Of a stretch of DNA of 45,414 bases, positions 1-45,414 are shown piece by piece. The translations under genes were made by a program, and so were the position numbers. Source of the stretch: Rubrobacter sp. (GTDB taxonomy: Bacteria > Actinomycetota > Rubrobacteria > Rubrobacterales > Rubrobacteraceae); NCBI GenBank assembly GCA_013695335.1, contig JACDAR010000159.1, positions 1 to 45,414 on the forward strand, written 5' to 3'. Positions within the stretch are counted from its first letter, which is position 1. Each line of letters opens with the position of its first letter. Below the pieces are notes generated by a model. That model was not told the DNA's origin and searched no databases. It saw nothing but the letters and a program-made list of their open reading frames with translations.

Positions 1-2
1 AC

Positions 3-1181
3 TACGATCCCTACCGGGGCGTCGTATCGTTGGTCCGCCTGTTCGACGGCGAACTCAAGAAGGGCGACCGCGTCAGGGCGATGGGCTCCGATGAGGACTT
101 CGAGCTTCTCGAGGTCGGCTGCTATTCTCCCAAGCCGACGGCGCTGCCGGTGCTCGAGACAGGGGAGGTCGGGTACGTGATCGCCGGTCTCAAGGACATC
201 GAGGCGATGCGTGTTGGCGATACCGTGACGAGGGTCGAAGAACCGGCAGAGGAGCCGCTTCCCGGTTATACACAGGTCTTGCCGACCGTCTTCTCCGGGA
301 TCTATCCGACGGAGGGCGACGACTTCGAACGTCTGCGCGACGCGCTTTCCAAACTCCAGTTAAATGACGCATCGCTGTTCTTCGAACCGGAGAATTCGCG
401 TATGGGCTTCGGATTCCGGTGCGGGTTCCTGGGTTTGCTGCACATGGAGATCATTCAGGAGCGGCTGGAGCGGGAGTTCGATCTCGACCTGATCGCCTCC
501 TCGCCAAGCGTGCGATACGAGGTCGAGGTGGACGGGGAGACCCGAGAGATCACCAACCCCAGCGAGCTGCCGGAGGCGTTCGACGAGATCCGGGAGCCGA
601 TGGTGCGCGCCACGATCATCGCCCCCAACGACTATATCGGCGCCGTGATGGGTCTCTGCCACGAGAAGCGCGGCGTCTCGATCGGGATGGAGTATCTCTC
701 GACCCGGCGGGTCCAGCTCACCTACGATATGCCGCTTGCCGAGGTCATCACGGACTTCTTCGACGCCCTCAAGAGCCGTACCCGCGGCTACGCGTCATAC
801 GATTACGAGCGGAAAGACTACGAGCCTGCGGATCTGGTGAAGGTCGAGGTTCTCGTTTCGGGAGAGCCAGTGGACGCGCTCTCGATCATCGTCCACAGGG
901 ACAAGGCATATGCGCGTGGACGGGCGCTTGTGGAGAAACTGAAAGAGTTGATCCCACGCCAGAACTTCGAGGTTCCCGTGCAGGCTGCCGTCGGGAAGCG
1001 TGTGATCGCCCGCGAGACGGTTCGCGCCTACCGCAAGGACGTGACAGCCAAATGTTACGGCGGCGATATCTCCAGGAAGCGCAAGCTCCTGGAACAGCAG
1101 AAGGCAGGGAAGCGCCGCATGAAGCAGGTAGGGCGGGTGGAGATCCCGCAGGAAGCTTTCCTCGCGGCACTACGTATTTAG
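3..1181 (+). CDS. lepA: Elongation factor 4 (LepA), C-terminal part, truncated by window start
   Basis: Frame open from base 3 ([22 protein letters not shown]...) to the stop at 1181; LepA C-terminal signature [50 protein letters not shown]. Confidence 0.97.
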
Positions 1182-1350
1182 GTTTCAGGCGACAGGTATC
1201 TCAGGCATCAGGATCTGGCCGAACCTCCTCCGTTACCGATAATGACCGGCATGTGAATGGAACAACTCCGGCGGAACCCGCGTGCGCGCATCGGGAAGCC
1301 GCGAGCGCACCCGACCAAGGACAACCACCACACCCCAAAACACGCAGCCC

Positions 1351-1379
1351 TTGACGAAATCCGCTGTCATAGGTACGAT
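1351..1379 (+). promoter_or_regulatory. Putative sigma70-type promoter of the tetR-P450 operon
   Basis: TTGACG (1351-1356), 17-bp spacer, TACGAT (1374-1379), upstream of the tetR start at 1429. Confidence 0.65.
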
Positions 1380-1412
1380 GAGCTATCGCTCAATAAAATG
1401 AGTAACTATTCA
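1379..1412. promoter_or_regulatory. Tandem operator-like palindromes, candidate TetR autoregulatory sites
   Basis: TGAGC-TATC-GCTCA (1379-1392) and TGAGT-AACT-ATTCA (1399-1412), centres 20 bp apart, just downstream of/overlapping the -10. Confidence 0.5.
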
Positions 1413-1428
1413 AGAGGAGGTTTGAGCG

Positions 1429-2064
1429 GTGCCGGAGCCACGGGGGGACGGGGTGCGGGATCTGGTGGTCCGTGCCCGTCGGGAGCAGATCGTCGAGGCG
1501 GCCACGAGGGTCTTCGCGGAGAAGGGGTTTCGGCGCGCCACCACGAGGGAGGTGGCGCGAACGGCTGGTATCTCTGAGGGGACCATCTACAACTACTTCG
1601 AGGACAAGGATGCCATTCTGATGGCGATCCTCGACAGGTTGAACGAGACGGAGCGGCGAGCGGAAGACTTCGAGGAAGGGATGTCCACGGACTTCCGGGG
1701 TTTCCTCGAAGAGTACCTGCGTCGGCGCATGTCTTCGATCTGGGAGAGTCGGGAGGTATTTCGGGTAGTCCTCTCGGAGATGCTGGTGAACGCCGAGTTG
1801 CGCGAACGCTACCTCCGGCAGGTGGTGGAACCGGCCATGAGGATCGCCGAGGAGAACTTCCGGTCGAGGATGGAGCAAGGAGAGGTGCGGCAGACCGACG
1901 CGCCCCTGGCGATGAGGTCCGTTGCTGGGGCCGTGCTCGGGGTCTTGGTCTTGGGCTTGCTGGGTGACGAAGAGATAGGTTCGCGGTCGGATGAGGTGCC
2001 CGACGTCCTCGCCGGTCTGCTCATCCACGGCTTCGATGTGACCGAAGGAGGTCGAAATGAATAA
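1429..2064 (+). CDS. TetR/AcrR family transcriptional regulator
   Basis: N-terminal HTH ([48 protein letters not shown]); GTG start with AGGAGG upstream. Confidence 0.92.
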
Positions 2065-3310
2065 GAGCGTGAACGAGACTGGCTCCGGCGAGATCGTCGC
2101 GCCCGACCTCGCGAGCCCGCGGTTCAAAGCGAATCCCCACCCGTTCTATGCGCGCCTGCGCGACGAAGCCCCCGTGTGGCGCACGACCCTGCGCGACCGG
2201 CGGACGGCTTGGTTGGTGACCCGCTACGAAGACGCGGCATGGGTGCTGAAGGACAAGGTCTTTGCCAAGGATCGGCTCAACGCGATGGACCGGGAGCAAC
2301 AGGCGCAGGCGCCATGGGTGCCGGGTTTTCTCAAGCCGTTGGAGCGCAACATGCTCGATCTGGACGACACGGACCACACGCGGCTGCGTGCCCTCGTCTC
2401 CAAAGCCTTCACTCCCCGCCTCATCGAACGGCTGCGGGGGCGGATCGAGGCGCTCTGCGAAGAGCTTCTCGACGCGATGGAACGAAAAAAGGAGCGCCGG
2501 GGCGAGGTCGAACTGGTCGCCGACTACGCGCTGCCTTTGCCGGCGACCGTGATCGCCGAACTACTGGGGGTGCCCGCGGAAGACCATGCGAAATTCCACA
2601 GGTGGTCTAGTAAGCTGGTCTCGGTATCCTCGCGCCGCGACATGCTGAGGTTTCTCCCCGCCGCGCTTTCGTTCGTGCGCTACCTGCGCAGGTTAGTCGA
2701 GCGGCGCCGCGCCAACCCCAGGGACGACCTTATCTCGGCGCTGATCCGGGCGGAGGAGGCGGGCGAAAAACTCAGCGAGGACGAGCTCCTGGCTATGGCG
2801 TTCCTGCTCCTTGTGGCCGGCCACGAGACCACCGTGAACCTGATCTCCGGCGGCACGCTCGCCCTCCTCGATCATCCCGCACAGATGGAGAGGCTCAGGC
2901 GCGAACCTTCGCTCGCAAAGCCGGCGGTCGAGGAGCTCCTACGTTACACAAGCCCCATAGAGATGGCGACCGAGCGTTACGCGCGCGAGGACGTGGAGAT
3001 CCAGAGCACGACGATACCGCGCGGTGAGATGGTCCTGGCGGTGCTTGGCTCCGCCAACCGCGACGGGCGGCACTTCGAGGACCCCGACGCCCTCGACTTC
3101 GCGCGAGATCCGAACCGGCACCTCGCCTTCGGGCGGGGAGGCGTGCATCATTGCCTGGGAGCGCCGCTTGCCCGGATGGAAGGGCAGATCGCCTTGAACG
3201 CCCTCCTGCGGCGCTTCCCGGAGGCACGCCTGACGGTGGAGCCCGAATCGCTGCGCTGGTGGCGGGGGTTGTTCTTGCGAGGTCTGGAGCGGCTGCCGCT
3301 CGTCATGTGA
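2057..3310 (+). CDS. Cytochrome P450
   Basis: I-helix [10 protein letters not shown], ExxR-like region, heme-Cys loop [24 protein letters not shown]; start overlaps the tetR stop by 8 nt. Confidence 0.95.
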
Positions 3311-3404
3311 GATAGTTTTGGGGAAGGTTGGCGTTGTTGTGTCGGCGTTGAGCCGCACGCGGAAACGCAGGCGAACCGCACCAACCCGATCGATCTTATA
3401 CATG

Positions 3405-3434
3405 GCTCCAGCCAAATGCGCTCCAGCCATATGC
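3405..3434. repeat. Two tandem 15-bp direct repeats (1 mismatch)
   Basis: GCTCCAGCCAAATGC / GCTCCAGCCATATGC between the P450 gene and hrcA. Confidence 0.7.
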
Positions 3435-3565
3435 CGGGCATCTTCTGGTGAGGTCTGATGGATACGCCGAATATGCACTCCATACTCCAGAACCCATGAA
3501 CGATGGAACCCTCACTGGAAAAGGCATAGCGCTGGAAACACGGCTCATCATGGTAAAATCAGGAA

Positions 3566-4585
3566 GTGATGACGCTGTCTGACAGGCAACGCGAGATATT
3601 TCTGAGAACGCTGGAGCTTTACATTTCCACAGGCGCTCCAGTGGGCAGCCACGCCCTCGCGGATGTGGTGGATGCGAGCAGCTCGACCATCCGGGCTGAA
3701 CTTTCCAACCTGGAGAACGGCGGCTTTCTAACCCACCCGCACACTTCCGCCGGAAGGGTGCCAACTGACGTTGGCTACCGTTTCTACGTGGATGCCCTCA
3801 TAGCGGGAGAGCCTGACGAGGGAGCCCGCTTCGTGGCCCCTGAAGACGCTGGAAACGTGGACGAGCTTTTGCGGGGCGTATCAGAGGGGATGAGCGAGGT
3901 TACGCGCCTTCTGGCCGTCGTGGCAGGGCCGAGCGCGCTCGGAGATTCCCTTTCCAGGGTGGACTGCCTGCGTCTCAGGGAAGACGTTCTCCTGCTTGTC
4001 GTCTCCATGGAGAGTGGGGCGTCTTCGAGCACCACCGTGACGTTGCCCGCCCCGGTCGATGAGGATGAGACCCGCGAGCTTATCTCCTCGCTGAACGCCT
4101 GGCTCGGCGGAAGGCCGCTCGGCGCTGACCTCGAACTGGCGACCGCAGGAAGGGCGCTCTCGGACCACAGTCCGTTCGTCGTCGGCGCAGTCCTTGAGGC
4201 GGTTCAGGTGTTGAGCCGGGCCTCGGAGCGCGGCGTGTTCGTGCAGGGTGTATCCGCCTTGCTCGCCCGCCTGGACGACCTGGACCCATCTAGCCTCGCA
4301 GCGGTCATCGAGATCTTCGAGCGCCGCCGCTGGCTGCTGCGCCTGATGGGCGATGCCCTCGCGAGGTCCGTATCGCGCAGCGGGGTAGTCGTTTCCATCG
4401 GCACGGAGAGCGGTTTCTACAATCTTGCCGGAACGAGCCTCGTAGCGGCCGCGTACAGCCACCGCGAGCGCCCGTTCGGCGTGGTCAGCCTCATCGGGCC
4501 GAAGCGCATGGACTACGACGCCGCCATCACCACCGTACGTTCCGCTGCCGCAGCCCTGACCGACCGGTTGAGCACCAGCTTCTAG
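3566..4585 (+). CDS. hrcA: Heat-inducible transcription repressor HrcA
   Basis: N-term LSDRQREIFLRTLELYISTGAPVGSHALAD..SSTIRAELSNLE.GFLTHPHTSAGRVPTDVGYRFYVD; adjacent to dnaJ. Confidence 0.96.
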   Translation: MMTLSDRQREIFLRTLELYISTGAPVGSHALADVVDASSSTIRAELSNLENGGFLTHPHTSAGRVPTDVGYRFYVDALIAGEPDEGARFVAPEDAGNVDELLRGVSEGMSEVTRLLAVVAGPSALGDSLSRVDCLRLREDVLLLVVSMESGASSSTTVTLPAPVDEDETRELISSLNAWLGGRPLGADLELATAGRALSDHSPFVVGAVLEAVQVLSRASERGVFVQGVSALLARLDDLDPSSLAAVIEIFERRRWLLRLMGDALARSVSRSGVVVSIGTESGFYNLAGTSLVAAAYSHRERPFGVVSLIGPKRMDYDAAITTVRSAAAALTDRLSTSF

Positions 4586-4587
4586 GG

Positions 4588-5724
4588 ATGGCGACGAAGC
4601 ACGATTACTACGAAGTCCTCGGGCTGTCTCGTGAAGCGTCGGAGGCGGAGATCAAAAAGTCCTACCGCCGCCTCGCCCGCTCCCATCACCCCGACGCCAA
4701 CCCCAACGACCCTGGCGCCGAGGAACGCTTCAAGGAACTCACCGAAGCCTACGAAGTTCTCTCCAACGCCGACTCGCGCCGCGCCTACGATACCTACGGG
4801 CATCAGGTTCCCAGGGGCGGTGGGGCCGGAGGTTATCCCGGCGGCGGCGAACAGTTCGGCGGCTTCGAAGATATCTTCGAGGCTTTCTTCGGCGACCGTT
4901 CCTCCTTCGGCTCCTCGTTCTTCGGCTCCGGCTCCCGCGGCCCCAGTCGCGGCGGTGACGTTGAAGTAGAGGTTGACATTTCTCTACGGGAGGCGGCATT
5001 CGGGACAGAACGTGAAGTTAATGTTCAGGTCGTCAAGAATTGTTCGGTTTGCGACGGCGTGGGGGGGACTGAATCCCACACGTGTGGGACGTGTGGTGGC
5101 GCGGGGGCCGTGCGGTCTGTTCGGGAGAGCATCCTGGGACAGATGGTGACGACCCAGCCGTGTTCCGCGTGCGGCGGTCGGGGTAGGATCATCGACGTGT
5201 CCTGCGAAAATTGCCGGGGGAGCGGGCGTATCTCGGAAATCGAGACCCGGAACCTGCGTATACCGGAGGGGATCGAGGACGGCATGCGCCTCCGCGTCTC
5301 CGGCGCCGGGCACGTTGGAGAGGCTGGCGCCCCGTCAGGCGACCTGTACGTGACGATCAAGGTTAGCGAGGACGAGGATCTCATGCGCGATGGGGAAGAT
5401 CTCGTGCATCGGTTGACCGTCAACGTCGTCGAGGCGGCCCTGGGGACGGAACGCGAGATCCCGACCCTGAATGGAGCGTCTGAGGTAAGGATCGAACCAG
5501 GAACCCAGCCTGGCGCGACGCTGCGGCTGCGGGGAGAGGGGATGCCGAGGTTGAGGCGCAGGGGACGCGGGGATCTCAAGGTAGTCGTTGACGTGCTCGT
5601 GCCCACGCGGCTCTCCGAAGAGCAGCGGGAGCTTCTTGAGAAGTTCGACGCGGCGAGCGGCCACGAGACTTACAATGGCACTGGTGGCTCCTTCTTCGAC
5701 CGTCTCAGGGGCGTCTTCCGATAG
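4588..5724 (+). CDS. dnaJ: Chaperone protein DnaJ
   Basis: J domain (DYYEVLGLSREASEAEIKKSYRRLARSHHPDANP) and four CxxCxGxG-type zinc repeats. Confidence 0.98.
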   Translation: MATKHDYYEVLGLSREASEAEIKKSYRRLARSHHPDANPNDPGAEERFKELTEAYEVLSNADSRRAYDTYGHQVPRGGGAGGYPGGGEQFGGFEDIFEAFFGDRSSFGSSFFGSGSRGPSRGGDVEVEVDISLREAAFGTEREVNVQVVKNCSVCDGVGGTESHTCGTCGGAGAVRSVRESILGQMVTTQPCSACGGRGRIIDVSCENCRGSGRISEIETRNLRIPEGIEDGMRLRVSGAGHVGEAGAPSGDLYVTIKVSEDEDLMRDGEDLVHRLTVNVVEAALGTEREIPTLNGASEVRIEPGTQPGATLRLRGEGMPRLRRRGRGDLKVVVDVLVPTRLSEEQRELLEKFDAASGHETYNGTGGSFFDRLRGVFR

Positions 5725-5735
5725 GAGCCGGTATC

Positions 5736-6461
5736 TCCCGATCCCCGATCACGCGCATCTTTCTGAACTTCACCGTGGAACCAGGCGGCGCCTTCGGTCT
5801 TCCCCCGGAAGAGGCGCATCACGTCTCGAAGGTCTTGCGTGCCAGGAGCGGAGATGTATTCGAGGCTGTGGACGCTGATAAACGGTTGTTTCTGGTCGAG
5901 CTACGCGATGGGAGTGAGGCTACTGTTCTGGAGGAGCTGGCCGCGCCGGAGGGAAGCGGGGCGCGGGTGGTTCTGTATCAGGCTGTGCCGAAGGGTCGTC
6001 ACATGGACCTCGTCGTGGAGAAGGCCACGGAGATCGGGGTTGACCGCATTGTCCCACTGGTCACGGATCGGGGCGTAGTTCGGATGGATAACGCGGCAGG
6101 TAAGGTCGAGCGGTGGCGGCGGGTGGCACAAGCTGCGGCCAGGCAATCCCTCCAGTTGCGAATACCGGAGGTGGGAGGGCCTGTGGCTTTCCCAGGGGCC
6201 GTGAAGGAGGCTGGCGAAGAGGGTGTGCTGCTGCACAACGGCGAAGGACTTCCCAGGTTGGAAGACGCGCTGGGTGTGGGGGGGACGAGCCTGTTCGTCG
6301 GACCCGAAGGTGGATGGAGTGGGGCTGAGATCTCACTGGCCGGGGAGATCGGTCTGAAGTTCGGGCAACTCGGGCCATACCGACTCCGCAGCGAGACCGC
6401 GGGCGTGGTTGCGGTGGCGCGGGCGATGGCGACGCTCGAAGCTGCGGTGGAGCATACTTAG
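5736..6461 (+). CDS. rsmE: 16S rRNA m3U1498 methyltransferase RsmE (start uncertain; the only canonical start is GTG 5775)
   Basis: EEAHHVSKVLRARSGD, PKGRHMDLVVEKATEIGVDRIVPL, LFVGPEGGWSGAEI..LGPYRLRSETAGVVA motifs; conserved N-terminal strand (RIFLNFTVEPGG) lies upstream of GTG 5775. Confidence 0.85.
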   Translation, partial: SRSPITRIFLNFTVEPGGAFGLPPEEAHHVSKVLRARSGDVFEAVDADKRLFLVELRDGSEATVLEELAAPEGSGARVVLYQAVPKGRHMDLVVEKATEIGVDRIVPLVTDRGVVRMDNAAGKVERWRRVAQAAARQSLQLRIPEVGGPVAFPGAVKEAGEEGVLLHNGEGLPRLEDALGVGGTSLFVGPEGGWSGAEISLAGEIGLKFGQLGPYRLRSETAGVVAVARAMATLEAAVEHT

Positions 6462-6482
6462 TCGCAGGGAAGGAGAGCCTTT

Positions 6483-6827
6483 ATGGATGAGAAAGATTGT
6501 TTGTTCTGCAAAATAGTACGCAAGGAGATGGACTCGAATGTGGTGTACGAGGACGATGAGGTCTTCGCGTTCGAGGATATAAACGGTCGTGCGCCGGTAC
6601 ACGTCCTCGTCGTGCCAAGGCAGCACGTCGCCAACCTGGAGGAGATCGGGGCGTTGCCAGACAGGGTGACCAAGCGGCTCTTCGAGGTGGCGAGCGAGAT
6701 TGCGAGGAAGCTCGGCGTCCTGGACGGTGGATACGCGGTGAGGATCAACAACGGCAAGGACGCGGGGCAGGAAATATTTCACCTTCACCTCCACGTTATA
6801 GGGGGCAAGAGATTGGGAATGCCGTGA
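6483..6827 (+). CDS. HIT family protein
   Basis: CLFCKIV..., HVLVVPRQHV, histidine triad HLHLHVIGG. Confidence 0.95.
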   Translation: MDEKDCLFCKIVRKEMDSNVVYEDDEVFAFEDINGRAPVHVLVVPRQHVANLEEIGALPDRVTKRLFEVASEIARKLGVLDGGYAVRINNGKDAGQEIFHLHLHVIGGKRLGMP

Positions 6828-7267
6828 GTATCGCGGAGCGGTTACAGCAGGATACGAAGACTGCCATGCGCGCACGCGACAGGGACCGCCTGGGAACCCT
6901 GCGGATGCTCAACGCCGCGCTGAAGAACGGTGAGATCGAAGCCGGAAGGGCCCTCTCGGAAGATGAGGAACAGGTGATCCTGCGCCGCCAACTCAAGCAG
7001 CGCGAGGAATCCGCCGAGGCGTTTCGCAAAGCCGGACGCCAGGAACAGGCCGATTCGGAGGCGGCGGAGGCCGAGGTAGTGCGGGAATATTTGCCAGCCC
7101 GCCTATCCGCGGAACAGTTGGAGGGGATCGTGGATCATGCGATAAAGGACACTGGCGCATCCGGGATGAAGGACATGGGAGCCGTCATGGGCCGGGCCAC
7201 GGCGCTTGCGGAAAGAAGGGTGGAGGGCCGCCAGCTCGCCGCCCTGGTACGGAACAGGTTGCAGTGA
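6824..7267 (+). CDS. GatB/YqeY domain-containing protein
   Basis: RLQQDTKTAMRARDRDRLGTLRMLNAALKN..E..REYLPARLSAEQLEGIV, MGAVMGRATA. Confidence 0.93.
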   Translation: MSIAERLQQDTKTAMRARDRDRLGTLRMLNAALKNGEIEAGRALSEDEEQVILRRQLKQREESAEAFRKAGRQEQADSEAAEAEVVREYLPARLSAEQLEGIVDHAIKDTGASGMKDMGAVMGRATALAERRVEGRQLAALVRNRLQ

Positions 7268-7344
7268 AGGTGAGCATATTTGGCAGCACCTAGCAACACT
7301 CGTACTTCCGAGTTGCCTGCACTACCGCAGGAAGGAGGAAACAA

Positions 7345-7638
7345 ATGAAGTTGGATGGGAAAGGACGTCCTTATGGACAGGTCCGAACCCTAATCGAGTC
7401 ATTGGGCGGCAAGATGAAGTGGCTGCCTGGTGGAGGAGCCGGTGGAGCCTGGGAGCTAACGCTGGGTGAATACGCGCACCTTGTGGAGGTGCGTGACGAT
7501 AATGCGAATGCACTCGACCGGCTATATGTTCCGGCGGTCCAGAACCCGCAGAAGATTGGAGACTATCCCCCAGACCCGAATGCCGAGTTGGTGGACGATG
7601 CCCCGGAGCGGCTTGTACGGCTGCTGTTCAGAGGCTAG
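7345..7638 (+). CDS. Small uncharacterised protein (97 aa)
   Basis: Good SD (GGAAGGAGG) before ATG; uninterrupted ORF in the sense direction of the operon; no family recognised. Confidence 0.75.
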   Translation: MKLDGKGRPYGQVRTLIESLGGKMKWLPGGGAGGAWELTLGEYAHLVEVRDDNANALDRLYVPAVQNPQKIGDYPPDPNAELVDDAPERLVRLLFRG

Positions 7639-7667
7639 TGATATGCGTCTCACTTCATTAGGCTACA

Positions 7668-7802
7668 GGTTTCAGGTATCAGGAAAAGACCTGCTACTGA
7701 CGGTACCTGGATGAGATGGGTGCGGGATTGGCCTTACGGCCGGGTGCCCTCGCGCCAGCGCATGACTGTTTCGCGGCGGGCGAGAAGCTGATACCTGAAT
7801 CC
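7668..7802. repeat. MITE-like 135-bp element with ~15-bp terminal inverted repeats
   Basis: GGTTTCAGGTATCAG (7668-7682) and CTGATACCTGAATCC (7788-7802), 14/15 complementary. Confidence 0.5.
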
Positions 7803-7817
7803 TACGAGAAAGGAGCA

Positions 7818-8780
7818 ATGACGGACACTACGACAGGCAACGGTATGGAGGCCAGGATCGTCATCCCGCCCGGCAGGATGCTCGAGGTATTCGGTGAGCG
7901 CGACTCTGTGTTGCGGCGTGTCGAAGAACTGGTCGAGTGCGAGGTGATCGTGCGCGGAAACGAGATCTCCCTGCGGGGCGGCGAGGAGGCCGTGGACAGG
8001 GCCGAAGCGGTATTCAACGGGCTCGTCGGGCTTGCCGAGGACGGCAATCATCTGACGCCTGAGACCGCGGAACGCCTGTACGGGATGGGCGGGGGCCGTG
8101 AGGTGCTTGGGGATATGATCCTCACGCACCGCGGACGCCGCGTCGCCCCGAAGACCCGCAACCAGAAGGCATATACAGACGCAATCCGCCAGAATCAGGT
8201 TGTCTTTGGCATCGGCCCGGCTGGAACGGGAAAGACGTATCTGGCAGTGGCGCTCGCAGTAGACGCCCTCAACAAAGGCGAGGTCACCAGGATCATCCTG
8301 ACGCGGCCTGCCGTGGAGGCCGGGGAGTCTTTAGGATTCCTGCCTGGGGACATGATGGCGAAGGTGGACCCGTACTTCAGGCCGCTGTACGACGCACTTT
8401 ACGAGATGGTGGACCCTGCCAGGTTCCAGGCGCATCTGGAGCGCGGTATAATCGAGATCGCCCCACTTGCTTTCATGAGAGGCCGGACTTTGAATGATGC
8501 GTTCATCATCCTGGATGAAGCCCAGAACACTACGCCCCAGCAGATGAAGATGTTCCTGACGCGCCTGGGTTTCGGCTCCAAAATGGTGATCACCGGCGAC
8601 ATCACTCAGGTTGACCTCCCGAAAGGCCGTCAGAGCGGGTTGCAGGACGCCCGCCGCACGCTCACGGGCGTCGATGGGGTTTCGTTCGTCGGGCTGCGGC
8701 GTGACGACATAGTGAGGAGCGACCTCGTCATGCGCATCGTGGATGCCTACGAGGACGCTGGGGAGCCCTCCGAGGGCTAG
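7818..8780 (+). CDS. phoH: PhoH family protein (ATPase)
   Basis: Walker A GIGPAGTGKTYLAVALAVDAL; TRPAVEAGESLGFLPGDM; IILDEAQNTTPQQMKMFLTRLGFGSKMVITGD; SD AAAGGAG before ATG 7818 (the longer ORF start at 7716 is judged non-genuine). Confidence 0.95.
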   Translation: MTDTTTGNGMEARIVIPPGRMLEVFGERDSVLRRVEELVECEVIVRGNEISLRGGEEAVDRAEAVFNGLVGLAEDGNHLTPETAERLYGMGGGREVLGDMILTHRGRRVAPKTRNQKAYTDAIRQNQVVFGIGPAGTGKTYLAVALAVDALNKGEVTRIILTRPAVEAGESLGFLPGDMMAKVDPYFRPLYDALYEMVDPARFQAHLERGIIEIAPLAFMRGRTLNDAFIILDEAQNTTPQQMKMFLTRLGFGSKMVITGDITQVDLPKGRQSGLQDARRTLTGVDGVSFVGLRRDDIVRSDLVMRIVDAYEDAGEPSEG

Positions 8781-8797
8781 GGAGAGCGGAGCCGAAG

Positions 8798-10417
8798 ATG
8801 AAGCTGGGAAGAAAGACCCCGGAAGTCGAGTTGGGCAAGAGGGTTGATGAGTTCCACCGTCAGCCCACCCGCTTCGAGCGCCTGCGCGATTGGCTGGAGC
8901 ACCAGCCAAAAGTACGGCTATTCGTCGTGCTCACAGCGTTTACCTGGGTGGCGCTGACGGCCATGATCGGGCTGGGTCCGCGTCCGCCGATAGAGCGGAT
9001 GGTGTCGCAGGGTATCCTGGAGCGCGGGGATCTTGCACAACTCGAATCCCAGGGACTAATAGTTACCTCCGACCCGTGGATGGCGCTGATTGGCGTCGGG
9101 CTCGTGGTCGCCGCCGAGATGGGGATCTTCTGGTATTTCCTCGAGCGCTTCGGGCGCAGGATTCTCAAGACAAAGGCCGCGATCCGGCTTACCCTCGCGG
9201 CTTCGCTCACGATACTGTTCACCCTCCTGGCCCGCATCTTCATAGAGCTGGATTTCAACCCGTATCTGACGCCGCTTGCCGGCCTCTCGATAATCGGGAC
9301 CATGCTGCTGGGTCCGCGCCTGATGTTCCTCATGGTGGTCGTGACCAGCATCAACGTCGGGATCATCGCTGGCAACGACTTCCTGCTGACCTCGGCGTTG
9401 CTACTTGGTTCGGGCTTCGCTATCTATACTGTTATCCGGGCAAACTCGCAGCAGAAACTGCTGAAAGCCGGGTTCTTTATAGCTTTGATCACCGGCGCAG
9501 TGACTTTCGCCGTGGGGTTGGTCGGTGGCTTGGGCTTCCCCGATGCCGTGTGGCAGGGTGTTCTTGGCCTTGGCAACGGCGTACTTTCGCTGATGCTCGC
9601 CATGGTGCTGCTCCCGCTCCTGGATAACGCGTTCAACATCCTGACCCCGATGAAGCTCCTCGAACTCTCCAACCCGAGCAACGAACTGCTCCACAAGCTG
9701 CTCCAGAAAGCGCCAGGAACCTTCACCCACTCCATGCAGGTTGGTAACCTCTCCGAATACGCCGCCGAGCGTATCCAGGCAGACGCCCTGCTCGCCCGCG
9801 TCGGAGCCTACTATCACGACGTCGGCAAGCTCGAACATCCTGCTTACTTCGTGGAGAATCAGATCTCCCAGATAAACCCCCATACCGCCCTGTCCCCGGC
9901 CCTGTCTGCACGCATCATCAAACGTCACGTGAAGGATGGGCTGGAGATCGGGTACGCCTGGGGATTGCCGCAGGAGATCCTCGACATCATCGCCCAGCAT
10001 CACGGCACGACGCGCATCGAGTACTTCTACCGCAAGGCGCTGGAGAACGCGCTCGACGGCGAGACCGTGCGCGAGTCGGATTTCCGTTATTCGAGCGGCC
10101 GTCCGAAGAGCAAGGAGGCCGGCATCGTGATGATCGCCGACTCCGTGGAGGCGACGGTGAAATCCATAGCCAAGCCGACGCCCAAGCGCGTGGAGGACAT
10201 CATAGCTGGCACCATCCGGAGCAAGATCGAAGACGGACAGTTCGACGATTGCGCGCTGACCATGCGTGAGATCCACGAGGTCGGCGAAGCCATACGCGAG
10301 GCGCTGATCGGCTTCCTCGGCCCACGCATCGAATACCCGGACGCACCCGACGAGAAATCATCAGACAAAAACCAGAAGAAGCCCGGCAAGCCCAAACCCG
10401 CCGGAACCGTAAACTGA
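8798..10417 (+). CDS. PgpH/YqfF-like membrane HD phosphohydrolase with reduced extracellular domain
   Basis: Multiple TM segments then HD domain (APGTFTHSMQVGNLSEYAAE..GAYYHDVGKLEHPAYFVENQ..HHGTTRIEYFY); located between phoH and ybeY. Confidence 0.9.
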   Translation: MKLGRKTPEVELGKRVDEFHRQPTRFERLRDWLEHQPKVRLFVVLTAFTWVALTAMIGLGPRPPIERMVSQGILERGDLAQLESQGLIVTSDPWMALIGVGLVVAAEMGIFWYFLERFGRRILKTKAAIRLTLAASLTILFTLLARIFIELDFNPYLTPLAGLSIIGTMLLGPRLMFLMVVVTSINVGIIAGNDFLLTSALLLGSGFAIYTVIRANSQQKLLKAGFFIALITGAVTFAVGLVGGLGFPDAVWQGVLGLGNGVLSLMLAMVLLPLLDNAFNILTPMKLLELSNPSNELLHKLLQKAPGTFTHSMQVGNLSEYAAERIQADALLARVGAYYHDVGKLEHPAYFVENQISQINPHTALSPALSARIIKRHVKDGLEIGYAWGLPQEILDIIAQHHGTTRIEYFYRKALENALDGETVRESDFRYSSGRPKSKEAGIVMIADSVEATVKSIAKPTPKRVEDIIAGTIRSKIEDGQFDDCALTMREIHEVGEAIREALIGFLGPRIEYPDAPDEKSSDKNQKKPGKPKPAGTVN

Positions 10418-10845
10418 GGCCATCCATCCCCGCCCAGCCCTTCACTGTCGAGGTCATCGACGAGGTGGAATACCGCAACCTCACACCCGAACGCGCCACG
10501 CAACTTTGCGCGGCTGCGCTCACCGAAAGGGGCTTCGACCTGGATCGGGTGGGGGAGATGTCAGTGGCGCTGATCACTCAGGAAGCTATCAAGAAACTCA
10601 ACTACGAGTTCCGGGGTAAAGACCGACCGACCGACGTATTGAGCTTCGAGGTGGATGGGCCGTACGGGGAGATGGTTGGGGAGGTCGTGATCTGCCCCGG
10701 AGCCGCCGAGATGGGCGTGGACGAGCTTGTGGTGCATGGAACTTTGCATCTGGCGGGGATGGATCACGGCGACGATTTCGGGGAAAGCGAGATGTCCCGC
10801 GTCCAGGAAACCGTGCTGGAGAAGGTGCGTGGACAGGAAGGATAA
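10414..10845 (+). CDS. ybeY: Endoribonuclease YbeY (start at CTG 10414 proposed; conservative start GTG 10465)
   Basis: NYEFRGKDRPTDVLSFEV and the metal site HGTLHLAGMDHG; beta-1 strand (FTVEVIDEV) encoded upstream of GTG 10465. Confidence 0.88.
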   Translation: MRPSIPAQPFTVEVIDEVEYRNLTPERATQLCAAALTERGFDLDRVGEMSVALITQEAIKKLNYEFRGKDRPTDVLSFEVDGPYGEMVGEVVICPGAAEMGVDELVVHGTLHLAGMDHGDDFGESEMSRVQETVLEKVRGQEG

Positions 10846-11572
10846 GAAGGTTCCGAAGGCCAGTAAGGGCCAGCAGGGCGTCGCCCGCAGCTTCGAGCAC
10901 GCGTACAGGGGCATCGTGTACGCCGTGCGCACCCAGCGCAACATGCGCATCCACGCGGTGGTGGCCGTGCTGGTCCTGGTGGCTAGCCTGCTCGTCGGGG
11001 TGAGCGCGCTGGAACTTGCGGCCCTGCTTCTCACCATCATGCTCGTGTTCGTCACGGAGTTGCTCAACACCGCGCTGGAATTTACTGTGGACCTCGTCAC
11101 CGAGGAATACCATCCGCTGGCGAAGCTGGCGAAGGATGTATCGGCTGGTGCCGTGCTCGTGTCGAGCGTTGGAGCTGTGCTGATCGGATACCTGATCCTG
11201 GCCAATGACCTGGGGCCGCTCACCCTGGAGACGCTCGATAGCATCAGGCGCTGGCCCGGTCACCTCACCCTCGTCGCCCTGGCGCTAGTGACGCTCGTCG
11301 TCCTGCTCGTAAAGGCGCTCACGCATTCCCCGAACTCCTTCCATGGCGGGATGCCTTCGGGGCACGCGGCTGTGTCGTTCGCCGCGTGGGTCGCGGCGAG
11401 TTTTCTGGCAACCGGCGCCAGATACGGGGGGCTCATCTCGCTTGTGACGCTCCTCATGGCCCTGCTCGTCTGCCAGAGCCGCGTGGAGAGCGGGACCCAC
11501 GGCATCTATCAGGTGGTGACCGGGGCTGTGATCGGGGCCCTCGTCACGGTCACCGTCTTCCAACTCGCGTGA
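10829..11572 (+). CDS. Diacylglycerol/undecaprenol kinase fused to a PAP2-like phosphatase domain
   Basis: DgkA signature (ARSFEHAYRGIVYAVRTQRNMRIH..ELLNTALEFTVDLV..HPLAKLAKDVSAGAVL) followed by PAP2 motifs MPSGHAAVSF and SRVESGTHGIYQ. Confidence 0.88.
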   Translation: MDRKDKKVPKASKGQQGVARSFEHAYRGIVYAVRTQRNMRIHAVVAVLVLVASLLVGVSALELAALLLTIMLVFVTELLNTALEFTVDLVTEEYHPLAKLAKDVSAGAVLVSSVGAVLIGYLILANDLGPLTLETLDSIRRWPGHLTLVALALVTLVVLLVKALTHSPNSFHGGMPSGHAAVSFAAWVAASFLATGARYGGLISLVTLLMALLVCQSRVESGTHGIYQVVTGAVIGALVTVTVFQLA

Positions 11573-11583
11573 AAGGAGCGAAA

Positions 11584-11982
11584 ATGGACCTTGAAACCGT
11601 GATGGATGCGGCCCGCGAAGCCGCAAACAACGCATACGCGCCATACAGCAACTTCCGCGTCGGGGCCGCCATTCTTACCGAAAACGGCGCGTTGCACGCA
11701 GGATGCAACGTCGAGAACGCATCCTATGGGCTCGGCATCTGCGCCGAACGCAGCGCCGCCGTCGCGATGGCCCTCGCAGATCCTGGCGACAGGGGCGTCC
11801 AGCTGGTTGCGGTCGCCAGCCCAAACGCCGCACCGTGCTTTCCATGCGGCGCATGCCGCCAGTTCCTGCGCGAGTTCGGCTGCAAGGAAGTCGTGGTCGA
11901 GGACCCATCGGAAGCCTCCGGCCTGCGTAGCTATCCGTTCGAGGAGATACTCCCCCACTCCTTCGGCCCGGAGGTACTGTGA
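11584..11982 (+). CDS. cdd: Cytidine deaminase
   Basis: AYAPYSNFRVGAAI, GCNVENASYGLGICAERSA, PCFPCGACRQFLREF. Confidence 0.97.
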   Translation: MDLETVMDAAREAANNAYAPYSNFRVGAAILTENGALHAGCNVENASYGLGICAERSAAVAMALADPGDRGVQLVAVASPNAAPCFPCGACRQFLREFGCKEVVVEDPSEASGLRSYPFEEILPHSFGPEVL

Positions 11983-12899
11983 GCGGCGGGATGCTACACG
12001 CAACCCGGGACGATGATCTGCGGAGCGGCTTCATCGCGGTCGTCGGAAGGCCGAACGTGGGAAAGTCAACCCTCGTGAACCGGCTTGTGGGGAGGAAGGT
12101 CTCAATCACATCACCCCGCCCGCAGACCACGCGCGGGCCGGTGCGCGGCGTGCGAAACGGCCCAGGCTACCAGGCGGTCTTCGTGGACACGCCAGGTTCC
12201 CAGAAGCCCCGCGACACCTTGCGGGCCAGGATGCAGCAACAGGTACTCGACAGTCTTTCTGAGTCGGATGTGATCCTGTTTCTCCTCGACGCTTCGCAGG
12301 CCGCCGAGGTCGGCAGGGGTGACAGGTACGTGGCCGGGCTCGTGGCGAACACGGATACTCCAGCCATAGCCTGCGTGAACAAAGTAGACCTCCTGCCCCG
12401 GCGCGAAGACGCGCTGCCCATAGTGGACTCCGTGCGCGGGCTGGCCGACTGGAAGGACGTGTTCCTCCTGAGCGCGACTGATGGCCTGAACGTGGAGCCG
12501 CTCATGGATGAGGTTGCCGGGATGCTGCCGCCCGGCCCCCAATATTTCCCCGAGGATGCAGTGACCGACTATCCGGAATCCCTGATACTGGCCGAGTACG
12601 TGCGCGAGAAGGCGCTGAACGTGCTGCGCGACGAGGTTCCGCACGCCGTCGCCGTCGAGGTTGAAGACGTCGAACGCAAGGAGAACGTGACAGTCGTGTA
12701 CGCCGTTATCCACGTGGAGCGGGGTACGCAGCGCATGATCGTGCTCGGCAAAGGCGGCAAAACCATCAAACTCATCGGCACCGAAGCCCGCCGGGACGTG
12801 GAGCGGCTGCTAGGAACCAGAATCTACCTCGACCTCAAGGTGAGGGTGACGCCTGGATGGAGGAGTGATCCGAAGTTTCTGGAGCGGCTAGGACTATAA
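11979..12899 (+). CDS. era: GTPase Era
   Basis: GFIAVVGRPNVGKSTLVNRLVGRKVSITSPRPQTTR; C-terminal KH domain; ATGA-type overlap with cdd. Confidence 0.97.
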   Translation: MSGGMLHATRDDDLRSGFIAVVGRPNVGKSTLVNRLVGRKVSITSPRPQTTRGPVRGVRNGPGYQAVFVDTPGSQKPRDTLRARMQQQVLDSLSESDVILFLLDASQAAEVGRGDRYVAGLVANTDTPAIACVNKVDLLPRREDALPIVDSVRGLADWKDVFLLSATDGLNVEPLMDEVAGMLPPGPQYFPEDAVTDYPESLILAEYVREKALNVLRDEVPHAVAVEVEDVERKENVTVVYAVIHVERGTQRMIVLGKGGKTIKLIGTEARRDVERLLGTRIYLDLKVRVTPGWRSDPKFLERLGL

Positions 12900-12958
12900 T
12901 AAGCAGGATCGGGAGATGTCCGGTTCAGAGCGAGAATCTGCGGGAAGGACGGCTGAAG

Positions 12959-13666
12959 TTGGGTATGAGGGTGCGGGAGTTTGCGAAGATGGTGGATCAC
13001 ACGCTGCTCAAACCCAGCTCGACGGAGAAGGATGTCCGGCGTATGTGCGAGGAGGCGGCGCATCATCACTTCGCGGCGGTGTGCATCCCTCCTGTCTACG
13101 TCAGATCGGCGGCGAAGGAACTGCGCGGCACTGACGTGAAAGTGTGTACAGTGGTCTCATTCCCATTCGGCTACGACACTGCGGCGGTCAAGATCTCGGC
13201 GGTTCGTGATGCGATCTCCGGGGGCGCATCGGAGATCGACGTGGTAATGAACGTCACGCGATTTCTCTCCGGGGACTTCTCATACGTTGCGGAAGAGCTT
13301 TCGAGCGTCACGCAGGAGGTGGGGGCCGTCGCCATGAACAATGGCCTCAACGATGCGGTGGTCAAGGTAATCATCGAGACCGCGTACCTGACTGACGAGA
13401 TGAAGCGGCTGGCCGTTCAGATAGTGGCCTCCAGCGGCGCGGATTTCGTGAAGACCTCCACTGGTTTCGCCCCGGCTGGCGCCACGCCGCAGGATGTGTC
13501 CCTGCTTCGCAAAGAAGCGCCTGAGGGGCTGGCCGTGAAGGCATCAGGCGGCATAAGGAACCTGGAGGACGCCATGGAGATCGTGAACGCAGGCGCCTCC
13601 CGGCTCGGTATGAGCGCCAGCGTCGCCATAATGGAAGAGGCGGAGAATGGCGGTCTACAAGAGTAA
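12959..13666 (+). CDS. deoC: Deoxyribose-phosphate aldolase
   Basis: MVDHTLLKPSSTEKDV, VVSFPFGYD, VKVIIETAYLTDEMK, FVKTSTGFAPAGAT, VKASGGIRN. Confidence 0.95.
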   Translation: MGMRVREFAKMVDHTLLKPSSTEKDVRRMCEEAAHHHFAAVCIPPVYVRSAAKELRGTDVKVCTVVSFPFGYDTAAVKISAVRDAISGGASEIDVVMNVTRFLSGDFSYVAEELSSVTQEVGAVAMNNGLNDAVVKVIIETAYLTDEMKRLAVQIVASSGADFVKTSTGFAPAGATPQDVSLLRKEAPEGLAVKASGGIRNLEDAMEIVNAGASRLGMSASVAIMEEAENGGLQE

Positions 13667-14399
13667 AGGCATAGTCCTCCGGTCCATCCGCTATGGCGAG
13701 GCCGACCGCATCCTCGATCTCTATACCCTGGACGTTGGCCTGATCTCGGCCATCGCAAAAGGCATCAGGCGCACGAAATCCCGCTTCGGCGCCCGCTTAG
13801 AACCGCTTTCGTGCGTGGATTTCATGGCATACCAGGGCCGAACCCTTCATACGGTGACCCAGGCCGAGGTGCTTCGCAGCTTCCACGGAGTCCGCGAGGA
13901 CCTTGCGCGCTTCGAGGCCGCGGCAGGGATGGTACGCACGGTGCGCGCCCTCTCCGGCGGCGACGAGGCCGACCGGCGGGTCTTCAACCTTCTCTACCAC
14001 GGCCTCGATTCCCTGGAGAACAGGGAGTCAGGTTTCGGGACCGTCGAGGCTGCTTTCGGGCTGAAGCTCTCGATGCTGGCTGGATACGCACCGCAGCTCG
14101 ATTCGTGCATGGGCTGTGGCGTCGCGCCTGAAGAAACGGAAGGGCGGATCTACTTTGCACCCAACTTGGGCGGCGTTCTGTGCGCCGAATGCCGGATGGA
14201 GAGCGCCGATACATTCCCGATACCGCCGGAGGTTCTGGATCGCCTGCGCGCCCTGCTCCGAAGCCCCATCCGTGACGTTCCCACGGATGAGTTGCTCGGC
14301 GAGAGCGTGCGCCGCATAGTCCGGTCCCACGTTATAGCCCACGCCCCCGGAAACCTGCTCCTCGATCCAACCACGCCAGGCGCCAGGCGACCAGCATGA
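13647..14399 (+). CDS. recO: DNA repair protein RecO
   Basis: KGIVLRSIRYGEADRILDLYTLDVGLISAIAKGIRRTKSRFG; CxxC...C Zn site; follows deoC. Confidence 0.93.
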   Translation: MAVYKSKGIVLRSIRYGEADRILDLYTLDVGLISAIAKGIRRTKSRFGARLEPLSCVDFMAYQGRTLHTVTQAEVLRSFHGVREDLARFEAAAGMVRTVRALSGGDEADRRVFNLLYHGLDSLENRESGFGTVEAAFGLKLSMLAGYAPQLDSCMGCGVAPEETEGRIYFAPNLGGVLCAECRMESADTFPIPPEVLDRLRALLRSPIRDVPTDELLGESVRRIVRSHVIAHAPGNLLLDPTTPGARRPA

Positions 14400-15352
14400 G
14401 CATCCCCACGGAAGGCTGGGCCTGTCGCGAGAGCGCCGGCCGCATCAGGCACGAGGAGCCTGACGGCGTCCGCACCCCGTTCCAGCGCGACCGCGACCGC
14501 ATCATCCACGCCAAAGCCTTCAGGCGGTTGATGCATAAGACGCAGGTTTTCATCTCCCCTGACGGAGATCACTTCCGCACCCGCCTGACCCACACGCTTG
14601 AGATGATGCAGATCTCGCGCACCATAGCCCGCGCCCTCGACCTCAACGAAGACCTCGCCGAAGCCATTGCCCTCGGCCACGACCTCGGCCACACACCCTT
14701 CGGGCACACTGGCGAAGAGGCTCTATCTCGCGTCCTCTCCAGGCATGGACGCAGCTTTCGCCACAACGAGCACTCCTTACGGGTTGTGGATCACCTGGAA
14801 AAAGAGGGGGATGGACTGAACCTTACTTTGGAGGTCAGAGACGGGATACTGAACCATTCGGGGAGAGGTTATCCTTCCACGCGGGAGGCTGAGATAGTGC
14901 GTGTGGCCGACCGGATCGCCTACGTCAACCACGACGTGGACGACGCGCTTCGGGCGGGAACCATAAGGTGGGAAGACCTGCCGCCGAAACCGCTGGAAAT
15001 CCTCGGCGAGAAGATGAGCGTCAGGATAGACCATCTGGTGCGGGATATGATCTCCTCGTCTGCGCAGCAAGGTGAGATAATCCTCTCCGAGAGCGTATAT
15101 GAAGCCCTGATGGAGCTTCGGACCTGGCTCTTCGAGCACGTCTACCGCAATCCACGTTCGCGCGACAACGAAAAAGCGGGAGGGGTGGTCGCCGCGCTCT
15201 TCGATTATTACCTGAATCATCCAGAAGGGCGGACGAGGACGGATCCGGATTCCATATCCGAGACCGTGGACTTCGTGGCTGGCATGACCGACCGCTACGC
15301 ACTAGCTACTTACCGTCGGCTCTTCATGCCGCGTGGCGACATCTTCGCGTAA
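14396..15352 (+). CDS. dgt: dGTP triphosphohydrolase-like HD protein
   Basis: RTPFQRDRDRIIHAKAFRRLMHKTQVF, RTRLTHTLEM, ALGHDLGHTPFGHTGEEAL, RVADRIAYVNHDVDDALRAG. Confidence 0.93.
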   Translation: MSIPTEGWACRESAGRIRHEEPDGVRTPFQRDRDRIIHAKAFRRLMHKTQVFISPDGDHFRTRLTHTLEMMQISRTIARALDLNEDLAEAIALGHDLGHTPFGHTGEEALSRVLSRHGRSFRHNEHSLRVVDHLEKEGDGLNLTLEVRDGILNHSGRGYPSTREAEIVRVADRIAYVNHDVDDALRAGTIRWEDLPPKPLEILGEKMSVRIDHLVRDMISSSAQQGEIILSESVYEALMELRTWLFEHVYRNPRSRDNEKAGGVVAALFDYYLNHPEGRTRTDPDSISETVDFVAGMTDRYALATYRRLFMPRGDIFA

Positions 15353-15385
15353 ACGGGATCGGACACCGAGATTCCTGATCGAAGC

Positions 15386-15784
15386 GTGATCTACCGTACC
15401 AATCCCCAGACAACTTCAGCCGAACTCAACGAGTTGTTCTCCCTGGCGTGGGACGCGCACGAACCGAGAGATTTCACGCCCATCCTGAAACGCAGCCTCG
15501 TGTACGTATGCGCATACATGGATGTGCTTCTCGTGGGTTTCGTCAACGTCGCGTGGGACGGAGGGGTTCACGCTTTCTTGCTAGACACCACCGTACATCC
15601 GGATCTGCGTCGGCAGGGGATCGGCCGCCAGTTGGTTCGCCACGCGGCAGAGGAAGCAGATAGGCGTGGCATGGAGTGGCTGCACGTTGACTACGAACCG
15701 CATCTCGAACGTTTCTACGAGGCGTGTGGTTTCCGGCCCACGCAGGCTGGATTGTTGAAGCTGGGTAATGCCAGGGGTGATTAG
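15386..15784 (+). CDS. GNAT family N-acetyltransferase
   Basis: LLVGFVNVAWDG..LDTTVHPDLRRQGIGRQLVRHAAEEA..FYEACGFRPT. Confidence 0.9.
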   Translation: MIYRTNPQTTSAELNELFSLAWDAHEPRDFTPILKRSLVYVCAYMDVLLVGFVNVAWDGGVHAFLLDTTVHPDLRRQGIGRQLVRHAAEEADRRGMEWLHVDYEPHLERFYEACGFRPTQAGLLKLGNARGD

Positions 15785-15800
15785 TGAAAGGTTGGTGGGA

Positions 15801-18617
15801 TCAGCCGGTATTCAGCATCCCGGATGAGATGCCTGAGATGGTGAGGAGCAGGGTGTTGAGCACGCGGTCTCGTTCGGGGGAGTCCTCCGGGGTTTCCCTG
15901 AGGCGGCGCAGCAAGTTAACCTGAACGTAGGAGAGCGGGTCCACGTATGGGTTGCGCAGGCGGACGGATCTCTGCAAAACCGGGCTGTCGTCGAGAAGGT
16001 TACGATGGCCCGTGATGCGCAGCACGGCGTCCACGCAGGATGCGTGTTCCTCGGAGATGCGGGCCCATAGGCGCTCCCGAGCTTCCTCGTCCGCCAGCAG
16101 CGCTGTGTACGTGTGCGCGATCCGCATGTCGCTTTTGGCTAGGGTCATCTGCATGAAGTTGACCAGCGTCCTGAACGCTGGCCATCCACGATACATCTCG
16201 CGCAGCGTTGCCAGCCGTTCCGGATCTCGCGCATAGCTGGAGAGTGCAGTTCCCGCACCGTACCAGGATGGAAGCAGGAGACGATTCTGGGTCCAGGCGA
16301 AGACCCAGGGGATGGCACGGAGGCTCTCGACGTCCGTGGTCTGTGTCCTGCGGGCGGGCCGACTGCCCATGTTCAGCAGCGAGAGTTCGCGTATCGGCGT
16401 GACCTCGGAGAAGAAATCGAGGAAATCCTGGTCTTCGTAGACCAGGCTACGGTACGAATCCTGCGCCGTCACGGAAAGCTCGTCCATTGCCTCGATCCAA
16501 CGCGGTTCCGGCTCCTGGGGTTCCTCTTCCACGCTGGCTTCCAGAATCGCGGCCAGCACGGTATCCAGGTTGCGGCGGGCGAGGCCGTGCATGCTGTACT
16601 TGAACGAGATGACTTCGCCCTGCTCCGTGATGCGGATGCTCCCGTTCAGCGTGCCTGGGGGCTGAGCCATGATCGCCTCGTAGCTCGGGCCGCCGCCACG
16701 TCCCGCAGTTCCGCCCCGCCCATGGAACAGCCGTATCTCGACCCCATGCTCGCGGGCCACCGCAGCCAACGAACCCTGTGCCCGGTACAAGGCCCAGTTG
16801 CTCGTCACGTATCCGGCGTCCTTCCCCGAGTCGCTGTAGCCGAGCATAATCTCCTGCAGGTTGCCGTTCCTCTCTAGTGAAGATCGGTAGAACGGATCAT
16901 CAAGTAGACCGCGCAGTATCCCGGGCGCCCGGTCGAGGTCGGCGATGGTCTCGAAGAGCGGTGACACACGCAGTCGGTTGGTAGTGCATCGGCCCTCGCC
17001 GTCCACTTCTAGCAAACCCGCATGACGCGCCAGCAACTGCACAGAGAGAACATCGCTGGCGTTGTGGGCCATGCTCAATACGAAGTTCTCGATGGGCGGC
17101 TCCGAAAACTCCTCCGCCGCCTGCCTGATGCGCTCGAAGGTCGCGAGAACCTGCAGCGTCTCGTCCGTCAGGTTGTTCGAGGGGGTGAGATCCAGGTTCG
17201 GGTCGGCGAGCAAATCGCGCAACAGTTCCGCGCGTTCAGCCTCGTCGATCGAGAGGAGATCGTCCCCGCCGGATTCCCTGATAAGTTCGGCCACGGCCCC
17301 GAAGACGCGGGAACTTTCCTGTCGCACGTCCAGCTTCGCCAGATGGAACCCGAATACCTCCACCTGCCTGATGCAATCCCGCAACGTGCCGTCGGCGATC
17401 CTGCGCCCCCCGTAACGGACGAGGCTCCGGTGCAGCAAGAGCAGATCCTCCTCGAACTCCGAAGCTCCGCCATAAGCCGCGCGCGACTCCGGTTCCTTGA
17501 TCGTGCAACGCAACCGTTCCGCCATCAGCAAGAGTTTGCGTCGGTAAACCTCGTTCCGCAGTACCTCTTCGTAGCGGCCCGCGATCTCGGACAGGAGCTT
17601 CTCGTCCTTCGCCACAGAGCTATGGAGTTCTTCCGAGGCTGGCACCAGTTTGGTGGACTGGCTCATGCGCTCGGTCAGGGCGAGCATAGAATCCAGATGC
17701 CGCTGCAAGATCAACTCGCGGTGTAGCTCCAGCGCGGCGCCCATCGTCTCCGGCTTCACGAATGGATTGCCGTCCTGGTCGCCGCCAACCCAGGAACCGA
17801 ATTCCAGCACCCGTCCCAGACGCGGTGGGTCATCCGGAAAGTTTCGGGCCAGCTCCTCTTCGAACTCTCTATATACGTCCAGGGTTGCCGAGATCAACGG
17901 GTTCTCGAAGAACAGAAGGGTCCGCCGGATCTCCTCTTCGACCTCGGGGCGGCGGACGCGAAGCTCGTCGGTCTGCCAGAGAAGCGTGATCTCCTCGTAC
18001 AGCCGCTCCTCCAGCCGCCGTCTCTCCCGCCACGAAAGCGCCCGCGAATCCAGCGACTCCAGTATCTCTGCGACCTCGACGTGCTTCTGCCGGACGCTGC
18101 GCCTCATGGCTTCCGTCGGGTGCGCGGTGAGCACGAGGCTCAGGTTCATGCGCCCAAGCGCCCGCCGCATCGCGTCCTCGGAGCCTTCTTCCTTCAGCCG
18201 ACGTAGCGCGCTCCCCAGCGAGGCCCGCTGCGGGGGATTGTCCAGGGATGATTCATACTGCCGCCGCCGGCGAACGCGATGGTAGCGCTCCGCGATGTTC
18301 ACGAGCTGGAAGTACACCGAGAACGCCCGCACGATGTCGGAGATCTCCGACACGTCCATGCACTCGATCTTCTGCCTCAGCCGCTGGTCGAGTTCCTCAT
18401 CGTATTCGAAGCGCAGCCGCTTGCAGAGTAGCCGCACATCCTCCTCTGCATCGAAGAAGCTCTCGCCCTCCTGCTCTATAAGGATCTGGCCGAGCACGCG
18501 GCCGAGGAGGTTGATGTCCCTGCGCAGGGGTTCGTCCTTGGGCTCGAAATCCACCCCTGGGGGTAGGTCCGCGTAGCCTGTTCCCGGCGCGCGCGTTTTT
18601 TGGTCAGCGTTTCCCAT
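15801..18617 (-). CDS. ppc: Phosphoenolpyruvate carboxylase
   Basis: LTAHPTEAMRR, WVGGDQDGNP, MLGYSDSGKDAGY, FHGRGGTAGRGGGPSYEAI, C-terminal NTG; start taken at MGNADQ (18617), the ORF extension to 18965 is judged spurious. Confidence 0.96.
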   Translation of the reverse strand: MGNADQKTRAPGTGYADLPPGVDFEPKDEPLRRDINLLGRVLGQILIEQEGESFFDAEEDVRLLCKRLRFEYDEELDQRLRQKIECMDVSEISDIVRAFSVYFQLVNIAERYHRVRRRRQYESSLDNPPQRASLGSALRRLKEEGSEDAMRRALGRMNLSLVLTAHPTEAMRRSVRQKHVEVAEILESLDSRALSWRERRRLEERLYEEITLLWQTDELRVRRPEVEEEIRRTLLFFENPLISATLDVYREFEEELARNFPDDPPRLGRVLEFGSWVGGDQDGNPFVKPETMGAALELHRELILQRHLDSMLALTERMSQSTKLVPASEELHSSVAKDEKLLSEIAGRYEEVLRNEVYRRKLLLMAERLRCTIKEPESRAAYGGASEFEEDLLLLHRSLVRYGGRRIADGTLRDCIRQVEVFGFHLAKLDVRQESSRVFGAVAELIRESGGDDLLSIDEAERAELLRDLLADPNLDLTPSNNLTDETLQVLATFERIRQAAEEFSEPPIENFVLSMAHNASDVLSVQLLARHAGLLEVDGEGRCTTNRLRVSPLFETIADLDRAPGILRGLLDDPFYRSSLERNGNLQEIMLGYSDSGKDAGYVTSNWALYRAQGSLAAVAREHGVEIRLFHGRGGTAGRGGGPSYEAIMAQPPGTLNGSIRITEQGEVISFKYSMHGLARRNLDTVLAAILEASVEEEPQEPEPRWIEAMDELSVTAQDSYRSLVYEDQDFLDFFSEVTPIRELSLLNMGSRPARRTQTTDVESLRAIPWVFAWTQNRLLLPSWYGAGTALSSYARDPERLATLREMYRGWPAFRTLVNFMQMTLAKSDMRIAHTYTALLADEEARERLWARISEEHASCVDAVLRITGHRNLLDDSPVLQRSVRLRNPYVDPLSYVQVNLLRRLRETPEDSPERDRVLNTLLLTISGISSGMLNTG

Positions 18618-18643
18618 CCCGCCTAGAGTAACATTAGCCCAGG

Positions 18644-18682
18644 GACATCTACGGTAGTCTGAAAAATCTTTGTACAGATGTC
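18644..18682. promoter_or_regulatory. Inverted repeat in the divergent ppc/dnaG intergenic region
   Basis: GACATCT (18644-18650) ... AGATGTC (18676-18682), 25-bp spacer. Confidence 0.4.
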
Positions 18683-18701
18683 GAGAAGGAGCCTGTAGCG
18701 C

Positions 18702-20462
18702 ATGAGGATCTCTCAGCGAAGCATCGACGAGGTAAGGAACACGGCGAACATAGTCGAGGCCGCCTCGGAGTTCACGGCGCTCCGGCGTCAGGGCGCAAGG
18801 TTCTCGGGGCTGTGCCCATACCCTGACCACTCCGAGAAGACCCCTTCCTTCAGCGTGGACGCAGAAAAGAATCTCTACCACTGTTTCGGATGTAAGAAAG
18901 GCGGCGACGCCATAAAGCTCGTCATGGACCTCAAATCCTTTTCTTTCTCTGAGGCGATCTCCCACCTCGCGGAACGCTCAGGCGTGGAACTCGAATTCGA
19001 AGGCTCACCGGAAGACGCCAGGGCTGCCAGGGAACACAACCAGCGCCGACGCCAGATCCACAAAGCCCTCGCAGCCGCCACCGTCTACTACCACAAATAC
19101 CTTCTGAGATCAGACTCCACAGAAGCTAGCCAGGCCCGCGATTACCTGAAAAACCGGGGATTAGAGAAATCTACTATAGAAGAATTCCGCATTGGCTACG
19201 CTCCGCCGCGCGGAAATTCGGGGTTTGCTGGGGCTGCGCGGAGGTTGGATCTCAACCGCCGATCCCTCGAAGGGGCGGGGTTGCTTTCGGCCAGAGGAGG
19301 TGAACGGTTCGCCGGGAGGATCACCTTCCCCATCTCCGACAGGCGCGGCAGGATCGTGGGTTTCGGCGCCCGCGCGATGGGCGACGATCATCCCAAGTAC
19401 CTCAACTCTCCAGAGACAGAAATCTTCGCGAAGCGGGATCTCCTATATGGCTTTCCGCAGGTGACTGAGGCCATCCGTAAGCAGAGATCCGCGCTCGTGG
19501 TCGAGGGATACACGGACGTGTTAATGCTCTATCAATCTGGAATAAAGAATGCGGTTGCCACCCTCGGAACGGCGACCACGCCAGCCCACTTGAAGACCCT
19601 GAGCGGATACGCGGACAGGATATTCGTACTTTTCGACCCGGATGCAGCAGGGGAGAAAGCCATCGAACGAGCCGCTGCGGCGGCCACGGAATTGAAGCTG
19701 GACTTGCGTGTGCTGCGTTTGCCGCAGGACCCCGCTGACTGGCTCCTGGAACACTCCTCTGACGAGTTTGGAGGACTGCTTTCGGATGCTGTAGCGGCAT
19801 TCGAGTACGTTTTCCGCCGCAAAACCAGGCGCGCCCGCGGCGCGGATGCCGCAGAGCGAGCCAGGATCGTGTCGGAGATTCGAGACCTTATCAGTGAGAT
19901 CGAAGACCCGGTTTTCTATAGGGACGCCGTCCGGCTGGCGAGCGAAGCCCTCGGCGTGAACCCGGAGACGCTGCAGGTACGCAGGTCTTTCAACGCACCG
20001 AGATCAGCGCGCAATTCGACACCTGTAGAGCCCCTCCAGCAAGCGGGCCGCGACTTGCTGGCGCTGATACTAACCCGACCAGACCTCGCCGAAGAGCTTC
20101 TGAAATCTGGGCTAGAGACACATTCGCTGCCCGAGCCCCTCGTGTTGCGCGCTGAAAATTTTGCGGACGAGGAGCAGGGCCGGATCTTCTCCCTATTAAT
20201 AGAGCACGCTGGCACGGATCTCGACTCCCTGATCGCCGACGAGAGAACCCGCCCTTTGATGGACCAGATCGGCGCCCTGTCATCCATGGGGGAGAAGCTC
20301 TATCCTTCTGATACCGCCATCAGGGAAACCTGGATCAGGGTCGGCATACTCAGCCGCGAGCGCGACAAGCGGCAAGCCCCTGACTACGACGAGAAGGATC
20401 GCATCCAGTCCCAGATGTCACTACTCAAAGACGCACTGCGCGCCGTTGTCGCCGAATCTTGA
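18702..20462 (+). CDS. dnaG: DNA primase
   Basis: CHC2 zinc finger CPYPDHSEKTPSFSVDAEKNLYHCFGCKKGGD; TOPRIM ALVVEGYTDVLMLYQSG...FDPDAAGEKA. Confidence 0.97.
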   Translation: MRISQRSIDEVRNTANIVEAASEFTALRRQGARFSGLCPYPDHSEKTPSFSVDAEKNLYHCFGCKKGGDAIKLVMDLKSFSFSEAISHLAERSGVELEFEGSPEDARAAREHNQRRRQIHKALAAATVYYHKYLLRSDSTEASQARDYLKNRGLEKSTIEEFRIGYAPPRGNSGFAGAARRLDLNRRSLEGAGLLSARGGERFAGRITFPISDRRGRIVGFGARAMGDDHPKYLNSPETEIFAKRDLLYGFPQVTEAIRKQRSALVVEGYTDVLMLYQSGIKNAVATLGTATTPAHLKTLSGYADRIFVLFDPDAAGEKAIERAAAAATELKLDLRVLRLPQDPADWLLEHSSDEFGGLLSDAVAAFEYVFRRKTRRARGADAAERARIVSEIRDLISEIEDPVFYRDAVRLASEALGVNPETLQVRRSFNAPRSARNSTPVEPLQQAGRDLLALILTRPDLAEELLKSGLETHSLPEPLVLRAENFADEEQGRIFSLLIEHAGTDLDSLIADERTRPLMDQIGALSSMGEKLYPSDTAIRETWIRVGILSRERDKRQAPDYDEKDRIQSQMSLLKDALRAVVAES

Positions 20463-20487
20463 AGCCAGCCCGCATCGAACGTATAAT
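20459..20487 (+). promoter_or_regulatory. tRNA promoter
   Basis: TTGAAG (20459-20464, overlapping the dnaG stop), 17-bp spacer, perfect TATAAT (20482-20487), ~13 bp before the tRNA-Asn 5' end. Confidence 0.75.
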
Positions 20488-20500
20488 CCATTAGAAGCTT

Positions 20501-20573
20501 TCCCCTGTAGCTCAATTGGCAGAGCATCTGACTGTTAATCAGAGGGTTGCTGGTTCGAGTCCAGCCGGGGGAG
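20501..20573 (+). tRNA. tRNA-Asn(GTT)
   Basis: Cloverleaf by eye: acceptor TCCCCTG/CGGGGGA, anticodon arm TCTGA-CTGTTAA-TCAGA, T-arm GGTTCGAGTCC; no encoded CCA. Confidence 0.95.
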
Positions 20574-20605
20574 CTGGCCCGGTGCGAAGCGCGATCCGGC
20601 GCCCA

Positions 20606-20679
20606 GGGCCCATAGCTCAGTTGGTTAGAGCATCCGACTCATAATCGGACGGTCCCAGGTTCGAGTCCTGGTGGGCCCA
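20606..20679 (+). tRNA. tRNA with CAT anticodon (elongator Met or Ile2)
   Basis: Acceptor GGGCCCA/TGGGCCC, anticodon arm TCCGA-CTCATAA-TCGGA, T-arm GGTTCGAGTCC; no encoded CCA. Confidence 0.93.
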
Positions 20680-20750
20680 CCCCCTCCCTGAACTTCTCAC
20701 TTTTGCCCCAAAGCAGATCCCCGCAATAGACCCACTACTCCTATTTCACG

Positions 20751-20772
20751 AACACCCAACATGTTGGGTGTT
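20751..20772. promoter_or_regulatory. Perfect 22-bp palindrome
   Basis: AACACCCAACATGTTGGGTGTT is identical to its reverse complement. Confidence 0.6.
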
Positions 20773-20869
20773 GACGCCCACCCCCGCCACATCTTCCGTG
20801 CCAGTCGCACTGCGCTTACCCAACCACGATTGTCCTTTTGCCCACCTCAGCCAAGACTCTGCAGGGTCC

Positions 20870-20894
20870 CTATACCCTGGGTAGTAGGGTATAG
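20870..20894. promoter_or_regulatory. Perfect 8-bp inverted repeat with 9-bp spacer
   Basis: CTATACCC-TGGGTAGTA-GGGTATAG upstream of mraZ. Confidence 0.5.
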
Positions 20895-20986
20895 ATGGCG
20901 CAAAGAGGGCAATCGCGCCTGTTTGGTGCGTCAGGGAGCAGTCGAATTGCGGATTTTCGCCATGTATGCAAGAATTTCTGCGGTCG

Positions 20987-21011
20987 TGGGTCAAAGTGGA
21001 ACGTAGTGGGA
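20987..21011 (+). promoter_or_regulatory. Candidate MraZ-binding repeats (MraZ box)
   Basis: TGGGT-CAAAG-TGGAA-CGTAG-TGGGA: three TGGRN units at exact 10-bp spacing immediately upstream of mraZ. Confidence 0.65.
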
Positions 21012-21021
21012 GGAAGCGACC

Positions 21022-21462
21022 CTGGCTCTATTAGGCGAGTACGAGCACACCCTGGACGAGAAAGGGCGTCTGACTCTCCCCTCCCGTCTGAGGTCCTACT
21101 TTGAGGGTGGGATCGTGATCACGAAGGGCGTGGATCGGTGTCTATTTGCTTTTCCGCCGGATGAGTGGGCGGCTTTCAAAGCTAACGTCAAGGCGAACGC
21201 TGACCTCTCCGCCAAGGGGCGGCAACTCTCGCGGATGTTCTTCTCGATGGCTTTCGAGGCGACGCTCGACCGTCAGGGGCGGGTTTTGATCCCGACGAAG
21301 CTGGCGCGGTACGCGGGGCTTGGTAAGGAAGTGACCCTCGCGGGGGTCGATGACAGGCTGGAGATCTGGAGCACTGACGAGTGGGACCGTTACGTGGAAG
21401 GTGCGGACGAGATGTTCGCCGAGATAGTGGAAGAGTTTGCCGGCCGGGAGTTCGGCGGGTGA
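21022..21462 (+). CDS. mraZ: Transcriptional regulator MraZ (CTG start proposed)
   Basis: (M)ALLGEYEHTLDEKGRLTLPSRLRSYFEGG... and second AbrB-like repeat ATLDRQGRVLIPTKLARYAGL; first in the dcw cluster; SD GGGAGGAAG 5 nt upstream of CTG 21022. Confidence 0.9.
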   Translation: MALLGEYEHTLDEKGRLTLPSRLRSYFEGGIVITKGVDRCLFAFPPDEWAAFKANVKANADLSAKGRQLSRMFFSMAFEATLDRQGRVLIPTKLARYAGLGKEVTLAGVDDRLEIWSTDEWDRYVEGADEMFAEIVEEFAGREFGG

Positions 21463-22403
21463 TGACCGCCGCCCACCTGCCCGTGATGCTGAATGAGGCT
21501 GTGGCAGCCCTTGTCCCGGCCGAGGCGAACGTGATCGTGGACGCCACGTTCGGGGGTGGGGGACACACCCGGCGGATACTCGAAGAACTCGGACCCGAGG
21601 GAAAGCTCGTTGGCATCGACCGTGACCCAGACGCCGCCAGGCGTGCGGCTGACATTCAGGACCAGCGATTTGCCTTCAGGCCAGGCGCATATGACGGGGT
21701 GCTTTGGGAGATGGTCGAGGACGGGGAGCGGGTGGATGCGATCCTCTTCGATCTTGGGCTTTCGAGTTATCAGGTGGATGAGACGGATCGCGGTTTCAGC
21801 TACGTCCGGGAAGGACCGCTGGACATGCGGATGGACCCTGGCTCCGGGATCTCCGCCGCCGACTATCTGAATACCGTGGATGAGGCTGAACTGGCGCGGG
21901 TGCTCTCCGGGTATGGGGACGTATCCCGTGGCGAGGCCCGCAGGGTGGCGCGTGAGATCTCACGCCGCCGTCCGCTCTCGACGACGCTGGATCTCACGGA
22001 CGCCGTGAGGGCGGCGCTTGGCTGGGTGGAACGGGGCGGCAACCCGGCAAAGCGCGTGTTCCAGGCCGTGCGCGTCCACGTCAACGACGAGGTGGGTAGC
22101 CTCAGGCGGGCGCTTGAGGCGGCGGAGAGGCTCCTCGCGCCTGGCGGGAGGCTTGTTGCGATCACGTTCCACTCAGGTGAGGATCGCGCGGTGAAGCGCT
22201 TTATCTCGGATCGAGAAGGACGTTGCGTCTGCCCGCCCGAGTTGCCTGTGTGCGTGTGCGGCGCGCGGCCCGTTTTTCGCCGGGGCTCGGTTATGCGCCC
22301 CTCTGAAAGGGAGATGGGGGAGAACCCAAGGAGCGCTTCGGCGCGGCTCAGGGTTGCAATTAGGACTTCCGAGCCAGCGGACGTTGGGCGGGATGAAGGC
22401 TGA
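21462..22403 (+). CDS. rsmH: 16S rRNA m4C1402 methyltransferase RsmH (MraW)
   Basis: HLPVMLNEAVAAL..IVDATFGGGGHTRRIL; RGFSYVREGPLDMRMD; LAPGGRLVAITFHSGEDRAVKRF; TGATG overlap with mraZ. Confidence 0.97.
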   Translation: MTAAHLPVMLNEAVAALVPAEANVIVDATFGGGGHTRRILEELGPEGKLVGIDRDPDAARRAADIQDQRFAFRPGAYDGVLWEMVEDGERVDAILFDLGLSSYQVDETDRGFSYVREGPLDMRMDPGSGISAADYLNTVDEAELARVLSGYGDVSRGEARRVAREISRRRPLSTTLDLTDAVRAALGWVERGGNPAKRVFQAVRVHVNDEVGSLRRALEAAERLLAPGGRLVAITFHSGEDRAVKRFISDREGRCVCPPELPVCVCGARPVFRRGSVMRPSEREMGENPRSASARLRVAIRTSEPADVGRDEG

Positions 22404-22825
22404 TGGCCGAGCCGCAGCGAGAACACAGGGTCCGGTCTCCCGGTCCCGGCCCCTCCGCGCGGTCTTCGAGGCGCGCGGCGCCTCGAAAGTCGCCGCGGCG
22501 GCGGCGAAGCGAGCAGAGTGGGTTCGTGCTGCTCGTGGTGGTGCCTGTGCTTTTGATGTTGGGGAGCGTCTATCTGCACACGGTATCCGCCGGGCTCGGT
22601 GACAGGGTAGCGGAGCTCGAAGGGCTCAATTCCAACACCGCGGCCGAGAGCGACAGGCTCGAAATTCGGGTTGCTGAACTTTCCAGGCCGGGCAGAATCC
22701 GGCCTCTAGCTCGCGAGGAGTTGAAGATGAGGGACCCGGATGGTTCGGATCTAAAAGTCTACGGCAACAACAGGGAGGATGACAGGCAAAGTGGGGGAGA
22801 GAAGAAAAGGGAGAACCCCCAATAG
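22403..22825 (+). CDS. ftsL: FtsL-like cell division protein
   Basis: Position between rsmH and ftsI; one TM segment (GFVLLVVVPVLLMLGSVYLHTV) followed by a coiled-coil-like stretch. Confidence 0.75.
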   Translation: MAEPQREHRVRSPGPGPSARSSRRAAPRKSPRRRRSEQSGFVLLVVVPVLLMLGSVYLHTVSAGLGDRVAELEGLNSNTAAESDRLEIRVAELSRPGRIRPLAREELKMRDPDGSDLKVYGNNREDDRQSGGEKKRENPQ

Positions 22826-24653
22826 CTCGGCCAGGGATCGCTCGGCTCGCGGCTCACGCGGGAAGAGTACCCCTCGTAACCGATCCACGGCCCGCGATAG
22901 CCGGAGTAGCCCCGGTGGCCGCGCGCGCAAGAGTTCGGATGCCAGGGTCGTTCAGTTTCCCCAGTACCGGCGTGCCCGAAGGCGGAAAGCCGGGAGAGCC
23001 TCGTCGAGCGCGCAGCCGAAAGCCAGGGTTCGTGCGGTCGGTCGGAACAGGGTGCGGGTGGTGATCGCCGCGATCGCGCTCGTCGGACTTCTACTCGGCG
23101 CGAGGGCCGCGCACCTTAGCGTTTCTGATGGGCAGGGGGATCTCGCGCTCGCCGCCGAGACCGGGTCAGTGACCGCCGAAGAGGCCGCCAGGGGACGCGG
23201 CGACATACTGAGCAACGACGGGCGCAAACTGGCCACCACCCACGACACGGTGCGGGTCATCGCGACGCCGTATCAGATCGAGGACCCTTCGAAGGCAGCC
23301 AGCGCCCTCGCCAGGATCCTCGGCTCCGAGACGCATCAAACCGCGGATGAGATAGAAACCCTGCTGACGAAACGAGCTCCCAATGGCCAGCCTTCCGGGT
23401 ACAGCGTCGTAGCCTCTGACGTGGACCCGCGCAAATCGGAGGAGATCTGGGATCTCGGCCTGGACGGAATCACAGTGGCTCCTGATGCGGTTCGCGTGTA
23501 CCCGGACGGAACCCTGGCGAGCCAGGTGACAGGACACCTGAGTGACTACGGACAGGCGTTCGGCGGGATTGAGGCTCGCTACCACGACAGGTTGAAGAGT
23601 GGCAAAGACGTCACCCTGACCCTGGATATGGCTGTACAGGAAGAGTTGCAGAAGGCGCTGGCCGAGACGGTGGAGAAGAGCAAGGCCCAGAGCGCCGTCG
23701 GGGTGATGTTGAGGGTGGACGACGGAGCCGTCGTGGCCATGGCCAACGCGCCGACCTACGATAACAACGAAATCGAAGACGCGTCGGTCGATGAGCAGAG
23801 GAATCGGATTCTGACGGATCCTTACGAGCCTGGTTCCACCTTCAAGGCTTTCACAGTCGCCTCGGCGCTCGAAGAGCATGCCGTAACGCCGGATACCACG
23901 TACGTCATCCCTGACCACATGACGGTTGCTGACGTCGTGATCCACGATTCCCAGCCGCACGAAACCGAGATCATGCAGCCTGCCGACGTTCTGCGGGAGT
24001 CGAGCAACGTCGGGGCGATTCACGTGGCGGAGGATCTCGGCGGCGAGAAGCTTTCCGAGTACATCCACGACTTCGGGTTCGGCCAGTCGACGGGCGTGGA
24101 TCTGTGGGGTGAGAACTCTGGGGTCGTGCCAGCCTACGAGGACTGGAGTGGGTCTTCCATCGGCAACATCCCCATTGGTCAGGGGCTCTCGGTAACCCCG
24201 CTGCAACTCGTCTCGGGATACGCCGCGCTCGTCAACGGCGGGCGCACTGTCACACCGCACGTAGTTGCGGGCGACGAGCCGGAACAAGCGGGCCATCGAG
24301 TGATAAGCCAAAAGACCTCGGATATAGTACGCGGAATGCTTCAGGGCGTCGTCGATGAAGGGTCGGGCTACAAGGCCCAGCTCCCTGGTTACTCAGTGGG
24401 TGGCAAGACCGGCACCTCGCAGACAGTTGACCCCAAAACCGGCACCTACGGCGACAAGTACGTGGCCTCGTTTATGGGCTTCGCCCCAGCGTCGGACCCG
24501 GAATACGTTGCCCTGATCGCCGTGAACGACCCCCAGACCACCTACTGGGGTGAGCTCACGGCCGCGCCAGCATTCCACGACGTGATGGGCTTCACCCTCG
24601 GATACTTCAACGTTCCTCCGGATCGCCCGCACTCCAAGAAAGGGATGAGATGA
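22779..24653 (+). CDS. ftsI: Penicillin-binding protein / peptidoglycan transpeptidase FtsI (PBP2/3)
   Basis: RGDILSNDGRKLA, EPGSTFKAFT (SxxK), SSN, KTGTSQ motifs. Confidence 0.94.
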   Translation: MTGKVGERRKGRTPNSSARDRSARGSRGKSTPRNRSTARDSRSSPGGRARKSSDARVVQFPQYRRARRRKAGRASSSAQPKARVRAVGRNRVRVVIAAIALVGLLLGARAAHLSVSDGQGDLALAAETGSVTAEEAARGRGDILSNDGRKLATTHDTVRVIATPYQIEDPSKAASALARILGSETHQTADEIETLLTKRAPNGQPSGYSVVASDVDPRKSEEIWDLGLDGITVAPDAVRVYPDGTLASQVTGHLSDYGQAFGGIEARYHDRLKSGKDVTLTLDMAVQEELQKALAETVEKSKAQSAVGVMLRVDDGAVVAMANAPTYDNNEIEDASVDEQRNRILTDPYEPGSTFKAFTVASALEEHAVTPDTTYVIPDHMTVADVVIHDSQPHETEIMQPADVLRESSNVGAIHVAEDLGGEKLSEYIHDFGFGQSTGVDLWGENSGVVPAYEDWSGSSIGNIPIGQGLSVTPLQLVSGYAALVNGGRTVTPHVVAGDEPEQAGHRVISQKTSDIVRGMLQGVVDEGSGYKAQLPGYSVGGKTGTSQTVDPKTGTYGDKYVASFMGFAPASDPEYVALIAVNDPQTTYWGELTAAPAFHDVMGFTLGYFNVPPDRPHSKKGMR

Positions 24654-26038
24654 GATCAACGTCCCTCTCAAGGGTAGCCAGGGCCATCGGTGGCGAAATG
24701 GTACACGCCGATGACAGCGCGGTCGTCAGGGGCGCTGCGGTGGATTCCCGGCGCGTGCGGGTTGGGGATCTTTTTTTCGCCCTTCGTGGAAGGGTGGATG
24801 GCGCGAATTTCGCGCCGCAGGCCATCGAACGCGGCGCGGTGGCCGCTGTTGCCGACAGGCCGCTCGACGGGCCGACGATAGTGGTTGAAGATCCACTGGA
24901 TGCGTTGCAGCGGCTGGCGCGCTGGAGCCTCGCTCGGGACCACGAAGATGGCGCAGCACCCATCTCCGTGGTTGGGATCACGGGTAGCGTGGGGAAGACC
25001 ACTACCAAAGACGGGCTGGCGGCCATCCTCCGCATGTCGGGGAAGATAGTCTCGGCGACTGAAGGAAACTTCAACAACGAGATCGGTCTTCCCCTCACGG
25101 TACTTTCGGCTGGCGGGCGCACGGAGGTTCTCGTACTGGAGATGGGTGCGACCCACGCCGGAGACATCAGGTACCTTTGCGGAATCGCCCCCCCGAACAT
25201 CGGCATTCTGACCGCCATCGCCCCGATACACCTCGAATCTTTCGGAAGCCTCGAAGGGATCGCCACCGCCAAAGGCGAACTGGCGCTCGCCCTGCCGGAC
25301 GACGGCTCGTTCGTCTACCCGATAGGCGTCCCCGAAGCTGCTACCGGCCCGGAAAAGAAACTGGGATGCCGCATCGCCTTCGACCGCGAGGGAGCGGAAG
25401 GAGCTGACCTGTGGGCCTCGGAGGTCGAGGACAGCGAGGAAGGCTTGCGATTTACAGTCCATTTCGGCGATAGCTCGGCAGAAGTCCGTTGCCCGGTTTT
25501 CGGGACGCACCTCGTCCAGCCGCTACTGGCCGCCCTTGGCGGTGCGCTAGCCCTCGGCATCGACCTCGAAGCCGGGGCCAGGGGGCTCGCCCGCCTGCGG
25601 CGCACGGGGCTTCGGGGCGAGATACATCGTCTCAGGGACGACATCGTGGTCTACGACGATTCCTATAATTCGTCGCCGGCCGCGATCTCGGCTGTCCTGC
25701 GTTACGGGGCGGATCAATCCCACAGGCAGAATCGCCGCTTCGTCGCCGTGCTCGGCGGCATGTTCGAACTGGGTCCCGCCGCCCGCGAATACCATCGCGA
25801 GGCAGGGCGACTTGCGTCGGAACTTGACGTAGACCTGCTAGTCTGCGTTGGGGACGAGGCCCGCTGGTACGCGGAAGCCTTCCCCGATGAGACTGTTCTC
25901 TTCGATGACGCTGAGGCTGCGGCAGAGGGGCTCGGTGAGAATTTGAGGGCCGGAGACTACGTTGTGGTCAAGGGTTCGAGGGGGGTTGGTTTAGACCGAT
26001 TGACCCGGAAGTTGAGAGAAAGTCTAGCTCTTGTTTAG
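24650..26038 (+). CDS. murF: UDP-MurNAc-tripeptide:D-Ala-D-Ala ligase MurF
   Basis: GITGSVGKTTTKDGLAAIL, TEGNFNNEIGLPLTVL, VLEMGATHAGDIRYL, DDSYNSSPAAI. Confidence 0.94.
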   Translation: MRSTSLSRVARAIGGEMVHADDSAVVRGAAVDSRRVRVGDLFFALRGRVDGANFAPQAIERGAVAAVADRPLDGPTIVVEDPLDALQRLARWSLARDHEDGAAPISVVGITGSVGKTTTKDGLAAILRMSGKIVSATEGNFNNEIGLPLTVLSAGGRTEVLVLEMGATHAGDIRYLCGIAPPNIGILTAIAPIHLESFGSLEGIATAKGELALALPDDGSFVYPIGVPEAATGPEKKLGCRIAFDREGAEGADLWASEVEDSEEGLRFTVHFGDSSAEVRCPVFGTHLVQPLLAALGGALALGIDLEAGARGLARLRRTGLRGEIHRLRDDIVVYDDSYNSSPAAISAVLRYGADQSHRQNRRFVAVLGGMFELGPAAREYHREAGRLASELDVDLLVCVGDEARWYAEAFPDETVLFDDAEAAAEGLGENLRAGDYVVVKGSRGVGLDRLTRKLRESLALV

Positions 26039-27026
26039 CGTTGTGCTCGCCGGGGCTATAGCGTTTCTGGTGACGGTCGCGCTCGGGTCGAAGTTCATAG
26101 AGTTCATGCAGACCCGCAAGTTCGGACAGTTCGTGCGCGAAGAGGGGCCGAAGACGCACCTGATCAAAGCCGGAACACCCACGATGGGCGGAATGGTCAT
26201 GCTGATGGGCCTTGTGTCGGCGCTGGTCGTGGTGGCGAGGTTCGACTCCTGGCCGACGGTGGCGATGCTCCTGCTCATAGGCGTGACGGCCGGCATCGGG
26301 CTCTACGACGACTGGCAGAAGATCTCCAAGAAGCGCAGCGAAGGGCTGAGCGTGAAGTACAAGTTCTTGCTTCTCGCCGTGGCGGTCGTTCTTGCCGACG
26401 TGCTGGCTTTGCGTTTCGTCGGGGTCACGCAGAACGTGATAGTGCCAGGACTCGATAGGAACCTGGTTCTCGGGCCTGGGTTCATCGGGATCGGGCTCTT
26501 CAGCTTCTTCCTGTTGCTGGTGCTCGCCGGTGTCACGAACGCCGTGAACCTGACCGATGGGTTGGACGGGCTGGCGGCCGGGACCGGGGCCATCGCCCTC
26601 ACGGCGTACACGGGCATCGCGTTCCTGGAGCGCCAGTACGACGTGGCGATCATCTGCGGGGCCATGGTCGGGGCCATCATCGGCTTCCTCTGGTACAACG
26701 CTCATCCGGCGCAGATGTTCATGGGGGATACTGGATCGCTTGCCATCGGGGGCGTACTCGGCGCGGCTGCCGTGCTGACGAAGACCGAGATGTTGCTGCC
26801 GATTATAGGCGGGCTATTCGTGATCGAAGCCCTCTCAGTCATCATTCAGTACGGGTTCTTCAAGATGACGCGGCGTCGGGTATTCAAGATGGCCCCGATC
26901 CACCACCACTTCGAACTCTCTGGCTGGCAGGAGAACAAGATAGTGGTGCGGTTCTGGATCGTGCAGACCGCGTTCTCTGCTGCCGGATTCTTCCTCTACT
27001 ACCTCCTACTCTACAACGCGGTCTGA
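26031..27026 (+). CDS. mraY: Phospho-MurNAc-pentapeptide transferase MraY
   Basis: EEGPKTHLIKAGTPTMGG, NLTDGLDGLA, WYNAHPAQMFMGDTGSLAIGG, APIHHHFELSGW. Confidence 0.97.
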   Translation: MFSVVLAGAIAFLVTVALGSKFIEFMQTRKFGQFVREEGPKTHLIKAGTPTMGGMVMLMGLVSALVVVARFDSWPTVAMLLLIGVTAGIGLYDDWQKISKKRSEGLSVKYKFLLLAVAVVLADVLALRFVGVTQNVIVPGLDRNLVLGPGFIGIGLFSFFLLLVLAGVTNAVNLTDGLDGLAAGTGAIALTAYTGIAFLERQYDVAIICGAMVGAIIGFLWYNAHPAQMFMGDTGSLAIGGVLGAAAVLTKTEMLLPIIGGLFVIEALSVIIQYGFFKMTRRRVFKMAPIHHHFELSGWQENKIVVRFWIVQTAFSAAGFFLYYLLLYNAV

Positions 27027-27036
27027 GGCTTCCCCG

Positions 27037-28371
27037 ATGTCCACCCTGATCTACGGGCTTGGTGAATCCGGGATTTCGGTCGCCCGCGCCCTCCTCGACC
27101 GCGATGAACCCATCGTCGCCGCCGACGCCAACGACTCACGCGAACTTCGCGCAACCCTGGCGAAGCTCGGCGTCGAAGGTCGCCTCGACGCCGGACCGGA
27201 AGCACTGGAAGGCATCGGACGCGTCGTCGTCAGCCCCGGCATCCGTCCACAAGACGCGGTTCTCTCAGCAGCCGAAACGAAAGGAATCCCAGTCGTATCA
27301 GAGGTCGGCTTCGGGTTGGAGTTGCTTGGGCCTGGGGTGCGGACTGTCGCGGTCACAGGAACGAATGGCAAGACGACCGTGGTGGATATGATCCGGAAGA
27401 TCCTCGAACAAGCCGACATTCCTCACGCGGTGGCAGGCAACTCATGGCGCGCCCTGACGGGCTGCCTTGGGGAAGTCAGGCAAACCGGGTTGTTGATACT
27501 CGAAGTCTCCTCATTCCAGCTTCACTACATGGACGATCCCGGATTCGAGGTAGCAGCGCTCCTCAACGCGCGTCCGGATCACCTGAACTGGCACGCCTCC
27601 TTCGAGGAGTACGTCGTGGACAAGCTGCGTATCTTCGATGGTCAAGGATCCAAGGATCTTGCGCTAGTGAGCGCGGCTGATCCCATCGGGCGGGACGCAG
27701 TGGCAAGGCTCTCCGCCGAAACCCTCGTGATCGGCGAAGGCGAGACGGCCATCCGGGATGGAAGGCTTTTCCTGCGCGGTGAGGAGATATGCGGCGAGGC
27801 CGAGTTTGGCTTCGCGGGCAAGCACAACCATGAGAACGCGCTCTTTGCGGCGGCTGCCGCAGAACGTGTGGGCGCGGGCCTTGGTGTGATTCGCGCCGGA
27901 TTGCTCGACTACCGGCTCAAGCCGCACAGGATGGAGATAGTGGCGGAGCGCGATGGCGTACTCTACGTGGACGATTCCAAGGCGACCAACCCGGCTGCGG
28001 TCTCGGCTGCGCTGGCGAGCTTCGAACGTCCCGTAGTCCTGATCCTGGGAGGATCAGAGAAACACACGGACTTCGCGGAGGTGCTTCCGGCCCTGGATCA
28101 CTGCCGGGCCGTAGTCTGTCACGGTGAGGCTGGACCCCGGATCTTCGACTACCTGCGCGGAAACTGGGATGGACCAGTGACCATAGCCACCGAACTCGCG
28201 GAGACAGTCGAGGAGGCCGAAAGCCTCGCTCAGACAGGCGATGTGGTTTTGCTCTCGCCAGGGTGCGCCAGCTTCGACCAGTTCTCGGGATACGAGGAGC
28301 GGGGCAGGGTTTTTGCCAGCCTGGCGTCAGGGGATTTCGTCGCCGGACGTGCCTCAGAGAGTCGGGGGTGA
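27037..28371 (+). CDS. murD: UDP-MurNAc-L-alanine:D-glutamate ligase MurD
   Basis: VAVTGTNGKTTVVDMIRKIL, EVSSFQLHYM, LNARPDHLNWH, YVDDSKATNPAAV. Confidence 0.96.
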   Translation: MSTLIYGLGESGISVARALLDRDEPIVAADANDSRELRATLAKLGVEGRLDAGPEALEGIGRVVVSPGIRPQDAVLSAAETKGIPVVSEVGFGLELLGPGVRTVAVTGTNGKTTVVDMIRKILEQADIPHAVAGNSWRALTGCLGEVRQTGLLILEVSSFQLHYMDDPGFEVAALLNARPDHLNWHASFEEYVVDKLRIFDGQGSKDLALVSAADPIGRDAVARLSAETLVIGEGETAIRDGRLFLRGEEICGEAEFGFAGKHNHENALFAAAAAERVGAGLGVIRAGLLDYRLKPHRMEIVAERDGVLYVDDSKATNPAAVSAALASFERPVVLILGGSEKHTDFAEVLPALDHCRAVVCHGEAGPRIFDYLRGNWDGPVTIATELAETVEEAESLAQTGDVVLLSPGCASFDQFSGYEERGRVFASLASGDFVAGRASESRG

Positions 28372-28377
28372 CGGCGG

Positions 28378-29523
28378 TTGGCGACCTTGCGAACATACCT
28401 TTTCCTTACCGCCCTCGGGCTCGCGCTGCTTGGCCTCGTCATGGTGTACTCGGCGACCTACAGGGAGAGTGGCACTGCTTATCTGATAGTCCGCTCTGGG
28501 CACGTGGCGCTCGCGGTGATCGCGTTCTTTGTGGCGAGCCGCGTCAGGTATACGGCCTGGCGGAAATTGGGACCAGTGTTCTTTTTGGCAGTGCTGGCGA
28601 GCCTGGTGCTCGTGCTGATACCCGGTATCGGGGTGGAGATCGGGGGCGGCAGGCGTTGGTTCGACCTGGGATTCTTCATGGTACAGCCGGCGGAGTTCGC
28701 CAAGATCGCGGTCGTCGTGGTCGCCAGCCTGTGGGTTGCCCGTATGCGTCCCGGCTCTGGATTGCCGATCGGGCTCTTCGCGGTGATCGGGGTTCTCTTC
28801 GGGCTCGTGGTACTTGAGCCGGACTTCGGAACCTCGGTCATGATTCTTGCAGGGGCCGCAGGTGTACTCTGGGCTTCGGAACTCCGAACGCGAGACCTGC
28901 TGCTGTTCGGCGGCGCTGCTGTGGGCGTTCTCGTTGGCGTCATGTTGCTCGCGCCGTACAGGCGGGAGAGGTTCCTGACTTTCCTCGATCCGTGGTCTGT
29001 TTCGCAAAGCTCTGGTTATCAGGTGGTACAGTCCATGACCGCGATACAGTCTGGCGACTGGCTGGGAGCCGGGGCCGGGGCCGGGGCGGAGGGAACTTAC
29101 GTCCCCGAGCTGCGGACGGATATGATCTTCGCGCTCATCGGCGAGGAACTCGGGCTCCTCGGTATGGTGTTGGTGATAGGCGCTTTTATATTCCTGGCGC
29201 TGGCGGGATTGAGGATCTCACTCCAGGCGCCATCGGTTCTGGGACGTTGCTTGGCCGCCGGGCTGACCACCACGATCACGGCCCAGGCTGTCTTCAATAT
29301 AGGGGCCGCGATGGGCGTGCTCCCACTGGCCGGCATGACCCTGCCGTTCGTGAGCTACGGGGGATCGAGCATGCTGGTCTGCTTCGCGGCCATAGGGATG
29401 CTGTACCGGATATCGGAGGATAGTGAGCGAGCCAGAGAAGTCAAACCACGCGCCACCGCGCGTCCTTATAGCCGGCGGCGGGACCGGGGGACACGCGATC
29501 CCCGCGCTGTGCGTGGCGGATAG
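28378..29523 (+). CDS. ftsW: Cell-cycle SEDS protein FtsW
   Basis: GGRRWFDLGFFMVQPAEFAKIAVV, EPDFGTSVMI, ELRTDMIFALIGEELGLLG, MTLPFVSYGGSSML. Confidence 0.95.
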   Translation: MATLRTYLFLTALGLALLGLVMVYSATYRESGTAYLIVRSGHVALAVIAFFVASRVRYTAWRKLGPVFFLAVLASLVLVLIPGIGVEIGGGRRWFDLGFFMVQPAEFAKIAVVVVASLWVARMRPGSGLPIGLFAVIGVLFGLVVLEPDFGTSVMILAGAAGVLWASELRTRDLLLFGGAAVGVLVGVMLLAPYRRERFLTFLDPWSVSQSSGYQVVQSMTAIQSGDWLGAGAGAGAEGTYVPELRTDMIFALIGEELGLLGMVLVIGAFIFLALAGLRISLQAPSVLGRCLAAGLTTTITAQAVFNIGAAMGVLPLAGMTLPFVSYGGSSMLVCFAAIGMLYRISEDSERAREVKPRATARPYSRRRDRGTRDPRAVRGG

Positions 29524-30523
29524 CCTGCGCGCCAAAGGGGCATCCGTGGAGTTTGTAGGCGCGGCCTCGGGTATCGAAGCGGATCTCGTCCCCAACGCCG
29601 GATACAAGCTCCATTCTTTGCCCCTGCAAGGTCTTGCCGGAAGCCCAGCAGCCCGCGTACGGGCTGTCATGCTTTTCGCCCAGGCTCTCACCTCGCGCTG
29701 CCGCAGGATCATCCGCGAATTTCAGCCATCGGCTGTTCTCGGCGTCGGCGGATACGCGAGTGCGCCCACGATCCTCGCCGCCAGGATGCTCGGCGTGCCG
29801 ACGTTCCTGCACGAGCAGAACTCGGTCCCTGGCCGCGTGAACCGATTCGGCGGCCGCCTCACGGAGAAAGTCCTCGTTACCTTCCCGGCAGCAGCCGAAC
29901 ACTTCAAAAAGGCGGAGTGGGTCGGGATGCCCACCCGCAGGCAGTTCTTCGAAACGTCGAGGGAAGAGGCGCTCCGCGAACTCGGCCTGGAGCCGCCCGT
30001 GGTCCTGATCTTCGGCGGTAGCGGCGGCGCACTCAAGATCAACCTGGCTGCCGAAAAGGCGTTCGGGGAGAACACACAATACACGGTCGTGCAGGTAGCA
30101 GGACGGCGCGACTTCCCACGACTCTCCACAACAAATAATAACCACATAATACTTGAATATGTGGATGATCTTTGGCGGTATGCGGCGGCTGCTGAGGTTG
30201 TGATCACACGCTCCGGCGCGGGGTCGCTGTTCGACCTGGCTGCGTTGGGACGGGCTTCGGTTTTGATTCCCTACCCGCATGCCACCGGAGATCATCAGCT
30301 TCACAATGCCCGCTACTTCACGGAACGGGGTGCCGCGGCATTGCTCCCCGACTCCGAGGTGAGCGCGGAGACGCTTCGCGGATGGGTCGAGGATTTGCTC
30401 AGTGACGATGAAAGGCGGGCTCGGCTCGCCGGGCGGATGAAGGAATTGGCGACGCCAGAAGCGTCGAATCAGATAGCGGAGAGGCTTTTGGGCGCGTCCG
30501 CTGCGAATGGGGGGGGAAAATGA
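29423..30523 (+). CDS. murG: UDP-GlcNAc:lipid I transferase MurG
   Basis: VLIAGGGTGGHAIPAL, GGYASAPTILAARMLGVPTFLHEQNSVPGRVNR, GGSGGALKIN, VITRSGAGSLFDLAALGRASVLIPYPHATGDHQ; SD GGAGGA before GTG 29423. Confidence 0.96.
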   Translation: MSEPEKSNHAPPRVLIAGGGTGGHAIPALCVADSLRAKGASVEFVGAASGIEADLVPNAGYKLHSLPLQGLAGSPAARVRAVMLFAQALTSRCRRIIREFQPSAVLGVGGYASAPTILAARMLGVPTFLHEQNSVPGRVNRFGGRLTEKVLVTFPAAAEHFKKAEWVGMPTRRQFFETSREEALRELGLEPPVVLIFGGSGGALKINLAAEKAFGENTQYTVVQVAGRRDFPRLSTTNNNHIILEYVDDLWRYAAAAEVVITRSGAGSLFDLAALGRASVLIPYPHATGDHQLHNARYFTERGAAALLPDSEVSAETLRGWVEDLLSDDERRARLAGRMKELATPEASNQIAERLLGASAANGGGK

Positions 30524-31857
30524 GGATTCACATGATCGGCATAGGCGGCGCGGGCATGAGCGGCATCGCGGAGGTCCTGAAGAAACAGGGCAACGTCGTC
30601 ACCGGCTCCGACCTCAAAGAGTCCCCCTATACCAGAAGGCTCAAGGCGGCTGGCGTACATGTGTACATCGGTCACGCAACGGAGCAGGTGGGGGACACCG
30701 AGCGCGTGGTGATCTCCACGGCGATCCCCAAAACCAACCCCGAGCTCTTGGAGGCCCACAGGCGGTCCATACCCGTGATCGCCAGGGCAGAGGCGCTGGC
30801 ATCCATCCTCGAAGGCGGACTCAGCGTGGCGGTGGCAGGGACGCACGGCAAGACCACGACAACTAGCATGACGAGTCACGTTCTCAGGGCCCTCGGGGAA
30901 GACCCGACCGCCCTGATAGGGGGCGAGCTCAACGACATCGGCAGCAACGTGGTCGAAGGCAGGGGAGACCTCATAGTGGCCGAAGCCGATGAGAGCGACC
31001 GTTCGCTCCTGATGCTCCATCCCCAGGCAGCCGTGATCACCAACGTGGAGTTCGACCACCCAGATTTCTACTCCTCCCTGGACGACGTGATGGAGACCTT
31101 CGCCAAGTTCGTGGCTGCCCTGCCACCATCGGGTCACCTCGTAGTCTGCGCCGACGATCAGAACTGCCTGCGGCTCGCGGAAAGCTCGCCATGCCCGGTG
31201 ACGACTTACGGCATCCACTCCGGGGATCTCAGGGCGGAGATTAGTTCATCCAACGTCTACACGCTCTTCGAGGATGGGCGCCAGCGGGGCGTTGTGGAAC
31301 TCGGGGTACACGGGCGGCACAACGTACTCAACTCCCTCGCCGCAGCCTGCGTGGCGCGTTGGATCGGCCGCGACGCCCTTGAAGCGGCGAGGAGCCTGAA
31401 GTGCTTCGGGGGCGTCCGGCGCCGCTTCCAGCTCAAGGGTGAGAAATCCAGCATCAGGGTAGTGGACGACTACGCGCATCACCCGACGGAGCTCTCAGCG
31501 ACGCTCGACGTGGCCCGCACTACCTCGAACGGCAGGGTCATCGCCGTGTTCCAGCCACATCGCTACTCCCGCACCCGCAGGTTCTACCGGGAGTTCGGCG
31601 GCGCATTCTCCCAGGCCGACGCGGTTCTCATAACCGACGTGTACGGGGCCGGTGAGATGCCCCAGCCCGGCGTGAGCGGGAAGCTCATCGTGGACGCCAT
31701 CTGCGAGACTCGGGATCACCCCGATGTTTACTATGTCCCCGAACAGAGTTCCATCCCGCGTGTCCTCCGCGACATATCCGCCCCGAACGACACGGTGCTC
31801 ACGATGGGCGCCGGAGATATCTCCGGGGTCGGCGACGAACTGTTGGCGCTGCTGTAG
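30520..31857 (+). CDS. murC: UDP-MurNAc:L-alanine ligase MurC
   Basis: HMIGIGGAGMSGIAEVL, VAVAGTHGKTTTTSM, HNVLNSLAA, VDDYAHHPTE. Confidence 0.97.
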   Translation: MRIHMIGIGGAGMSGIAEVLKKQGNVVTGSDLKESPYTRRLKAAGVHVYIGHATEQVGDTERVVISTAIPKTNPELLEAHRRSIPVIARAEALASILEGGLSVAVAGTHGKTTTTSMTSHVLRALGEDPTALIGGELNDIGSNVVEGRGDLIVAEADESDRSLLMLHPQAAVITNVEFDHPDFYSSLDDVMETFAKFVAALPPSGHLVVCADDQNCLRLAESSPCPVTTYGIHSGDLRAEISSSNVYTLFEDGRQRGVVELGVHGRHNVLNSLAAACVARWIGRDALEAARSLKCFGGVRRRFQLKGEKSSIRVVDDYAHHPTELSATLDVARTTSNGRVIAVFQPHRYSRTRRFYREFGGAFSQADAVLITDVYGAGEMPQPGVSGKLIVDAICETRDHPDVYYVPEQSSIPRVLRDISAPNDTVLTMGAGDISGVGDELLALL

Positions 31858-31859
31858 CC

Positions 31860-32564
31860 GTGCGCGCTTCGACCAGACAGGTTCTTCAGTCACTGTGCAT
31901 CGCGACCGCCGTCGCGGCCCTCACGGCTGCCGTGATCTACATGGTCTCCTACCTGATCTACCCCGTCACCGGAATCGAGGTCAAGGGCGCCCATATGTTC
32001 CCCGAATCACAGGCCCAAACCGCCGTTCCAGACCACGCGAGCCTGATCACCCTCAACTCCGCTATGCTTTCGAGAAAAATCGAGTCTAATCTTTGGGTTA
32101 AGAGTGTGAAGGTGCGCAAAGATTGGGATTCGGGTATAGTTGCAGTAGAGGTTAAGGAACGCCGTGCCGTATTGGATGCCGAGATCGAAGGACACAGGGA
32201 GGTCTTCGCGGCGGATGGCACGGAGCTTCCGGGGCTCGGGGGGGCGAACCTGGAGCGGGTCGAGATGGGCGAGGATCAGCTGGAGGGGATTTTGAGGGCT
32301 GGGAGGGTCCTTGCAAGTAATGGGGTCGCGCTGGAGTCCGTGGATGGCGTCGGCGCGGGCGGCATCAGGGCCAAGGTAGGGGGACGGACTGTGATCTTCA
32401 CCGGCGGCGTCGGCGACGCCCAGGTGAAGGCTTTGTCGGAAGTCATGTCAGAGAACCCCAAGGCCCGCCGCTTTGATCTACGCTCGGAGGGACGGGTAGT
32501 GGTAGGGACTGGAAGGCTCGAAGGCTCCCGCAAGCCTGGCTCGAAAGCTGCCGGGACAGGTTAG
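31860..32564 (+). CDS. ftsQ: FtsQ/DivIB POTRA-domain protein
   Basis: Single TM then POTRA-like region (IEVKGAHMF..SAMLSRKIESNLWVKSVKVRKDWDSGIVAVEVKERRAV); between murC and ftsA. Confidence 0.88.
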   Translation: MRASTRQVLQSLCIATAVAALTAAVIYMVSYLIYPVTGIEVKGAHMFPESQAQTAVPDHASLITLNSAMLSRKIESNLWVKSVKVRKDWDSGIVAVEVKERRAVLDAEIEGHREVFAADGTELPGLGGANLERVEMGEDQLEGILRAGRVLASNGVALESVDGVGAGGIRAKVGGRTVIFTGGVGDAQVKALSEVMSENPKARRFDLRSEGRVVVGTGRLEGSRKPGSKAAGTG

Positions 32565-32567
32565 TTC

Positions 32568-33770
32568 ATGTCGCAGTCGCTGGTCTATGGGATAGATGTC
32601 GGCACCACCAAGATCGTGGTCATGGCTGGCCGGGTGGATAGTCGGAGGGGCTGGGTCGAGGTACTCGCCGTCGGTGAGGCGCCGACCCGCGGGCTTCGTC
32701 GCGGCGTCGTGGTCGACAGGGAGCTTGCTGCTGACTCCATCGCCGAGGCCCTCGACGCGTGCGGCGTGCAGGGTGGACCCGTCAGCGTTGGCATCGCGGG
32801 GAGCCACATCTCATCCTTTAACACCGAGGTCACTTTGCTCAACCGCACCAAGAACCTCGAAATCACTGACAGGTTCGTAAAAAAGCTGGAAAACGAGGCG
32901 CGCCAGGTCCATCTGGACGAGGATGAGCGTGTGATACACGTTGTTCCCCGGGGCTACGTGCTGGACGATTCCGAAGGCGTCAAGCAGCCCGTCGGCCTCG
33001 CCGCGCGCAAGGTGACGATGCGGGCCCACGTCGTGAGCGGCGCGGTTTCGAGCATCCAGAACCTGTTGTACACGGTGGAGGATTGCGGAGTCGAAGTATC
33101 GCGCGTCGTGCTCGAACCGCTGGCTTCCGCCGAGGCTTGCCTGCTAGAAACCGACCGCGAAGACGGCGTCGCCCTGCTGGACATCGGCGGCGGCACCACA
33201 GACATCGCGGCCTTCAAAAAGGGCTCGCTGGCCCACACCTCCGTGATACCGCTCGGGGGAATGGCCTTCTCTTCGGATCTGGCATACGGGTTGAAGGTGC
33301 CTTTCGATGCGGCGGAGGAGCTGAAGATTCGGTACGGAAACGTGATCTCTGATTCCGTTGACTCTGTGGCCGCCGTGAAGCTCGAAGATCGTCACTACAA
33401 CGCGAGCTTTATTAGCCAGATTCTCGAGTACCGCGCCCACGAGGTTCTCGAGTACGCCCGCGACTCCCTGGATGAGGCACGCCTCCTGAATATGTTGCCA
33501 GGGGGCGTCGTCCTTACCGGCGGAGGCTCGCTCCTTGAAGGAATGACGGGTCTGGCCGAAGAAGTGATCGGGATGCACGCCCGTACCGCCATTCCTCGCA
33601 GGGTAAAAGGCGACATTAGACCTGTACAAAAGCCTCAGTATGCGACGGCTGTAGGTCTGCTATACTTTTCCGCGAAAAACAGTGACCTTACACCAAAGGG
33701 TAAAGGTGAAAGGGCGACCAGCTTTGGTAGCATAGTATCGGCTGTTAAAAGTTGGTTCCGGGGCTTATGA
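32568..33770 (+). CDS. ftsA: Cell division protein FtsA
   Basis: [47 protein letters not shown]-terminal amphipathic [13 protein letters not shown]. Confidence 0.96.
33658..33666 (+). promoter_or_regulatory. Candidate extended -10 promoter for ftsZ, inside ftsA
   Basis: TGCTATACT (TG-N-TATAAT-like) ~150 bp upstream of the FtsZ start. Confidence 0.4.
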
Positions 33771-33814
33771 ACCGGGTTGGAGTGGGAGATCTGACGACGG
33801 AGGGCTATGGAGTT

Positions 33815-34885
33815 ATGTTGGACGCGGGGACGAACTACTTAGCGGTAATAAAAGTTGTGGGAATTGGTGGCGGCGGGACCAACGCCGTGAACCGTATGAT
33901 CAACTCCGGCCTGCAGGGCGTGGAGTTCATAGCGGTCAACACAGACGCCCAGGCTTTGCAGATGACGGATGCTGACCAGAAGATCCATATCGGGGACAAG
34001 CTCACGCGCGGTCTTGGGGCTGGCGCTGACCCGAAGATCGGCATGGAGGCGGCCGAGGAGAACAAGGCCGAGATTGAGGAGGCCATTCGGGGCGCCGACA
34101 TGGTGTTCGTCACCGCCGGTAAAGGCGGCGGCACGGGCACGGGGGCCGCGCCGGTGGTAGCCAAGATCGCCCGCGAGGCTGGGGCGCTCACGGTTGGCGT
34201 CGTGACACGCCCGTTCGCCTTCGAGGGGCGGCGGCGTTCGACGTACGCCGAGGAGGGGATCAATCGCCTCAAGGAGAACGTGGACGCGCTCATCATCATC
34301 CCGAACGACAGGCTGCTTCAGGTGGCCGAGAAGCGGACCACCATGATGGACGCTTTCAAGATGGCGGACGACGTGCTCAGGAAGGGCGTACAGGGCATTA
34401 CGGATCTCATAACGGTGCCAGGCCTAATCAACCTGGACTTCGCGGACGTGCGGACGATCATGTCCAACTCAGGCTCGGCCCTGATGGGTATAGGAGAGTC
34501 GAACAGCGAGAACCGGGGGGCCGAGGCGGCCAAGCAGGCGATCTCCAGCCCGCTGCTAGAGGCGAGCATCGAGGGTGCGACAGGGATCATCCTGAACATC
34601 ACCGGGGGGCAGGATCTCGGGCTCTTCGAGGTCAACGAGGCTGCGGAGATCGTCCACAACGCGGCCCACCAGGACGCGAACCTGATCTTCGGCGCCGTGG
34701 TGGACGAGGCTCAGGGGGAGCGGGTGAGCGTTACCGTCATCGCCACGGGCTTCGATCAGCGGCTCGCCAACCAGCGCCGCGCGGAGCGGACGGGCGTGGA
34801 CGCTCCCGAAGAGGAATTCGCCGCACCCTCGCCAGCCCAGGACGGCGACGTGCTCGACATACCGGCCTTCCTCCGGCGTCGATAA
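33815..34885 (+). CDS. ftsZ: Cell division protein FtsZ
   Basis: [32 protein letters not shown]-terminal peptide [12 protein letters not shown]; start set at [13 protein letters not shown] (ORF opens at 33752). Confidence 0.98.
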
Positions 34886-34900
34886 CCTGTTACGGAAGGC

Positions 34901-35659
34901 GTGCGCCAGGAAATCTCTCTCACCGACGGCGCTCCCGCTGCGTTAAGAACCGCAGCCGGGGGCGCCGTCTTCGTCTCTCCCGAGCCCGAACCACCTGGCG
35001 CGAAGGTATGGTTTTTCACCCGTCTCGGGGGCGTCTCCGATCCTCCATACGACAGCCTGAACGTCTCGAAGGTGGTAGGTGACGGCGGGGAGGCCGTGGC
35101 CGAGAACCTGCGGCGCATCCAGGAGGCGATGGGCGGACAACTTTCGGCGTGGGTGAAGCAGGTGGCTGGTGACGGCGTTGTCCGGGTGTCCGAGGCGGTA
35201 TTCGCGGGAGAGGCTGACGCGCTCGTTACTGACGAGCACGGTTTCTCGCTGGTTGTTGCCGTGGCGGATTGCGTGCCTGTGGCGCTCGTCGGGGAGCGGG
35301 GTGTCGGCATGGTTCACTCAGGTTGGCGCGGGACGCTCGCCGGGGTGGCAGCGAAGGCGGCGCAGGAGATGGGCGAACCCGTGCAAGCTTATATCGGCCC
35401 TTCTATCCGGGGTTGTTGCTACGAGGTTTCCGAGGAGCTTGCGCGGACGTTCGCGGGGCGTTTTAGGAAGGAAGTAGTTTCCGGGCGTTATCTTTCGTTG
35501 CAGGCTGCTATTCGGATTAACCTGCGGGAAGCGGGAGTACGGGAGATCCACGACCTCGGGCTGTGCAGTGGGTGCAGGCCCGATCTCTTCTATTCACATC
35601 GCAAGCAGGGGCCGCTTACTGGCCGTAATCTGGCGGCTGTGGCGCGGGCGAGCGGGTGA
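34901..35659 (+). CDS. pgeF: Peptidoglycan editing factor PgeF / YfiH-like laccase-domain protein
   Basis: FFTRLGGVSDPPYDSLN, VADCVPVAL, GVGMVHSGWRGTLAGV, IGPSIRGCCYEV. Confidence 0.94.
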   Translation: MRQEISLTDGAPAALRTAAGGAVFVSPEPEPPGAKVWFFTRLGGVSDPPYDSLNVSKVVGDGGEAVAENLRRIQEAMGGQLSAWVKQVAGDGVVRVSEAVFAGEADALVTDEHGFSLVVAVADCVPVALVGERGVGMVHSGWRGTLAGVAAKAAQEMGEPVQAYIGPSIRGCCYEVSEELARTFAGRFRKEVVSGRYLSLQAAIRINLREAGVREIHDLGLCSGCRPDLFYSHRKQGPLTGRNLAAVARASG

Positions 35660-36372
35660 TGAAGATGACCGACGAGAAGCTGGAGGCGCGGGTTCGGGAG
35701 CGTCTCGCCGTGGTGCGGGAGAACGTGGCTGATGCGCTGGGGCGCGTCGGGCGCGGGCCGGATGAAATTAGAATTCTCATCGCAAGCAAGTACTACTCGG
35801 TGGAGCAGGTTCAGGCGCTCGCGGCGGCTGGCGTGGATTTACTGGGGGAGAACAGGGCGCAGGATCTCGCGTCAAAACAGGAAGTTTTCGGGGATGCTTT
35901 CGAGTGGCACTTCATAGGTCATTTGCAGCGGCGCAAAGCCAGGGAAGTAGTTCCGCGAGTCTCGCTGATTCACTCAGTTGACTCTATCCGGCTGGTCGAA
36001 GAACTTGGGAAGCGGGCTCCCGATGGGGGGGTGGAGGTTTTGATCCAGGTAAACGTCAGCGGCGAGGATGCGAAGTACGGTGTGGAAGAGGCTGAGGTGG
36101 AGCGTATGCTGGAGGCGGCTGCCGGCACCGAGGGCCGGGTGAGGGTCAGGGGTTTCATGACGCTTGCGCCAACGGTTGAACGCACGGAGAATGTACGCTA
36201 TGTTTTCACGAAGCTCCGGGCGATCCGTGATAGGCTACGCGGAGGCTGGAGGCCCCAGTTCGAGCTATCGGAGCTCTCCATGGGCATGAGTAGCGATTAC
36301 ATGGTGGCGGTCGAAGAAGGGGCCACGCTGGTTAGAATAGGGCGGACCATCATCGGGGGTGACGGCCCGTGA
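35656..36372 (+). CDS. YggS family PLP-binding protein
   Basis: IRILIASKYYSVEQVQALAAAGVDLLGENRAQDL, WHFIGHLQRRKA, LIQVNVSGEDAKYG, LSMGMSSDY. Confidence 0.96.
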   Translation: MMKMTDEKLEARVRERLAVVRENVADALGRVGRGPDEIRILIASKYYSVEQVQALAAAGVDLLGENRAQDLASKQEVFGDAFEWHFIGHLQRRKAREVVPRVSLIHSVDSIRLVEELGKRAPDGGVEVLIQVNVSGEDAKYGVEEAEVERMLEAAAGTEGRVRVRGFMTLAPTVERTENVRYVFTKLRAIRDRLRGGWRPQFELSELSMGMSSDYMVAVEEGATLVRIGRTIIGGDGP

Positions 36373-36381
36373 GGAGGCAGG

Positions 36382-36954
36382 ATGGGAGTTAGAGATCGTA
36401 TGGATCGGATCGCGGCCTGGTTCGGGTTTGGCGTGGAGGATGATTATTACGAGGATGAGGAGGATGAAGCCGTGTACGGCAAGAGCGCGTACGCTTCAGG
36501 CTCCGCCGAAGAGGAAGTCGGCCCCGCCGTGCGGCGGCTAGGACGGACTGAGCGCTCTTCGGCCTTCGGGACTTCCCTCGGGGATCTCTTCGGGAGCGAT
36601 GGATCGAACCGCAGCGAACGGTACGCTGGAGGCGGCCAGAATCCGCCGCACCTGCGGGCCGTTCCGGATCAACGTCCAACCCGCGTGAGCGTTGTGGAGC
36701 CTGCAAGCTTCAACGACGCCCAGGCCCTCGCCGACCGTTTCAAGCGCCAGCAGCCCGTCATCCTCAACCTGCAGAGCGTGGACGCCGATCTGTCGCGCCG
36801 GATGGTGGATTTCTGCTCGGGCCTCAGCTACGCCCTCGACGGCAACATACAGACCGTCGCCAACAGGGTGTTCCTGCTGACCCCGCGCAACGTCGAGGTC
36901 AGCGCCGAGGAGCGCAAAAGGCTGGCCGAGAGGGCATTCTTCAACCAGCTTTGA
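36382..36954 (+). CDS. sepF: Cell division protein SepF
   Basis: C-terminal SVVEPASFNDAQALADRFKRQQPVILNLQSVDADLSRRMVDFCSGLSYALDGNIQTVANRVFLLTPRNVEV. Confidence 0.94.
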   Translation: MGVRDRMDRIAAWFGFGVEDDYYEDEEDEAVYGKSAYASGSAEEEVGPAVRRLGRTERSSAFGTSLGDLFGSDGSNRSERYAGGGQNPPHLRAVPDQRPTRVSVVEPASFNDAQALADRFKRQQPVILNLQSVDADLSRRMVDFCSGLSYALDGNIQTVANRVFLLTPRNVEVSAEERKRLAERAFFNQL

Positions 36955-36987
36955 TCCTTTCGAATTCGTGGTGACCGCGAGGGAGAC

Positions 36988-37776
36988 TTGACGAGGGTAG
37001 GAATAATCGGGGCCGGTAAGATCGGCGGTTCGCTCCTCGTCAGGCTTGCGGAGTCTGACTCATTCGAGCTCGGCGCGAGCGACGTTCATCAGGAATACCT
37101 CGCGCCATACGCGGATCAGTACGGGATCTGGACCACCTCATCCAACCGCGAGCTGGCGGAACGCAGCGACCTCCTCATCATGGCCGTCAAGCCCTGGGAC
37201 GTTGGAACGGTCGTTGATGAGATCTCACCTTCCGTCACGGGCACGGAGAAGGCCGTGACGAGCGTGGCCGCCGGGGTTCCCATATCCGCCATCGAGAAGC
37301 GCCTGCCCGAAGGCACGCCCGTGTTGCGCGTCATGCCGAACGTGTGCGCGTCCGTAGGCCTTGGTTCCGCAGTCGTTACCTCCAACGAGCCTGGACGCGA
37401 GATGCTGCCGACGGTGATGGAGATCTTCCGTTCCGTTGGGGACGTGATGGAGTTGCCGGAGCGCCTCTTCGATGCGGCCACGGCGCTGCATGGGTCGGGG
37501 CCTGCTTACGTCGCCCTGTTCGCCGACGCGCTCATACAGGCAGGCGTGCGGGAAGGCATTCCGCGTGACGTTGCCAAGCGGCTCGTGGTCGGGACTATCG
37601 GCGGCACATCGGTGCTGCTCAAGGAGCGCAGCGCGCACCAGGTGCGCGACGAGGTGATGACGCCTGGCGGCACCACGGCCGCTGCCTTCGTGGCAATGGA
37701 GAAAGCCGGGTTCGTCGGCGCCATCTACGATGGGATCGCCGCCGCAGCAGAGCAGGCGCGGGAGTTGGGAGGATGA
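36988..37776 (+). CDS. proC: Pyrroline-5-carboxylate reductase
   Basis: VGIIGAGKIGGSLL, LIMAVKPWDV, VLRVMPNVCASVG, ALHGSGPAYVALFADAL, VMTPGGTTAAA. Confidence 0.95.
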   Translation: MTRVGIIGAGKIGGSLLVRLAESDSFELGASDVHQEYLAPYADQYGIWTTSSNRELAERSDLLIMAVKPWDVGTVVDEISPSVTGTEKAVTSVAAGVPISAIEKRLPEGTPVLRVMPNVCASVGLGSAVVTSNEPGREMLPTVMEIFRSVGDVMELPERLFDAATALHGSGPAYVALFADALIQAGVREGIPRDVAKRLVVGTIGGTSVLLKERSAHQVRDEVMTPGGTTAAAFVAMEKAGFVGAIYDGIAAAAEQARELGG

Positions 37777-38123
37777 TGGAGACGCTCGGGTTGTTGCAGG
37801 TATTCGGGTTCTCCGTGGCGAACCTTTTGTCAGGGATCGTTGACTACGCATACTGGATACTCTTCGGGTTCATACTCGCGAACATCGTGATCAACTGGCT
37901 CCCAGGCTATCCTTCGAGCGCGTTCTTCCAGGCCGTGTACGACACGGTGCGGGCAGTAGCGGACCCGATACTCATGCCCATCAGGAGTCGCATCCCGCCC
38001 GTGCAGCTCGGCGGGTTCGGGATAGACCTCTCGCCGATAATCGCAATTATCGGTCTCATGATCGCGCGTAGCCTGTTGAATAACGTGGTCATCGCAAACT
38101 TCATAGGACCTGTGACGGGGTGA
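37773..38123 (+). CDS. YggT family membrane protein
   Basis: YWILFGFILANIVINWLPG..YDTVRAVADPILMPIRSRIPPVQLGGFGIDLSPIIAIIGL. Confidence 0.92.
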   Translation: MMETLGLLQVFGFSVANLLSGIVDYAYWILFGFILANIVINWLPGYPSSAFFQAVYDTVRAVADPILMPIRSRIPPVQLGGFGIDLSPIIAIIGLMIARSLLNNVVIANFIGPVTG

Positions 38124-38129
38124 TAAACG

Positions 38130-39275
38130 ATGGCAATTAGGTCGGCGGATATTCGCCGCAAGGACTTCAAGAACAGCTTTCGGGGCTACGACGCCGACCA
38201 GGTTGACGACTTCCTCGACTCGGTTGCCGACGAGTTCGAGCAGATCTTCTCTGAGAACTCGCGGCTGCGGGAGGAGGCTTCGAGCCTCAGGCAGCGGCTC
38301 GAGCAATTCGACGAGCTCGAGGGTTCAATCAGGGCTGCGCTGGTCCACGCGGAGCAGGCGGCCAACGACCTGCGGCGCACGGCCACCAGTGAGGCAGAGA
38401 ACCTGCGCCAGTCCGCCAGCCGGGACGCGGAGAGTGCGCGCCAGACCGCGAGCCGGGAAGCGGAACTCATGGTCAACGACGCCAAGGCCCGCTCCCATCG
38501 TATGCTGGCAGACACCTCGGAGCGGGTCGAGCGTATACAGGAATCCTACGAAGCACTGAGGGAGGCCAAGCAGCTCTTTGCCGCCGACTTCCGGCATCTC
38601 CTGAAGAGCTACCTTGAGATCATGGACAACGCCGACGTGGCGACAGCCCGCGAGATAGAGTCCTCGCTGCGCCAGCGCGTGGACGTGGAGTCCATAGCCG
38701 CGGCCAGGCTGGCGGCCGAGGGCAGCGGTGTCCAGGAAGAACTTCCTATCGAGGAGCCCGCCGGGGATTCGACCGGGGAGCACGAGCCGTTTGCGCGGAT
38801 CGACGATCAGGTGACGCAGCGCATAGATCTCAGCCCTTCAGCCAGAAGTTCTATTACGGAGGAGCCAGCCGAACCCGAGCCTGTTGCGAGCCAGGAGCCT
38901 GAGACGGTCGATGTGTCCACCGAGAGCGAACCCGAGGTGGAAGAGCCCGAAGTAGAGCCCTCGACGGCTGAGGGCGTTTCGCCAGAGACCGATCCGGCGG
39001 AGACCGATTCGGCGGAGAACGCCTCGCTGGAGAACGCTACGCCGGAGACCGAATCGGTGGAGACTGCGGCGACGGAAGACACTTCGCTTGGGGAAGCTTC
39101 ATCGCAACACGAGGCTGATGAAGCGTCGCAGGGGGCGGGGCAGGAAGAAGTTACGCTGGCCAGGGACAGTGACTCACACGAGTTCTGGGAAGAGGCCGAG
39201 AGGAAGAACGCATCAGGTAACGGCGAGGAGGGCCGCGTATCCAGGGCGAGCCGGTTCTTGCGCCGACGTGGCTGA
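38130..39275 (+). CDS. divIVA: DivIVA domain protein with long acidic C-terminal tail
   Basis: SADIRRKDFKNSFRGYDADQVDDFLDSVADEFEQIFSENSRLREE; coiled coil; Glu/Ser/Thr-rich tail. Confidence 0.93.
   Translation: MAIRSADIRRKDFKNSFRGYDADQVDDFLDSVADEFEQIFSENSRLREEASSLRQRLEQFDELEGSIRAALVHAEQAANDLRRTATSEAENLRQSASRDAESARQTASREAELMVNDAKARSHRMLADTSERVERIQESYEALREAKQLFAADFRHLLKSYLEIMDNADVATAREIESSLRQRVDVESIAAARLAAEGSGVQEELPIEEPAGDSTGEHEPFARIDDQVTQRIDLSPSARSSITEEPAEPEPVASQEPETVDVSTESEPEVEEPEVEPSTAEGVSPETDPAETDSAENASLENATPETESVETAATEDTSLGEASSQHEADEASQGAGQEEVTLARDSDSHEFWEEAERKNASGNGEEGRVSRASRFLRRRG
38980..39066 (+). repeat. Degenerate in-frame tandem repeat in the divIVA tail
   Basis: Repeated GCGGAGACCGATTC / GCGGAGAACGC / GCTGGAGAACGC / GCCGGAGACCGAATC units encoding (P/S)(A/L)E(T/N). 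Confidence 0.6.
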
Positions 39276-39591
39276 GGATTTCGTCAGGGAGAGCAAAGAC
39301 GGGGTCTTGCTGAACCTCCGGGTCTCGCCGCGGTCAAGGAACACGTCGCTCGATGGGCTGTACGGCGGCTCTGCTCTGAAAGTCCGGATCTCCGCTCCAC
39401 CAACCGACGGCCGGGCCAACGCCGAGTTGAAGGATTTTCTGGCAGGTATCTTCGACGTAGCCCCTTCCAAATTCGAAGTCGTCAAAGGTACGTCAAGCAG
39501 GGACAAGGTCGTGTTCGTACGTGGTGTGCGGGAGGCGGATATCCGGAGCCGACTCCCGGGCTTGCTCAATCAACCGCAGTCAGAGAGATAA
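39268..39591 (+). CDS. DUF167 (YggU) family protein
   Basis: VLLNLRVSPRSRNTSLDGL..ALKVRISAPPTDGRANAELKDFLAGIF.VAPSKFEVVKGTSSRDKVV; 8-nt overlap with divIVA. Confidence 0.9.
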   Translation: MAEDFVRESKDGVLLNLRVSPRSRNTSLDGLYGGSALKVRISAPPTDGRANAELKDFLAGIFDVAPSKFEVVKGTSSRDKVVFVRGVREADIRSRLPGLLNQPQSER

Positions 39592-39613
39592 GAAGGGGAA
39601 AGGCAGGTTCTTC

Positions 39614-40549
39614 GTGATCGGGAAGATACAAAGGGTGCCGCTCCGCGAGGTGTGGAAGCACGAGGCGCTCGATTTCACCACCTGGCTTCAGGGGAACCTG
39701 GACGTGGTCAGCGACGAACTGGGCATCTCTATCACGGGTGCGGAGCGCGAACGGGCGGCGGGCGACTTCAGCGTGGACCTCGTCGCGGAGGATGAGTCGG
39801 GCAACCCGGTGGTGATCGAGAACCAGTTGGAAAAGAGCAACCACGACCACCTGGGTAAATTGCTCACGTATGCGGTCGCCATCGGCGCCGATACAGCCAT
39901 CTGGATAGTCTCAGAGGCGCGCCCGGAGCACGTGAACGCCATCTCCTGGCTCAACGAGTTCTCTACGGTCACTTTCCATCTGGTTAAAATGGAGGCCATA
40001 AAGGTGTCTGACTCACCCCCGGCGGCGCGGCTGACGCAGGTCGTCGGGCCGAGCGAAGAGATTCGAAAGATCGGCGAGACCAAGAAGGAGTGGGAACGAC
40101 AGGATCTCAGATATCGGTTCTGGACGGAGCTGCTGGAAAAGGCTCGCCACAAGACGAAGCTGCACGCTAAGAAATCGCCCATCCGGCGTAACTACATCGG
40201 TAGTGGCTGGGGCGGCTCAGGCAAGCGCGGTCTCGGCTTTCGCTACGTGATCCGTCGCCACGACGCGCAGGCGGATCTCTACATTTATGGCGGCAAAGAC
40301 AGCGATGAGCGGAACGAGGCCATCTTCGACAGCCTTGCCGCGTCCAAGGACGAAATCGAGAGCAGGTTTGGCGGGAAGCTCGATTGGCAACGCCTGGAAG
40401 ATAAACACGCCTGCCGAATCGTGGCGACGATCTCGTTGGGCGGTCTGCGCGACGAAGAACGCTGGCCGGAGATCCAGGACGCCATGATCGACAACATGAT
40501 CCGTCTTGAGAAAGCCTTGAGACCGCACATCGCAAAGCTGCGGGTATAG
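39614..40549 (+). CDS. DUF4268-like protein with putative PD-(D/E)xK-type nuclease region
   Basis: FSVDLVAEDESGNPVVIENQLEKSNHDHLGKLLTYAVAIGADTAIWIV resembles D...ExQ nuclease-fold cores; C-terminal half resembles DUF4268. Confidence 0.7.
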   Translation: MIGKIQRVPLREVWKHEALDFTTWLQGNLDVVSDELGISITGAERERAAGDFSVDLVAEDESGNPVVIENQLEKSNHDHLGKLLTYAVAIGADTAIWIVSEARPEHVNAISWLNEFSTVTFHLVKMEAIKVSDSPPAARLTQVVGPSEEIRKIGETKKEWERQDLRYRFWTELLEKARHKTKLHAKKSPIRRNYIGSGWGGSGKRGLGFRYVIRRHDAQADLYIYGGKDSDERNEAIFDSLAASKDEIESRFGGKLDWQRLEDKHACRIVATISLGGLRDEERWPEIQDAMIDNMIRLEKALRPHIAKLRV

Positions 40550-40587
40550 CCGAGGCTACGAGACGTTCTCGGGAGACTCGCAAGAGC

Positions 40588-41472
40588 ATGGTGGAAGGAT
40601 TCGAGGTAACTTCGGGGGAGTCTGGCGAGCGCCTGGATCGCCTGTCGGCCAGGCGGTTCGATGTCAGCCGCAACGTCGCGCAACGCCTGATCCGGAACGG
40701 CTCGTTGCGGGTTGACGGAATAGCGGTTTCACCTTCCTACCGCGTACAGGCGAACGACAGCATCGAGGCGGAGATACCCGACGATACGCCACAGCCGGAG
40801 GACATCCACGTCCCGATCCTCTTCGAAGACGAACACCTGATCGTGGTGGACAAGCCCGCCGGATTGGTAGTCCATCCAGGCGCGGGCAACCCCTCCGGTA
40901 CGCTGGTGAACGCTCTCCTCGAACTGGGAATCTCGGGCGGCGAAGATCCCACGCGGCCAGGCATCGTCCACCGCCTGGACCGCGACACGTCCGGGCTGAT
41001 GGTGGTGGCGAGGGGCGAGCCAGCCTACTCGGCGCTGGTCGAGATGCTATCTTCGCGGCGGGTTAGGAGGATTTACAGGGCGATCGTGGTCGGTCAAGGA
41101 CTTCCGACGACGGGCACCATCGACTCGCCTGTGGGCCGCGACCCGGATAATCCGACCCTCATGGCCGCAGGGGTTGGGAAGCGAGCCGTCACGCACTTCG
41201 AGACGTTGGGTGAAGCCGGGGGATATACGATGCTCCGGGTGCGGCTGGAAACGGGGAGGACGCATCAGATACGTGTCCACATGAGCGCCATCGGCCACCC
41301 GGTATACGCTGACCCGCTGTACGGGGATGCAGTCGAGGGCACGCGGCTGTGGCTGCACGCCGAGAGGCTGGCATTCCGGCATCCGGTGAGCGGTGATGAC
41401 GTGAAGTTCGAGGCAGAGATACCTGATGATCTGAAACGGTCAGCAAGTTCGCTCGGCTTCTTGACTGATTAG
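40588..41472 (+). CDS. rluD: RluA/RluD family pseudouridine synthase
   Basis: S4 domain, IVVDKPAGLVVHPG, PGIVHRLDRDTSGLMVVAR, RLETGRTHQIRVHM. Confidence 0.95.
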   Translation: MVEGFEVTSGESGERLDRLSARRFDVSRNVAQRLIRNGSLRVDGIAVSPSYRVQANDSIEAEIPDDTPQPEDIHVPILFEDEHLIVVDKPAGLVVHPGAGNPSGTLVNALLELGISGGEDPTRPGIVHRLDRDTSGLMVVARGEPAYSALVEMLSSRRVRRIYRAIVVGQGLPTTGTIDSPVGRDPDNPTLMAAGVGKRAVTHFETLGEAGGYTMLRVRLETGRTHQIRVHMSAIGHPVYADPLYGDAVEGTRLWLHAERLAFRHPVSGDDVKFEAEIPDDLKRSASSLGFLTD

Positions 41473-41489
41473 CTTCTCCGTAATCTCGT

Positions 41490-41789
41490 TCAGCGCATCA
41501 CGCGAACGAAATAGAACGTGAGCGTCGCAGTTCCGGCTCCGGCTAGCAGGAGGGTGGAGAGGCCGCCAACCGAGACGACAACCCCGGCGATGGGGGCTCC
41601 CGCGCCGGCTGCCACGCCCATCGCCACCTCGCCGAGGCCCTCCGTGCGGGGGTGCAGATCCTGCGTGACAGAAGCGGCGAGCAGCGCGCCCGCCGTCCCA
41701 CCAGCGGCGAGGCCGATACTGCCGATCGCTGTCGCGACCGCCAGTACGGCGAGCGTCCGGCGTCTGATCTCAGCTTCGTCTTGCTTCAT
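41490..41789 (-). CDS. Small hydrophobic membrane protein (~99 aa)
   Basis: MKQDEAEIRRRTLAVLAVATAIGSIGLAAGG...: 2-3 predicted TM segments; overlaps the end of the NAT gene by 20 nt. Confidence 0.6.
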   Translation of the reverse strand: MKQDEAEIRRRTLAVLAVATAIGSIGLAAGGTAGALLAASVTQDLHPRTEGLGEVAMGVAAGAGAPIAGVVVSVGGLSTLLLAGAGTATLTFYFVRVMR

Positions 41790-42684
41790 CAGCGATGCTC
41801 GTTCTCTCTGCGGTGAGAATTTCTCGCAACTTTGTCTCATCTTCCGGTGCGAGCGTGATGTTGAAAGTTTCGCGGAGCGCCTGTATCGCTTCGTTCTCGG
41901 ATAAGCCTCGCTTATGCGACGTTCCATCTGGATATTTGGAGATGAAGGTGTTTCCGCCCAGCGTGTACCTGACGTTCGGCTTGACCATTACGGCTCTCGG
42001 CTGGGTTACGAACGGCGAGTCTGGATGGGTCGCCGTGTAATGGTTGTAGACCACGTAATCTATGAAACGCTGCGGTTCTTGTGTGAAGGAATAGAGGTCC
42101 ATCCAGCCTTCAGCCTCGGGAGAGCGCAGCCGCCACGAACCGTCATCCTGTTGCGCGAGGCCGTAGGTCCAGCCGCCCTGGCGCGAGACCGCGCCGTCCT
42201 CGAACGGGATCGGCTCCAGAAGCGTCGCCCCGAAACCGACATCCGCAAGCCACTCCGTTTCCCCAGCCTCGACGATCAGCAACATGTGGGTGCGGGCAGC
42301 CTGTACCCGGCCTGCCAGCCGCCTCACCTTGAACCCGAGACACTCCAGCAAGGCCGAAAACAGTAGGTTGTGCTCGAAGCAGTACCCGCCTCGCCCCTGG
42401 TGAACCAGCTTATCCTGCACATCATCCAGCCACAGGGAGATGCCGTGTTTCAGCACCACGTTCAGGTTCTCGAACGGGATGCTGTCTGCGTGGGCGCGGT
42501 GTAGTCTATGCAGCGTCTCCGCATCGGTGCGGAGGTCTCCGCTGTACCCCACGCGGGCAAGGTAAGAGTCTACGTCTAGCTTTCCAACGTCCCACTCGTT
42601 GCTTGATCCGCTGTTTTCGGAATGGATACGCCGATCTGAAGTGTTCACTTGAGAATCCTCCGGGTCGTCTCGAATGGTCTTCAT
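41770..42684 (-). CDS. Arylamine N-acetyltransferase
   Basis: HADSIPFENLNVVL, catalytic Cys in QGRGGYCFEHN, His in ARTHMLLIV, Asp in LADVGFGATLLEPI. Confidence 0.94.
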   Translation of the reverse strand: MKTIRDDPEDSQVNTSDRRIHSENSGSSNEWDVGKLDVDSYLARVGYSGDLRTDAETLHRLHRAHADSIPFENLNVVLKHGISLWLDDVQDKLVHQGRGGYCFEHNLLFSALLECLGFKVRRLAGRVQAARTHMLLIVEAGETEWLADVGFGATLLEPIPFEDGAVSRQGGWTYGLAQQDDGSWRLRSPEAEGWMDLYSFTQEPQRFIDYVVYNHYTATHPDSPFVTQPRAVMVKPNVRYTLGGNTFISKYPDGTSHKRGLSENEAIQALRETFNITLAPEDETKLREILTAERTSIADEARRS

Positions 42685-44066
42685 TTCCGCGCCAACCTGT
42701 CTGGTGCCTCGGTGGCGTCGCGGATGTTCGGGGTGAGGTTGTGAGGGTCTTGATCCGTATCGTCTATCCCAAAACCGACGATCCGCTCCGGGTAAACCCG
42801 GATGATCGTCATGTCAGGCTTATCTATTGCTTCAGCGTGGCCGCGGATTTCGAGGCATCTGACACGCCACGGATGGCGCGATGTGATGTCGTCCACGACG
42901 AACGCGGCCCGCCCGTTGGCCGCCACGTTGCGGAACTTGCGGCTCGATGCCATGTTGAAGCCCCGGATATCTATCGCCGCGACATCGGGGTTGTAATGAA
43001 AACCGACCGGGCTGACCTGAAGCGGGCCGTTCGGCTGGACAGTCGCGAGCCTTCCCAGAGTCTGTGACTCCAGGTAGTCGAGTTCTGCCCGCGTGAAAGG
43101 TGTTGGACGCTGCGTGACGAGGAGCGTCTTGCCTACGGTGTCGCGGGACTCTATGGCGGCGTGAGCTTCGGCAGCCTGCTCAAGTGGGAAGATCTGGCCG
43201 ACCACCGGTCGCAAATGGCTCTCCGCCGCATCCGAGAGCGCGGCCTCGGTGTGGGCACGCGCCTCCTCTGGTGTCGGCCGCCACAGGCCGATCTTCTTCA
43301 CGCCGCGTTCTTCAGCATCCTCATCCGAGATGCCTGCCCATTCGCCGCTCGCCATCCCGAAGCTGACCATACGGCCGCCGCGTTCGAGCAGCCCGAACGC
43401 TGACCTTCCGATCTCACCCCCAACCCCGTCAAAGACTACGTCAATGCCCGCGAAGGCTTCACTAATCTGATCCTCCCACCCGGATTGCAGGTAATCCACT
43501 GCAACATCCGCGCCCAACTCGCGCGCTCTGGCTACCTTCCGTTCGCCACCGGCGACGGCGGCAACCCTTGCCCCGGCGGATTTTGCGAGCTGGACGAGCA
43601 GGGAACCGAGTCCACCGGCGGCTGCTTCGACCAGTACGCGATCTCCTTCGCACAAAGATGCAACCTGCATCAGAGCCTTCGCCGTGCGCCCATCCGCGAG
43701 CAACGCAGTCGCGACATCGAGTCCCAGGTTCTCTGGAACCGGAACCAGGCTATCTGCATCCAGGGCGGCGAGGCTCGCGTACCCGCCAGACCCGCCCGTG
43801 ATGGCGATCACCCGTTTACCTATCAAAGATTCGTCAATATCCGGCCCGACTGAAACTACGGTGCCGCCGACGCCGTTGCCAGGGATCATGGGCAGCTTCG
43901 CCTCGAAAGGACCGAAACCATTCGCCCGAAACTGGGTGTCGATAAAGGTGATGTTGGCGTAGGCTACTTCGATCATCGCCTGCCCCGGTCCCGCCACGGG
44001 ATCCGGAGCGTCTCCAGCCACGAGTGCCTCGGGGCTGCCGAATTCCTCTAGCCATACGGCTTTCAT
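42681..44066 (-). CDS. Fusion: quinone oxidoreductase-like MDR protein + PPOX-class F420-dependent split-barrel domain
   Basis: N-term MKAVWLEEFGSPEAL...GDRVLVEAAAGGLGSLLVQLAKSAGARVAAVAGG..VVFDGVGG; C-term FTRAELDYLESQTLGRLATVQPNGPLQVSPVGFHYNPDVAAIDIRG..SRKFRNVAANGRAAFVVDD; one uninterrupted ORF. Confidence 0.88.
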   Translation of the reverse strand: MKAVWLEEFGSPEALVAGDAPDPVAGPGQAMIEVAYANITFIDTQFRANGFGPFEAKLPMIPGNGVGGTVVSVGPDIDESLIGKRVIAITGGSGGYASLAALDADSLVPVPENLGLDVATALLADGRTAKALMQVASLCEGDRVLVEAAAGGLGSLLVQLAKSAGARVAAVAGGERKVARARELGADVAVDYLQSGWEDQISEAFAGIDVVFDGVGGEIGRSAFGLLERGGRMVSFGMASGEWAGISDEDAEERGVKKIGLWRPTPEEARAHTEAALSDAAESHLRPVVGQIFPLEQAAEAHAAIESRDTVGKTLLVTQRPTPFTRAELDYLESQTLGRLATVQPNGPLQVSPVGFHYNPDVAAIDIRGFNMASSRKFRNVAANGRAAFVVDDITSRHPWRVRCLEIRGHAEAIDKPDMTIIRVYPERIVGFGIDDTDQDPHNLTPNIRDATEAPDRLARK

Positions 44067-45373
44067 CTGGGATCACTTCCTTCTGGGTCGATGGTTCTCG
44101 TTTGTTTCGGGCTTTTCTCCTGGTCGAGGGGGTTGGAGATCTCATCCCGGTCGAGCCTGGGGATCAGGATCGCTGCCGCAGCCAGAAAACCGGGTACGAT
44201 CCCGGCTACTAGAAAGATGGGCGTCAAGCCGAACGCCGCACCAGCCGGACCAGCTATCGCCATCGAGACTGGCATCAAAGCCAGCGAGACGAAGAAATCC
44301 AGGCTCGAAACACGACCGCGCAGCCGGTCTGGAACCCGGCGTTGCAGGAGGGTTCCCCATATCACCGTCGCCGCCGAGAAGGTCGCGCCGACGACGAACA
44401 TGGCGGCGCAGATCACCCACAGCGAGCCCGCGAAACCAACGACAGCGAACGGCAGCGCCCCCAGTCCCCACAGAAAAATCATCGCGGTCAGATACCTGCG
44501 GGGCAGACGCCGGGCCGAGATTCCGAGTGCCCCAGCCGCTCCGCCAACCCCGAAGGCAGCGAGCGCGAGGCCATAATCCTCTGCGCCACCGCCGAGGTTG
44601 TCCCTGATTGCAAACGGCAGCAACACCTCCATAGGGCCGATGATGAGCAACACGATCAGGAGCGCAAACAGAAGCGTCGCCCACAACCAACTCGTTCTCC
44701 GCACGTAGCCGAAACCTTCGCGTAGGTCAGCGAAGACCGCCGCCGCGCCTGTTTCATCCGAGGCGATCCGAGGTTTCTGTTTTCGGACGTTCATCGCCAC
44801 GAGGCAGGAGGCGGAGATCAGGTACGTCACGCTTCCCGCGAGTATGGCGAGGCCGGGTGAGAGCGACGCGACCACGACGCCCCCGAGCACGGGTCCGGCT
44901 GCCTGCTGGGCGAGCGGGCGGAGCGTCCCTTCCAGGCCGTTAGCCGCAAGTAGTTCGTCCTCTGGGAGAAGGTGGGGCAGGAGCGCAGTATATGAGGGAA
45001 TAAAGAACGCCTCGCCGGCCCCTATCACCAACCCGCCAATCGCCAGGTGCCAGATCTCCAGCGCGCCCGTGAGCGAGAGTACGCCGAGGACTAGCAGGAC
45101 TGTCGCACGCGTGAGATCGGAGGCGAGCATGACGAGGCGTTGGGGCAGCCGGTCGGCGGCGACCCCGCCGAACAGCACGAAGGCGACGAGGCCGACGCCG
45201 AACAACGCGGTAACGAGCGAGAGTTCCGCTGGCCCGCCGCCAAGAGATATTACCTGCCACGCCAGGGCGACCAGCCACAGCCCGCTACCGGCAAGAGAAA
45301 TCGCGAGTCCAGTCCACAGCAGGCGGAAGTCGCGGTGCCGCAGCGGCATCAAGGGCCGCAGCGCTGCGCTCAT
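44063..45373 (-). CDS. MFS transporter (EntS/MFS_3-like exporter)
   Basis: LRHRDFRLLWTGLAISLAGSGLWLVALAWQV..GGVAADRLPQRLVML...; ~12 hydrophobic segments; start taken at ATG 45373 (TTG 45400 possible). Confidence 0.88.
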   Translation of the reverse strand: MSAALRPLMPLRHRDFRLLWTGLAISLAGSGLWLVALAWQVISLGGGPAELSLVTALFGVGLVAFVLFGGVAADRLPQRLVMLASDLTRATVLLVLGVLSLTGALEIWHLAIGGLVIGAGEAFFIPSYTALLPHLLPEDELLAANGLEGTLRPLAQQAAGPVLGGVVVASLSPGLAILAGSVTYLISASCLVAMNVRKQKPRIASDETGAAAVFADLREGFGYVRRTSWLWATLLFALLIVLLIIGPMEVLLPFAIRDNLGGGAEDYGLALAAFGVGGAAGALGISARRLPRRYLTAMIFLWGLGALPFAVVGFAGSLWVICAAMFVVGATFSAATVIWGTLLQRRVPDRLRGRVSSLDFFVSLALMPVSMAIAGPAGAAFGLTPIFLVAGIVPGFLAAAAILIPRLDRDEISNPLDQEKSPKQTRTIDPEGSDPR

Positions 45374-45414
45374 CCGTCGCGGTGTCCGGCGGGAAGTCAA
45401 CCGGAATATCCCGT

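Follow-up and report, generated by a model that had tools for sequence, protein, structure and literature searches.

Gene order at the contig end

The stretch of DNA that was analysed (hereafter the window; 45,414 nucleotides) is one entire contig (G000:C7, right end at 45414) of the assembly of an uncultured Rubrobacter-like bacterium, G000, which comprises 2.9 Mb in 373 contigs and is 91% complete. At the right end of the window, four open reading frames follow each other on the minus strand between positions 41490 and 45400, in agreement with the first-pass annotation of this DNA, which read them as genes for an MFS exporter, a fusion of a quinone reductase (QOR) with a PPOX class F420-dependent oxidoreductase, an arylamine N-acetyltransferase (NAT) and a small membrane protein. 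The Pfam and NCBIfam profiles bear out the first three of these calls. The genes are presumably co-transcribed. Since the contig stops at 45414, the 5' part of the operon is cut off; its 3' border is formed by a convergent gene for an RluD-type pseudouridine synthase on the plus strand (40588..41472; TIGR00005, 272 bits). The locus was compared with two congeners of G000 (G001 and G002), with 40 genomes of the family and with a sample of 397 genomes of the phylum.

The first gene (MFS1; 44063..45400, minus strand) encodes an MFS exporter that resembles Tet(V) (PF07690, 136.9 bits; PF05977). It can start at the TTG at 45400 or at the first ATG at 45373, the upstream sequence being truncated by the contig end. 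Its score with the Tet(V) tetracycline exporter family (tet_MFS_V, 441.8 bits) lies below the curated cut-off of 640 bits. The stop of this gene and the start of the fusion gene share a 4-nt ATGA overlap (44063-44066), and an identical 4-nt overlap joins the fusion in G001 to a different MFS gene.

The two halves of the fusion protein

Residues 1-320 of the fusion (43107..44066, minus strand; PF08240, PF00107, PF13602) belong to the zinc-less quinone oxidoreductases of the MDR superfamily, as judged from the ADH_N and ADH_zinc_N domains and the QOR fold, and carry the NADPH motif AAAGGLG. AlphaFold predicts the fusion with a mean pLDDT of 89. In Foldseek, quinone reductases match this model over approximately the first 320 residues, the target-normalised TM-score of this predicted half against the E. 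coli enzyme (1qor) being 0.90; the rest of the model is a separate beta-rich part. Assignment to the PIG3 subfamily is not supported (TIGR02824, 168 bits as against a cut-off of 296.8). The second half, residues 321-461 plus the stop codon (42681..43106, minus strand; PNPOx_N), is a member of the PPOX family TIGR04023, with 142.3 bits at a curated cut-off of 85.6.

The PPOX half would use F420. The cofD gene scores above the cut-off in 31 of the 40 family genomes and was not found in the 91%-complete G000; since both congeners have it, F420 synthesis is likely in this lineage.

The fusion is not a widespread protein: it is intact across the junction only in G000 and G001, which belong to the same genus (2/397 phylum genomes). 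In a genome of another genus (G032) it has decayed, and the PPOX gene there retains the last ~20 residues of QOR in degenerate form.

The acetyltransferase gene and its start

The third gene (41770..42648, minus strand) encodes a NAT, as shown by the Acetyltransf_2 domain (PF00797, 220.1 bits at a cut-off of 22.8) and by an intact Cys-His-Asp triad (C102/H133/D148, counted from the alternative ATG start) with the RGGYC motif; bacterial NATs, such as 4guz, are among the closest solved structures. Its predicted activity is acetylation of arylamines.

Three overlaps had been reported for the operon, of 4, 4 and 20 nt, and the one between the exporter and the fusion stands. The second, between the fusion and NAT, presumes a start at the ATG at 42684. 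A putative Shine-Dalgarno sequence, GGAGG (42657..42661, minus strand), aligns with GGGAGG in G001, where it is followed by the homologous start, the ATG at 9184; in the window, a GTG at 42648 comes 8 nt past GGAGG. Because this Shine-Dalgarno sequence is conserved, the most likely start of NAT is the GTG, and the 4-nt overlap is probably not real, the two genes being separated by a 32-nt gap instead. As to the third overlap, between NAT and the presumed small protein, it is not conserved, since the ATG behind it reads ATA in G001.

One exporter exchanged and another deleted

The fourth open reading frame (41490..41789, minus strand; 99 residues) was taken for an independent gene for a small membrane protein, and it has no match to any family in Pfam or NCBIfam. 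It is not conserved as such. In the same place, G001 has a gene for a full-length MFS protein of 422 aa (L040:9992-11260), and the frame in the window consists of the N-terminal 39 and the C-terminal ~60 residues of that protein joined in frame, with 86% identity to its residues 1-43, 80% to its residues 343-403, and none to its middle. It is thus the remnant of a second MFS exporter, which rules out an accessory subunit. Relative to G001, ~895 bp are missing, in frame. At the join lies a 12-nt microhomology, GCTGCTCGCCGC (41674..41685, minus strand), where the two flanking alignments to G001 overlap; at its 3' site G001 reads GCTACTCGCCGC.

The loss appears to be a genuine deletion, although an assembly error confined to this site may account for it instead. 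General misassembly is not the cause, as no other large in-frame loss was seen in the 22 kb that are collinear with G001. Nor has the missing middle moved to another contig: it was searched for across the rest of the G000 assembly and was not found. The low divergence of the two surviving ends suggests that the loss was recent.

The slot of MFS1, too, differs between the congeners, being filled in G001 by a non-orthologous, FexA-like exporter of the DHA2 type. This protein is closest to the phenicol exporters FexA and FexB, yet far under their cut-offs (FexA, 449.4 as against 900 bits). With one exporter slot swapped between congeners and the other exporter deleted in G000, no specific exporter is obligatory for the operon.

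Conservation and the probable continuation beyond the contig edge

The order of genes in G001 is pyrR, ABM, FMN reductase (FMN_red), the FexA-like DHA2 exporter, the fusion, NAT, MFS and rluD, so that the RluD border is the same as in the window. In the third congener, G002, pyrR and rluD are adjacent with no operon between them, which indicates that the operon is an insertion, present in two of the three congeners. On the G000 contig that carries pyrR (C160), the last genes before the end are those for a PF17648 protein, for an FMN_red (69% identity to that of G001) and, incomplete, for a DHA2 exporter (first ~40 aligned residues, 72.5% identity to G001), which is coupled by an ATGA overlap. 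By synteny, the ends of C160 and of the contig in the window face each other, so that, upstream of the window, the operon probably also encodes an FMN reductase and another pump. If the two contigs are joined in this way, the full operon in G000 would read PF17648, FMN_red, DHA2, the contig gap, the Tet(V)-like MFS, the fusion, NAT and the MFS remnant.

The fusion and NAT genes are adjacent, and in the same order, in G000 and G001 at a dS of ~0.9-1.0. The first-pass annotation had allowed that its reading would fall if the neighbourhood were not kept in relatives; the fusion and NAT do lie together in G001. The dN/dS values against G001 are 0.148 for QOR, 0.138 for PPOX and 0.20 for NAT, with 0.16 for RluD; with values this low, both halves of the fusion, as well as NAT, are under purifying selection.

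Related modules in the family and the phylum

Genes of the same families recur elsewhere in Rubrobacteraceae. A module of FMN_red and DHA2 genes, mostly with a MarR regulator, is found in ~15 of the 40 family genomes, across six genera, and includes a TIGR04023 PPOX gene at some loci; its order is AEC permease, PF17648, (PPOX), MarR, FMN_red, DHA2 and LLM, with variations. The modules are reshuffled across the family, and G000 itself carries a separate copy on another contig (C241). The module and the operon share the PF17648, FMN_red, DHA2 and PPOX parts and the 4-nt couplings, whereas the module lacks the QOR fusion and NAT and has MarR and LLM genes. Given the resemblance of the 5' part of the operon (PF17648, FMN_red, DHA2) to this module, the operon can be read as its derivative, which suggests that PPOX was fused to QOR and NAT was added.

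NAT is absent from most of the family modules; the gene is present in 4 of the 40 family genomes and in 49 of the 397 genomes of the phylum sample. Where it occurs, it sometimes accompanies a reductase. Elsewhere in G002, NAT is followed by a PPOX gene; this locus adjoins a 1006-aa open reading frame that, on visual inspection, resembles a Tn3-type transposase. In G034, a MarR gene diverges from DUF6069, FMN_red and NAT, and the end of this contig overlaps that of the G002 contig (165 bp, 98.8% identity), the G002 side being NAT and then PPOX. In a Pseudonocardiaceae MAG, a PPOX-NAT pair with a 4-nt overlap lies next to a divergently oriented MarR gene. For 80 named NATs, 81 neighbouring genes in the same direction were tallied; FMN_red directly follows NAT at six of these loci, which makes it, together with LacI regulators (also six), the commonest neighbour family, and PPOX occurs beside NAT twice. 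NAT thus does associate with small reductases, though in a minority of cases: the majority of NAT genes elsewhere lack a reductase gene beside them, and linkage of NAT to PPOX, seen in a handful of cases, is not a general rule; in G075, the PPOX gene lies amid purine-synthesis-like genes.

Possible function of the operon

Taken as a whole, the locus probably represents the 3' portion of an operon for defence against xenobiotics, which a Rubrobacter-like lineage carries as an insertion between pyrR and rluD and which would combine reduction, capping by NAT and efflux; reductive detoxification plus efflux, with NAT handling amines, is its likely role. The NADPH-dependent FMN flavoprotein, the NADPH-dependent QOR and the F420H2-dependent PPOX half would reduce toxic electrophilic aromatics, with quinones, enones and compounds of the coumarin type as candidate targets; azo and nitro compounds may be added through the FMN reductase. 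NAT would cap an arylamine or aminophenol, either produced in the cell or taken up, and the MFS pumps would expel the parent compound or the product. The substrates and the order of these steps are inferences from the sequence. Such an operon is compatible with shared as well as with separate substrates, so that the probabilities that we attach to the alternatives below overlap with its own.

The genes could instead belong to a loose defence island, in which an antibiotic pump, a quinone reductase and an arylamine acetylase would act against different toxicants under one promoter and have no common substrate. We consider this a serious possibility, if somewhat short of an even chance. It would account for the insertion of the operon in two of the three congeners, for the swap of one exporter and the deletion of another, for the decay of the fusion in G032 and for the reshuffling of the modules across the family, but the same few families pair repeatedly, and the conserved order of the fusion and NAT points to some functional link.

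A tighter scheme is a single ordered pathway, in which the reductases would turn an aromatic with a nitro, azo or quinone-imine group into an arylamine, which NAT would N-acetylate and which would leave the cell as the acetamide. The adjacency of reductases, NAT and pumps, the independent NAT/FMN_red and NAT/PPOX pairs, and the nearness of the G001 exporter to FexA and FexB, however far below the cut-offs, are consistent with such a pathway; nevertheless, we find it rather unlikely, since F420-PPOX enzymes of the FDOR-B type are not known to turn nitro or azo groups into amines (PMC8498797), the FMN_red step follows from family membership, and the exporter slot is exchangeable. The reduce, acetylate and export scheme of the first-pass annotation is borne out in part. 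In its favor, the neighbourhood is kept, FMN_red and DHA2 genes are present in G001 and on C160, and NAT-reductase pairs are found in other actinobacteria; against it, the fourth reading frame has turned out to be what a deletion left over, one of the overlaps is in doubt, and the F420-PPOX enzymes are known for reducing quinones, coumarins and enones, not for forming amines. In its strictest form, as a dedicated bacterial reduce-conjugate-export operon in which the NADPH QOR::F420H2 reductase hands its product to the co-encoded NAT and an MFS pump, we hold the scheme to be unlikely.

An endogenous role, or one in secondary metabolism, is very improbable: NATs are frequent in biosynthetic clusters (PMC11213898), F420-PPOX proteins occur there too (PMC10697411, PMC8498797), and the M. 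tuberculosis nat gene lies with hsaA-D (PMC2764864), but the operon is flanked by the housekeeping pyrR and rluD/divIVA genes, and we rejected the biosynthetic-cluster and cholesterol-operon readings, as neither hsa genes nor biosynthetic core genes were found in or beside the operon in the window or in G001.

If the xenobiotic-defence reading is correct, F420-PPOX enzymes and bacterial NATs, the natural substrates of which are mostly unknown, would gain a shared, testable context.

Relation to known systems

Our literature searches on TIGR04023, on the composition of the operon and on Rubrobacter NAT returned nothing pertinent, and the recurring PPOX, FMN reductase and DHA2-pump module of Rubrobacteraceae has no description in the literature searched. 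For its separate parts, relatives can be named. The PPOX half falls in TIGR04023, which itself appears to be uncharacterised, and is thereby akin to the F420H2-dependent FDOR/PPOX enzymes, which promiscuously reduce quinones, coumarins, enones and dyes (PMC8498797); unlike these, it is fused to a quinone reductase. The FMN reductase shares the flavodoxin-like family PF03358 with the azoreductase and NAD(P)H quinone oxidoreductase superfamily, in which FMN-dependent azoreductases have quinone oxidoreductase activity as well (PMC4051601), but it matches no named NCBIfam family of FMN_red.

Several NAT-containing gene sets bear comparison with the operon as a whole. The nat-hsaA-D operon of M. 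tuberculosis is likewise an actinobacterial redox operon with NAT, but all of its cholesterol catabolism genes are missing here. The FDB1 and FDB2 clusters of Fusarium, which serve for detoxification of benzoxazolinones (PMC4726666), are transferred xenobiotic clusters that similarly combine conjugation of aminophenols by a NAT-family enzyme with transporter genes; they differ in being fungal and split between two unlinked loci, and in having other first steps, N-malonylation and no F420 enzyme. A related idea is found in the nat operon of M. smegmatis, which consists of nat, an AraC regulator (MSMEG_0307) and an oxidoreductase (MSMEG_0308); there, NAT is co-transcribed with the oxidoreductase, and the products are reported to interact in preliminary tests (PMC4266540). 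In that operon NAT also stands alongside an oxidoreductase gene, but the oxidoreductase is a different one, the regulator lies inside, and exporter, PPOX and QOR genes are lacking; conversely, no AraC-family regulator separates nat from a reductase in the operon of the window or in that of G001. Thus, the earlier view that no named system has this composition holds for the exact set of genes in the literature searched, whereas the idea of an operon that couples NAT to a reductase is, given the M. smegmatis precedent, not new.

Gene remnants, separate genes and neighborhoods

A further case of internal in-frame deletion, in addition to the MFS exporter remnant of the window, affects the quinone reductase (QOR) at locus L202 (G223:C97, 2209-2628, - strand), where residues 1-110, 75% identical to those of the window's QOR, are fused directly to the last ~35 residues; the gene run here comprises PF17648, the QOR remnant, two glyoxalase-like genes and PPOX. 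In G032, a genome from another genus, the QOR::PPOX fusion has decayed (L041, C42, 1613-2152, + strand), with a degenerate QOR tail found, after a stop, in frame ahead of the PPOX gene. The window's genome carries a second PF17648/TIGR04023 PPOX/quinone reductase set as separate, adjacent genes (L045, G000:C82, 9778-11565, - strand), and a TetR-like gene is divergent from this set.

In the window, rluD is adjoined by a DUF4268 gene (39521-40549, + strand; PF14088, 100.9 bits), apparently missing from the congeneric genome G001, which is elsewhere collinear with the window.

Arylamine N-acetyltransferase is directly followed by FMN reductase at L087 (with a LacI regulator upstream), L088, L092, L119, L120 and L134, the hosts being Micromonospora, Saccharopolyspora and a Cellulomonas MAG. 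A module of which no description was found in the literature is family-wide (loci L198-L201, L204, L228-L239) and consists of AEC permease, PF17648, (PPOX), MarR, FMN reductase, DHA2 (FexA-like) and F420 LLM oxidoreductase; several of its genes overlap by 4 nt.

Follow-up and report, generated by a model that had tools for sequence, protein, structure and literature searches.

A fused MDR–PPOX gene in a compact operon

The window, a 45,414-nucleotide stretch of Rubrobacter sp. DNA (assembly GCA_013695335.1, contig JACDAR010000159.1), carries on its minus strand a gene whose single reading frame joins a zinc-free MDR domain to a PPOX split-barrel domain. The gene overlaps an efflux gene at its start and an acetyltransferase gene at its stop. 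The features, in the order in which they are read, are:

44063..45400, minus strand: Tet(V)-like MFS efflux transporter (441.8 bits, short of the 640 cut-off), overlapping the fusion start by ATGA
42681..44066, minus strand: fused MDR–PPOX gene, with ATG at 44066 and TGA at 42683-42681 (461 residues, coding 44066..42684)
43116..44066, minus strand: MDR domain, residues 1-317, zinc-free and quinone-oxidoreductase-like (Pfam, NCBIfam and structural matches)
43098..43115, minus strand: junction, residues 318-323, placed by comparison with stand-alone relatives
42765..43097, minus strand: PPOX/FDOR split barrel, residues 324-434, from the TIGR04023 match
42684..42764, minus strand: C-terminal tail HNLTPNIRDATEAPDRLAR, residues 435-461, also found in stand-alone PPOX relatives
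41770..42684, minus strand: arylamine N-acetyltransferase (Acetyltransf_2, 220 bits), its start overlapping the fusion stop by ATGA

An earlier note had claimed an uninterrupted 461-residue frame here with the strand unstated. The frame is confirmed on the minus strand, and inspection of the plus strand of 42681-44066 finds several stops. A stop between the domains was looked for, and none occurs in either the window species or its congener G001, where the ortholog is intact. A Pfam profile search places ADH_N at residues 26-112, ADH_zinc_N at 152-269 and PNPOx_N at 329-418, each above its gathering score; the first two matches (46 bits against 23.5, and 79 bits against 31.8) put the N-terminal half in the MDR superfamily. 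The AlphaFold2 model of the full-length protein has a mean pLDDT of 92.7 and a pTM of 0.80.

Identity of the two halves

The best NCBIfam model for the MDR half is TIGR02824 (PIG3 quinone reductase), which scores 168 bits against a cut-off of 296.8, and PRK10754 scores 112 against 348. Because the TIGR02824 cut-off is not reached, we call this half QOR-like and do not assign it to PIG3. A Foldseek search with the predicted full-length structure returned the QOR structures 4rvs, 4dup, 8j6e and 1qor as top matches. The glycine-rich nucleotide motif AAAGGLGS and the residues K177 and Y192 align with NADPH-bound Rv1454c; the equivalent Lys and Tyr hold the 2′-phosphate of NADPH in E. coli QOR. Zinc ligands, whether catalytic or structural, are absent, the single cysteine in residues 1-317 being C139, which is Arg in G001. 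The zinc-free MDR identity proposed earlier is thus borne out by Pfam, NCBIfam, Foldseek and the Rv1454c alignment, and the half is probably NADPH-dependent, judging from these aligned residues. The protein shares its fold, nucleotide motif, absence of zinc ligands and K177/Y192 with the zinc-free NAD(P)H:quinone oxidoreductases (the QOR/zeta-crystallin/PIG3 branch of the MDR superfamily), but differs from that group in falling below both the TIGR02824 and PRK10754 cut-offs and in bearing a C-terminal PPOX domain.

The C-terminal half matches NCBIfam TIGR04023 (PPOX_MSMEG_5819) at 142.3 bits against a cut-off of 85.6, with residues 324-434 covering all 115 model positions, and so resembles the MSMEG_5819-type PPOX class F420-dependent oxidoreductases of the FDOR superfamily along the whole model. 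Unlike the fusion, the other TIGR04023 members looked at are stand-alone genes. In an alignment of 50 rows, R21, D74, G91 and P108 are invariant in the family and kept in the PPOX half, as are the nearly invariant K59, R61, W82 and R85. The MSMEG_5819-type assignment therefore stands on the above-cut-off match, the family residues and the tree described below, and the C-terminal domain retains the residues conserved across its family.

Modelled alone, the PPOX half is predicted with a pLDDT of 92.7 and a pTM of 0.87, and its model superposes on F420-bound Rv2074 (5jab) with a VIA-align Z of 13.2 and an rmsd of 2.2 over 110 aligned residues. Many other split barrels match too. Specifically, the F420 binders 5jab, 4qvb and 4zky, the FAD-containing 6eci (MSMEG_5243), FMN-binding PNPOx and the heme-binding 5bnc (MSMEG_6519) all give similar scores, so the fold does not decide the cofactor. 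At the level of individual residues, R376, K377 and N380 (domain positions 58, 59 and 62) align with Arg55, Lys57 and Asn60 of Rv1155, which lie in its F420 pocket (PMC12942459), and prolines stand at the positions aligned with Rv1155 His27 and Arg30. From sequence we infer that the PPOX half uses F420H2. Mycobacterial FDOR-B enzymes are promiscuous F420H2-dependent reductases (PMC8498797, PMC5449967).

End-to-end joining of two ancestral genes

The stretch TQRPTPFTRAELDYLE had been read as a linker between the domains, and this reading does not survive comparison with unfused relatives. The stand-alone PPOX of genome G019 starts MVKPSSPFTKGELDYLDSQ, the same as the supposed linker (its N-terminus is MVKPSSPFTKGELDYL, and the fused protein at the join reads ..VGKTLLVTQRPTPFTRAELDYL), and the stand-alone MDR of genome G077 ends in ATVGKTLLEVR and its stop at the same point as the fused MDR half. 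The two genes therefore meet directly, end to end, with no linker between them, and TQRPTPFTRAELDYLE can be ruled out as a hinge, being the PPOX domain's own N-terminus. Since stand-alone PPOX relatives also possess the tail HNLTPNIRDATEAPDRLAR, it belongs to the PPOX domain and not to the fusion. No in-frame ATG, GTG or TTG is present between codons 288 and 372 of the window-species fusion.

The nearest relatives of both halves are stand-alone proteins: for the MDR half, those of G077 (68% identity) and then Actinomadura (60%); for the PPOX half, those of G019 (70%) and Actinoplanes (67%). In the PPOX tree, the fused domain groups with the stand-alone PPOX proteins of G019, Actinoplanes and two members of a mycobacterial-looking genus. 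The MDR halves of the window and G001 fusions group together (99/93), as do their PPOX halves (97/90). This pairing in both trees fits a fusion that arose once, no later than the last ancestor that the two species share.

Conservation and distribution of the fusion

The G001 fusion (G001:C388:16716-18116, 467 residues) is 76% identical to that of the window over its full length and is free of internal stops. Both genes lie in the same chromosomal surroundings, adjoined by proC-, divIVA- and rluD-like genes (ORFs read by eye), and are therefore taken as orthologs. A Nei–Gojobori comparison of the two fusions gave a dS of 1.01 and a dN/dS of 0.145, with values of 0.147, 0.139 and 0.147 across both halves and the junction, indicating purifying selection throughout. 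A full-length ortholog of this identity in an independent assembly rules out an assembly chimera, a chance frame or a missed stop.

Within the order, the fusion occurs in 2 of 39 genomes, those of the window and G001 (the class sample comprises the same 39 genomes); no fused gene was seen in the 75% complete genome of a third congener, G002. No further fused form was found among 396 genomes sampled across the phylum, and none of 72,556 plasmid records covers 80% of the fused protein. Long frames were surveyed from stop to stop around 72 TIGR04023 matches in the phylum sample, together with a sample of PNPOx_N matches in 60 genomes from an additional, mycobacterial-looking genus. The 15 long frames translated, from G309, G282, G191, G186, G031 and ten mycobacterial-type loci, proved to be stand-alone PPOX genes in spurious GC-rich frames, which rules out a widespread fused family within the range searched. 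A truncated fusion in G019 was also rejected, the PPOX gene there being stand-alone with its own ATG.

Genomic context

The operon layout recurs in G001, where the fusion likewise begins within an ATGA shared with an upstream MFS gene and is directly followed by an arylamine N-acetyltransferase gene. The two acetyltransferases are 72% identical. The upstream pumps are unrelated, Tet(V)-like in the window and FexA-like DHA2 in G001, with a best BLASTP E of 0.13 that is not convincing. Just upstream of the G001 pump lie genes for an NADPH-dependent FMN reductase and an ABM-family protein. Pumps related to that of G001 are found again close to PPOX genes in G034, G007, G018 and G020. Elsewhere in the family, a stand-alone TIGR04023 gene of G020 is surrounded by genes for MarR, FMN reductase, an MFS pump and a luciferase-like oxidoreductase, and a PPOX gene of G002 comes after one for an arylamine N-acetyltransferase. 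These efflux, reductase and acetyltransferase neighbours are the main ground for proposing a role in detoxification.

MDR and TIGR04023 genes are not systematic neighbours outside the fusion. An MDR gene lies near PPOX in 4 of the 69 PPOX loci fetched, one of the four being the G001 fusion itself, and the stand-alone MDR relatives from G077 (68%) and Actinomadura (60%) do not adjoin PPOX genes.

Elsewhere in the window genome (G000:C82, L113:4706-9772), a second TIGR04023 PPOX gene is followed 83 bases on by a separate MDR gene, whose product is 32% identical to the fused MDR half. Ahead of this PPOX gene stands a PF17648 'Luciferase domain' gene, and a Tn3-family transposase gene lies just downstream. 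At G002:C324 (L121:722-4964), three consecutive genes on one strand encode a transposase of the Tn3 family, a TIGR04023 PPOX protein and an arylamine N-acetyltransferase; Tn3 transposases adjoining PPOX genes in two congeners could be a sign of mobility. In several genomes of the family, a small PF17648 gene lies immediately before a TIGR04023 PPOX gene or overlaps it, and the pair is confirmed by Pfam at L156:547-1442, L158:5001-5695 and L113:8776-9772. In the window itself, a 145-residue ORF at 41490-41927 (minus strand) matches the first ~40 and last ~65 residues of a 422-residue MFS protein encoded at the corresponding place in G001 (L114:10991-12259) and looks like an MFS remnant with its middle deleted; two tandem tRNA genes lie at 20501-20573 and 20606-20679 (plus strand).

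F420 biosynthesis genes in the host

Genes for F420 biosynthesis, which the earlier note had named among the points to check, are present in part. A 3.4-kb contig of the window genome (C340) carries cofE and cofC (TIGR03552, 150 bits against a cut-off of 105; cut by the contig start). An FbiA-type cofD and fbiC were not found in the draft, which is 91% complete in 373 contigs; fbiA, cofE and fbiC are all present in G001. For the cofD search, PF01933 matches were sorted by score into what we read as YvcK-like and FbiA-like groups. An assembly gap is the simplest explanation for the missing fbiA and fbiC, and real gene loss is possible.

Proposed function and alternatives

We propose that the fusion encodes a genus-restricted detoxifying reductase that is bifunctional, with NADPH and F420H2 used at separate, independent sites, a reading to which we give about an even chance. 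The N-terminal half would reduce quinones or activated alkenes with NADPH at the zinc-free MDR site, and the FDOR-B-like split barrel would use F420H2 to reduce electrophiles of the same general kind (quinones, enones and possibly nitro-aromatics), each site acting independently while the single chain fixes their stoichiometry. The fusion would thereby serve as the reductase of an efflux–reductase–acetyltransferase operon directed at redox-active aromatic compounds: amino-aromatics arising from reduction could be acetylated by the adjoining N-acetyltransferase, and parent compounds pumped out. The earlier note had offered either hydride transfer between the cofactors or sequential reductions on one substrate. 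Reductions on one substrate class fit the operon, with its efflux pump and arylamine N-acetyltransferase, better than inter-cofactor hydride transfer, which is without support of its own since MDR and TIGR04023 genes are not systematic neighbours outside the fusion.

F420H2-dependent enzymes require an F420 reductase, and an attached cofactor-regenerating partner would explain the choice of exactly these two domains. The MDR half could then act as an NADPH:F420 transhydrogenase, with the PPOX half spending the reduced F420 on substrate in a self-sufficient protein, and residues of the cofactor regions are kept in both halves. To our knowledge, however, no MDR enzyme reduces F420. Moreover, the stand-alone MDR relatives of G077 and Actinomadura are not beside PPOX genes, and the one unfused PPOX–MDR pair of the window genome, on C82, has an MDR only 32% identical to the fused half. 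The known NADPH:F420 oxidoreductase, Fno, which would perform the suggested transfer, is a different enzyme with a Rossmann-type fold (PMC8498797), and is not among the NCBIfam or Foldseek matches listed for the fused protein. We therefore regard this alternative as unlikely; that the protein represents an MDR-family transhydrogenase fused to its own F420H2 consumer, in which NADPH would power F420-dependent reactions with neither Fgd nor Fno, appears quite unlikely.

Alternatively, a deletion may have removed the MDR stop and the PPOX start, leaving two domains that work as before and a joining that is functionless. We take this rival seriously: nothing was gained at the join, which consists of the ends of both ancestral genes with no linker, and the separate genes are not usual neighbours; in addition, the fusion is found in two species of one genus only. 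Nevertheless, no new stop has arisen in the fused form over a divergence of roughly one synonymous substitution per site, and the window species offers no in-frame start codon close to where the PPOX half begins. We judge neutral read-through improbable. Very unlikely, finally, is a C-terminal half that binds FMN, FAD or heme, or has a non-redox role such as cofactor storage or regulation: the split-barrel fold is common to all these binders at similar scores, and neither FbiA nor FbiC turned up in the draft genome, but the annotation of TIGR04023 is that of an F420-dependent class, and the genus has the F420 pathway.

Relation to known systems and implications

Both halves are of known kinds, and their combination is new within the open-access literature searched, where we found no description of the fusion. 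A possible published parallel concerns MSMEG_6848, an FDOR-B1 protein that carries a second label in a published table, where it is given as 'LPOR-like/FDOR-B1' (PMC8498797); it may be another oxidoreductase–FDOR combination.

Should the two sites cooperate, the protein would connect the NADPH and F420 pools within one chain, with a bearing on bacterial F420 recycling, and would be useful as a self-sufficient biocatalyst. Even without such cooperation, the locus ties an MSMEG_5819-type PPOX, from a group for which few physiological substrates are known, to an operon for efflux and arylamine acetylation, and thereby suggests candidate substrate classes.
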